From: a virus
Virus record (IMG/VR): IMGVR_UViG_3300017605_001532
Coordinates: 1-37,767 of that record
DNA length: 37,767 nucleotides
Strand: one strand, 5' to 3'
This document shows positions 1 to 37,767 of the stretch, piece by piece. The notes under the pieces were generated by a model. It ran no database searches. It was not told the DNA's origin and saw only the letters and a program-made list of their open reading frames with translations. Within the stretch, counting starts at the first letter, position 1. Each line of letters starts with the position of its first letter. The translations under genes were made by a program, and so were the position numbers.

Positions 1-165
1 AAGGATGAACCGTTCACGATGCCGTTCTTCTTAGCGAGCTGTCTGGTGACAGAACTACGCCGCCAGAAACTCGACCGTGTGACTTATACGGGCGATGACT
101 TTTCGGTTGCTGTGAAAATCAAGAAGGCAAAGCCGCCGAACAGTGATTATACGACTGGAACCTGA
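1..165 (+). CDS. 3' end of an unidentified phage gene (partial)
   Basis: The frame is open from the first base to a TGA at 163-165, giving the last 54 residues of a protein that begins outside the window. The tail is mixed in character, with a basic stretch (VKIKKAKPP) close to the end. I do not recognise the family. It lies just upstream of head genes, where a phage of this layout would have its portal or a portal-adjacent gene, but nothing in these residues proves that. Confidence 0.6.
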   Translation, partial: KDEPFTMPFFLASCLVTELRRQKLDRVTYTGDDFSVAVKIKKAKPPNSDYTTGT

Positions 166-192
166 GTCTGGTTCGTATATTGAAAGCCCTTT

Positions 193-444
193 ATGAATCT
201 ACTGGAACGAAAGCGGAACGAGGATGCCATCATGAACGCCCTGGGGGGCGTGCACGAAGACAACCCTGTGCTCAAAGCGCTGCAAGGAATTATCAGCGAG
301 CAGTTCCACCAGGAGAATATCGCGGCGCTGCAACCCAACTTGACCAACGAGGCCCGGCAATATAACGCCGGCCGCGCATCTGCCATCGCGGACTTGAGTG
401 CCCATGTGCTCCGGCTCTGGCAGAAGGCCAATCAACCGAAGTGA
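193..444 (+). CDS. Small hypothetical phage protein (83 aa)
   Basis: A short, largely helical, soluble protein (MNLLERKRNEDAIMNALGG at the N-terminus) with no recognisable domain. It starts 27 bp after the preceding stop. Its TGA overlaps the GTG of the next gene by four bases (GTGA at 441-444), which argues that it is translated and coupled to the nucleotidyltransferase gene. An overlapping frame from 180 is rejected because it lacks this coupling. The position before the capsid genes suggests a head-module accessory, but function is unknown. Confidence 0.6.
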   Translation: MNLLERKRNEDAIMNALGGVHEDNPVLKALQGIISEQFHQENIAALQPNLTNEARQYNAGRASAIADLSAHVLRLWQKANQPK

Positions 445-1007
445 GCGAGAAACAGAAATTCGCGGCGGAGGTGGCTTACGCAGTTGCACGGGGACTGATG
501 GCCGAGCTCGAACCAGTTTGTGAGCGGATTGTCATCGCCGGTTCTCTGCGGCGGGAAAAGAAAGTGGTCGGTGACCTCGAACTTTTGTACATCCCAAAGT
601 TTGAACCGCGCCCGGATCCGTTCGAATTCTTTCTCACCCGGCAGACCAACCTCGCGGATGAAGTCATCGCCCGGTGGGAAGGGTGTGAAGTGCTCAATCG
701 CCGCAAGAATAAGAACGGGGCCGAGACTTTCGGCCCGAAGAACAAGTTGATGCGGCACGCCACGACTGGTTTGCCCGTGGACCTGTTCGAGGCGACGCCG
801 GCCAATTGGTGGAACCTGCTCGTGTGCCGCACCGGGCCGCTGGAGAGCAACATCCGCCTCGCGCAGGCGGCGCAGGCCCGCGGTTGGAAATGGAACTCGA
901 CGGGCGAGGGGTTCAGCCGGCCAGGCGAACGCCGGGCCACGTCATCCGAGCGTGACGTGTTTGAATTTGCCGGGCTGGAGTATCTTGAGCCGCCTCAGAG
1001 AATATGA
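441..1007 (+). CDS. PolX-like (DNA polymerase beta family) nucleotidyltransferase, minimal form
   Basis: Residues 34-38 (GSLRR) followed by GDLELL at 44-49 match the helix and metal-binding strand of the Pol beta palm. The usual D-x-D is D45-x-E47, and a third acidic residue follows in PVDLFEA (D114). Beyond that, TGPLESNIRLAQAAQARGWK and the closing SSERDVFEFAGLEYLEPP follow the palm-thumb pattern of bacterial PolX (in-register 'EHN..LR..A..RG.K' and 'tEedVf..LGl.y..PeeR'). At 188 aa it is far shorter than cellular PolX (about 570 aa) and has no helix-hairpin-helix fingers and no PHP exonuclease domain. It starts with GTG, coupled to the upstream gene. It could add or fill nucleotides on DNA, for example at gaps or ends during packaging or repair; the role is inferred. 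Confidence 0.8.
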   Translation: MSEKQKFAAEVAYAVARGLMAELEPVCERIVIAGSLRREKKVVGDLELLYIPKFEPRPDPFEFFLTRQTNLADEVIARWEGCEVLNRRKNKNGAETFGPKNKLMRHATTGLPVDLFEATPANWWNLLVCRTGPLESNIRLAQAAQARGWKWNSTGEGFSRPGERRATSSERDVFEFAGLEYLEPPQRI

Positions 1008-1206
1008 GGACACTTTCAGTTCTTTACCGCGGGCCCGCACTAGCGGCAGCCTGAACGACTCGGCAGACTGGCCATTGACAATTGGCTCGCGCAAGCCACG
1101 GGCCGGCCAAGTTTGCCGACGGCCAAACTGTAAGAAATAGAATTCAGGCTGTTCGCGCTCGCTTGAGCGCGACGGGCCCGCGGTTCTTCCGACATGATGC
1201 GTACTA

Positions 1207-1236
1207 AATTGGTGCCAATTGGGTCCAATTGGTGCC
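1207..1236 (+). repeat. Three tandem 10-bp repeats (AATTGGNNCC)
   Basis: AATTGGTGCC, AATTGGGTCC and AATTGGTGCC lie head to tail. The palindrome CCAATTGG therefore recurs every 10 bp, one helical turn. They sit in the 414-bp gene-free gap (1008-1421) between the nucleotidyltransferase and capsid genes. The gap also holds a small hairpin (GCGCTC/GAGCGC, 1155-1170) and a terminator-like stem at 1333-1370. Ten-base phasing suggests a protein-binding array such as an operator or packaging/regulatory site; this is inference. Confidence 0.6.
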
Positions 1237-1332
1237 GTTTGGAAACCTCCCCCTCGACTTCTCGGTTGAAAAGCCTGATGCCTCATTTGCGCATACAGGT
1301 TTTCTGATTTCTTCCTGGTGCGTGTTTTAATT

Positions 1333-1370
1333 CCGGCCCGGCGCCGTGTAGCTGCTCCGGGTCGGCTTTT
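1333..1370 (+). terminator. Terminator-like hairpin before the capsid operon
   Basis: CCGGCCCGG (1333-1341) and CCGGGTCGG (1357-1365) form a nine-pair GC-rich stem with one G-T pair and a 15-base loop. A short T run (CTTTTC) follows. It lies about 50 bp upstream of the scaffold-like gene, so it could separate the upstream genes from the capsid operon. The T run is only four bases, so this may be a weak terminator. Confidence 0.4.
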
Positions 1371-1421
1371 CAAAACTCGATCCAAAAGAATCTGTTCTCG
1401 TCTCTTTGCGACGTAACAGCA

Positions 1422-2612
1422 ATGGCAACAGCAACGACTCCCAAGGCGGCTGCTCCAGGAGCAACCGCAGCGACAGACACGGCAACGGTCGCACAATCCA
1501 CCGTGGTTACTACTGACGCCAAACCAGGCGCGCAGGCCGAAACTCCTACCTCACTGGAAAAGTCTCTCAAGGAAATCGGGATTACGTTCGGTTCGAATGA
1601 ATCGGACAAAGTCGCGGCTCCCGCCGAGACGGAATTACCGGCGAAGCCTGAGCCTGGTCAAGAACCATCACCAGACCCTGAGCCCGCCAAGGAAAATGTT
1701 GATATCGAGGAACCGGCCCCCGCGGAAGCGGACAAGGGCGAGGACCCCGACGACACTGTAGACGAATCATCTTCTCAATGGCCCGAATCTGCCCTGCACG
1801 AGGTCTCCAAACTTCGGGCGCAGAAACGGGAGCTTAAATCCAAAGCGACCGAGGCGGCCACCAAGCTCGCGGAGCTGGAGGGACGCCTCACCGAAGCAGA
1901 GAGCAAACTGGCCGAGGAGGCGGAGTCGCCGAACCGGGGAACCGGGGAACCGGCGGGTCGGAGCGCGGCGCTGGCGGACGTGAAGACGTTGCCGGAATTG
2001 CGCAAGCGCACGGCGGAAGCCGAGGAGCTTCTGGAATGGTGCGATGACCAACTCATCGCACTGCGCGAGAACCCGACGAGCGTCGAGCAAGCGCTCAGGG
2101 CCAACAAAGTTATCCTCAGTGACCGCGATGGGCAGGAGGATTTCAGCCGCGATAGGATGGAGGCTTTCGTGCTGAGCACCAGGCGCAGGGTCAACACGAC
2201 TTTGCAAAAGCACGTGCCCGCCAGGGAGCATTTCCTGGAGGTCAACGCCCAGAGCGAAACCAACGCTGCCAAATTGTTCCCGTGGTACAAGGACAAAGCC
2301 AGTCCTGAATACCAACTCTCCCAGCAGATACTGCGAGCACACCCGGAAATCCAACAGTGGCCAGACTGGAAAGTGGCCGTGGGGATTCAGGTGCGCGGCT
2401 TGATGGAAATGCGAAAAGCCGCGGCGCCGCGGACCAACCAGGCGCAGCTCCCGGTCATTGCTCCGCGGGTGCCGGGTATTCCGGCCAGGTCGGCGGCGCG
2501 GGTGGATGGACGGGCCGAAGCGCTTTCGAGCGCCAGCGAGAAGATTCGTAATCCCAAAAATGGGGAAGAAGTGGTGTCGGCAATCAGCACGCTCCTGGGA
2601 CAAACCAAATGA
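1422..2612 (+). CDS. Putative capsid scaffolding protein
   Basis: A 396-aa protein directly upstream of the major capsid gene. Residues 1-60 are Ala/Thr-rich low-complexity sequence. Residues 60-118 are strongly acidic and Pro/Glu-rich. Residues 125-168 form a heptad-like charged coiled coil (LRAQKRELKSKATEAATKLA and onward). The remainder is helical. This composition and position fit assembly scaffolds of tailed phages, which organise capsid subunits on the inside of the procapsid and then leave. No protease motif is evident. The call rests on context and composition, since scaffolds share little sequence. Start at ATG 1422; no strong Shine-Dalgarno (SD) is seen. Confidence 0.6.
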   Translation: MATATTPKAAAPGATAATDTATVAQSTVVTTDAKPGAQAETPTSLEKSLKEIGITFGSNESDKVAAPAETELPAKPEPGQEPSPDPEPAKENVDIEEPAPAEADKGEDPDDTVDESSSQWPESALHEVSKLRAQKRELKSKATEAATKLAELEGRLTEAESKLAEEAESPNRGTGEPAGRSAALADVKTLPELRKRTAEAEELLEWCDDQLIALRENPTSVEQALRANKVILSDRDGQEDFSRDRMEAFVLSTRRRVNTTLQKHVPAREHFLEVNAQSETNAAKLFPWYKDKASPEYQLSQQILRAHPEIQQWPDWKVAVGIQVRGLMEMRKAAAPRTNQAQLPVIAPRVPGIPARSAARVDGRAEALSSASEKIRNPKNGEEVVSAISTLLGQTK

Positions 2613-2650
2613 AAGCGTGGTTCGTAAGTCAGTCGTTCCCTTAAACCAAA

Positions 2651-3670
2651 ATGTTAATGCCGCAAAATGTAGTGGGCAACCAGCAGGACTGGGCTCAGTA
2701 CATCACCACCGCAGACGAGCATAAATGCCCGCTGTTAAAACTCATCCCCAAAGGATCAAAGCCGGTCAACCGGCTCTATCAATACCAGGTCGATGCCTAC
2801 ACGGACCCGACACCCAAATCGTGGCCCGATGGCAAGGACGTGGACGCGTACTCGAGCGCCGGCCAGAACCGCGCTGAACTCAAGGCGCGTGTGCAAAAGT
2901 TCGTGCAGACCGCCGCCGTCTCGCTGATGGCGCAGGACGTGACCAACGCTGCCGGCGTCAATGACGAGCTGGCTCGCGAAATCAAAAAGAAGCTGTTCGA
3001 GATGTCGCGGGACATCGAGTGCAGCGCCGGCTCGGACCAGGCCGCTTACGAAGATGACGGCATTACTGCCGACAAATTCCAAGGCATGGGGCTCTGGTTG
3101 CAAAACGGCTCGGCTAATCAGCTCTACCCGGTGCCGACCACGCCCATCAATTACACGACGCCGGCCGCGAGCATCTACTCGGACACGAAGGCGAACCTCA
3201 CGGAAAATGCCGTGCGCGCCGTGCTCGAATCACGCTGGCTGGCCACGGGCAAGTCGGACACGACGCTGGCGCTGGTCTGCGGCTCGCAGCTCAAGCAACG
3301 GTTTTCGAGTTTCCAGTTCTACATTCCGTCGGACCTCTCGACGGTCAACTCGGCGCGGGTCACCAATCGCAACGAGGGCGACAGGTCGCTCAGTTACGGG
3401 ATTGATTTCTACAACTCCGAGTTCGGGAACTTCGAGTTGCACTTAACCAAGTGGAACGCGCACGCCAATTACGGCGGCACCGCGGGCAAGTCGGCCTGGC
3501 GCGGGTACGCCATCTCGCCCGGTATGTGGGAATGGCGCTGGAACACCATGCCAGTGGTGTGGAAGGAAGAATTCAAGGGGGGCAGCTATAAGGCCGCCGC
3601 CTATTCCATCCTGATGTTGGTCTGCAAGACACCATTGGACGGGGCGAAATTCGCGCCTTCGGATGCCTAA
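2651..3670 (+). CDS. Major capsid protein, DUF5309/SU10-type
   Basis: A 339-aa HK97-fold candidate. The early segment (PLLKLIPKGSKPVNRLYQYQ), the middle RAELKARVQKFVQTAAVSLM, and DELAREIKKKLFEMSRDIEC followed by an acidic loop resemble the SU10-like capsid family (DUF5309). In that family subunits are defined by 'thwe.d...', 'R..n..qi....v.vs' and a long helix with conserved E-x-x-ll features. This protein should build the icosahedral shell. Length is normal for the family (300-350 aa). Start is ATG 2651, with an in-frame ATG two codons later at 2657 as an alternative. It follows the scaffold-like gene by 38 bp and precedes a small head-associated gene, the usual head-module order. Confidence 0.8.
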   Translation: MLMPQNVVGNQQDWAQYITTADEHKCPLLKLIPKGSKPVNRLYQYQVDAYTDPTPKSWPDGKDVDAYSSAGQNRAELKARVQKFVQTAAVSLMAQDVTNAAGVNDELAREIKKKLFEMSRDIECSAGSDQAAYEDDGITADKFQGMGLWLQNGSANQLYPVPTTPINYTTPAASIYSDTKANLTENAVRAVLESRWLATGKSDTTLALVCGSQLKQRFSSFQFYIPSDLSTVNSARVTNRNEGDRSLSYGIDFYNSEFGNFELHLTKWNAHANYGGTAGKSAWRGYAISPGMWEWRWNTMPVVWKEEFKGGSYKAAAYSILMLVCKTPLDGAKFAPSDA

Positions 3671-3679
3671 AAGGGGAAA

Positions 3680-3713
3680 CACTGAAAAGCTGAAACTCTG
3701 AAACTCTGAAATT
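3680..3713 (+). repeat. Short tandem CTGAAA-type repeat in the spacer after the capsid gene
   Basis: The 46-bp spacer between the capsid gene and the next gene contains ACTGAAAAG, CTGAAACT, CTGAAACT and CTGAAATT in tandem. Spacers with low-complexity arrays recur at other gene boundaries in this window, so this looks like part of the same phenomenon. It ends three bases before the ATG at 3717. Confidence 0.6.
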
Positions 3714-3716
3714 GAT

Positions 3717-4217
3717 ATGAATAAATGTATTCCTCTTAACGCGGAGACCAGGGCACGAACTGGGTTCTCGCACAAAATCATCGTCGACTACGTCGCCATC
3801 GCGGCTATCGGCGCGGCGGCCAGCGGCGCGATGCAAATTCTGCCCACGGGCAACGGACTGATTCCGGGCACGGGCACGGTCCCGGTCGGGTTCGCGGTGT
3901 TGCGGGCGGCGTTCAACCTGGTTACTGCATTTGACTTCTCGGATGCGGGCATCACTTCGATGTTGATCGAGCTGGGCGACGGCGGGGATCCCAACCGTTT
4001 CCTCGGCCAGACGGAAGTCGCGGTGGACGGCACGGAGATTCTCTCCGAAATCAGCAAGCTCACGACGTTCCCTTACAGCTACCTCACGGCCGACGGTATC
4101 GACCTGACCGTGACCGTGGCCAACGGCGGCTCGCCGCTCCTCTCGGAGTGCACGAGCGGCAAATTGGAAATCTACCTGTGCTGCGTGGACTTGAATGACC
4201 TGAAAATTCCCACGTGA
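3717..4217 (+). CDS. Head-associated structural protein (possible capsid decoration)
   Basis: A 166-aa protein directly after the capsid gene. After a short polar N-terminus it carries a hydrophobic segment (VAIAAIGAAASGAM) and then a beta-rich body with many Gly, Thr and Val residues (TGNGLIPGTGTVPVGFAVLR). This suits a virion surface or decoration protein. No known domain is recognised. The stop overlaps the GTG start of the next gene (GTGA at 4214-4217). The hydrophobic stretch is probably part of a beta-sandwich core and not a membrane anchor, given the adjoining Gly-rich sequence. Confidence 0.55.
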   Translation: MNKCIPLNAETRARTGFSHKIIVDYVAIAAIGAAASGAMQILPTGNGLIPGTGTVPVGFAVLRAAFNLVTAFDFSDAGITSMLIELGDGGDPNRFLGQTEVAVDGTEILSEISKLTTFPYSYLTADGIDLTVTVANGGSPLLSECTSGKLEIYLCCVDLNDLKIPT

Positions 4218-4645
4218 GCAAGAGCACGAACAAACGTCAGAGCGTCCGGAGCGTCACAGCGTTTAAGCGTGTCGTACGGACGTTCGGCGGCAAACCAACA
4301 ATCAAACGACCCAAGAAAAAGAAAATGGAACCTACATTCAAGCCTGCGCCGGCCAAGGCGCCGCAAACTGTCGCCGTGGAAGATGTGCACGTGACGACGC
4401 CGACACTCAACGCGTTTCTGCAACGGCAGAACGACCACAACAACAAGATCAAGACGGCCGCTGCTGAACTGGCGGGCGAAGTGCGCAAGCTCAACTCGCA
4501 AATCAAGGCGCTCACCGTCGAGGTGGACGCCGCCAAGGCGCAGACAACCATCAACGCCATCGAGGCGCAGGCCCTGAGCCTGGGTGTGCGCACGGATGCG
4601 CTGGTGGGGCTCACGCTCACACCGCCCCGGCTGCCGGCATCGTGA
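4214..4645 (+). CDS. Basic N-terminus plus coiled-coil protein (143 aa)
   Basis: GTG start in a GTGA overlap. The first 40 residues are very basic (KSTNKRQSVRSVTAFKRVVR, then KRPKKKK). A helical coiled-coil region follows from about residue 70 (NKIKTAAAELAGEVRKLNSQ). The basic tail could bind DNA or a capsid surface; the function is not known. The N-terminal codons lie in DNA that resembles the GAGCGT repeat family seen at 5088-5148, so this end may be repeat-derived. It is coupled to the following gene by another GTGA at 4642-4645. Confidence 0.55.
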   Translation: MSKSTNKRQSVRSVTAFKRVVRTFGGKPTIKRPKKKKMEPTFKPAPAKAPQTVAVEDVHVTTPTLNAFLQRQNDHNNKIKTAAAELAGEVRKLNSQIKALTVEVDAAKAQTTINAIEAQALSLGVRTDALVGLTLTPPRLPAS

Positions 4646-5085
4646 ACGAGAAGCCCAAGCGGAGAGAAACAGCGAGTCAGAGCGTTGCTGCTCTGACCGC
4701 GCTCGCTCGCGAACTGCGCGAGTTGGGCAAGATACTGCAAACCGGGTTCGAGTGGCAGAAGGTGCACGCGAACCTGGCAACTAAACACGACCTTCAAGAA
4801 ATGGAAAAACGTATCATGGCAAAAGTAGAAGACTTGATTAAAGCGGCGACGGAACTCTCGACCGCATCGGACGCAGTAAGCCTAAGGCTCGACAACCTCA
4901 TCACGAAAATCGACGCGTTCATCGCGGCGGTGCCGACGGCGGACTTGTCGCCCGAAGGAGAGGCAGCTTTGGCAGCCCTGCGCACATCGCGGGATTCAGC
5001 GGTAGCGGGCGGTGACAAGGTGGACGCCGAGGTGACCAAACTCGACGGGCTGCTTCCCACTCCAGCACCGGCCGGGCAAATCTGA
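4642..5085 (+). CDS. Coiled-coil phage protein (147 aa)
   Basis: GTG start coupled to the upstream gene. Residues 15-100 are almost wholly helical, with heptad-like Leu/Ile spacing (ALARELRELGKILQTGFEWQ; DLQEMEKRIMAKVEDLIKAA). A Pro/Ala-rich tail follows. No enzyme motif is present. It sits among small head/connector genes, so a structural or assembly role is likely but unproven. The early codons overlap a small inverted repeat (GTCAGAG...CTCTGAC). Confidence 0.55.
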   Translation: MNEKPKRRETASQSVAALTALARELRELGKILQTGFEWQKVHANLATKHDLQEMEKRIMAKVEDLIKAATELSTASDAVSLRLDNLITKIDAFIAAVPTADLSPEGEAALAALRTSRDSAVAGGDKVDAEVTKLDGLLPTPAPAGQI

Positions 5086-5087
5086 AC

Positions 5088-5148
5088 CGTCGGAGCGTGG
5101 AGCGTCCAGCGTGACGCTCCTACGCTCGGACGCTCCCACGCTCTGACG
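5088..5148 (+). repeat. Palindromic GAGCGT-family element
   Basis: Left arm 5088-5107 and right arm 5128-5148 are near-perfect inverted repeats (about 20 bp, one bulge and one wobble). The 20-base middle contains a smaller palindrome (AGCGTGACGCT). The element fills the entire spacer between two genes, and its last base abuts the ATG at 5149. The repeat word ACGCTC/GAGCGT also appears in the coding starts at 4214, 7327, 10841 and 11266, so this is a family dispersed through the window. Confidence 0.8.
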
Positions 5149-5502
5149 ATGATTATCGACCTCTCCCAACTGCCCGAGAAGCTCCGGCACGAGCTGGACG
5201 AGCTGTACAAGCTCGATTGGGACATCAAGCGGGCCAAGGCCATCCAGGAAGAGAAACGCCTGGCCAAATTTTGGCACGCGAATCGGCCACGGTCGGCAGA
5301 CGGCATCGGGGAACAGACGATGTGCGTGCATCCGTTCGTCGACGCCGCCTGGCGCCGTGCCCGAGGGCCCGATGTGTGGGGCGACAAAGATTTCCGGGAA
5401 TGGTTTCTGCGGAACAGCCCCGAGTCGAGGGTGAGGGCCACGGGAACGAAAACAATGGTCGGATATCGGGGACCGCGGACGGTCGTGAAGAATTACGGAT
5501 GA
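5149..5502 (+). CDS. Hypothetical phage protein (117 aa)
   Basis: A soluble, charged protein with an N-terminal helical part (LPEKLRHELDELYKLDWDIK) and a basic C-terminus rich in Arg (RRARGPDVWGDKDFREWFLR). It has no recognised domain. It is flanked on both sides by large palindromic repeat elements, which makes it an island in the head-tail junction region. Start ATG 5149 is directly after the right arm of the upstream hairpin, so that structure may affect initiation. Confidence 0.6.
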   Translation: MIIDLSQLPEKLRHELDELYKLDWDIKRAKAIQEEKRLAKFWHANRPRSADGIGEQTMCVHPFVDAAWRRARGPDVWGDKDFREWFLRNSPESRVRATGTKTMVGYRGPRTVVKNYG

Positions 5503-5510
5503 ACTTTTTG

Positions 5511-5580
5511 AACAGGAGCAAGCAGAGAAAGCAGAGGGGAAGAGAGATTTTCTTCTCTGCGCTCTCTGCTGCCTCCTGTT
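5511..5580 (+). repeat. Palindromic AACAGGAG...CTCCTGTT element, copy 1
   Basis: The left arm is purine-rich (AACAGGAGCAAGCAGAGAAA and onward, 5511-5545). The right arm is its near complement, pyrimidine-rich and ending in CTCCTGTT (5551-5580). The element fills the spacer between genes. A small frame (ATG 5499, coupled by ATGA to the upstream stop, to TAA 5580-5582; 27 codons) runs through it and reads basic then hydrophobic, like a signal peptide. Further copies are at 9462 and 13927, and a half copy is at 13648. Confidence 0.8.
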
Positions 5581-5587
5581 AAATCTT

Positions 5588-5773
5588 ATGCCTCTCCTTT
5601 ATGTGGTTCTCGCGCTCATCGGTGTCGGCGTGCTGCTGTGGGCGATGGAAAAATACGTGCCGCTGGACCCGGATATCAAACGCATCATCCACATCGTGGT
5701 CATCCTCATAGTGATTGTCTGGCTGCTCAAGGTGTTCGGGGTGTGGGCCGCGCTGATGTCGGTACACGTCTGA
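5588..5773 (+). CDS. Small two-helix membrane protein, holin-like
   Basis: A 61-aa protein with two predicted membrane helices (residues 3-20 and 34-55) joined by a short polar turn (MEKYVPLDPDIKRI). This hairpin shape, with Pro-Leu-Asp before a second Val/Ile-rich helix, is common among small phage membrane proteins of unknown role, some annotated as holins. It could permeabilise the inner membrane, but its place between head and adaptor genes is unusual for a holin. Its TGA overlaps the next ATG by one base (TGATG). Confidence 0.65.
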   Translation: MPLLYVVLALIGVGVLLWAMEKYVPLDPDIKRIIHIVVILIVIVWLLKVFGVWAALMSVHV

Positions 5774-6759
5774 TGAGGACTTGCACTTACGATTCCATCC
5801 TCCAGGGCGCCGTCGAGATGTCCGGGCAAACCTTCCCGCCGCTCGCGGTGGACGGGACGATGTGGCGCGGATGGATTGCCAAGGAGCTGAAGACGGCATG
5901 GGAAGCCGAGGTGTGGCCGGACCTCACGCGGACCGAACAGCGTTACCTGCGCGACCTGTTTGACGTCGCTACGACCTACGTGACGGGCGACGAGATTTAT
6001 TACCCGACGGAGAAAAAATATTATCATGCGCTGCGCTCCAGCACGGGTAATGCGCCAACTAGCCTGGCTTACTTTGCGGAAAGCAAGTTGGGCTATTCGG
6101 CCGCTGACTATAACGCGCTCACCGCTTACCTGGCTGGCGATGCAGTGTACTACCCGGCCACGGACAGGTTCTACCAATGTCACACCGCCAGCACGGGCAA
6201 CCTGCCGACGAACATCGCGTTTTGGGGGCCGCTCGTGCCGTTCGTTCCGGTGGTGGCTTACGAACAGCAAGGTCAAAGCAAGCTTGGTGATGTCGTGGGC
6301 TGCTGGACGCGCAACCCGCGGGTCTACACCAATGCGGTCCGGGTACCGTTCCGGTTGACCGAACGCGGCGTGAGTTTGCTGGGGCTAATCCAATCTTCGT
6401 TCTGGGTCGAGTACCGGATCCGGCCGCCCAAATTCTTTGGCGAAGTGTTCGACGCGCTGGCGACGTACGTCGAAGAGGAACAGGTTTATCTCTCGCCGGA
6501 TTTCTACACGTGCGCGATCGACACCGCGGCTGGCGAAAGCCCGGTGACGACGCCGGCTTCCTGGGACGTGGTCGAGATACCCGAAATTTTCCAGGCGTAC
6601 GTGATCCACGCGGCTTATGTGCGCTGGCTGCGCAGCGACGGGCAGAATGATAAGGCGGCGCAGGAAAGCGTCATCGCCATGGCGGAGTTGACGCGGGTGG
6701 GGCTGAACCTGGCGCGCACGCAGCGCCAGAGCCGGCCGTTGGAGGTGCTCACGCGATGA
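5773..6759 (+). CDS. Putative head-tail adaptor with three carbohydrate-module-like repeats
   Basis: Start is at ATG 5773, which shares a base with the preceding stop; an upstream in-frame extension to 5638 overlaps the membrane gene and is rejected. The protein has 328 aa. Three related segments of about 38 residues occur (approximately 58-95, 112-150, 236-275). They follow the pattern 'Y..GD.VYY....FY.C..ASTGN.PT...FW', as in small carbohydrate-binding (CBM5/12-like) modules. The C-terminal part (EIFQAYVIHAAYVRWLRSDG, then helical) resembles the helical adaptor proteins that follow capsid genes in podoviruses. I infer a connector protein that has gained glycan-binding modules; the adaptor part is the less certain call. 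Confidence 0.55.
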   Translation: MRTCTYDSILQGAVEMSGQTFPPLAVDGTMWRGWIAKELKTAWEAEVWPDLTRTEQRYLRDLFDVATTYVTGDEIYYPTEKKYYHALRSSTGNAPTSLAYFAESKLGYSAADYNALTAYLAGDAVYYPATDRFYQCHTASTGNLPTNIAFWGPLVPFVPVVAYEQQGQSKLGDVVGCWTRNPRVYTNAVRVPFRLTERGVSLLGLIQSSFWVEYRIRPPKFFGEVFDALATYVEEEQVYLSPDFYTCAIDTAAGESPVTTPASWDVVEIPEIFQAYVIHAAYVRWLRSDGQNDKAAQESVIAMAELTRVGLNLARTQRQSRPLEVLTR

Positions 6760-6980
6760 TAACCCTTCCATTAACCACGGCAACGGAAGCCGAGCTCTGG
6801 AGATTGTTGCAGATGGCCCGCAACCAGATCGCGAATCTCAAGAGCCAATTGCGCCTGACGCTTTGCGCGGCGCTGGCAGCGCAACGGCGAATTCGAAGAA
6901 ACGCGGCGAGGCGCCTTAGCCGCGTGGAAAAAGATCGGCTGCAACGAAACTGCTCGCTGGCGACCTGGCGGCCGCGCTGA
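6756..6980 (+). CDS. Small basic phage protein (74 aa)
   Basis: ATGA overlap with the adaptor gene supports translation. The protein is helical with a leucine-rich middle (LWRLLQMARNQIANLKSQLR) and an Arg-rich C-terminal half, which suggests a coiled coil with a nucleic-acid- or membrane-facing basic tail. No known family. It ends eight bases before the first of the exported-protein genes. Confidence 0.5.
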   Translation: MITLPLTTATEAELWRLLQMARNQIANLKSQLRLTLCAALAAQRRIRRNAARRLSRVEKDRLQRNCSLATWRPR

Positions 6981-6988
6981 AAAAGAAT

Positions 6989-7330
6989 ATGAAAAGAATA
7001 ATTGTCACACTGGCAGTCAGCGCGCTCGCGCTGGCAACGCTCTGGGCGGCCACCAATCCCATCCTCGTCATCGTTTCGAACCCGGCAGTGCCAGTGAGGG
7101 TAGGGACGGACCTGACCGCCAAGACGTTTGTCTTTGTCGGTATGAAAGGCACCACCAACAACACCGGGCGTGTCTGGATTCAAGTCAACCCGACCAACGC
7201 GGTCGGGGGCATACCGCTGCTGGCCGGCCAGGTGATTTCCGTCACGGTGCCCAGCAATGCGCGAGCGACCGATTTCTGGATTGGCGCGGAAACGACCAAT
7301 GACGGATGCACAGTGACGTTGTTTCAATGA
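6989..7330 (+). CDS. Exported beta-rich protein (113 aa) with signal peptide
   Basis: The N-terminus (MKRIIVTLAVSALALATLWA) is a classical Sec signal: two basic residues, a hydrophobic core of about 15 residues, and a small-residue cleavage site near A20/A21. The mature part is beta-rich with repeated Val/Thr/Asn (ILVIVSNPAVPVRVGTDLTA) and may form an immunoglobulin-like fold. It is the first of six exported products in this block and is coupled to the next gene by ATGA (7327-7330). A virion or surface protein is likely; the function is unknown. Confidence 0.6.
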   Translation: MKRIIVTLAVSALALATLWAATNPILVIVSNPAVPVRVGTDLTAKTFVFVGMKGTTNNTGRVWIQVNPTNAVGGIPLLAGQVISVTVPSNARATDFWIGAETTNDGCTVTLFQ

Positions 7331-9450
7331 AAACCCTCCTGACGCTCCTGACGCTCCTGACGCTCCTGACGGCCCAGGCCCAGGTCATCATCAACTCGCC
7401 GCCAGGGGTCATTCGCGACAACGGCACTAATGTCGTTATTCCACCGTCGCTATCGTTGGGGGACCTCAGCCAATCCGGGGCGACGACCATGACCGCTTTC
7501 GGGGACAGCCTCACCACGGGCGACGGGGCGACTACCGCGGCCAATCGTTACGCCGATTTAATCGCCGCGGGCAAAGCCTATACGTTGACTAATGCAGCCG
7601 TGAGCGGGACGCAGCTCGCCGACGCCGGCCAGCTCGATGTGATTTACGCGATGCCCGGATTGTATGACCTGAACTACACGCTGCTGACGGGCGTCAACGA
7701 TATGCGAGCCCGTGGCACCAACGCGGCCCCGCTCCAGAATTATGAGGATGCCCTGAGCGCGGCCCTGGCCTGGCTGGCCATCCCGGCAAATCGGCGCACG
7801 GTGGGCAGTAACGGAACGATGGCAGGCACCTGGACCAACACGACGCGGTACGGCTTGCTGACGGGCAAGAGGTCGTACACATCGGGTGACACGATTACTT
7901 TCAGCGCCCGCGGCTCCGTGGTCTACGTCGGCGCGACGCGCCTGACGACAAACGGCGGCTCGTTCACCGTTACGATAGACGGGGTCGCTTACGGTGGTAC
8001 CAACTCCTGCACGGCCGGCGACACGACGCCCACGGGCCGCACTTATTTGCCGTTCCTGGTGCGCATCCCGAACTTGCCGGACATCGTCCATTCGGTAGTC
8101 ATCACGCTCCTCAGCTCGGCCGAGGTGCAAATCGATTGGTGCGGTGGAAACTCAGGAACGGTGCAGCGGACCGGACCAAACGTCTACGTGGGCAACTGTG
8201 TTCGCCTCAACGCGACGGGTTACGCCTCGGGCGCGCCATACAATTTGGGGTCCGACGCCGCCGTATTCGCAATCAACCGGCGCATTCTCTCGGTCTGCAA
8301 ACGCCTGGCCGCCGACGGGCTCAACGTCGCGCACGTGGACGCCAGCGCGATATATGAATCGACGGCAGACATCGCGCTCGATGGCATCCATCCCAACGAC
8401 GCCGGCCACGCTCACATAGCGGCCGCGTTCTTGCGCGAAATGAATTTCATGTCATACCCGCGGGAGCGGCAGAGCGCTCTTTGGCAACGGGGTTACACCC
8501 CGAGCTTTGCCCTGGGCGAGGCGCCCAATACTTTCGCGTTCGACGCGGCCACTGGCGGCATTGGGATGGCCGGCGGGCTTAACATCGGCGGGCAAACGCC
8601 TCCAGCGGCCGGTTTTCTCACGATGCAAAACCGGGCGGACATCGGTGGGGGCATTCAGGTTCTCGGCGCGATCGCCTCTCCGGTCGGCTCGGGCTCACTT
8701 GAGCTCGAATACAACAATCCGACAGCTTACTTCACGGCCTACAACCGTTCGGGCGCGGCTTGGAAACCAATCATCATCCGCGGCTCGGACATTACCTTTC
8801 AAAACAGCGGCACAACGGCGATGACGCTAATCGGCGGTGCGGTAAATATTCCGGGCACATTTCAACTCGGCCTGGACTCGGCGACCGCGACGGCTGTCCA
8901 GGTCAAGGGGCCGGCCGGCGTCGGCACGGACAAGGTGGGCGGCGACCTGGTCGCGGGCGCGGGGATTGGTACCGGGACCGGCCGAGGCGGGGCGCTCATT
9001 GGGAAAACATCTTTGTCGACAACTACCGGCTCGTCCGCGCAGAGCCAGTCGGTCCGCTACTATTACAGCGGCAAAGGAGTTGACCTGGTCGAATCCAGCG
9101 CGACGACCATCGCCAGCATCGCCGTCGGCACCGGCAAATATACCGCCGCGCAATTCTGGTGCACCGTCCATGCCGATAACGGCGTGGACTATCAGGCCTT
9201 CAGCGCCCGCGTCGCATTCAACGCGGTGAACAAAGCTGGCACGGTAACGGTGGGCACCATCACGCAAACCGACACGGTTATTGCGACGAGCTCGGGAACT
9301 TTGACGGTCACTTACACGGCCGTCGCCAACGGCGCGAATGTTGATCTCAAAGCCAACGCGGCCAGCTCGCTCACGCAAACCACGCTGCGCAGCAAGTGGG
9401 CAGTTACCGCTCTGAACTCCGACGACCTGGGAACGGTCACGCCGCAATGA
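7327..9450 (+). CDS. Exported SGNH/GDSL-hydrolase tail fibre
   Basis: Start is ATG 7327, in an ATGA overlap; the in-frame ATG at 7306 is less likely. The protein has 707 aa. Residues 1-19 are a signal peptide with four Leu-Leu-Thr units. An SGNH hydrolase follows: block I FGDSLTTG (S61), block II Gly in AVSG (G94), block III GVND (N124), block V DGIHPND (D352, H355), a complete Ser-Asp-His set. The stretch at about 165-280 between blocks III and V looks like an inserted beta-sandwich or carbohydrate-binding domain. From 390 on the protein is Gly/Ser/Thr-rich and fibre-like. It probably deacylates a surface polysaccharide (esterase activity on O-acetyl groups is typical for the fold). A Sec signal on a phage fibre is unusual. 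Confidence 0.8.
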   Translation: MKTLLTLLTLLTLLTAQAQVIINSPPGVIRDNGTNVVIPPSLSLGDLSQSGATTMTAFGDSLTTGDGATTAANRYADLIAAGKAYTLTNAAVSGTQLADAGQLDVIYAMPGLYDLNYTLLTGVNDMRARGTNAAPLQNYEDALSAALAWLAIPANRRTVGSNGTMAGTWTNTTRYGLLTGKRSYTSGDTITFSARGSVVYVGATRLTTNGGSFTVTIDGVAYGGTNSCTAGDTTPTGRTYLPFLVRIPNLPDIVHSVVITLLSSAEVQIDWCGGNSGTVQRTGPNVYVGNCVRLNATGYASGAPYNLGSDAAVFAINRRILSVCKRLAADGLNVAHVDASAIYESTADIALDGIHPNDAGHAHIAAAFLREMNFMSYPRERQSALWQRGYTPSFALGEAPNTFAFDAATGGIGMAGGLNIGGQTPPAAGFLTMQNRADIGGGIQVLGAIASPVGSGSLELEYNNPTAYFTAYNRSGAAWKPIIIRGSDITFQNSGTTAMTLIGGAVNIPGTFQLGLDSATATAVQVKGPAGVGTDKVGGDLVAGAGIGTGTGRGGALIGKTSLSTTTGSSAQSQSVRYYYSGKGVDLVESSATTIASIAVGTGKYTAAQFWCTVHADNGVDYQAFSARVAFNAVNKAGTVTVGTITQTDTVIATSSGTLTVTYTAVANGANVDLKANAASSLTQTTLRSKWAVTALNSDDLGTVTPQ
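7336..7371 (+). repeat. Four perfect tandem CTCCTGACG units encoding a signal-peptide core
   Basis: The 9-bp unit CTCCTGACG occurs four times without change, in phase with the codons, so it reads Leu-Leu-Thr four times in the signal peptide of the SGNH fibre. The unit shares the ACGCTC word with the palindrome at 5088-5148 and with the signal-peptide codons at 10841 and 11266. In-phase expansion would change the length of the hydrophobic core by three residues per unit. Confidence 0.9.
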
Positions 9451-10844
9451 TAACACTACAATTTAACAGGAGGAAGCAGAGGCAGCAGAGGACAAAGAGG
9501 AATTGTTTCCTCTGCTTGCTCCTGTTGAATTTCTTGGCTCCTGTGTACGCCGCGCAAATCAACCGCATCCCGCCCACAACCAGTTACTCCCGCGGCTTGC
9601 TCACCAACGAAACAGCGGTGGCGAGCAGGGCCTATCTGCAAATCTCCGATGGGCTGGTCTACAATTTTGACCCCAACAGTTTCTACGTGGTCGCGGGCAC
9701 CAATGTTTTCCTTCTTCCCGGCGCGTCGTTGACGAACATGATTCTGGTCGGCAACACGCTCAACCCGCAGCTCGATGTCGGCGCGAGCTCGGGCGTGTTC
9801 AACGTGAACGCCGCGCTCTCGACCGAATTTTCGATGCGCCTGGCGGCCGATGCCACGCTCACATTCACCAACTGGAATGACTGGCACCCCGTCACCGTCA
9901 CGGTGACGAACACAGGAACTTTCTCGCTCACGTATGGCAACACGATGTTTTGGGTACCTAACCAGAACTCGACGCAGGTGACCAATGACTGGGGCGTCGG
10001 CGCGATTAACATCTACCATTTCTACAAGGACACCGGCGGGAACATCGTCGCCAGCGACCCGGAACGAAGGGCGACCGCTGGCTTCACCACGATCAATCCG
10101 ACTGATGGTTACATCCCGGTCCGCACCAACGGCACGACTTTCGTTGACAGCCCTTTCAAGGTGAGCTCGCCGGGTGTCCTGCAGTACAATGGTCAAGCTG
10201 GCTGGCTGGTAAGCTCCGTGAATTACGGCGTGGGGGTCGGTTATCTCAATGGCGCCGGTAATGGCTCGTACAACGTGGGGGTCGGTTATTTGTCTCTGCA
10301 AAACAATACGAGCGGGGCCTATAACGTCGCCATCGGCTCGATGGCGGGCAATCAAATCACCGACGAGCAGAGCAACGTCTACCTCGGCTCAGTGGCCGGC
10401 AGCCTTCTCAAGGGCAGCAAGAACATTGTCGTGGGAGCCGACACCGGGAATGTCAACTGGCGCTATGCGGACAACAGCGTGGTGATCGGTTACGGAAAAT
10501 GGGGTACCACGGGAGTGCTGACAAACTTCTATCATTCCGTGGATATTGGCGGCTGGAATCCGGCAGCCGCGAACACCAACACTCTCAACGGCGTCACCAA
10601 CTCGATTGTGCTTGGCTATGCCGCGCTGACCCACGGGTCAAACACCGCCACCATCGGTGATACGAATATCACGGTGCTCTATGTCGGTGCCGGCCGCATC
10701 GGCTGGTTCCAGGGCGCCGGCTCGCCCGAGACCGTCGTTGTCGCTGACATCGGCTCGTTCTATTCGCGCAAGGACGGCGGCGCAGTGACGAGTTTCTACG
10801 TCAAGGAGAGTGGCACAGGGAACACAGGATGGATTGCAAAATGA
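9447..10844 (+). CDS. Exported tail fibre with GxxN-type beta repeats
   Basis: Start is ATG 9447 in an ATGA overlap; an upstream in-frame ATG (9396) lies inside the SGNH gene. The protein has 465 aa. The signal peptide is unusual: a 19-residue basic region (FNRRKQRQQRTKR) then a hydrophobic core (CFLCLLLLNFLAPVYA) with a likely cut near A35/A36. Nearly all of it is encoded by a palindromic repeat. The middle (about residues 255-320) carries repeats of the form 'YNVGVGY....N.SGAYNVAIGSMAGN', as in trimeric phage fibres and autotransporter head domains. The C-terminus continues the pattern (NSIVLGYAALTHGSNTATIG). A trimeric surface fibre is likely. Confidence 0.7.
   Translation: MITLQFNRRKQRQQRTKRNCFLCLLLLNFLAPVYAAQINRIPPTTSYSRGLLTNETAVASRAYLQISDGLVYNFDPNSFYVVAGTNVFLLPGASLTNMILVGNTLNPQLDVGASSGVFNVNAALSTEFSMRLAADATLTFTNWNDWHPVTVTVTNTGTFSLTYGNTMFWVPNQNSTQVTNDWGVGAINIYHFYKDTGGNIVASDPERRATAGFTTINPTDGYIPVRTNGTTFVDSPFKVSSPGVLQYNGQAGWLVSSVNYGVGVGYLNGAGNGSYNVGVGYLSLQNNTSGAYNVAIGSMAGNQITDEQSNVYLGSVAGSLLKGSKNIVVGADTGNVNWRYADNSVVIGYGKWGTTGVLTNFYHSVDIGGWNPAAANTNTLNGVTNSIVLGYAALTHGSNTATIGDTNITVLYVGAGRIGWFQGAGSPETVVVADIGSFYSRKDGGAVTSFYVKESGTGNTGWIAK
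9462..9529 (+). repeat. Palindromic AACAGGAG...CTCCTGTT element, copy 2 (inside coding sequence)
   Basis: The left arm 9462-9502 (TTTAACAGGAGGAAGCAGAG and onward) and the right arm 9506-9529 (ending CTCCTGTTGAA) are complementary. Here the element lies within the fibre gene: the left arm encodes the basic region and the right arm the hydrophobic core of the signal peptide. It is the same family as 5511-5580 and 13927-13990. Confidence 0.85.
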
Positions 10845-11269
10845 AAACGCTCCTCACGCTCTACGCTCTGACGCTCCTGGCGCTCCCGGCCCAGACACCG
10901 CCGCCCGTCACCGTCCCGGTTGTCCTCACCGTGACACTGCCCGTGGCGCCGCCGAGCGTCACCAACGTGACGAATGTTTACCCGGTGACGGTGATGACGA
11001 ACAAGACGTTGCTGACGGTAATTTCCAAACCCGTGGTTGACCCGCTCGTGGGGAGCCGTCTCTTCCTGGTTGCGTACGGGCCAATGACGCTCCTGGCGAC
11101 CAACTTCACCAATGACCGGCTGACGACGCTCTACCTGGCCAACCCGAACCTGTGGCCCATCACCTGGCCGGCCGGCCGCTGGCGCGGAAACAGGACACCC
11201 TCGCCAACGAATGATTTCCCCATCGTGCTGTTTGAATCGATTAACGGAGTGCTGATTGCCACGGAATGA
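10841..11269 (+). CDS. Exported Val/Thr/Pro-rich protein (142 aa)
   Basis: ATG 10841 overlaps the upstream stop (ATGA); an in-frame ATG four codons earlier (10829) is possible. The signal peptide MKTLLTLYALTLLALPAQ is again rich in Leu-Thr and encoded by ACGCTC-type units. The mature protein starts Pro/Val-rich (TPPPVTVPVVLTVTLPVAPP) and then becomes beta-rich. No domain is recognised. It lies between two fibre/spike genes and is coupled to the second by ATGA at 11266-11269, so a spike accessory or chaperone role is possible. Confidence 0.55.
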   Translation: MKTLLTLYALTLLALPAQTPPPVTVPVVLTVTLPVAPPSVTNVTNVYPVTVMTNKTLLTVISKPVVDPLVGSRLFLVAYGPMTLLATNFTNDRLTTLYLANPNLWPITWPAGRWRGNRTPSPTNDFPIVLFESINGVLIATE

Positions 11270-13206
11270 AGACCACGCTCCTAACGCTCCTGACGCTCCT
11301 GACGCTCCTACCAGCGCAAGCCGCCACCTACTACGCTTCGCCCGCGGGAACCGCCATCGGCACCGGCACTTTTGCTTCGCCCTGGGACCTGCAGACTGCC
11401 TTCAACCAGGTCGGGCTCGTCGGCGCCGGGGATACGCTAAACCTCAGAGGAGGAGTTTATACGAACGCGCCGCAAGGGAGTGTCGCGGGATCCCAGGAAG
11501 GCTGGATATTTCGCACGGTGATTGCCGGCACGGCTGGCGGACAGTTGCTCGTCCAATCGTACCCTGGCGAATGGGCGGAAATTGACGGCGGGGCTTTTGG
11601 TGGGGTGGCGTATGTCTATCACGCGTGCGCCCGGCCCACGGTCCTGGTGGGCAATGTCATTCCGGGCACGACTGATGGGCAGTACATAACCTTCAAGAAC
11701 ATCGGTTTCTTTTCGAGCTCGACCGAGGCGCGGTTGAGCGGGAGCAACTCGAGTTTTCCGACCGACATCACGCGGTCGGACGGCCTTTACGTGTTGGCCA
11801 AGGGCGTCAAGGTCATCAATTGCGTTTTCCACAACCTGAGCACGGGCATCGAGGCGTTTGGCGCGACGGCCATCGGCCAGGAGTTCTACGGCAACCTGGT
11901 GTTCAACAGCGGCTGGCAGGGCACCCCCAACACGCATGGGCATAGCATTTACGCGCAGGGCCCCGTAGCAGCCGGCGGCCTGGTGAATATGTTCCAGCGC
12001 AATATATCCAGCTCGCCCTGGGACCGCGGCACGCAGAATTACGGGTCGAGCTCGGCGGAGATTTCCCACTATCGTTGGAGCGAGAATTTGTTCATGGGCA
12101 CCCAGGGCCAGCATGGCGGAGCGCTCATCGGCACCCGCACGGGCGGCGCGGCGGACCGGCTGCAAGACATCGTTTTCACGAACAACTTCGGTTACGGCGC
12201 CGATCTTTCGCTCGACCAATTCCCGGACGAGGGCGCGTACCACGACGCGATCGTGGCCAACAATTATTTTGTGGCGTGCAAGGTCGAGATGAGTAGCTGG
12301 AAAGCGCTCACGTTCACGAACAACACAATCATCGACGCGGTCGACATCGTCTTCGGCAACGTGTCACTGACAACCAACGGCTCGTTTCTGCCGTGGAACT
12401 TTAACCGGAACACTTACGTCTTCGCCGCGGCCGTGGCCAACAATTTCGGCCTCGAAGGCCAGGGCTCATTCCCCATCGCCACCTGGCGGACCAAGACCGG
12501 GTATGACTTGAACTCGACGGTGAGCGGCACGTTGCCAGTGACTAATTACCCCATTGTCCTGAACAACGCCTATGACACCAATCGGGCCACTGTCCTCTTT
12601 TACAACTGGTCCGGCGGAACCAATGCGGCGGTGGACGTGAGCGCGCTGGGCTGGGCCGATGGCGACGCGTGGAATGCGCGCAACGTGCAGGATTATTTTG
12701 GCGATGTCACTACGAACCTCGTCACCGCGCAGATAGTGAACCTCGATATGCGAGCGGCCGCGCACACAGTAGCGGTGCCCTATGGCGCGGCGGTGGCGCT
12801 GGATGCCAAAAGTTTCCCGACCTTCGGTGCGTGGATTTTGACCAGGACCGGCACCGCGGCGTTGCCGCCGCCAGCGACGACCTGGGTGCTTACGGTGGCC
12901 TCGTCCAATCCAGGCAGCGGAGCGAACATCGTGCTGGCGCCGGCCTCCAACGATGGCACGAGCAGCGGGGCGACCTCGATGATGCGCACTTATAATGACG
13001 GCGTGGTGACGAGCCTCACTTCACCGATCGCGTTGCCCAGTGGCAACACCTTCAGCAAATGGCAACGCAACGGGGTGGATTACTCGACCAACGCGGCGTG
13101 CGCGATGACCAACGTCGCGGCGACGACGATGACGGCTTGCTATGCGACGCAAGTGCCGCCGAGTGGCGCTGGCGGGGCGACGACGGGGCGTCGGAGGAGA
13201 CCGTGA
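11266..13206 (+). CDS. Exported right-handed beta-helix spike with C-terminal InlB-like repeat
   Basis: A 646-aa protein. Signal peptide at residues 1-20 with Leu-Leu-Thr repeats, cut near AQA/A. The mature protein opens with TYYASPAGTAIGTGTFASPW, the usual start of pectate-lyase-like parallel beta-helix proteins. It continues with many short Asn/Gly/Val coils (VFTNNFGYGADLS; LTFTNNTIIDAVDIVFGN) to about residue 530. Residues 545-630 (WVLTVASSNPGSGANIVLAP, then FSKWQRNGVDYS) match the divergent InlB-type bacterial repeat common on secreted proteins. The architecture suggests a polysaccharide-binding or -cleaving spike. The InlB-like domain is more typical of bacterial surface proteins than of phage spikes. 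Confidence 0.7.
   Translation: MKTTLLTLLTLLTLLPAQAATYYASPAGTAIGTGTFASPWDLQTAFNQVGLVGAGDTLNLRGGVYTNAPQGSVAGSQEGWIFRTVIAGTAGGQLLVQSYPGEWAEIDGGAFGGVAYVYHACARPTVLVGNVIPGTTDGQYITFKNIGFFSSSTEARLSGSNSSFPTDITRSDGLYVLAKGVKVINCVFHNLSTGIEAFGATAIGQEFYGNLVFNSGWQGTPNTHGHSIYAQGPVAAGGLVNMFQRNISSSPWDRGTQNYGSSSAEISHYRWSENLFMGTQGQHGGALIGTRTGGAADRLQDIVFTNNFGYGADLSLDQFPDEGAYHDAIVANNYFVACKVEMSSWKALTFTNNTIIDAVDIVFGNVSLTTNGSFLPWNFNRNTYVFAAAVANNFGLEGQGSFPIATWRTKTGYDLNSTVSGTLPVTNYPIVLNNAYDTNRATVLFYNWSGGTNAAVDVSALGWADGDAWNARNVQDYFGDVTTNLVTAQIVNLDMRAAAHTVAVPYGAAVALDAKSFPTFGAWILTRTGTAALPPPATTWVLTVASSNPGSGANIVLAPASNDGTSSGATSMMRTYNDGVVTSLTSPIALPSGNTFSKWQRNGVDYSTNAACAMTNVAATTMTACYATQVPPSGAGGATTGRRRRP
11278..11310 (+). repeat. 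Tandem CTCCTNACG units encoding a second signal-peptide core
   Basis: CTCCTAACG, CTCCTGACG, CTCCTGACG and a partial CTCCTA follow each other in phase with the codons and encode Leu-Leu-Thr repeats in the signal peptide of the beta-helix spike. The unit is the same as at 7336-7371, nearly 4 kb away, with one third-base change, which implies copying or a shared source. Confidence 0.85.
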
Positions 13207-13216
13207 AAGCGTATGC

Positions 13217-13627
13217 ATGACAGCCGAAGAACGAACGCTGTGGACCGGCGTCGCCGTATTGGTAAGCGGCCAGATAATCCAACGGTTGGATGCCTGGCGG
13301 GTGGCCAGAAAGACCAAGGACGTCGCAGAGGCGGCCGCCTTAAAGGTTAAGAAGGACCTGGACGAGTCCTCGGCGAATTACTTGCTCAAGCTCGAAGTGA
13401 TCCGCATCGAGGGCAACTCGAAAATGGGCGCCCAGAAAAAGAAAACGTGGGACCTGGCGCTGGCGCTGGCGCACGCCACACGCGACAACGACCACATGGC
13501 CCAGGCCCGCCTGGCCGAAAAGGAATACGTGGACCATCAAGAGGCCCAGCACCTGGCGGATGAACGGGTACGGGTCTACGTCGAGGCACAGAAATTGAAA
13601 ATATTAACGAACGCGGTGAACTTATGA
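13217..13627 (+). CDS. Membrane-anchored coiled-coil protein, inner-spanin/holin-like candidate
   Basis: Start is ATG 13217; the open frame extends upstream to 13142 into the spike gene. The protein has 136 aa. An N-terminal apolar segment (LWTGVAVLVSGQII) is followed by a long charged helix with coiled-coil character (AALKVKKDLDESSANYLLKL; ALAHATRDNDHMAQARLAEK). The next gene, overlapping by ATGA, encodes a small lipoprotein. A membrane-tethered coiled coil beside a lipoprotein is the layout of a two-component spanin, which bridges inner and outer membranes at lysis. The apolar segment is short and I see no endolysin nearby, so this is tentative. Confidence 0.45.
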   Translation: MTAEERTLWTGVAVLVSGQIIQRLDAWRVARKTKDVAEAAALKVKKDLDESSANYLLKLEVIRIEGNSKMGAQKKKTWDLALALAHATRDNDHMAQARLAEKEYVDHQEAQHLADERVRVYVEAQKLKILTNAVNL

Positions 13628-13911
13628 CGAAGAACAAAATCTTAACACTCTGCTGCTGCCTCCTGTTCCTCTCCGGCTGCATGTCGGTCTCCTATACCCG
13701 CACCGAACCCGGCGGCGAGAAGGTGAGCTTCAGCACGTCCTCGATGTGGACCAAGAAACAAATCAAGGACGTGACCTACGGCGCCGGCACCAACGGCCTG
13801 CGCACGTTCCGGCTCCAGGGCTTCACCGAAGACCAGACCGCGGTAGCCATCCAGGCGCTCGTTGCTGCGCTGGCAGCTTACAGCAACCATCCGGCGCCCG
13901 TTGTCCCATGA
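13624..13911 (+). CDS. Small lipoprotein, outer-spanin-like candidate
   Basis: MTKNKILTLCCCLLFLSGC is a lipoprotein signal with lipobox L16-S-G-C19. The 76-residue mature part has a beta-type start (VSYTRTEPGGEKVSFSTSS) and an Ala-rich helix at the end. It is coupled by ATGA to the coiled-coil membrane gene. The hydrophobic core is encoded by DNA identical in style to the right arm of the AACAGGAG/CTCCTGTT repeat (13648-13667). It could be the outer spanin partner, or a surface lipoprotein made in the lysogen. Confidence 0.55.
   Translation: MTKNKILTLCCCLLFLSGCMSVSYTRTEPGGEKVSFSTSSMWTKKQIKDVTYGAGTNGLRTFRLQGFTEDQTAVAIQALVAALAAYSNHPAPVVP
13648..13667 (+). repeat. Half copy of the CTCCTGTT repeat inside a lipoprotein signal
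   Basis: CTCTGCTGCTGCCTCCTGTT matches the right arm of the elements at 5511, 9462 and 13927. No left arm is visible upstream. Read in frame it gives Leu-Cys-Cys-Cys-Leu-Leu-Phe, the hydrophobic core of the lipoprotein signal. Confidence 0.6.
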
Positions 13912-14000
13912 AAGAACCAAATTTGGAACAGGAGATAGCAGAGAACGCAGAGGAATTCTTCCCTCTCTGCTCTCTCTGCTTCCTCCTGTTAAAACTCTGA
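13908..14000 (+). CDS. Repeat-encoded 30-codon open frame
   Basis: This frame starts in an ATGA overlap with the lipoprotein gene (13908-13911) and ends in TGATG shared with the nozzle gene start (14000). It bridges the two genes without a gap and lies almost wholly inside a palindromic repeat. The product is acidic then hydrophobic (PLCSLCFLLLKL). It may be a leader that keeps ribosomes moving into the nozzle gene and not a functional protein. Confidence 0.3.
   Translation: MKEPNLEQEIAENAEEFFPLCSLCFLLLKL
13927..13990 (+). repeat. Palindromic AACAGGAG...CTCCTGTT element, copy 3
   Basis: The left arm at 13927-13955 (AACAGGAGATAGCAGAGAAC and onward) and the right arm at 13959-13990 ending CTCCTGTT form a long inverted repeat around a GAATTC centre. 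It occupies the junction between the lipoprotein and tail-nozzle genes. As RNA it could form a stem of more than 20 pairs with a few bulges. Confidence 0.8.
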
Positions 14001-16375
14001 TGAGCGGCTACCGCAGATATAATCCAGGCGACGACGCCCACGTCACCGACGGCGACTCCGGCTGGCTGGGCGTGAACATGCGCCTGGACCCGTGCCAGCT
14101 CCCGCCCGGGATCTGCGCCGGGGCTAAGAACAAACGGTTTCGGTTCGGGAAAGCTTCGACGCGGCGCGGTATCGTTAAACTGCCGTACTTTGCCCGGCTC
14201 GGCGCCCCGTTCCCGCTGGTGTTCCCGATTGACTTCGAACAGCCATGGCCGATTGGCGTGAACATCCACGGCGCCGGCACGTTCGATGACCCCGATGACG
14301 CCAAGTGGACCATCATCGCCGCGGATGGACGGGTGTTTGCCACCGCGCAGGGGATTGTCGCGTTCAAGCTGCGGCTGCCCGTGGGCGTCGTGCTGAGCGG
14401 GCGGGTGTTCTTTGTCCAGGCGGTGAGCAAGTTTTATATGTTCCGCGGCCCGGACGCCTCGACGCTCGTGATGGAAGATGTCGCGATCGGATGGACCGAG
14501 GTGACCCAGGAGAACTCGGGTGCTGGCAATGGCACCGGGACTTTGACGATTCCCAATTCGTCGTTCGCGCTGTTCTTTCAGAACCGGCTCTTCGTGCTCT
14601 ATGGGCGGGATGAGATTGCGGTGAGCGATGCGCTGAACATGACACGCTACTCAATCACGAACGCTTTCCGGATAAACAAAGGGTCGAGCGACGCGCTCAC
14701 GGGCATCTACGCTTGGAACGATACGACGGTGGTGGTGACCAAGGAACACAGCATTTACGCGGTGTCAAATCTAATTCCCAATTCGATGGGTGACTTTGAC
14801 CAGGCGCGTCTCGAGGTGGTGACGACGGACTGGGGCATCATCGCGCCAAAATCCATGGTGGCGGTCGGCACCGACCTGCTCGGCCTCTCGCAACGGGGAG
14901 TGGTGAGTATCCGGCAGACGGAGACCAACAAGCTCCAGGCGGTGGACCTGCCACTGTCCGACCCCATCGCGCCGCTCATCCAAAGCATCCACTGGCTTCA
15001 CGCGCACCTGGCAGTGGGCGCGTTCTGGGATAACAAATATTACCTGGCCATCCCCCGTGACAGCGCGGAGGTCGAGGGACAGGAGCTGCTGGTCAATCGT
15101 TACTACGACGAGGACGGCGAGCTGCGCATTTCGACACTTGTGCCGACGCGCACGTATCGCGTGGTGCTGCCCGAGAACGCGTTCATCGCGGATGATGTCA
15201 CGTATGACGCGACTCTGCTCCCAACCACCGAGGATGTCGTGTCGATTGACGGCAAAGGGACTTTCACCGGGACGCCCGGCGCGCTGGTCAAGGCCAGCCT
15301 GCGCCAGGTATTCAAAGGGGTGAACAACGCCGTGCTCGTGTATGACACGCTCAACAGCCAATGGGCTGGCTACGATGAATCGCGGGCGTTGATGGTGCAG
15401 GACTTTCTGCTGGCCGATTACAACGACGGCGAGCGTCTGCAGTTCGTGAGCGCCGATGGGTTCTTCAATCTGTACGAGGAAGGGTTCGACGACGATATTT
15501 TCCAGGAAAACCTGTCGCCCTACCTCGACCTGGTGGTGGACCAGCTCCCGGCCCCGGGCGACACCATCACGGTGCAACTGCCCGATGCCACGGGCGGCAT
15601 CGTGGTGACCGTCACCAACGACGCGGTGAACACTGCCGCGACCATCGATGACACCGCGACGTGGGGTTGCGCGGACCTCGAAACCGCCCAACGCAATCTG
15701 TGGACCGACCCCAATAATGTCGGCGGTTACAAGCATTGGCTCACAACGGGCAACACCGTGGTGCAGATTGCCGGCGGCGTGCGCATCCAAAGCCAGACTG
15801 TGTCGCCGCCCTTGGTGGTGTTCGTTGGGAGCAACTGGAGTTATCGGAAGGTAGGGAATGGGCCGGCCATCATCCCGATTGGTATCGAGGATTATTTTCT
15901 CTCGCGCGGTTACATGCCGCAGACGGAGGACGAACGGTTGCTGGGCAAGTATGTGCCCAAGAATTTCAAGGGGGCCACGATGAGCCTGCGCACATGGGAC
16001 CCGCTGTTGACCATCCTCACGCGCACCGACGGCGAGAACGAGAAGAAGGTATTGCGCGACCTGCTGCGCAAAAGCCGGCGCAAATCGTATGTGTGGGGCC
16101 GCCAGGCCATCGACACGATGAACAACGACGCCGGCCACGGCAACCCTTTCCGCGAGGATTACTCGATTCTCCTGGCCGAGAGCGACCAGTTCGAGCTCGG
16201 CCCCGATGAAGGGGTGGACCCGGAGATTCTCCAGGAATGCACGGAAGGGGCCAAGCTAAGGGCGTCTGGGAAGTGGCTGCAGGTCGAGGTAAGCGGGTTT
16301 CAGGGCAGGTCGGAGATTACCTCCATTGAGATTAAGGCCACGACGGGGGCGAGAAGGGCAGGGGCGATAGCGTGA
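14000..16375 (+). CDS. Tail nozzle / tail tubular protein B-like
   Basis: Start ATG 14000 shares a base with the preceding stop; the open frame reaches further upstream through the lipoprotein gene and is rejected. The protein has 791 aa. The N-terminus (GWLGVNMRLDPCQLPPGICA, then AKNKRFRFGKASTRRGIVKL) is the typical opening of podovirus nozzle proteins. These carry 'N.r...G....R.G' and then a beta-propeller. FALFFQNRLFVLYGRDEIAV and AVGAFWDNKYYLAIPRDSAE are propeller-blade motifs of this family. The C-terminal third is extended. The protein should close the tail tube distally and hold spikes. No signal peptide, unlike the preceding block. Confidence 0.75.
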   Translation: MSGYRRYNPGDDAHVTDGDSGWLGVNMRLDPCQLPPGICAGAKNKRFRFGKASTRRGIVKLPYFARLGAPFPLVFPIDFEQPWPIGVNIHGAGTFDDPDDAKWTIIAADGRVFATAQGIVAFKLRLPVGVVLSGRVFFVQAVSKFYMFRGPDASTLVMEDVAIGWTEVTQENSGAGNGTGTLTIPNSSFALFFQNRLFVLYGRDEIAVSDALNMTRYSITNAFRINKGSSDALTGIYAWNDTTVVVTKEHSIYAVSNLIPNSMGDFDQARLEVVTTDWGIIAPKSMVAVGTDLLGLSQRGVVSIRQTETNKLQAVDLPLSDPIAPLIQSIHWLHAHLAVGAFWDNKYYLAIPRDSAEVEGQELLVNRYYDEDGELRISTLVPTRTYRVVLPENAFIADDVTYDATLLPTTEDVVSIDGKGTFTGTPGALVKASLRQVFKGVNNAVLVYDTLNSQWAGYDESRALMVQDFLLADYNDGERLQFVSADGFFNLYEEGFDDDIFQENLSPYLDLVVDQLPAPGDTITVQLPDATGGIVVTVTNDAVNTAATIDDTATWGCADLETAQRNLWTDPNNVGGYKHWLTTGNTVVQIAGGVRIQSQTVSPPLVVFVGSNWSYRKVGNGPAIIPIGIEDYFLSRGYMPQTEDERLLGKYVPKNFKGATMSLRTWDPLLTILTRTDGENEKKVLRDLLRKSRRKSYVWGRQAIDTMNNDAGHGNPFREDYSILLAESDQFELGPDEGVDPEILQECTEGAKLRASGKWLQVEVSGFQGRSEITSIEIKATTGARRAGAIA

Positions 16376-16377
16376 GA

Positions 16378-16463
16378 ACAGAGGTCAGAGTCAGAGGTCA
16401 GAAGTCAGAGGTCAGAGCGGACTCCTCTTCGCTGACATCTGATCTCTGTCCTCTGACCTCTGG
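16378..16463 (+). repeat. Palindromic CAGAGGTCAGAG-type element
   Basis: The left arm (16378-16417) is built from repeated GAGGTCAGA/AAGTCAGA words. The right arm (16431-16462) carries the complement, CTGACATCTGATCTCTG then CTCTGACCTCTG. It fills the 115-bp spacer between the nozzle gene and the gene at 16491. It is a different sequence family from the AACAGGAG elements but has the same design: purine-rich tandem words and a complementary pyrimidine-rich arm at a gene boundary. Confidence 0.8.
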
Positions 16464-16490
16464 CCCGACGGAGCACCGGAGCAAACAATC

Positions 16491-17048
16491 ATGAGCCGAA
16501 CATTCGAAGACGGTGCCAGCCCACTCCCGCAAAACTTCGTCACGCGGGACGAGCTGATTGATTGGGTGCAGGAACAACAGCCGATACCCGGCACGATGCT
16601 GGCCGCGGTGCAAGGGCTGGTGACCACCGGCATTGTCCGCGTGACTAACGCGAGTCCTGGAAACGCGGCGATGGACACCGTTGCGATGTCGGCGATGGGC
16701 GCCTCGATTGTCAATATCACGAACATCGGCGCGTTGCGGCAACTTGAAGTGGATTACGAAACGTTGACCGGGAGCGGGTCGGTGAACCCGGCAAAGTTCT
16801 TGACGTTGCTCGCGAGCACGTCGGGCGGCCCCTACGCGATAACCATCGCCGCGGGGACGTACATCGGGCAGTTGAAGTATCTCAACTCGCCCGTGACCAC
16901 GACGCAGAACTTTGTGCTCACCGGCGCGCTGGCTGGCATCGCGCAAATCGAGTTTGGCACCGCCGGCGGCGGCGTGGGCTACACGGCGCTGCTGCAATGG
17001 GACGGAGCGAAGTGGCAGTGGCTGGGGGGCAACGCGCTGGTGACATGA
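16491..17048 (+). CDS. Small tail-fibre-like protein (185 aa)
   Basis: The N-terminal 35 residues (ASPLPQNFVTRDELIDWVQE) are polar and helical. The rest is beta-rich, Gly/Thr/Ala-rich and lacks charged clusters (LLASTSGGPYAITIAAGTYI; AGGGVGYTALLQWDGAKWQW), like short fibre tips or baseplate-hub sleeves. It ends 25 bp before the pectate-lyase-type spike gene and could anchor that spike or form its head-binding adaptor. There is no signal peptide and no defined domain. Confidence 0.5.
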   Translation: MSRTFEDGASPLPQNFVTRDELIDWVQEQQPIPGTMLAAVQGLVTTGIVRVTNASPGNAAMDTVAMSAMGASIVNITNIGALRQLEVDYETLTGSGSVNPAKFLTLLASTSGGPYAITIAAGTYIGQLKYLNSPVTTTQNFVLTGALAGIAQIEFGTAGGGVGYTALLQWDGAKWQWLGGNALVT

Positions 17049-17073
17049 GTAGAATTGGAAACCGGAAAACAAT

Positions 17074-19386
17074 ATGGCTTTAACCGCAAAAGTTACCCCT
17101 TCCTTCACCTGGCCCGACGCCAGCAAAGTCACCCTGGCGCGTTTGCGCCTCACGGCGCGGCCGACGGTCGAGTTGTTGGGTACACTCATCACCAGCCAAC
17201 TCGCCGACGGCGCGGTGACGCTGCCCAAACTTGATGCCGCGTTGCGCGGCCGCTTCGTCAATGTCAAGGATGCGCCGTACGGCGCCGTCGGTGACGGAGT
17301 GACCAACGACACGCCCAGCATCATGCTCGCCCTGGCGACCCTCAAGGCGGCCGGCGGCGGTGTTCTGCGCATCCCCAAGGGCCGCTACCTGATGAACAAG
17401 ACGGTGGACGGCTATGCCATCGGTCAGTACGAGGCGGGCAACAATTACGCGCTCCTGATTGATTTCCCCAATTGCATCATCGAGGGAGATGGCATGGGGT
17501 TGACGGTCCTGGTGGCGGGCACGGTGAGCACCACAATTATTTACGGCTCGGCAGGGAACATCGGCATCAAGGGGATTACGTTCGAGCAGGGGGATGCCTC
17601 AACCGACTTCGCAGCATGCGCCACAACGCTCTCGCGCACGGGCCTGGACCCCAACACGGCCACCAACTTCATCGACCAGGGCTGGACGCTGGCCACGATG
17701 ATTTATTTCGTGGGCACGCCCGGCGCGTACATCTCGAACATTTTCGTGCAGGAATGCGAGCTCCTCAACCCGGTGCGTTACGGCATCGGGCTGGGCTGGG
17801 CTAAGAATGTTAGGTTCGCCAATAACCTCATCAAGTATTACGACGGGTTCCTGCCACCGGTGCACGCACAGACGGCGCTGGGCGCGGGACGCGTGGGCAT
17901 CTTCAGTGGGCATGAGCACGTCCAGGATGTCACGGTCGTCGGGAATAACTTCAATGGCAACGTGGCGGGAACTGCCTACTCGACCTACCACGGGTCACCG
18001 CCAGGGACGATCTATTACACGCAAATTGCCGCGGATGGTTTCGTGTGGTTCGGCCTGGGCGGGAACATCACGGTGACGGGGAACACGATCCGCAACTATG
18101 CTCTGGAGGCGTGCAATCTGCCCACCGGCCCGGTGGTGTGCTCGAACAACGTGTTTACCACTGTCGGCGTCGGGACGCCCAGCGCCGTCGCGATGTTTAT
18201 GGCGCCCTCCTCACCCAATGACACGGATGTCGATAAGCGCACTTATGTTTTCAACTCGAACACCGTCATCGGTGGCGCGGCCGGGTTCGTGGGCAAGGGG
18301 CCTATTTATGCCGCGACGTTGCCCTGCCCGTATTTCCGGGCGATTTGCAACGACAACATTTTCGAGGGAGTCACGTTTCCCGTCGGCGTGATCGGCGCGG
18401 AGGTGTTTGAATGCAACGGCAATATCTCGACGGATTGCACCACGTTCTTCACCTGCGACGCCACCGCGCCCGCGGCGGCATATCCGCTCGTGGATTTCCG
18501 ATCGAAATTTTTCGTGTTCGCCGACAACGTGATTGTCGGCTGCACGGCCGTCGGTTATCACTTTAGTTACCCGATGCAGGACAACGGCGTGATCGTCATC
18601 AGTGGGGGGGTGATCCAAAAGGGCCTGTATCACGCCGGCTTTGTCGCGCCGACGGCCGGCACGACCTACAACGTGCTGGTGAATGATGTGGTGTTTGTCG
18701 ATTCTGCCGGGCTGGAGTGCGCGCCGCTGTTCAACGACCCAATCTCTCCCGACGTGAAATTTGTGCGCCATTTCGGACGCCCGTTTCATACCGACACATC
18801 TCCCCGGACGCCGGCCCTGGGTTACCGCAAAGGTGACGTGCTGCGCAATACCGCCCGCAGTAAGGGCGGTGTCCTTTTCTGGGAAGCCATCGGCGATGGG
18901 ATTGGCGGGGCGACGTTCGAGCCGGTGTTCTCCGCCTGCCGCGGCGTGATGGCGCAGGGGCGCATCTACGCGCTGAGCGCGGCGACGCCGGTCGAGCTGC
19001 TGCCGCAACTGGAAGGGCAAGCCCCGCGCATGGTGTCGCTCAGCGTCATCAACGCCAAGGCTTGCACCTGGAGCGGGGGCGGGAACACGGTTTTGCGCGT
19101 GCGGACAAAACCTGTCACCGGGTCGCCGATTACCCTGGCGGATATTCCGATCGCCAAACTCATCACGGGCACGACGCTGGTCGCCCAGGCGGACATCACC
19201 TTCTTTAAGCCGGCGGATGACGTGGGCGGTTTCGGCGGGGCAACGATTGTGGGGAGCGGCATCGAGGTTGTTGGCTGGGACACAGTGCTCAATAGCGCGG
19301 TGAACCTGGTAACTAACGCGGCTAATACTGATGGGCCGGTGGTTATCGCGGCGCAGTGTTTCCTGGAGTATGCGACGAGTGTGTAA
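17074..19386 (+). CDS. Tailspike with pectate-lyase-3-type beta-helix
   Basis: A 770-aa protein. Residues 1-62 form a short virion-binding region ending in LADGAVTLPKLDAALRGRFV. Then NVKDAPYGAVGDGVTNDTPS is the hallmark start of the pectate lyase 3 (endopolygalacturonase-like) fold, followed by GGGVLRIPKGRYLMNKTVDG. Repeated coils with Asn/Gly/Val run to about residue 570 (NVRFANNLIKYYDG; GNITVTGNTIRNYALEA). The C-terminal 200 residues are a separate beta-rich domain. Such spikes bind and often cut host capsule or O-antigen. No signal peptide is present, in contrast to the beta-helix gene at 11266. An AT-rich spacer with GGAAA precedes the start. Confidence 0.8.
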   Translation: MALTAKVTPSFTWPDASKVTLARLRLTARPTVELLGTLITSQLADGAVTLPKLDAALRGRFVNVKDAPYGAVGDGVTNDTPSIMLALATLKAAGGGVLRIPKGRYLMNKTVDGYAIGQYEAGNNYALLIDFPNCIIEGDGMGLTVLVAGTVSTTIIYGSAGNIGIKGITFEQGDASTDFAACATTLSRTGLDPNTATNFIDQGWTLATMIYFVGTPGAYISNIFVQECELLNPVRYGIGLGWAKNVRFANNLIKYYDGFLPPVHAQTALGAGRVGIFSGHEHVQDVTVVGNNFNGNVAGTAYSTYHGSPPGTIYYTQIAADGFVWFGLGGNITVTGNTIRNYALEACNLPTGPVVCSNNVFTTVGVGTPSAVAMFMAPSSPNDTDVDKRTYVFNSNTVIGGAAGFVGKGPIYAATLPCPYFRAICNDNIFEGVTFPVGVIGAEVFECNGNISTDCTTFFTCDATAPAAAYPLVDFRSKFFVFADNVIVGCTAVGYHFSYPMQDNGVIVISGGVIQKGLYHAGFVAPTAGTTYNVLVNDVVFVDSAGLECAPLFNDPISPDVKFVRHFGRPFHTDTSPRTPALGYRKGDVLRNTARSKGGVLFWEAIGDGIGGATFEPVFSACRGVMAQGRIYALSAATPVELLPQLEGQAPRMVSLSVINAKACTWSGGGNTVLRVRTKPVTGSPITLADIPIAKLITGTTLVAQADITFFKPADDVGGFGGATIVGSGIEVVGWDTVLNSAVNLVTNAANTDGPVVIAAQCFLEYATSV

Positions 19387-19390
19387 AGCA

Positions 19391-20467
19391 ATGAGAAACT
19401 TCTTCATCGTGGGCCTGCCCAGGTCACGCACGGCGTGGCTGGCCAACCTGTTGACGTTTGGCGAGTGCTTTTGTTTTCACGAGGCCCTGGCGCATGTACA
19501 GAGCCCGCAGAATCTGCCGCAGCTCTTTGCCAACACGGACTTGAACATCGTCGGCGATGCGGACCCGAGCGTGCCGTTGTTCCATGTGGAAATAGCGGAG
19601 TTGTTCCCGGAAGCGAAGTACGTGTTCATCGACCGCGATTACGATTGCGCACTCAAGAGCTACGTCGATTTCATCCGCAACAATCCTTTGAAGGATGGCC
19701 TGGTGCAGAACGAGGAGGAAGCGGTGGCCGGCTTCGCCGTGCTCGCCAAACGCCTGGCCGAAATGAAGGAGACACTGCGAAACCATCACACTCGGACAGT
19801 GAACTTCGCCAGCCTCGATGATTCCGCAACGATGTACTGCCTGCACGAATTTTGCACGGGTGTGCCGATGACCAGACTCCAGCACAACCGCCTGATAATG
19901 CTCCAGAACTTCCGCATCAATGTCATCCCGCGCAAACTCGGACGGAGCGAGATACCCGAGAATGTGAAGAAGCTGGCCACACACCTGCACCTGGCCGCCA
20001 ACGCCCGGCCGACAGCGGTCCCGCAATCAAGCAAGCCGACCAATCTGCACCTCACCTATACCGAGGCCATCGCGGCCCTGTGCGGGCCGAACCGGGCCGC
20101 TTACGACTGGCTCGACCAGCTCCTGGAAGTGTGGCTCACGTGGGACCACATAGCGGACAACGATGTCATCGACAAAGCGATGGCCGGCCGTGTGTTTGAA
20201 AACCTGTTGCTCGCCTGGACGGTGAATCCCTTCTGGCAAAAGTATAAGGAACTGCTGACGCCGGTTCTTAACAACGTCATCTCGGCCTGGCGCGACGGCC
20301 AGCTCGCCTCGTCCGGAGCCAAAGACTACGATGTTTACACCGAGGTGCCCTGCGCGGTGGCCTATCTCCTGGGCGGAACCGCGCTCGTGAAGCAACACAT
20401 GCCGGACCTGCGCTGGCTGGTCGCCAAGATTCGCGCCGAGGACGACGCAAAGGATTTATGTCAATAG
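19391..20467 (+). CDS. Sulfotransferase-like P-loop protein with extra C-terminal domain
   Basis: Start ATG 19391; the open frame extends back into the spike gene. The protein has 358 aa. FFIVGLPRSRTAWLANLLT at residues 4-22 is a 5'-phosphosulfate-binding loop of sulfotransferase type (PRSxTxWL). AKYVFIDRDYDCALKSYVDF is compatible with the 3'-phosphate strand of the fold. From about residue 225 a helical domain (AAYDWLDQLLEVWLTWDHIA; LLAWTVNPFWQKYKELLTPV) has no family I can name. It may modify a glycan or a virion component; substrate unknown. Its stop lies 10 bp inside the next gene. Confidence 0.65.
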   Translation: MRNFFIVGLPRSRTAWLANLLTFGECFCFHEALAHVQSPQNLPQLFANTDLNIVGDADPSVPLFHVEIAELFPEAKYVFIDRDYDCALKSYVDFIRNNPLKDGLVQNEEEAVAGFAVLAKRLAEMKETLRNHHTRTVNFASLDDSATMYCLHEFCTGVPMTRLQHNRLIMLQNFRINVIPRKLGRSEIPENVKKLATHLHLAANARPTAVPQSSKPTNLHLTYTEAIAALCGPNRAAYDWLDQLLEVWLTWDHIADNDVIDKAMAGRVFENLLLAWTVNPFWQKYKELLTPVLNNVISAWRDGQLASSGAKDYDVYTEVPCAVAYLLGGTALVKQHMPDLRWLVAKIRAEDDAKDLCQ

Positions 20468-21600
20468 CATCCGCCGTTATCATCGCAGCGGCCACCGTCG
20501 GCAGCGCCGCCTATTCCGCCAGCCAAACACCCGACGCGCCTGAACCGCGGAACATCGGACAGGAAACGCGGGACACACTCCAGGCGCGCATCGACCTGGC
20601 ACCGCAACTCGGCAAGCTCCAGGAGGACGATAGCGTCCGCCAGATGAAGCTGCTCCAGCAATCGTTGCTGGGCATTCCCGGCGGTCCACGCCAGGAGGTC
20701 TATGACGATGTCGAGACGGTGCCGGAACATGCCATCGGCGGGGACCGGAACACCCCGCCATCCGACCCACGAGCGGTCTGGCGTCAATACAGCGCGGGCG
20801 GCGGCCCGCAGGGTGGCGCCAGCGGAACTTGGATTGTCCCGGCCACGACGCGCAAGGTCACCAAGACCCGCACGGTCACTGACCCCAGCCAGCGCGGCTA
20901 CCTCGACCTGCTCGAACACGACATCACCCCGGCGCTTTCGCGCGCGCAATCGGAGGCCTCCAGCACGCAGCGGACCGGCGACATTGCCGACGTGTCCCGG
21001 CTCGCGGGTCCGGCTCGCGCCGCGCTCCGCTCCGCACAGCCGGAAGCCGCCTCGCTCCTGGACTTGCTCACGGCGCAATCCACGGACGAAGTCAAGGCCG
21101 GCACGGGCATGGACCCTGGGATGCAACGCGAAGTCGAACAGAGCGTGCGCAGCGCGCAGGGCGCTCGCGGGTTCGGGTATGGCAACAACGATGTCACGCA
21201 GGAAGTGGTTACTCGCGGCAGCGCCGGCCAGGCGTTGCTCCGCCAACGCCAGGCGCAAGCGGCGCGAGTGCTCGGGCTCAACCAGGGATTCTACGGCGAC
21301 CCCTTCCAGGCAATCATCGGCCGGAGTTCGGGCGTGAATGCCGGCGCCGCCACCGCGACGGCCGGCAGCACCATCGCCCCGCAGTACAATCCGGAGAACC
21401 CGTATGCGAGCGACCTCTACAACACGAACTACAACGCGGAAGCGGCGGCGGGTATCTCGCGCTACAACAACATGAACAATCTGCTTGGCGCGGGCATCGG
21501 CGCGGCCGGCTCGCTTTACGGCGGTTACCTCGCAGGGCGCGGGGTGGGAACGTCCAACACGCTACTCACCTCAAACGATTTGCTGCTGACCACGAGATAA
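20458..21600 (+). CDS. Internal virion (ejection) protein A
   Basis: A 380-aa protein overlapping the previous gene by 10 bp. It opens with an Ala/Ile-rich apolar segment (IASAVIIAAATVGSAAYSAS), typical of podovirus pilot proteins that cross the envelope during DNA entry. It closes with a Gly-rich helix hairpin (NNMNNLLGAGIGAAGSLYGG). The middle is helical and Gln/Arg-rich, with a short basic tract. It is followed by two further proteins of ejection type, matching the three-protein sets of T7-like and P22-like phages. The assignment is from composition and order. Confidence 0.6.
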   Translation: MSIASAVIIAAATVGSAAYSASQTPDAPEPRNIGQETRDTLQARIDLAPQLGKLQEDDSVRQMKLLQQSLLGIPGGPRQEVYDDVETVPEHAIGGDRNTPPSDPRAVWRQYSAGGGPQGGASGTWIVPATTRKVTKTRTVTDPSQRGYLDLLEHDITPALSRAQSEASSTQRTGDIADVSRLAGPARAALRSAQPEAASLLDLLTAQSTDEVKAGTGMDPGMQREVEQSVRSAQGARGFGYGNNDVTQEVVTRGSAGQALLRQRQAQAARVLGLNQGFYGDPFQAIIGRSSGVNAGAATATAGSTIAPQYNPENPYASDLYNTNYNAEAAAGISRYNNMNNLLGAGIGAAGSLYGGYLAGRGVGTSNTLLTSNDLLLTTR

Positions 21601-21606
21601 AAGATT

Positions 21607-22632
21607 ATGCCATACGCTCCCGGAATCTCGGCGGACAACAGCGGCCTGACCCGCGGCATCCTGCACGGCAGCGAGAGCATCGCCCGGGGCCTGGAGCGCT
21701 ATCAGGAGAAGAAGGCGGCCGAAGTGCAGAACGGGAAGTTCGCCGAGGGCATCTTCAAGACCAACCCGGAGATCCAGAAACGCATCGGGATGAGCGAGGA
21801 CGAATTCAAGGCGCTGAGCGCCCAGGACAAAATTGCGCTGAGCAGCGGGGCCATTGCTTCGATTCACAACGAGGTCGAGCAGGCCAAGGCCGAAAGCGAA
21901 CGGGCGCAGGCGCAGTTGTATCGGACGCACGCGGCGTACTACCAGGGCGAGGACCAACAGAACGCCGCGTTGGGCGGCGCGCTCCAGCGTTACACGGAGG
22001 CTTACCAGCAGGAACCGGAAGCCGCGGCGCCGATGCCGCCGGGCCCATTGAACGGAGCCTTGGCCGCGATGGGCGGGCCGGGCATACCCACGCTGCCGCC
22101 TGGTGCTCAAGTTGACCAGGCACCATCGCCACCCACTGCCATTGAAACAGCGCTGGCCCGGCATCAGCGCGGCGCCATGGCCGCGCTCTCGACCCCCGGC
22201 CTGGGCGGCAAAGGCGCCGAACGCCTGGCGGAGCTGCTGCTCAAGTATGCGCCCAAGGGGAACGGGACGGATATCGGCATCAAAGATTTGGGCGACGGCG
22301 TGAAGGCGTACTACAAGCCGGGCGGCCAGGTGGAGATACGCAATGACCCAAAGCCGCCGAAACCGGAGAAGGAACACGCTGAGAATTATCCCTGGCTCCT
22401 TTCCGATGATGAAAAGACGGTGATGACCGGCCTTAAGGCAATCACGGACCCGAAGGAACGTGACCTCGCAATTGCGACGCGCACGGCGGTCATGCGGATG
22501 ACCGGGAAGCCCGACGCACTAACCGCAGCGCTCATCAAGATGATGACCGGCGACAAGACGCCGGGACCAGGTGAGGCGCCGAAGGCCAACCCAAAATACA
22601 ATCCGAAACTCGGCCGCATTGAATATCCCTAA
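21607..22632 (+). CDS. Internal virion (ejection) protein B
   Basis: A 341-aa protein that is helical, with coiled-coil character at residues 80-130 (EVEQAKAESERAQAQLYRTH) and a Pro-rich central linker. It has no catalytic motif. It starts six bases after the stop of ejection protein A, and its TAA shares a base with the next ATG (TAATG). It lies directly before the 1757-residue polyvalent protein. It probably packs inside the capsid and is released with the DNA; this rests on position and on the helical composition. Confidence 0.55.
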   Translation: MPYAPGISADNSGLTRGILHGSESIARGLERYQEKKAAEVQNGKFAEGIFKTNPEIQKRIGMSEDEFKALSAQDKIALSSGAIASIHNEVEQAKAESERAQAQLYRTHAAYYQGEDQQNAALGGALQRYTEAYQQEPEAAAPMPPGPLNGALAAMGGPGIPTLPPGAQVDQAPSPPTAIETALARHQRGAMAALSTPGLGGKGAERLAELLLKYAPKGNGTDIGIKDLGDGVKAYYKPGGQVEIRNDPKPPKPEKEHAENYPWLLSDDEKTVMTGLKAITDPKERDLAIATRTAVMRMTGKPDALTAALIKMMTGDKTPGPGEAPKANPKYNPKLGRIEYP

Positions 22633-25600
22633 TGCCTCAGCTCATCGATGTGCCCGGGATGGGAACCGTCGAGTTCCCCGACGGGATGTCGGACCAGGAG
22701 ATGGTCGCGGCCATCCAGCGCACCGAGAAACACGACGCACTCGACGCCGAGCTGCGAAGCACCCGGCGCAAGGGTAAGCTCGCCGACGCTCTCACCACCA
22801 TTGCCGACGGAGCGGAAGCCGCGGCTGGTGTAGTCTCCCAGATGAACCTGCTCACGGCGTTGCCGCGGGCGGCCTTCGCCGCGGACCAGATGCTCGGCCT
22901 CATACCCAAGGAGCAAGCGAACCCCAACGATGCCACGGCGCCGGTGGCCGAGTTCAGCAAAGCTACGCCAGAAGAGGTCGAGGCGGCCACGGGCATCGGT
23001 GGCAAGCCCGCGCAAATAATCTCCGGCGTCCAGCGGGCGGCAGCGGGCTTCGGTGATTTCTTCCTTTCTCCCAACGGCATGATGACCCTCGGCGCGGGCG
23101 CGGCGCCGGCAGCCGCCCGGGCGGCGCTGGGCGCCGGGTTTGCCGGGAGCATCGCGGCCAACGTGCCCGAGGCCGCCCAACGATTCGGTGAAGCGACAGT
23201 GGACGGCACGCTCTCGGACCAGGTGGCAACGGGCATGGAGGTGGGCGCCAATATCCTTCTGCCGGCGGCCATCGCGAGCCACGGAGTGAAGTGGATGCCG
23301 CCGCGGGACGTGCTGCGTCCGGAAGAAGCCATGGCGCGCCAGTACGAAGCGGAACGCTCCGCGCAGGCGGGCGGCCGGCCATTGACCGAGCCGGGCCAGG
23401 CGCTCAACCCGCGTAAAGATTTCGTTGACCTGCGAGCGCCCGAAGTGCTACCAGAAACCGGGCAGTCGAAAACTATCACCGGACCAGGGGAACCAGCACC
23501 CGTTTCTACGGGTGGCACAGCCCCGACGGATGCTCGACAAGGAGCTGAGATTCCGGCGGACCCGGGTGTGACTCCCGGGCCGGCTGCTCCGCCAACTCCC
23601 CCACGCAAACCACGCGCCCAACCCGCTGACCGTCCCTACGACATCCTCGACGCCATCGAGGACCACATGGGCGGTCGCCTCTCACTGACGTACGCGCGCA
23701 AGATACGCGAGGACTTCCGACCGACCTCACACATAGTCCGAAAACTATTCGCCCGCGATGGCTACGCGCTGGACGTCGCGCTCGACACGCTTCACCGTGA
23801 AGGACTCTTCCGAAACATTGAGACGGAAGACCAATTCCTCGACGCCATCGAGGAGGCGCCGCATACGCGCGCCGAGTTCCGTGGCGGGAAATCCGCCGAG
23901 CAGAAGCAAGTCGAGATGGAGCAGGCACAGAAAGCAGACTTCCAACGCCTGGCGATTCGCAACCTGCGCGTGGGCGATGAAGCTAAAGCGACGGACAAAA
24001 TCCCGACGAACCAATTCTACGAGGGCGACGAGTTCAAGCTGGGCGGCACAAAGTTCAAGGTAACCAGAGTGGAGTTTGACGAGGAGACCGGCGAGGTAAA
24101 TCAGGTCGAGGTGGAAGATGGCAGCCGGTTTGGCGTGCAGAAGTTGAACGGCTCGGAGGTGATTCATGCGGACGCCGGGTCAATCAAGAGCAAAGAGCCG
24201 AATGTAAGCTTCGACCCGGAAACGATTGGAAGGACTCGCGCGGCGGCGGAGAAGCTCATTGAAGATGTCAATGGTCAAAGCGATCGACCTCTCGCTGCCT
24301 TTGACCTTACCAAGAACACAAAGCTTACCGACCCTGAGCAGTTCGCCAGTTTCGACTTGAAAGGCCGCCGTAGTGGCAGCATCGTTTATCTCGATGACCA
24401 CGACGCCGCGAAACTTGCCACCGACCCGGAAAGCTACGCGCTCGCGGAAGTCTACTCCCGTGAAGGCTACGACCGTGCAATATCATTTGCGCGGAGACTT
24501 GCCGCACGTCCTGAAACCGGACGAAGTTCCGTATCGCGTTACCCCAGCCACCAAGCATTCCTTGCCCGCGTCCGCAAAGCTGATGAACTCTGGCGGGAGC
24601 GCCAGAGCAGCGGCGCGCCGGAAGCTGCAATAGAACAGGGTACACTTCCCCGCAGCATCGAAGCGCCACCCGACATCTCCGGCGCTGGGCCGGTATCACT
24701 GGCGAGCATCCGCGAGTATCTGAGCAAGGCGCTGGACATTCCAGTGCGCGAGGGTGTGCGGGTGCAGGGCGGGATACGCCGGGCCCTGGGCTATTTCATG
24801 CCCAAGTCGGAGACCATCCGGCTGCGCACGCTCAATGATATCCCCACGCTGGCGCACGAGGTCGGGCATTACCTCCATTTCATTTTGTTCCCCGAACCCG
24901 CGGGTGGTCACATGGCCTTGCCGGCCAAGGCGAGCACGTTCGCCGGCCGCTTCGACGCGGAACTCAGGCCACTGGGACTGCGCACGAGCGGGGCCAGCTA
25001 CAGCGCCGACCAGGTGCGCAAGGAAGGCGTCGCTGAATTCTTCCGTGAGTATCTGACCGACCGCAGCAAGGCGCTGATGAAAGCGCCGCAGTTCACCGCG
25101 TTCTTCGAGAGCGAGCTGCTGACCAAGTTCCCCGAGATTTGGAAGATTGTCACCCGGGCACGCGCGGACATAGCCCGCTACATCGGCCAGCCGGCGCTGG
25201 CCAAGGTGATGTCAATGATATCCAGCCGACCGGTTGACGAGGCCACTCCGCTTCGCCAACGCCTCGAGAAGCTTTACAACAATTGGGTGAGCGAGCTCGC
25301 GCCCATCGAGCGCGCCGAGCGCCGGCTGGCAGCCATGGGGCTGCCGCCCATGATGCGACGTTACGCCTCGCAACTGGCCACCAATTACATCGGAGGCTGG
25401 CGCGGCAAGGTGGATTATTCGCTGAGACGCAGGCAAATCAATTTTGATGGGACTGAGGTGGGACCCAGCCTGCGCGAGATTCTGGGCGGGATTAAGGACC
25501 TGCCCGAGCTCGACGCCTACCTGGTGGCCAAGCGCGTCGGTGAACTCTCCAAGCGCGGGAAGGAGACGGGGATCCACGCCAATGATGCGGCGAATGTCGT

Positions 25601-27905
25601 TACTCAGCTCGCGAGCAAATACGAGGCGACCAGGCTGAAGCTGCGCGAGTTCCTCCACAATGAATTGGAGATGTTGTATCACGCCGGGCTGATTACGGCC
25701 GAGGACGCCGCCCGGATGACCGCGGCCAACGAAGACTATGTCCCGTTCCACCGGGTCTACGAGCGCGAGACCGCGGCGGGCATGGGAGGTGGCGGCGCGG
25801 GCTTCGTTGATGTGCCGCGGCCATTGCGCAGCTTCAAGGGGGACACGCGGCAAATCATCAGTCCGCTCGAGAGCATCGTCAAGAATACCTACCTGTTCCG
25901 CGACGTGGCCGAGCGCAATCGGGTGGGTGTGGCCTTCGTCGATGCGGTCAACTCCGTCCGCGGCGGCGGCCGAGTCGCCGACCAAATCGCCCGCAGCATC
26001 AAACCAGTGCAGGTGTCCGACGCCGAGGTGCGGGCCTACCTCAAGACACTGGGCATCGACAAACTTGAAGGCGCCGATGATTTGCTCAAGGGCGATGTGG
26101 GCTTCAAGGTCTGGCGGGCGGCCCGCACACAGTCCGCGACCGATGGCATCTTCAGCGTGTGGCGCCAGGGCAAGGAGGAATTTTACCAGTTGGATGACGC
26201 GGACCTTTACCGGGCGTTGCAACTCCAGGACAGCGCGGATGCCAGCATCTTCAACAAGTTCGCCGTGCTCAAGATTCCGCGGGCGTTCACCCGGGCGTTG
26301 CGCGCCGGCTCGACGCTGACGCTCGAGTTCATCGCGCGCAACCCGTTCAAGGACCAGGTGACCGCTGGCGTGTATTCGAAATACGGGTTTATCCCGTTCT
26401 GGGACGGGTTCCGCGGCGCGTTGTCCGCCGTGACGAAGGACCAGCATTACTGGGATTGGGTGCGCAGCGGCGGGCGCTACGCCGATTTCATCGCGATGGA
26501 CCGGACGGATCTGCAGAAGAAAATGGGCGACGTGCTGAGCAAACCGCTCTCGCCGGTGACGCTGCTGCAATGGACCAACCCGCTTAAGACGCTGCAGAAG
26601 TGGAGCGAGCTGATGGAGATGGGCACGCGCATCGGTGAGTATCGCAAGGCCAAGGCGGCCGGCGCGAGTGATGTCGACGCGGCCAACGCGTCGAAGGACG
26701 TGTCGCTGAACTTCAGCCGGGCGGGATTCCAAGGCCGGCTCTACAATCAACTGGTGGCGTTCTTCAACTCGCAGATACAGGACCTGGACAAGTTCACCCG
26801 GGCCCACCGGGAAGCGCCATTACGCACCACGGCCAAGGCTATGGCGTTGATAACCGTGCCCTCGGTGTTGACCTGGTGGCTGGGCAAGGACGACGAGAAA
26901 ATCAAGGCGCTGCCCGAATGGCGCAAGACGTTCTTCTGGAATGTGAACATCCAACACCTGATGCGCGAGGCCGGCATGGACGTGACCGGCGACACGGTGA
27001 TAATGTTCCCCAAACCATTCCTGCTCGGGCAAATCTACGGCACGAGCGTCGAGCGCGGCCTGGACTACGCGACCAAGCGCGACCCTAACGCGGTAACCAA
27101 ATGGCTCAAGGGCGTGTCGCAAAGCACGCCGATAAGCTGGCACTGGGAGACGATGTTCCTGAACCCGGACATGGCAATGCCAACGGGCATGAAACCGCCC
27201 ATCGAAGCCCTGGCCAACTATTCGTTCTTCCGCGGCCAACCCCTCGAGAACGAGGGTATGAAACGGCTGCCGGCCGCCCAGCGCGCCAACGCGCAAACTT
27301 CGGAGACGGCCAAGCTGGCGGCCAGATTAGCGGAGATGGCGTTCGACGGGGACATGAAGGTCTCGCCCATCCAGTTCGACAACTTCGTCCGCGGCGTCTT
27401 CGGGGGCATGGCCAAGTACGGCACCGATGCCATCGACTGGGGCCTGGCCAAGGCCCAGGTAGTGGACGTCCCGCCGGCGCCGGCCAAGAGCCTCGTGGAA
27501 TTTCCCCTGATACGCGGCTTCACGCAGTCGCCCTACACCGCGAGCGAATATGTGCAGCGTTTCTACAAGGGCGCCGAGATGGCCGAGCAACGCATCGCCG
27601 CGTTGCGCGCTGGTGCCCAGAACCTGAACACGGCCGCGGACCAGGCCTGGATCCGCCGCAACCTGCCCGACCTGGCGGTTTACCTGCCCCAGCCGCTTGG
27701 CGGCGGCCTCATCAGCGCCGTGCACAAGGGCAAAGAAGCCCTGGCGGACGTGAACAAAGCAATGGTGATGGTGCAGAACGACCGCACCATGAGCCCGGAG
27801 ACCAAGCGGGAGAAGCTCATCAGGCTGAACGAAGCCCGGAACAACATGGCCAAGTTTCTATTCGAAACCACATTGTCACCCAACGACCGAACCCGGGCGT
27901 TTTGA
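22632..27905 (+). CDS. Giant polyvalent ejection protein with HEVGH metallopeptidase domain
   Basis: A 1757-aa protein. The N-terminus (IDVPGMGTVEFPDGMSDQEM) is shared by large phage internal proteins. An Ala/Gly-rich apolar zone at about 140-220 could insert into a membrane. A Pro-rich linker follows (280-340). A gluzincin-like zinc peptidase is suggested by H742-E-V-G-H746 and, 56 residues later, E802 in GVAEFFREYLTD, a plausible third ligand. The last 400 residues (ALPEWRKTFFWNVN; MFPKPFLLGQIYGTSVERGL) fit a large-polyvalent-protein domain of the LPD38 kind. Such proteins enter the cell ahead of the DNA. The peptidase may open the envelope or act on host or viral proteins after entry. Start ATG 22632 is coupled by TAATG. 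Confidence 0.75.
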   Translation: MPQLIDVPGMGTVEFPDGMSDQEMVAAIQRTEKHDALDAELRSTRRKGKLADALTTIADGAEAAAGVVSQMNLLTALPRAAFAADQMLGLIPKEQANPNDATAPVAEFSKATPEEVEAATGIGGKPAQIISGVQRAAAGFGDFFLSPNGMMTLGAGAAPAAARAALGAGFAGSIAANVPEAAQRFGEATVDGTLSDQVATGMEVGANILLPAAIASHGVKWMPPRDVLRPEEAMARQYEAERSAQAGGRPLTEPGQALNPRKDFVDLRAPEVLPETGQSKTITGPGEPAPVSTGGTAPTDARQGAEIPADPGVTPGPAAPPTPPRKPRAQPADRPYDILDAIEDHMGGRLSLTYARKIREDFRPTSHIVRKLFARDGYALDVALDTLHREGLFRNIETEDQFLDAIEEAPHTRAEFRGGKSAEQKQVEMEQAQKADFQRLAIRNLRVGDEAKATDKIPTNQFYEGDEFKLGGTKFKVTRVEFDEETGEVNQVEVEDGSRFGVQKLNGSEVIHADAGSIKSKEPNVSFDPETIGRTRAAAEKLIEDVNGQSDRPLAAFDLTKNTKLTDPEQFASFDLKGRRSGSIVYLDDHDAAKLATDPESYALAEVYSREGYDRAISFARRLAARPETGRSSVSRYPSHQAFLARVRKADELWRERQSSGAPEAAIEQGTLPRSIEAPPDISGAGPVSLASIREYLSKALDIPVREGVRVQGGIRRALGYFMPKSETIRLRTLNDIPTLAHEVGHYLHFILFPEPAGGHMALPAKASTFAGRFDAELRPLGLRTSGASYSADQVRKEGVAEFFREYLTDRSKALMKAPQFTAFFESELLTKFPEIWKIVTRARADIARYIGQPALAKVMSMISSRPVDEATPLRQRLEKLYNNWVSELAPIERAERRLAAMGLPPMMRRYASQLATNYIGGWRGKVDYSLRRRQINFDGTEVGPSLREILGGIKDLPELDAYLVAKRVGELSKRGKETGIHANDAANVVTQLASKYEATRLKLREFLHNELEMLYHAGLITAEDAARMTAANEDYVPFHRVYERETAAGMGGGGAGFVDVPRPLRSFKGDTRQIISPLESIVKNTYLFRDVAERNRVGVAFVDAVNSVRGGGRVADQIARSIKPVQVSDAEVRAYLKTLGIDKLEGADDLLKGDVGFKVWRAARTQSATDGIFSVWRQGKEEFYQLDDADLYRALQLQDSADASIFNKFAVLKIPRAFTRALRAGSTLTLEFIARNPFKDQVTAGVYSKYGFIPFWDGFRGALSAVTKDQHYWDWVRSGGRYADFIAMDRTDLQKKMGDVLSKPLSPVTLLQWTNPLKTLQKWSELMEMGTRIGEYRKAKAAGASDVDAANASKDVSLNFSRAGFQGRLYNQLVAFFNSQIQDLDKFTRAHREAPLRTTAKAMALITVPSVLTWWLGKDDEKIKALPEWRKTFFWNVNIQHLMREAGMDVTGDTVIMFPKPFLLGQIYGTSVERGLDYATKRDPNAVTKWLKGVSQSTPISWHWETMFLNPDMAMPTGMKPPIEALANYSFFRGQPLENEGMKRLPAAQRANAQTSETAKLAARLAEMAFDGDMKVSPIQFDNFVRGVFGGMAKYGTDAIDWGLAKAQVVDVPPAPAKSLVEFPLIRGFTQSPYTASEYVQRFYKGAEMAEQRIAALRAGAQNLNTAADQAWIRRNLPDLAVYLPQPLGGGLISAVHKGKEALADVNKAMVMVQNDRTMSPETKREKLIRLNEARNNMAKFLFETTLSPNDRTRAF

Positions 27906-27987
27906 CGTATCGTTTGCCGTAAAGTTGCAACTGGCTGTTGACGTAAGAGTTTGAGCGTGAGAAAGTGGTTGCGCTGGCTCCGACGGC

Positions 27988-28032
27988 CTCTTAATCAATT
28001 GGTTCTCGGTTCGAGTCCGAGCCGAGGCACCA
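27988..28032 (+). other. attP core: 3' half of a tRNA-Lys(CTT) gene
   Basis: From the anticodon loop onward the sequence is a tRNA: loop CTCTTAA (anticodon CTT at 27990-27992), 3' anticodon strand TCAAT, T-arm CTCGG-TTCGAGT-CCGAG (28005-28021), acceptor 3' strand CCGAGGC (28022-28028), discriminator A and encoded CCA (28030-28032). The 5' half (D-arm, acceptor 5' strand) is absent; the bases upstream do not pair. It lies 136 bp from the end of the integrase gene. The phage would restore the host tRNA-Lys 3' end upon integration. Confidence 0.88.
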
Positions 28033-28072
28033 GCTAGTTACAGCAGATATCCCCTAGTATTCAGCCACTTGG

Positions 28073-28090
28073 AATTGATTATAATCAATT
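28073..28090 (+). other. Perfect 18-bp palindrome beside attP
   Basis: AATTGATTATAATCAATT reads the same on both strands. Its TAATCAATT half also occurs in the tRNA anticodon stem within the attP core (27992-28000). It may be a core-type integrase or excisionase/host-factor site; the surrounding AT-rich stretch is unlike the GC-rich genes nearby. Confidence 0.55.
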
Positions 28091-28111
28091 TTGAAAGAGG
28101 CTCATCCTTTG

Positions 28112-28181
28112 GATACGGCCTAAGATAAACCAACCTTCAGCCGTATCGAGCCGTATTCGCAGCCGTATCACTGATACGGCT
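28112..28181 (+). other. Cluster of AGCCGTATC repeats: putative integrase arm-binding sites
   Basis: Copies: inverted GATACGGCC at 28112, direct AGCCGTATC at 28139, AGCCGTATT at 28149, AGCCGTATC at 28161, and inverted GATACGGCT at 28173. The last two form a perfect 9-bp inverted repeat around ACT. They lie between the attP core and integrase and run into the last codons of integrase. Short repeats at this location are typical arm sites of tyrosine recombinases. Confidence 0.65.
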
Positions 28182-29370
28182 GGTCGGCCCAGCGAACTTT
28201 CAGGAGCTGGCGGTTGCTCATCGCGAATTGGGAGACGAACCCGCAGTAGTGGCCCTGCGTGACGGTGACATACTTGTGACGAAGCCAGGTGGAGGCCGTC
28301 CAGATATCGTATTGCAGGGCCAGTTGCGATGCGGTGTACTCGCGCAGGCCGTGAATCGCTTTTTGGCTTCTCCAGCCGAGCCCACGCATCCAGGCCGCGA
28401 TTATCCGGAAAAGGTCCCAGGTCCGGTAATAGTCCGTGCCGTGGATGATGTAATCGTCATCACTGCCGCGCCACCCGCGTTCCGCGACTCGCTTCATCAT
28501 CGTGGTATACCACGGGTCAACCGCGCGAATGCTCAATCGGCCACCGTGGTCTTTCACATTCACGTCAACTGTAACCAGGAATGGTTGCCCGTCCTGTTGC
28601 ACGTGCCAACCCCATTTCGCCTGGGCGATTTCGTTCTTGCGCAGCCCGTATGACAATGCATGTCCTACGGCCAGGAAGACGTCGCGATCTTCCAACTGCT
28701 CCCACGCGGCCAGCACCGCGTTTACAACCTCTTCAGAAGCCGAAACGTACTCGTGCCGTGGAACGCGCCGGAAGCGGCATTCTTTCACGCTGCGCTGCAC
28801 GGCGGCGATGTCAGGCAACTCAAACCCGTGGCCGCGATAGTGGCGTTGGGCGGCTGGCGAGAAGACGGACAATGCCTGGCGGAGCACGCTGCTGGCGGTG
28901 CGCTTGAAGCTCGCGGCGCGGGCCTGGTCGCCGGCGCTGTTGGCCCGCGAGGTGGCGTCGTTAAAATATTTCTCGACGAAGGACGGATTGAGCGCGCTGA
29001 CGCTCATTGCCTCGACGTTGGCAGCCTGGCCGTGCACGCGGCGAAGGGCGTTTCGCAGTCCATTGGCGCACGCCACGCGGGTGCGCAGTTTGGATTCAAT
29101 CGGGGCACGTGGGTCGGTGTATGCCTCGAGGATTTCTTTGATTGTCGTCACGCGTTGGGCGCTGCGCTTGCGGAGTGTGTCGGCGATGTCGTAGCGGCCG
29201 CGCTCGAGAGCGAGCTGGTGGTTGCGCATCGCCCGCCGGGCTTCGTCGCGATCGGTGAAGATGGTGGAGCGTAGAATCTGCTTTTTGTTCCACTCGAATT
29301 TGTAGCTCCAGAATTTCGAGCGCGTGACGGGTTCGCCAGCTTTTGAGGTCTTGCGTTTGAAGGTGCCCAT
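28168..29370 (-). CDS. int: Tyrosine recombinase (phage integrase)
   Basis: A 400-aa protein starting at ATG 29370 (MGTFKRKTSKAGEP). The longer frame from 29568 adds a low-complexity Arg/Ser/Pro N-terminus overlapping the neighbouring gene and is rejected. The N-terminal half contains an arm-binding and SAM-like core-binding region. The catalytic half has R244 in YGLRKNEI, a likely beta-hairpin lysine near residue 273, H340 and R343 (HGLR), H366 and the nucleophile Y375 in TQGHYCG. It joins attP to a tRNA-Lys attB. It reads toward attP and is the last gene of the minus-strand operon. Confidence 0.9.
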   Translation of the reverse strand: MGTFKRKTSKAGEPVTRSKFWSYKFEWNKKQILRSTIFTDRDEARRAMRNHQLALERGRYDIADTLRKRSAQRVTTIKEILEAYTDPRAPIESKLRTRVACANGLRNALRRVHGQAANVEAMSVSALNPSFVEKYFNDATSRANSAGDQARAASFKRTASSVLRQALSVFSPAAQRHYRGHGFELPDIAAVQRSVKECRFRRVPRHEYVSASEEVVNAVLAAWEQLEDRDVFLAVGHALSYGLRKNEIAQAKWGWHVQQDGQPFLVTVDVNVKDHGGRLSIRAVDPWYTTMMKRVAERGWRGSDDDYIIHGTDYYRTWDLFRIIAAWMRGLGWRSQKAIHGLREYTASQLALQYDIWTASTWLRHKYVTVTQGHYCGFVSQFAMSNRQLLKVRWADQPYQ

Positions 29371-29426
29371 TTGGTAATCTGCTCCTAGTGCCCTCAGAGT
29401 ATTCGAAGCGCCGCCTGGCGGCGATG

Positions 29427-29669
29427 TTAAGCGGTCCCGTCCTCGGCGGCTTGAAGAAACGCAAGGTGGCGAAGGACGGCCAACTCCTCGGCGGGAATCA
29501 CGTCGCTGCCCAGCTCGCGAATCGCGCCGTGAAGCTCCTGCAGGCGTTGCTTGCCCAGCGGGGTCCACTGAATGACAAACGTTTTCGGTTTGTCACACAG
29601 CCCCGCCGCCCAGCCGATGCGCAGCAATCGCTCGCCCAGACCCTGCATGTGTTTGGTGGTGGTGTCCAT
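29427..29669 (-). CDS. Small hypothetical protein (80 aa)
   Basis: A helical protein with a sequence plausible as a small winged-helix or regulator (MQGLGERLLRIGWAAGLCDK; PLGKQRLQELHGAIRELGSD). It lies 57 bp upstream of integrase on the same strand and 27 bp downstream of the next small gene, so it is probably co-transcribed with integrase. No motif is decisive. It could be an excisionase or a host-takeover protein. Confidence 0.5.
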   Translation of the reverse strand: MDTTTKHMQGLGERLLRIGWAAGLCDKPKTFVIQWTPLGKQRLQELHGAIRELGSDVIPAEELAVLRHLAFLQAAEDGTA

Positions 29670-29696
29670 GTTACGGTGTGTTGTGGTAAGGTTGAG

Positions 29697-29963
29697 TCAT
29701 GACTGAGAATCCTTCTTCGCCAGGTCGACGTGGGCCTGAATCTGCGCCGCAAAAGCCGGGTCAATATCCTCGAGCGAAATCAAAACCTTCTCCAATTCGA
29801 CGGCGCGCTGTTGAGCGTGCCACTTCAGCAGGGGCAAGCCATCAACAAGTTTTAAGCCGGCGGCCCGGCTCACTGCTTCGATGGCTCCTAAGGTCGCCAG
29901 CAAGTCTGCTCGCAGAACGACCACTGCCACGCTTAACTCTCTTACCTCGCGCTCAACGTCCAT
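29697..29963 (-). CDS. Small helical protein (88 aa)
   Basis: The start is taken at ATG 29963 (MDVEREVREL) because a longer frame to 30053 runs into the preceding gene. It is preceded by the words TGAGGTTT and then ATGGA. The same TGAGGTTTATGGA context precedes the minus-strand gene at 31538. The product is helical with a Leu/Ala-rich core (LRADLLATLGAIEAVSRAAG). No function can be assigned. Confidence 0.5.
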   Translation of the reverse strand: MDVEREVRELSVAVVVLRADLLATLGAIEAVSRAAGLKLVDGLPLLKWHAQQRAVELEKVLISLEDIDPAFAAQIQAHVDLAKKDSQS

Positions 29964-29968
29964 AAACC

Positions 29969-30283
29969 TCAGGGCGCCGCCGAGTCTTTGAAGCTTTTGC
30001 GCGCATTTGGCATCTTTACCCAAGTCAGGCCAACTCCAGGATGCATGGCCCACAGGTCGGCCTTGCTAGTGTCGAAAATGTAAAGCACGTCCCCGTTTTT
30101 GGTGAATTGGTAACGGCCGGTGCTGTACGGCCACGAGTCCATCAACGCCTCGTTCTCTGCCTCTTTTTGACTCACGCTCGAGAGCGTATTTCTACTGCGC
30201 CGATCAGCGTAAATGCCAGCCCACATCAATACCGCAGCGGCCGTAATCACCGCGAGGAGCTTTAACCCGTAATATTTGTTCAT
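29969..30283 (-). CDS. Membrane-anchored small protein (104 aa)
   Basis: One N-terminal membrane helix (LLAVITAAAVLMWAGIY, residues 9-25) followed by a basic stop (ADRRSR) and a soluble domain of about 75 residues (SWPYSTGRYQFTKNGDVLYI). It is expressed with the RHH regulator upstream (ATGA overlap at 30280-30283) in the lysogeny-side operon. Superinfection exclusion or a similar envelope function is possible, by position only. Confidence 0.55.
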   Translation of the reverse strand: MNKYYGLKLLAVITAAAVLMWAGIYADRRSRNTLSSVSQKEAENEALMDSWPYSTGRYQFTKNGDVLYIFDTSKADLWAMHPGVGLTWVKMPNARKSFKDSAAP

Positions 30284-30552
30284 TTTGTTTTTCGCGCTGA
30301 CCTGGAGGTCTCGCGGTGCGCTGACCGCGTGATGGAGCTGTGCCGAGTTGCCTTCGTTTCGTTGAGCTGATACGGACTGTTGTCTTGGGCGCCTTCCAGC
30401 TTCAGGCGTTCTTCTTCTGCGGCGACGAAGTCCTCCATGATGATGCGCACGAGGTCGGACACTTTTCGCCTCCTGGCCTTCGCCATGACCTTGAGCTTCT
30501 CGTAATCCTCGCGCGAACAGCGCACGCTGAGAATCGACTTATACGTTGCCAT
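30280..30552 (-). CDS. Ribbon-helix-helix regulator A (minus-strand paralogue)
   Basis: A 90-aa protein starting at ATG 30552 (MATYKSILSVRCSREDYEKL); the longer frame is not needed. The beta-strand KSILSVRCS and the helices EDYEKLKVMAKARRRK and VSDLVRIIMEDFVAAEEE form an Arc/CopG-type ribbon-helix-helix fold. The pattern RCSRE...L...A...RRK.SDL.RII.ED.V is shared with the plus-strand gene at 30836. The two therefore look like divergent paralogues, as in a switch. The C-terminal 35 residues are polar. It overlaps the start of the next gene by ATGA. Confidence 0.75.
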   Translation of the reverse strand: MATYKSILSVRCSREDYEKLKVMAKARRRKVSDLVRIIMEDFVAAEEERLKLEGAQDNSPYQLNETKATRHSSITRSAHRETSRSARKTK

Positions 30553-30712
30553 ATTTGCGACGGGTGCGCGCGGCGTATTCCCACAGCGCTTCGCGAATAA
30601 TGTCCGAGGTGTCCAGCCTCCGGACCGCCGCGACATTTTCGAGGTAGTGAAGGAGTTTATTCTCACAGCGTGCACACAGAACGGCTGTCTTTTTCTCCCT
30701 GTGTTGTCTCAT
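30539..30712 (-). CDS. Short ribbon-helix-helix-like protein (57 aa)
   Basis: Start ATG 30712 (MRQHREKKTAVLCARCENKL); a longer frame to 30919 would cross the whole control region. TAVLCARCENKLLHYLENVA followed by RRLDTSDIIREALWEYAART has the strand-helix-helix pattern of RHH proteins, in which the second helix carries S/T-x-I-I-R-x-A-L. It is the first gene of the minus operon and overlaps regulator A by 14 bp. Confidence 0.65.
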   Translation of the reverse strand: MRQHREKKTAVLCARCENKLLHYLENVAAVRRLDTSDIIREALWEYAARTRRKYGNV

Positions 30713-30835
30713 ATTGTATGTTCTTGTAACACATTCAATACACCGAGGCAAGCCTATTTGTTTGGCCGCTTTTTCCCTTTTGCTGAGATTTTGCGCTTGA
30801 CGGTTGTCGGTGATTGTATAACAATGTTTACGATA
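30713..30835 (+). promoter_or_regulatory. Divergent control region between two early operons
   Basis: This AT-rich 123-bp interval separates the minus-strand and plus-strand operons. ATTGTAT occurs at 30713-30719 and 30813-30819, exactly 100 bp apart, one beside each start codon. At 30813-30825 it extends to a 13-bp dyad (ATTGT-ATA-ACAAT), which overlaps a possible TATAAC box with TTGACG 14 bp upstream. On the minus strand TTGCCT and TACAAG are 17 bp apart. The promoter boxes are weak matches; the dyad and AT-richness are clear. Confidence 0.6.
30813..30825 (+). promoter_or_regulatory. Candidate RHH operator dyad
   Basis: ATTGT-ATA-ACAAT is a perfect interrupted palindrome. It lies 11-23 bp before the ATG of the plus-strand RHH gene and over its likely -10 box. 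RHH dimers usually bind short palindromes of this size, so it could be the operator for one or both paralogues. Confidence 0.5.
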
Positions 30836-31054
30836 ATGAAACGCAACGCTGTTAAACCAAATCGTCGGCGCGCGGTGAAGCCCGCGATTGTGCAGTTCAG
30901 ATGTTCCCGGGAGTTGCACAACGCGCTTTGTGAACTGGCTGACCAGCAGCGGCGGAAGCTCTCGGATCTCACGCGAATCATCCTGGAAGATGCGGTTGGT
31001 CTCGCGCGTAACGGCAACGGCAACGGTTCATCTTCGGTAAAAGTCAGCAAGTGA
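30836..31054 (+). CDS. Ribbon-helix-helix regulator B (plus-strand paralogue)
   Basis: A 72-aa protein from ATG 30836; an in-frame ATG at 30824 (MFTIMKRN) is the alternative and would sit inside the dyad. It has a basic N-terminus (MKRNAVKPNRRRAVKP), strand AIVQFRCS, then helices RELHNALCELADQQRRK and LSDLTRIILEDAVGLA. It aligns with regulator A across RCSRE...L...A...RRK.SDL.RII.ED.V. It heads the plus early operon and is likely the counterpart in the lysis-lysogeny or copy switch. Confidence 0.75.
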   Translation: MKRNAVKPNRRRAVKPAIVQFRCSRELHNALCELADQQRRKLSDLTRIILEDAVGLARNGNGNGSSSVKVSK

Positions 31055-31058
31055 GCAC

Positions 31059-31268
31059 ATGAAGCAGAAAACAGAGGTCCTTGACCGAGTTGTAAGGTTC
31101 CGAGTGACCAAGAAACTCAGGCAGCGCGCAGAACGCGTCGCTGCCGCCCGGGTGAAGTTGATAGCTGAGGTCGGTCGGGAGTCGTTACTTCGCTTTGTTG
31201 AAGAACAAGAGAAGCAACTTGGTTTAAACGGTCGCCGGCCTCGCAACGGCAACGGCAAACCCGCATGA
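31059..31268 (+). CDS. Small RHH-like basic protein (69 aa)
   Basis: It starts four bases after the preceding stop. RVVRFRVTKKLRQRAERVAA followed by a second helix (VGRESLLRFVEEQEKQLG) fits an RHH-like fold with a strand VVRFRV, making it a third or fourth RHH candidate here. It ends with an Asn/Gly tail (RNGNGKPA) similar to the NGNGNG tail of regulator B, which hints that the two are related by duplication. Confidence 0.6.
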   Translation: MKQKTEVLDRVVRFRVTKKLRQRAERVAAARVKLIAEVGRESLLRFVEEQEKQLGLNGRRPRNGNGKPA

Positions 31269-31540
31269 CTACCGCGCAGAAGAACTTCAAAGACTATCTC
31301 GCTACCCTCGGCCACCCGGGGAATCTGGCGGATCTACTGTTAAACCTGAACGGCGGAGAAGCTCTTCGTAAAGCGCTCGCTGCTTCGTCGCAATGCGCTC
31401 TTTCAGCAAAATCTTCTCCTCGTCTGTCAGGCGCCCGACCATCCGTATCGCGAACTCCTGGTGGTGCGAAACGATTGCGTGCAAGGCGGCCAGCTCGGAA
31501 AGCACGGTCATCTGAAACTTCCTCGTTTGTTCATCCATAA
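31265..31540 (+). CDS. Doubtful open frame (91 aa), ATGA-coupled
   Basis: The ATGA overlap with the upstream gene favours translation, and the first 40 residues (TAQKNFKDYLATLGHPGNLA) look protein-like. Beyond that the frame is Arg/Ser/Pro-rich and lies antisense to a minus-strand frame that looks more like a protein. It is possible that only the N-terminal part is meaningful. Confidence 0.3.
   Translation: MTTAQKNFKDYLATLGHPGNLADLLLNLNGGEALRKALAASSQCALSAKSSPRLSGARPSVSRTPGGAKRLRARRPARKARSSETSSFVHP
31302..31538 (-). CDS. Small helical protein on the opposite strand (78 aa)
   Basis: Start ATG 31538 (MDEQTRKFQMTVLSELAALH) preceded by TGAGGTTT, the same context as the minus gene at 29963. The product is helical throughout (FAIRMVGRLTDEEKILLKER; IATKQRALYEELLRRSG) and convincing as a protein. 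It is an isolated minus-strand gene inside the plus early operon, overlapping the doubtful frame at 31265. It may be a distant paralogue of the 29963 gene: both begin MD, are of similar size and have alternating helical pattern. Confidence 0.5.
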   Translation of the reverse strand: MDEQTRKFQMTVLSELAALHAIVSHHQEFAIRMVGRLTDEEKILLKERIATKQRALYEELLRRSGLTVDPPDSPGGRG

Positions 31541-31563
31541 ACCTCAACCCCTCCAATACCTCT

Positions 31564-31959
31564 ATGAACCTCAAACTATCCCCTGAGAATCTTCCCGGCG
31601 CCGGCCAGGCTGGCCAGCCGCCGACGCCACGCGGTAAAGATTTCGAACAGGCCAAGCCCGGCCAGAATCCTCCCTCGACAACCGGCGTGACGCCAACGCC
31701 AACGCCGGCGCCCAGCGGTGGCCCGTCTACCGGAACGCGGCCGCCAGGCTACGACGGAATTCATTCGCTGCTGCTCAATGGGCTTATCGCCCACGCGGGC
31801 ATTGGTGCGGTGGATGATTCGATGCTGGACCTAATCGACCAGCTCGCGTTGAGGATCCTCGCCCGTTATCCGGGTTACCTTTCCGGCTCCGTTGTGCCTC
31901 CCGCGACTCAATTCCCGGGTGCATCTCGCAACGCGGTCGGCGCTTCAACACGGGCTTGA
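31564..31959 (+). CDS. Pro-rich hypothetical protein (131 aa)
   Basis: The N-terminal 65 residues are Pro/Gly/Thr-rich and probably disordered (TGVTPTPTPAPSGGPSTGTR). A compact helical domain follows (GIHSLLLNGLIAHAGIGAVD; LIDQLALRILARYPGYL). It starts 25 bp from the divergent minus-strand start at 31538. Function unknown; a disordered tail with a helical tip is typical of small phage early proteins. Confidence 0.5.
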   Translation: MNLKLSPENLPGAGQAGQPPTPRGKDFEQAKPGQNPPSTTGVTPTPTPAPSGGPSTGTRPPGYDGIHSLLLNGLIAHAGIGAVDDSMLDLIDQLALRILARYPGYLSGSVVPPATQFPGASRNAVGASTRA

Positions 31960-32036
31960 ACGCCCTCCTGCCGCGGCGGACACACTTCTCAGCAATTTAT
32001 GTCCGCTGCGGTTGCCTCTCAATTGAAGGCCACCCT

Positions 32037-32234
32037 ATGACAGATTTCAGCGCTGGTGTCACGTACGGATTTTTCATTGCCCTCGGGGTGTTCGCCGGGC
32101 TGGTGGTCGTGGCCTGCGCCGCAATTAAGAGCGAGGCCAAACGCGCCGCCTGGCGCCAAGCCAGGCGACAGCGCCACCTCGCCCGGCACCTCGAGGAGCA
32201 GAACCCGCGTTACGTTTTTGCCTGGAGAAATTGA
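32037..32234 (+). CDS. Small single-pass membrane protein (65 aa)
   Basis: Start is ATG 32037 (MTDFSAGVTYGFFIALGVFA). A longer frame from a TTG at 31956 is possible because it is coupled to the upstream stop, but its extra residues are not convincing. One membrane helix (residues 9-28) is followed by a strongly basic tail (KRAAWRQARRQRHLARHLEE), which should face the cytoplasm. Function unknown. Confidence 0.5.
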   Translation: MTDFSAGVTYGFFIALGVFAGLVVVACAAIKSEAKRAAWRQARRQRHLARHLEEQNPRYVFAWRN

Positions 32235-32239
32235 AAACC

Positions 32240-32536
32240 ATGGAACGCGTCATCGAGCTTTACTACACGGTCGGCGACTTGTGCACGCTTCTGCGTTATT
32301 CCGACACCTGGGTCAAGCTGAGGATCAAGGCCGGCGACTTCGGGCCCAACGTCCTCGATATCCGCGGTGAGTATCGTATCCCGGCATCCGGCGTGAATGT
32401 GTTTTTGACGCAGCATCGGTTCAATCCCGAGCTCACCCGGCCGCACAAGCGCTCGGCCTTTTTGCGGCGGATGCGAAGGAATGGCGAACGGACTCTCGAC
32501 GCAGACAACACACCCCGCGACGGTACACCTGGTTAA
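32240..32536 (+). CDS. Excisionase/MerR-like helix-turn-helix protein
   Basis: Start ATG 32240; a TTG nine bases upstream overlaps the preceding stop and is an alternative. The 98-aa product has a helix-turn-helix of HTH_17/Xis type: YYTVGDLCTLLRYSDTWVKL, then IKAGDFGPNVLDIRGEYRIP and a closing helix ASGVNVFLTQ. The pattern 'L.S..tv...I..G.f....i.g.yRIp...v..fl' is that of DNA-bending excisionases and small regulators. Given the integrase it may direct excision, or it may be a regulator. Confidence 0.7.
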   Translation: MERVIELYYTVGDLCTLLRYSDTWVKLRIKAGDFGPNVLDIRGEYRIPASGVNVFLTQHRFNPELTRPHKRSAFLRRMRRNGERTLDADNTPRDGTPG

Positions 32537-32560
32537 ACCCGCGCTTTTTGGCTTTTTGCG

Positions 32561-33259
32561 ATGTCTTTCGAGCTCGAACCGTCACCCCAACCGATGCTGT
32601 TCGGCGAAGAAGCGCTGCCCGTGTTGCCAGCAGTCGTCGCCGCGGCGGCCAAGTGGGAACACAACGGCCGCTACACCCTGAATGACGAGGTGTTGTGCGC
32701 TGAAATCGCTGAGCGCGTGCTCACCGGGCTCAGCAACCGGGCGATTGCCCGGCTTCTGCGTGTCTCGCGGTCGACGGTTCGCGCTGTGATGTTCGTGCTG
32801 GAGGAGCGCGGCAAACTGGGACCACTTAAACAAAGATTGTCGCGCAAGCTGGGCTACGCGTTGGAGTTGTGCGTCGACCGCAGCATCGAAGCGCTGGAGG
32901 ATAACAAGGTTCCGATGAACGTCCTACCGATTCTCGGCGGGGTGTGGTTCGACAAAAAGGCGCTCATCGACGGAGATCCAACCGCCCGTGTCGAGCACGG
33001 CCAGGCCGAGACCGTGAGCATCGAGTCGTTCAAGGCCTGGCTGGCGGAGCTGAAGGCCAATCGCGGTGCGCACGAGGTCGAATCAAGTGCGCCGACGGCG
33101 ATTCCCGAGGCTTCTGGCGGTGGAACGGTGGTTGATACGGGTTGCGCTACGCCCGCGGACGGTGCGGAGCGGGCGAAATGCACGGTTTCGGGGGGGGGGG
33201 ATCAGCATCATGCGCCCCTGGAGAAATCGACGATGGATCGTGAGGGAGAAATTTTATAG
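32561..33259 (+). CDS. HTH DNA-binding protein ending at an 11-G tract (232 aa)
   Basis: Residues 50-80 (VLTGLSNRAIARLLRVSRST) form a resolvase/sigma-like helix-turn-helix. The next 80 residues are helical (LSRKLGYALELCVDRSIEAL) and the tail is low in structure. Codons near the C-terminus cross an 11-G tract (33190-33200), after which the frame runs only 20 codons (GGGDQHHAPLEKSTMDREG) to a stop. A shift of one base within the tract would place the reading frame in the HNH gene at 33210 and yield one HTH-HNH protein. It could also be a small terminase or regulatory protein. Confidence 0.6.
   Translation: MSFELEPSPQPMLFGEEALPVLPAVVAAAAKWEHNGRYTLNDEVLCAEIAERVLTGLSNRAIARLLRVSRSTVRAVMFVLEERGKLGPLKQRLSRKLGYALELCVDRSIEALEDNKVPMNVLPILGGVWFDKKALIDGDPTARVEHGQAETVSIESFKAWLAELKANRGAHEVESSAPTAIPEASGGGTVVDTGCATPADGAERAKCTVSGGGDQHHAPLEKSTMDREGEIL
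33190..33200 (+). repeat. Tract of eleven G residues
   Basis: An uninterrupted run of eleven G lies in the 3' part of the HTH gene and nine bases before the HNH start at 33210. It is the longest homopolymer I saw in the window. With ten or thirteen G the HTH frame would run on into the HNH frame. Slippage in replication, transcription or translation, or an assembly error, could all produce a change here. Confidence 0.9.
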
Positions 33260-33506
33260 CCTTGGCAACAAGTGTGTCGACTGCGGCGCAACTGAACATC
33301 TGCACCTGGACTGCAAACACTCGGTAGACGTGCGACTACCAGATGGAAATCTGCGTCACCACAACCAGATGGATGCTTCCTCGCGCATCTGCTTCTACCA
33401 TAAACAGGAACGGAACCATAATCTTCAACTGCTGTGCCCTGCATGTCACGCTCGCAAGACATGGACCGACCAACTGACCATGAGGATTGAGAAGGCTACA
33501 CCATGA
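33210..33506 (+). CDS. HNH-type endonuclease-like protein
   Basis: A 98-aa protein from ATG 33210; the longer frame back to 33066 overlaps the HTH gene. It has a zinc pair C22-x2-C25, the core HLHLDCKH (31-37), an N71 in HNHNLQLL, and a second pair C76-x2-C79 followed by H80 (LCPACHARK), the standard layout of HNH nucleases with four cysteines. Such enzymes next to terminase and replication genes nick or cleave DNA during packaging or act as homing enzymes. The start lies in the fusion region with the HTH gene. Confidence 0.7.
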   Translation: MRPWRNRRWIVREKFYSLGNKCVDCGATEHLHLDCKHSVDVRLPDGNLRHHNQMDASSRICFYHKQERNHNLQLLCPACHARKTWTDQLTMRIEKATP

Positions 33507-34060
33507 AAATTTTGGACGAATCTCAAAAAGGGTTCCCTCACCGTGAATCTAACCTGGCTGAGAGCTTCGGCGTGTCGCGAGGCACGTTGCGCGACCTGCG
33601 GGGCACCCTCTTGACGGAGGATCAAGATTGGAAAACGCTTAAAAAGCGCACTTGCCTGTCCGACGACGCTGTCCGGAAGCTCGACGAACACCTAAATTCG
33701 CTCAAAAACGGAGCGCCTGCGTTCGTCCAGGACGCGCAGCCGCCACCACTGCCCGCCCCTACGTCCGCGGACGCCGCCAGCCCTAACGCTGCAACGCCTG
33801 GCCCTAGCGTAGAGTCTTTGGTCGAAGCGAAAAACGGCGCCGAGGTGTTCCTGGTGGTTCACCGGGCCAATTTCCGGAACCCGAGGCTCATCGAAGCGCA
33901 CCTGCCTGGGGCGGATCCGCTCGATCACGCGAACATTCAGAGAGTCAGAGTGGGTTCGTCTGCAAATTTCATACGAGGCATGGTGATCCCGTGCCGGCAC
34001 CTGGAGTTGGACTATTGGGAGCTCGCCCGGCCGTGTCCGCGCTGGAAGGGACGATGGTGA
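33503..34060 (+). CDS. HTH protein with a basic C-terminal domain (185 aa)
   Basis: ATGA overlap with the HNH gene. Residues 15-45 (ESNLAESFGVSRGTLRDLRG) look like a helix-turn-helix. Residues 75-105 are a Pro/Ala/Thr linker. The C-terminal 80 residues (VHRANFRNPRLIEAHLPGAD; VGSSANFIRGMVIPCRHLEL) end in WELARPCPRWKGRW, a compact beta-rich module that I do not recognise. A DNA-binding regulator or packaging accessory is plausible. Confidence 0.55.
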   Translation: MKILDESQKGFPHRESNLAESFGVSRGTLRDLRGTLLTEDQDWKTLKKRTCLSDDAVRKLDEHLNSLKNGAPAFVQDAQPPPLPAPTSADAASPNAATPGPSVESLVEAKNGAEVFLVVHRANFRNPRLIEAHLPGADPLDHANIQRVRVGSSANFIRGMVIPCRHLELDYWELARPCPRWKGRW

Positions 34061-34267
34061 GTGAACGAATGGCGACACATACCTTTTGCCGCGGTCGTCA
34101 GGTTGACGGCTGTGACTTTGCCAGTTGGCCGGCGGTGGCTTCTTACCCGCGCCCATGCGCACCACCGGCCCTATCTGGCGTTAGTGTCCCCTCGCGGGAC
34201 GACCTGGGAGATGAAAATAAACAAGGGGGCGTGGATTAGGAGGAAAAACAGTGAAAAATCAGACTGA
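34061..34267 (+). CDS. Possible small protein (68 aa)
   Basis: This frame begins with GTG directly after the preceding TGA and has GC-rich third positions, as expected of genes here. The end looks protein-like (SPRGTTWEMKINKGAWIRRK). A competing frame from GTG 34057 (60 aa, to 34239) is coupled by GTGA to the upstream gene but its codon use is poorer. Either, or neither, may be expressed. No domain is seen in either. Confidence 0.35.
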   Translation: MNEWRHIPFAAVVRLTAVTLPVGRRWLLTRAHAHHRPYLALVSPRGTTWEMKINKGAWIRRKNSEKSD

Positions 34268-34673
34268 GCGGGAGCTTGAACAGTTAGAGAAAGAATACGA
34301 TGCGCGCAAAGCAAGAGAACCCAAACCCGCGATCGGCGCCTGCTTCTATGGATCGCGTGTCGTGGATGATGATGTCGGCGTCTCCGGTCCGTTCTCACCC
34401 GGGGAAGCCTGGCTTGACCTGAAAATACGAATACTCGCCTCCGGCCCCAGCCTCAACGACATAGGGGCTCTCGCCCCGTACAAGGACTGCTTTGAAGGCC
34501 ACTGGATGGTTCACCTCAACCGCCTGGCAGACGCCTGGGGCTGGACTCCGGAGACAGTTCTGGAATTCATTAGTTTTCTGCGCACAACCAACCAAATCCG
34601 CCCCTTCGGTAACCACGTACGGCTTGCTCACACACTGCTACGCCCAAATGACCCAACCTGGATGAGACAATGA
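34251..34673 (+). CDS. Helical early protein, wHTH-like (140 aa)
   Basis: GTG start with the clearest Shine-Dalgarno in the window (AGGAGG at 34238-34243, seven bases before). The N-terminus is charged and helical (ERELEQLEKEYDARKAREPK). The C-terminal half (WMVHLNRLADAWGWTPETVL, then FISFLRTTNQIRPFGNHVRL) fits a winged-helix of the replication-organiser type, in which a helix 'la..wgw....V..fi..L' is followed by a strand. It is coupled by ATGA to the replication initiator and probably belongs to replication. Confidence 0.55.
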   Translation: MKNQTERELEQLEKEYDARKAREPKPAIGACFYGSRVVDDDVGVSGPFSPGEAWLDLKIRILASGPSLNDIGALAPYKDCFEGHWMVHLNRLADAWGWTPETVLEFISFLRTTNQIRPFGNHVRLAHTLLRPNDPTWMRQ

Positions 34674-35779
34674 ACACCGAATACCTACCTACCAACGAAG
34701 ATCCAACCGCAACCACAAACGAGGCCCCAATCGAAGTGCATGACCTGCGCGGAATCAACGTCATTTTCATTCACTCAATGCTTGATGACTATGGCCTGAC
34801 GAGCAACGTTTTCCGACTTTACTGCCACCTGGCCAGGCGCGCCTCCAACGGCCAGGCCCGCGCCAGTGTGAAATCCATGGCGGCCAAATGCCGTCAGAAC
34901 GAAGACACCATCCGGGCTGGCCTCATTGTGCTTGTGGAATACAACATGATAAGCCGCCAGCGCCGATGCCGCCAAACCACCGCCTACACACTGAACCCCG
35001 TTTCAGCCTGGTCGCCACCGACTAACGGGTGGCACCTGCCAAATACCGAGTCAAAACGGAAACGAGGGGTTTTGACTCAGCAGAGTCAAAACGGAAACGA
35101 GGGGTCAGTCAAAACGGAAACGAGGGGAGGGGAAGGTAATCCTTATGAAGGTAATCCTTTTAAAGAAGTACTTCCTTTAATGGTTTCTGATTCCCAAGAC
35201 CCGGAAAATCAGGAAGCAGATCGAGTTGGGCAGTTGGAGCAAAAAAAATCGGCGGTGGTGGCGATGGATGTGGACAAGGAGAAATGCACGGAAAAAACGG
35301 AAAACCTGGAGGATGTGAAACTGCCAGATGAGCCGTTTGAACTCTACAAGCCAAACCAAGCCCTGAAGTGGCGTGCCTTACAGCTCAAACTTGGAGCGGA
35401 CTGGACCGAGGAAGAGACAGTGCAAGCGTTCAAGGACCTGCAAAAACATCGCCACCCGCTGACGGGCAGGTGGCGAACAGGTAAGACCGAACTGACTGAT
35501 TTCGGGCTAGCTCTGAGTGAACGTATTTTGCAAAACCGTAAATATCAAGCGAAAAGCGTGCAAGGCGCGCAAAGTATAAAGGAGGAGTCTCAGCGGGTTT
35601 TCGTGTTGGAGACGCGCGAGAAGTCGCTGCAAAAGGCCATTGATAACCACCCGGCGAACCGCCGGAGCATGTGTTACGTGGAACAACTCGTCACGGAAGC
35701 AGAGAAGGCTGACCTCGCGAAACTGAGAAGCGCCATGACCCGGATTGAAAAGGCGAGACTTGACTTCGTAAACCAATGA
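34670..35779 (+). CDS. Replication initiator (lambda O / DnaD-like role) with internal origin
   Basis: A 369-aa protein. Residues 25-110 form a winged helix (DYGLTSNVFRLYCHLARRAS, then VKSMAAKCRQNEDTIRAGLI and LVEYNMISRQRRCRQTTAYT), like the helix-turn-helix domains of phage replication initiators. A low-complexity linker at about 125-170 is encoded by iteron DNA. The C-terminal half is charged and helical (ERILQNRKYQAKSVQGAQSI). The stop is shared with the start of the DnaB gene (ATGA at 35776). I infer that the protein binds iterons within its own gene and loads the helicase, as lambda O does. Confidence 0.7.
   Translation: MNTEYLPTNEDPTATTNEAPIEVHDLRGINVIFIHSMLDDYGLTSNVFRLYCHLARRASNGQARASVKSMAAKCRQNEDTIRAGLIVLVEYNMISRQRRCRQTTAYTLNPVSAWSPPTNGWHLPNTESKRKRGVLTQQSQNGNEGSVKTETRGGEGNPYEGNPFKEVLPLMVSDSQDPENQEADRVGQLEQKKSAVVAMDVDKEKCTEKTENLEDVKLPDEPFELYKPNQALKWRALQLKLGADWTEEETVQAFKDLQKHRHPLTGRWRTGKTELTDFGLALSERILQNRKYQAKSVQGAQSIKEESQRVFVLETREKSLQKAIDNHPANRRSMCYVEQLVTEAEKADLAKLRSAMTRIEKARLDFVNQ
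35050..35127 (+). repeat. Replication origin: three perfect 20-bp iterons
   Basis: GTCAAAACGGAAACGAGGGG occurs at 35050-35069, 35085-35104 and 35108-35127. Spacings of 35 and 23 bp are not multiples of three, so each copy is read in a different frame (SKRKRG, SQNGNEG, VKTETRG) and the conservation must act on DNA. The first copy is also flanked by a 9-bp inverted repeat (GAGTCAAAA/TTTTGACTC, 35048-35078). This is the expected build of an initiator-binding origin. Confidence 0.85.
35128..35190 (+). other. AT-rich segment after iterons: putative unwinding element
   Basis: Directly after the iterons the sequence turns AT-rich. It contains two copies of GAAGGTAATCCTT (35132-35144 and 35147-35159), a TTTTAAA run and the palindrome GAAGTACTTC (35165-35174). 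It matches the location of the duplex-unwinding element in lambda-type origins. Confidence 0.6.
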
Positions 35780-37176
35780 GTAGCCACCCCCAACTTCCCA
35801 GCGCCGCAGAAGCCGAGGCAGGTGTGCTCGGCTGTTGCCTGCTGGACCCTAAGCTCTGCATCAACGACACGCTCGAGCAATTGCCCAACGAGGAGGCGTT
35901 CTTTGACGTGCGGTATCAGACGATTTGGCATCACATACTGGTGCTGCACAACGCCGGCCAGGCGGTTGATTTGGTGACGCTGTGCACGCAACTTAAGGAC
36001 GCCGGCCAACTCGGCGGACTCGGCGGCTTGGCATTTCTAAGCACCATCGTCGACAACACGCCTTCCGCAGCCAATCTGAGCTACTACCTGGCCATTGTCC
36101 GGGAAAAGTATCTGCGCCGGCGAATGTTGGAGGTGAACCGGGACATTGCCGGGAAGATGCTCACGACCGAAACGGAGTGCGAGAAGGTGCTCGATGAGTG
36201 CGAGCGGGACCTGATGACGTTGATGGCGGAGCGGGCAGTGCCCAAGGAATCCTCGGCCGTGGAAGTCATGGGTCTGGTCATGGACCGCATGGACCAAATG
36301 GCCAGGGGCGATGCAGCGCTCGGCATTCCGATGGGCATCGCGCCTTACCTGGACAAAATGACTTTGGGGATGGAAGGCGGACAGATGATTGTCCCGGCGT
36401 CCCGGCCGGGCATGGGCAAGACCAGTTTCGGCATGCAAATCGTCGGGCACGTGGCGGTTGACCTGAAAATGCCCGTGGTGGTGTTCAGCCTGGAAATGAC
36501 CAAGCGCGAACTTGGCTCACGGCTGGTGTTCCAACGGACGGGGGGAAATTACCAATACTTCCGGACGGGTTTTCCCAAGAACGAGGACCTGGCGCCGGTC
36601 ACGCAAGAGATCGCGAAGATATCGGGAGCAAAGTTGTGGATTGACGATTCCGGTGAGCAAACGGTGTGGCAGATTCGCAACAAGGCGCGCCGGTTGCACG
36701 GCCAGCACGGTATCCGGCTCATCCTCATTGATTACCTGCAACTCATCAAAGGGGACAAGGAGTACCGCGAACGCCGCGACGAAATCACCGCAATTTCCAA
36801 AGCGATAAAGTCGCTGGCCAAGGAACTGGATGTGCCCATCATCGTGATGGCGCAGTTGAACCGGGAACTGGAACGCGGCCCCAAACGGCTGCCACAGATG
36901 AGCGATTTACGCGAGTGCGGCGCCATCGAACAAGACGCGGACATCGTCGCGGCGCTCTACCAACCCTGGCCACGGAACAAGGAGGAAGAGATGGCCGACG
37001 AAAAGGCCCATTGGTGCCTGCACTCGGACCGGAGAAACCTTTTGATCTGCAAACAGCGTAACGGCCCGACCGGCTGCTGTGAACTCTTGTTCCACAAGGC
37101 GAGCATGCGGTTCACCCCGTTCATCCGAGCCAAAGAAGACCGCGAGCCGGAAGGTTATCAGCAAGAGGAATTGTGA
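35776..37176 (+). CDS. DnaB-type replicative helicase
   Basis: A 466-aa protein. The N-terminal domain starts with PSAAEAEAGVLGCCLLDPKL (DnaB-N). The RecA-type motor has Walker A ASRPGMGKTS (208-217), a strand with SLEMTKRELGSR, Walker B LILIDY (315-320) and the diagnostic DLRECGAIEQDADI. Length is normal for the family. It should form a hexamer unwinding DNA at the fork. It follows the initiator by ATGA and is coupled by GTGA to the next small gene. It ends in charged residues after a C-terminal extension that includes a Cys-rich turn (GPTGCCELLFHKA). Confidence 0.93.
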   Translation: MSSHPQLPSAAEAEAGVLGCCLLDPKLCINDTLEQLPNEEAFFDVRYQTIWHHILVLHNAGQAVDLVTLCTQLKDAGQLGGLGGLAFLSTIVDNTPSAANLSYYLAIVREKYLRRRMLEVNRDIAGKMLTTETECEKVLDECERDLMTLMAERAVPKESSAVEVMGLVMDRMDQMARGDAALGIPMGIAPYLDKMTLGMEGGQMIVPASRPGMGKTSFGMQIVGHVAVDLKMPVVVFSLEMTKRELGSRLVFQRTGGNYQYFRTGFPKNEDLAPVTQEIAKISGAKLWIDDSGEQTVWQIRNKARRLHGQHGIRLILIDYLQLIKGDKEYRERRDEITAISKAIKSLAKELDVPIIVMAQLNRELERGPKRLPQMSDLRECGAIEQDADIVAALYQPWPRNKEEEMADEKAHWCLHSDRRNLLICKQRNGPTGCCELLFHKASMRFTPFIRAKEDREPEGYQQEEL

Positions 37177-37412
37177 GCGTTGCCGAATTCAACAAAATTT
37201 GGGTTTTGGAATGGAGCTCGCGCCAGGCGACGTTTCACATTCAGACGGTCGACAAGATGCTGGCCCGCAATATGGAAACCTACCTCCAACGACGCAATGC
37301 CGACTCAGACTGGATTGTCGTGGCGGTGGCGGAGAGTCGCCTGGAGTGTCAGACGATTTGCCAGAAGCTCAAAGCCGCTTTCGATGCGGGCGACGATTTT
37401 CAACAAGCATGA
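37173..37412 (+). CDS. Small hypothetical protein (79 aa) between helicase and terminase
   Basis: GTG start in a GTGA overlap with the helicase gene, and its TGA overlaps the terminase ATG (ATGA at 37409-37412). A mixed alpha/beta protein (KIWVLEWSSRQATFHIQTVD; DWIVVAVAESRLECQTICQK) of unknown family. Coupling to both neighbours suggests a stable role in replication or packaging; it may be the small partner of the terminase, but nothing in it shows this. Confidence 0.55.
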   Translation: MSVAEFNKIWVLEWSSRQATFHIQTVDKMLARNMETYLQRRNADSDWIVVAVAESRLECQTICQKLKAAFDAGDDFQQA

Positions 37413-37767
37413 CCGCCGAACCTCCAATTCAAACGGCGCGGAAGGCGTTTGTGCCCACGCCGCATCCATTGCTGCCCATCCCGACGCTCGCGGAGATGGA
37501 AGCATTCCTGGGCGACGACCAGAGCCTTGGACAGTTGATGTCTAAGCTACTGGAGCGGGAGAAACTCATCGAATTGTCAGAGTCCAATCCCTACCGCTGG
37601 GGATTCGAGCTCGACCATTGGCGGGACGCTGATGAATTGCTGGCAAAAGTGCTTTTGCTCATCGTTTTCGGGGGGAACCGGGCGGGCAAGAGCGAATACG
37701 CGGCAAAACGCTTCGTGCACAATCTGATGAAGTATGAGGACGCCGTCTTGATGTGCTTGCACGAGTC
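37409..37767 (+). CDS. Terminase large subunit, N-terminal part (partial)
   Basis: The frame is open to the window end (119 full codons). A polar N-terminus is followed by a helix region (MEAFLGDDQSLGQLMSKLLE), then LLLIVFGGNRAGKSEYAAKR with the Walker A loop GGNRAGKS (88-95), as in phage packaging ATPases. The nuclease domain and the rest of the motor are outside the window. Terminase, then portal, would be expected beyond this end. It is coupled by ATGA to the preceding small gene. Confidence 0.85.
   Translation, partial: MTAEPPIQTARKAFVPTPHPLLPIPTLAEMEAFLGDDQSLGQLMSKLLEREKLIELSESNPYRWGFELDHWRDADELLAKVLLLIVFGGNRAGKSEYAAKRFVHNLMKYEDAVLMCLHE

Follow-up and report, generated by a model that had tools for sequence, protein, structure and literature searches.

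A dispersed palindromic repeat read in frame as part of predicted signal peptides at the starts of phage genes

Results

The fibre-like gene and its palindrome

The window, by which is meant the whole 37,767-nt stretch of DNA that was analysed, is a linear IMG/VR virus record that encodes an SU10-type capsid protein, a DnaB helicase and an integrase-like gene. Within it, a tail-fibre-like gene (P0001; 9447..10844, plus strand) specifies a 465-aa protein whose N-terminus reads MITLQFNRRKQRQQRTKRNCFLCLLLLNFLAPVYA up to the predicted cleavage site and AQINR beyond it; the coding score of 0.275 is the best of the six frames. Its ATG overlaps the stop codon of the preceding GDSL-hydrolase gene (ATGA), which anchors the start at 9447. 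The C-terminal ~100 residues match the ends of annotated tail fibres and tail spikes, and a match to a structural-protein PHROG spans the middle of the protein. An earlier note on this DNA had called the product a tail fibre, a description that draws most of its support from these ~100 C-terminal residues and some from the structural PHROG. A direct search of the viral contigs for relatives of P0001 gave no match; a homolog was found by way of an operon neighbour (L150:2272-3324, E=3e-27).

Five codons past the ATG begins a palindromic repeat (9462..9529, plus strand) that is read in frame as residues 6-27 (FNRRKQRQQRTKRNCFLCLLLL). Its position and complementary arms were given correctly in the earlier note, and its folding is strong: -35.7 kcal/mol, compared with a mean of -17.3 for 200 shuffled sequences, none of which folded as well (z = -6.67). 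The purine-rich arm is translated as FNRRKQRQQRTKR and the pyrimidine-rich arm as CFLCLLLL, after which the native sequence continues as NFLAPVYA and, across the cleavage site, AQ; the basic and hydrophobic (CFLCLLLLNF) peptides that had been quoted for this gene are both borne out by translation. By a simple rule, residues 1-35 (9447..9551, plus strand) make up a predicted Sec signal peptide, with a net charge of +7 ahead of a 10-residue core (FLCLLLLNFL, mean hydropathy 2.74) and small residues at -3 and -1 after the core, the site at 35 falling between VYA and AQ (or between YAA and Q). The claim that the repeat encodes nearly the whole signal peptide stands for the charged and hydrophobic parts, but not for the first five residues or the cleavage region (FLAPVYA), which lie outside the repeat.

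Other genes and repeats in the window

The plus-strand neighbours of the fibre-like gene also have exported-type N-termini. A 113-aa protein with an ordinary predicted signal peptide (6989..7330) is the first in the run and is followed by the GDSL-hydrolase or tail-fibre-like protein (7330..9450), in which a (CTCCTGACG)n tandem repeat at 7336-7371 encodes the predicted signal peptide MKTLLTLLTLLTLLTAQA. Downstream lie a 142-aa protein (10841..11269) with an element-free hydrophobic N-terminus, MKTLLTLYALTLLALPAQ, that is missed by the simple rule, a 646-aa protein (11266..13206) with a tandem-repeat-coded predicted signal peptide, and a small spanin-like lipoprotein (13624..13911) with the ordinary signal MTKNKILTLCCCLLFLSGC. 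Signals of Sec or lipoprotein type are predicted on all genes in runs of consecutive fibre-like or structural-like phage genes (window 6989-13911, L150 1828-8805, L143 8915-13782), and ordinary cytoplasmic tail assembly gives no explanation for them. The GDSL domain is a protein of its own in the window (706 aa, with a predicted signal), and in phage contig G015 it lies inside a 1356-aa protein with no evident signal peptide (L135 4677-8903, window 7330-9450, L048 4553-8623).

The window has two sister copies of the palindrome, which the earlier note had described as spacer DNA at 5511 and 13927; both are real palindromes. The copy at 5508..5583 is intergenic, and that at 13924..13993, just upstream of the gene at 14006, is probably so. 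The latter was considered as a signal peptide and rejected, as the gene very likely starts at 14006, past the element; it was nevertheless entered as N-terminal in the position count below, since alternative upstream starts exist. The (CTCCTGACG)n repeat is a second repeat that codes predicted signal peptides (TLLTLLTLL) of two genes, at 7336-7371 and 11278-11304. An imperfect ACGCTC-rich relative of it is intergenic at about 5112-5147, and an intergenic inverted repeat of CAGAGGTCAGA type at 16392-16462 apparently represents another dispersed family.

Distribution of the repeat family

The family has the motif TTNAACAGGAGNNA(A/G)CNGAG...CTC...CTCCTGTTNAA and is present in assemblies of Verrucomicrobiota and Planctomycetota and in metagenomic viral contigs of unrelated phages, whose putative hosts are taken from where the repeat occurs. 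Two Verrucomicrobiota families include genomes with 53-62 arm matches each, the reversed-pattern control giving 0. With 62 arm matches in one genome, the repeat has the MITE trait of being dispersed, multi-copy and non-coding with terminal inverted repeats. It was absent from cultured phage records, which gave only chance 26-nt matches in T4-like phages; an Rfam search gave no family match, and the core 17-mer was not found in print in the literature searched. Copies end TTNAAC...GTTNAA, with no GTAG/CGTC tag seen at the palindrome ends, and no empty site was found at the DNA level. Y1_Tnp genes are present in several host genomes (G008, G116, G004 and G007), and a search of four phage records (G000, G015, G009, G011) gave none. 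A Y1_Tnp/RAYT protein as mover of the repeat was considered and dropped, as no element arms lie at the borders of the 12 Y1_Tnp loci examined.

Copies at phage gene starts

Among 46 distinct palindromic copies in metagenomic viral contigs, 26 are intergenic, 13 are at gene starts (no more than about 45 nt away), six are internal and one is C-terminal, whereas the positional expectations are 11.5, 3.8, 28.1 and 2.6, respectively. The N-terminal excess (13/46 versus 3.8 expected) has p=6e-5, and among the intragenic copies alone the N-terminal share is 13/20 (p=1e-8); the genes were picked by a codon-usage filter applied to the sequence past the element and blind to signals.

A signal-peptide-like reading is found in 11 of the 13 gene-start copies, in 11 different genes on six phage contigs (window 9447; G009 8915 and 10933; G011 15143 and 25387; G014 30641; G015 4111, 4677, 8903 and 32808; L023 3007). 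The arrangement first noted in the 9447 gene, with arms giving a basic region and then a hydrophobic core, is therefore one that recurs in at least 11 phage genes. A charged n-region followed by an uncharged hydrophobic core is present in ten of the 11, G011 15143 narrowly missing, and lipoboxes are present in G011 25387 and G015 32808. The simple rule is positive for 10/13 genes with an N-terminal element and for 14/101 element-free genes of the same phages (Fisher p=6e-6), a comparison in which the rule, the coding filter and the thresholds were set during exploration and several of the phage cases were known before the formal counts.

The left arm is read in all three frames at gene starts (NRRKQR, LTGGSRG, QQEETER) and its distance from the ATG varies freely; the hydrophobic right-arm frame (LCFLLFN) is present, by our own count, in 9/13 gene-start copies. 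Three element-bearing genes begin with an ATGA or GTGA overlap with the preceding stop. Two modes can be distinguished. The core is mostly supplied by an arm; G009 8915 and G015 32808 differ in that a core of native-like sequence comes after the element, which is there only an N-terminal extension. A relaxed hairpin in coding copies relative to intergenic copies was not found (p=0.71), and there is thus no sign that RNA or DNA structure has been given up for coding.

Bacterial copies and the effect of composition

Of 198 bacterial copies, 164 are intergenic and 12 are at gene starts, compared with 17.3 expected, and at most one is a convincing signal case. In L252, from bacterial assembly G008, a minus-strand palindrome near 1997-2055 forms an N-terminal extension of an efflux-type outer-membrane lipoprotein, whose CTCACGCTC-repeat-coded core and lipobox come after the palindrome. 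Phage and bacterial copies differ in their share at gene starts (p = 7e-5) and in their signal-coding share (p = 4e-8, or 4e-4 with only bacterial palindromes counted). An extension of the gene-start rule to bacteria was dropped, the 198 copies showing no start excess. The bias of copies toward gene starts raised in the earlier note is thus seen in phages (13 versus 3.8 expected) but not in bacteria (12 versus 17.3), and since the excess is confined to the phage copies the bias belongs to phages.

Copies away from gene starts give a measure of how readily the sequence reads as a signal. In 55 such copies, 14/330 frames (4.2%) are open and have a positive stretch ahead of a hydrophobic core, the value for shuffled elements being 0.56%. 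Signal-like frames make up 4.3% for random hairpins with the arm composition of the element, 0.4% for unskewed hairpins and 0.3% for the reversed order. A purine-rich inverted repeat has about ten times the chance of an unskewed one of reading as signal-like, a statistical bias that is far from a guarantee. The description of the repeat as a ‘ready-made signal peptide’ captures this tenfold bias but is too strong for an element in which about 4% of frames qualify and, of the 55 copies, only 14 are signal-like in any of their six frames.

Homologs without the repeat

A related operon in L150 has ordinary predicted signals throughout. The fibre-like protein of the window starts MITLQ-(element)-...AAQINRIP and its L150 homolog starts MIHLKKLLVFALALIALSVNAQQQIIP; since the homolog has an ordinary signal, the relatives of the window gene, in which the element comes after codon 5, were already of exported type. 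The protein encoded at 11266 in the window and that at G015 4111 are 50% identical, with homology beginning at the cleavage site; the predicted signal is made of CTCCTGACG repeats in the former, of the palindrome in the latter, and is ordinary in L151 (MRLLLLCLLLICQGSAEA). The spanin-like lipoproteins of the window and G015 are 65% identical from the lipobox Cys onward, and the palindrome is present only in G015, ahead of the lipobox core. The G015 homolog of the 142-aa protein likewise has the palindrome as its predicted signal peptide. These ortholog pairs with and without the element place it in frame in otherwise conserved ORFs. Because element-free homologs carry ordinary predicted signals on the same mature proteins, the repeat is likely to have replaced or rebuilt export signals, rather than export being newly invented. 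To say that the repeat ‘creates export signals’, as had been proposed, is an overstatement, the closest homolog of the window fibre-like protein being among those that already have an ordinary predicted signal.

Discussion

The account that we favour, and regard as probable on the basis of the sequences compared, is that the element, one copy of a dispersed palindromic family, arrived at the 5′ end of a phage gene that already specified a product of exported type, presumably by transposition or recombination. The copy would have been kept, probably by selection, because it reads through in frame: the n-region that comes from the purine-rich arm is polar and in most cases basic, and the pyrimidine-rich arm gives a hydrophobic Leu/Cys/Phe core. 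The repeat together with the native start and the native cleavage region would then form the present predicted Sec signal peptide of the 9447 protein, which is expected to work in export, and such capture of the repeat as a signal would have been repeated in other phage genes. The sequences themselves show that the repeat is a family, that it lies in frame, that it is in excess at the starts of phage genes and that homologs have ordinary predicted signals. What suits the repeat to this use is its complementarity: in a purine-rich hairpin, the first arm encodes residues that are polar or basic and its complement, which follows, hydrophobic ones.

Retention might instead be passive: insertion may occur anywhere and be tolerated best in the degenerate signal regions of already exported proteins, with the unselected repeat only lengthening the n-region. 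That homologs of the element genes already have signals, that the hydrophobic core lies past the element in G009 8915, the G015 lipoprotein and the bacterial L252, and that insertions within mature domains are strongly depleted are all as this would predict. However, nine of the 13 gene-start copies have the hydrophobic right-arm frame and supply the core, which element-free versions would lack, and tolerance of this kind does not account for a start excess in phages with none in bacteria. We consider it unlikely as the main explanation, though it is the strongest of the alternatives. Rather less likely is that the main role of the shared 5′ repeat is to provide homology by which mature fibre modules are shuffled, with the signal peptide in common. 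In G015 near-identical elements do open three unrelated fibre genes that lie next to one another, and in G009 they open two, and the 7330 and 11266 genes of the window have the tandem repeat at the same place; yet no chimeric pair or breakpoint was observed, and the element frame differs between phages, which would block simple exchange.

The hairpin could also matter as RNA or DNA structure, in translation control, mRNA stability or termination, the coding match being secondary. The 9462-9529 hairpin is strong, coding copies fold as well as intergenic ones, the majority of copies are intergenic, and the absence of an Rfam family match is also cited in this connection. Such a primary role is nevertheless improbable, given that gene-start copies favour one right-arm frame and read as signals, that left-arm frame and ATG distance vary freely, and that homologous genes do with ordinary signals and no hairpin. 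It is more improbable still that the start is mis-called and the fibre-like protein translated from a start past the element, with no signal peptide. The GTG at codon 33 could serve and the coding scores rest on the downstream part only, but the ATGA overlap at 9447, the MI-L start and AAQ...IP that the L150 homolog also has, and the predicted export signals on all operon neighbours speak for the upstream ATG.

By capture of the repeat as a signal, DNA that was selfish or structural would have taken on a defined protein function, predicted to be export, and would have done so more than once in nature. Pairs of orthologs that differ in having the repeat allow the turnover of signal peptides to be tested directly. 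Also of interest is that there are phages whose fibre-like proteins have predicted Sec signals at all, which standard tail assembly does not explain. More tentatively, and with rather less than even confidence, intergenic repeats of biased composition (the purine/pyrimidine hairpin and, separately, the CTCCTGACG tandem repeat) might be a standing source of new signal peptides, such that the signals of fibre genes turn over by repeat capture and fibre modules can exchange behind a common signal.

Known elements resemble the repeat in part. Like REP/REPIN sequences with their RAYTs, which are also abundant in Verrucomicrobia (PMC3733652, PMC2817692), it is a short, dispersed, intergenic palindrome, and its hosts encode Y1_Tnp; it differs in having no GTAG/CGTC end tag and no arms beside the 12 Y1_Tnp loci. 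The Rickettsia RPEs (Ogata 2000) are the more general instance of palindromes that protein genes contain and read in frame; as summarised in PMC2229807, many conserved genes carry them, and their effect is neutral or slightly harmful. In comparison, the phage insertions are confined to the N-termini of exported-type genes and have a recognisable predicted function. The earlier note knew of no described element that makes export signals in this way, but there is a partial bacterial precedent: in Yersinia YPO1552 the predicted signal peptide is formed in part by the MITE-like RU-2/YPAL, and YPO1552 homologs in other genera have signal peptides unrelated to RU-2/YPAL (Delihas 2007, PMC2759123; PMC2229807). 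That is one main bacterial case (plus YPO2495), in which a 168-bp element supplies the hydrophobic cluster of one ORF. The phage repeat, in contrast, is a 50-100-nt hairpin found in at least 11 phage genes, with both arms used and in excess over expectation. New here are the recurrence, the logic of the two arms, the bias seen in phages and the swaps between orthologs.
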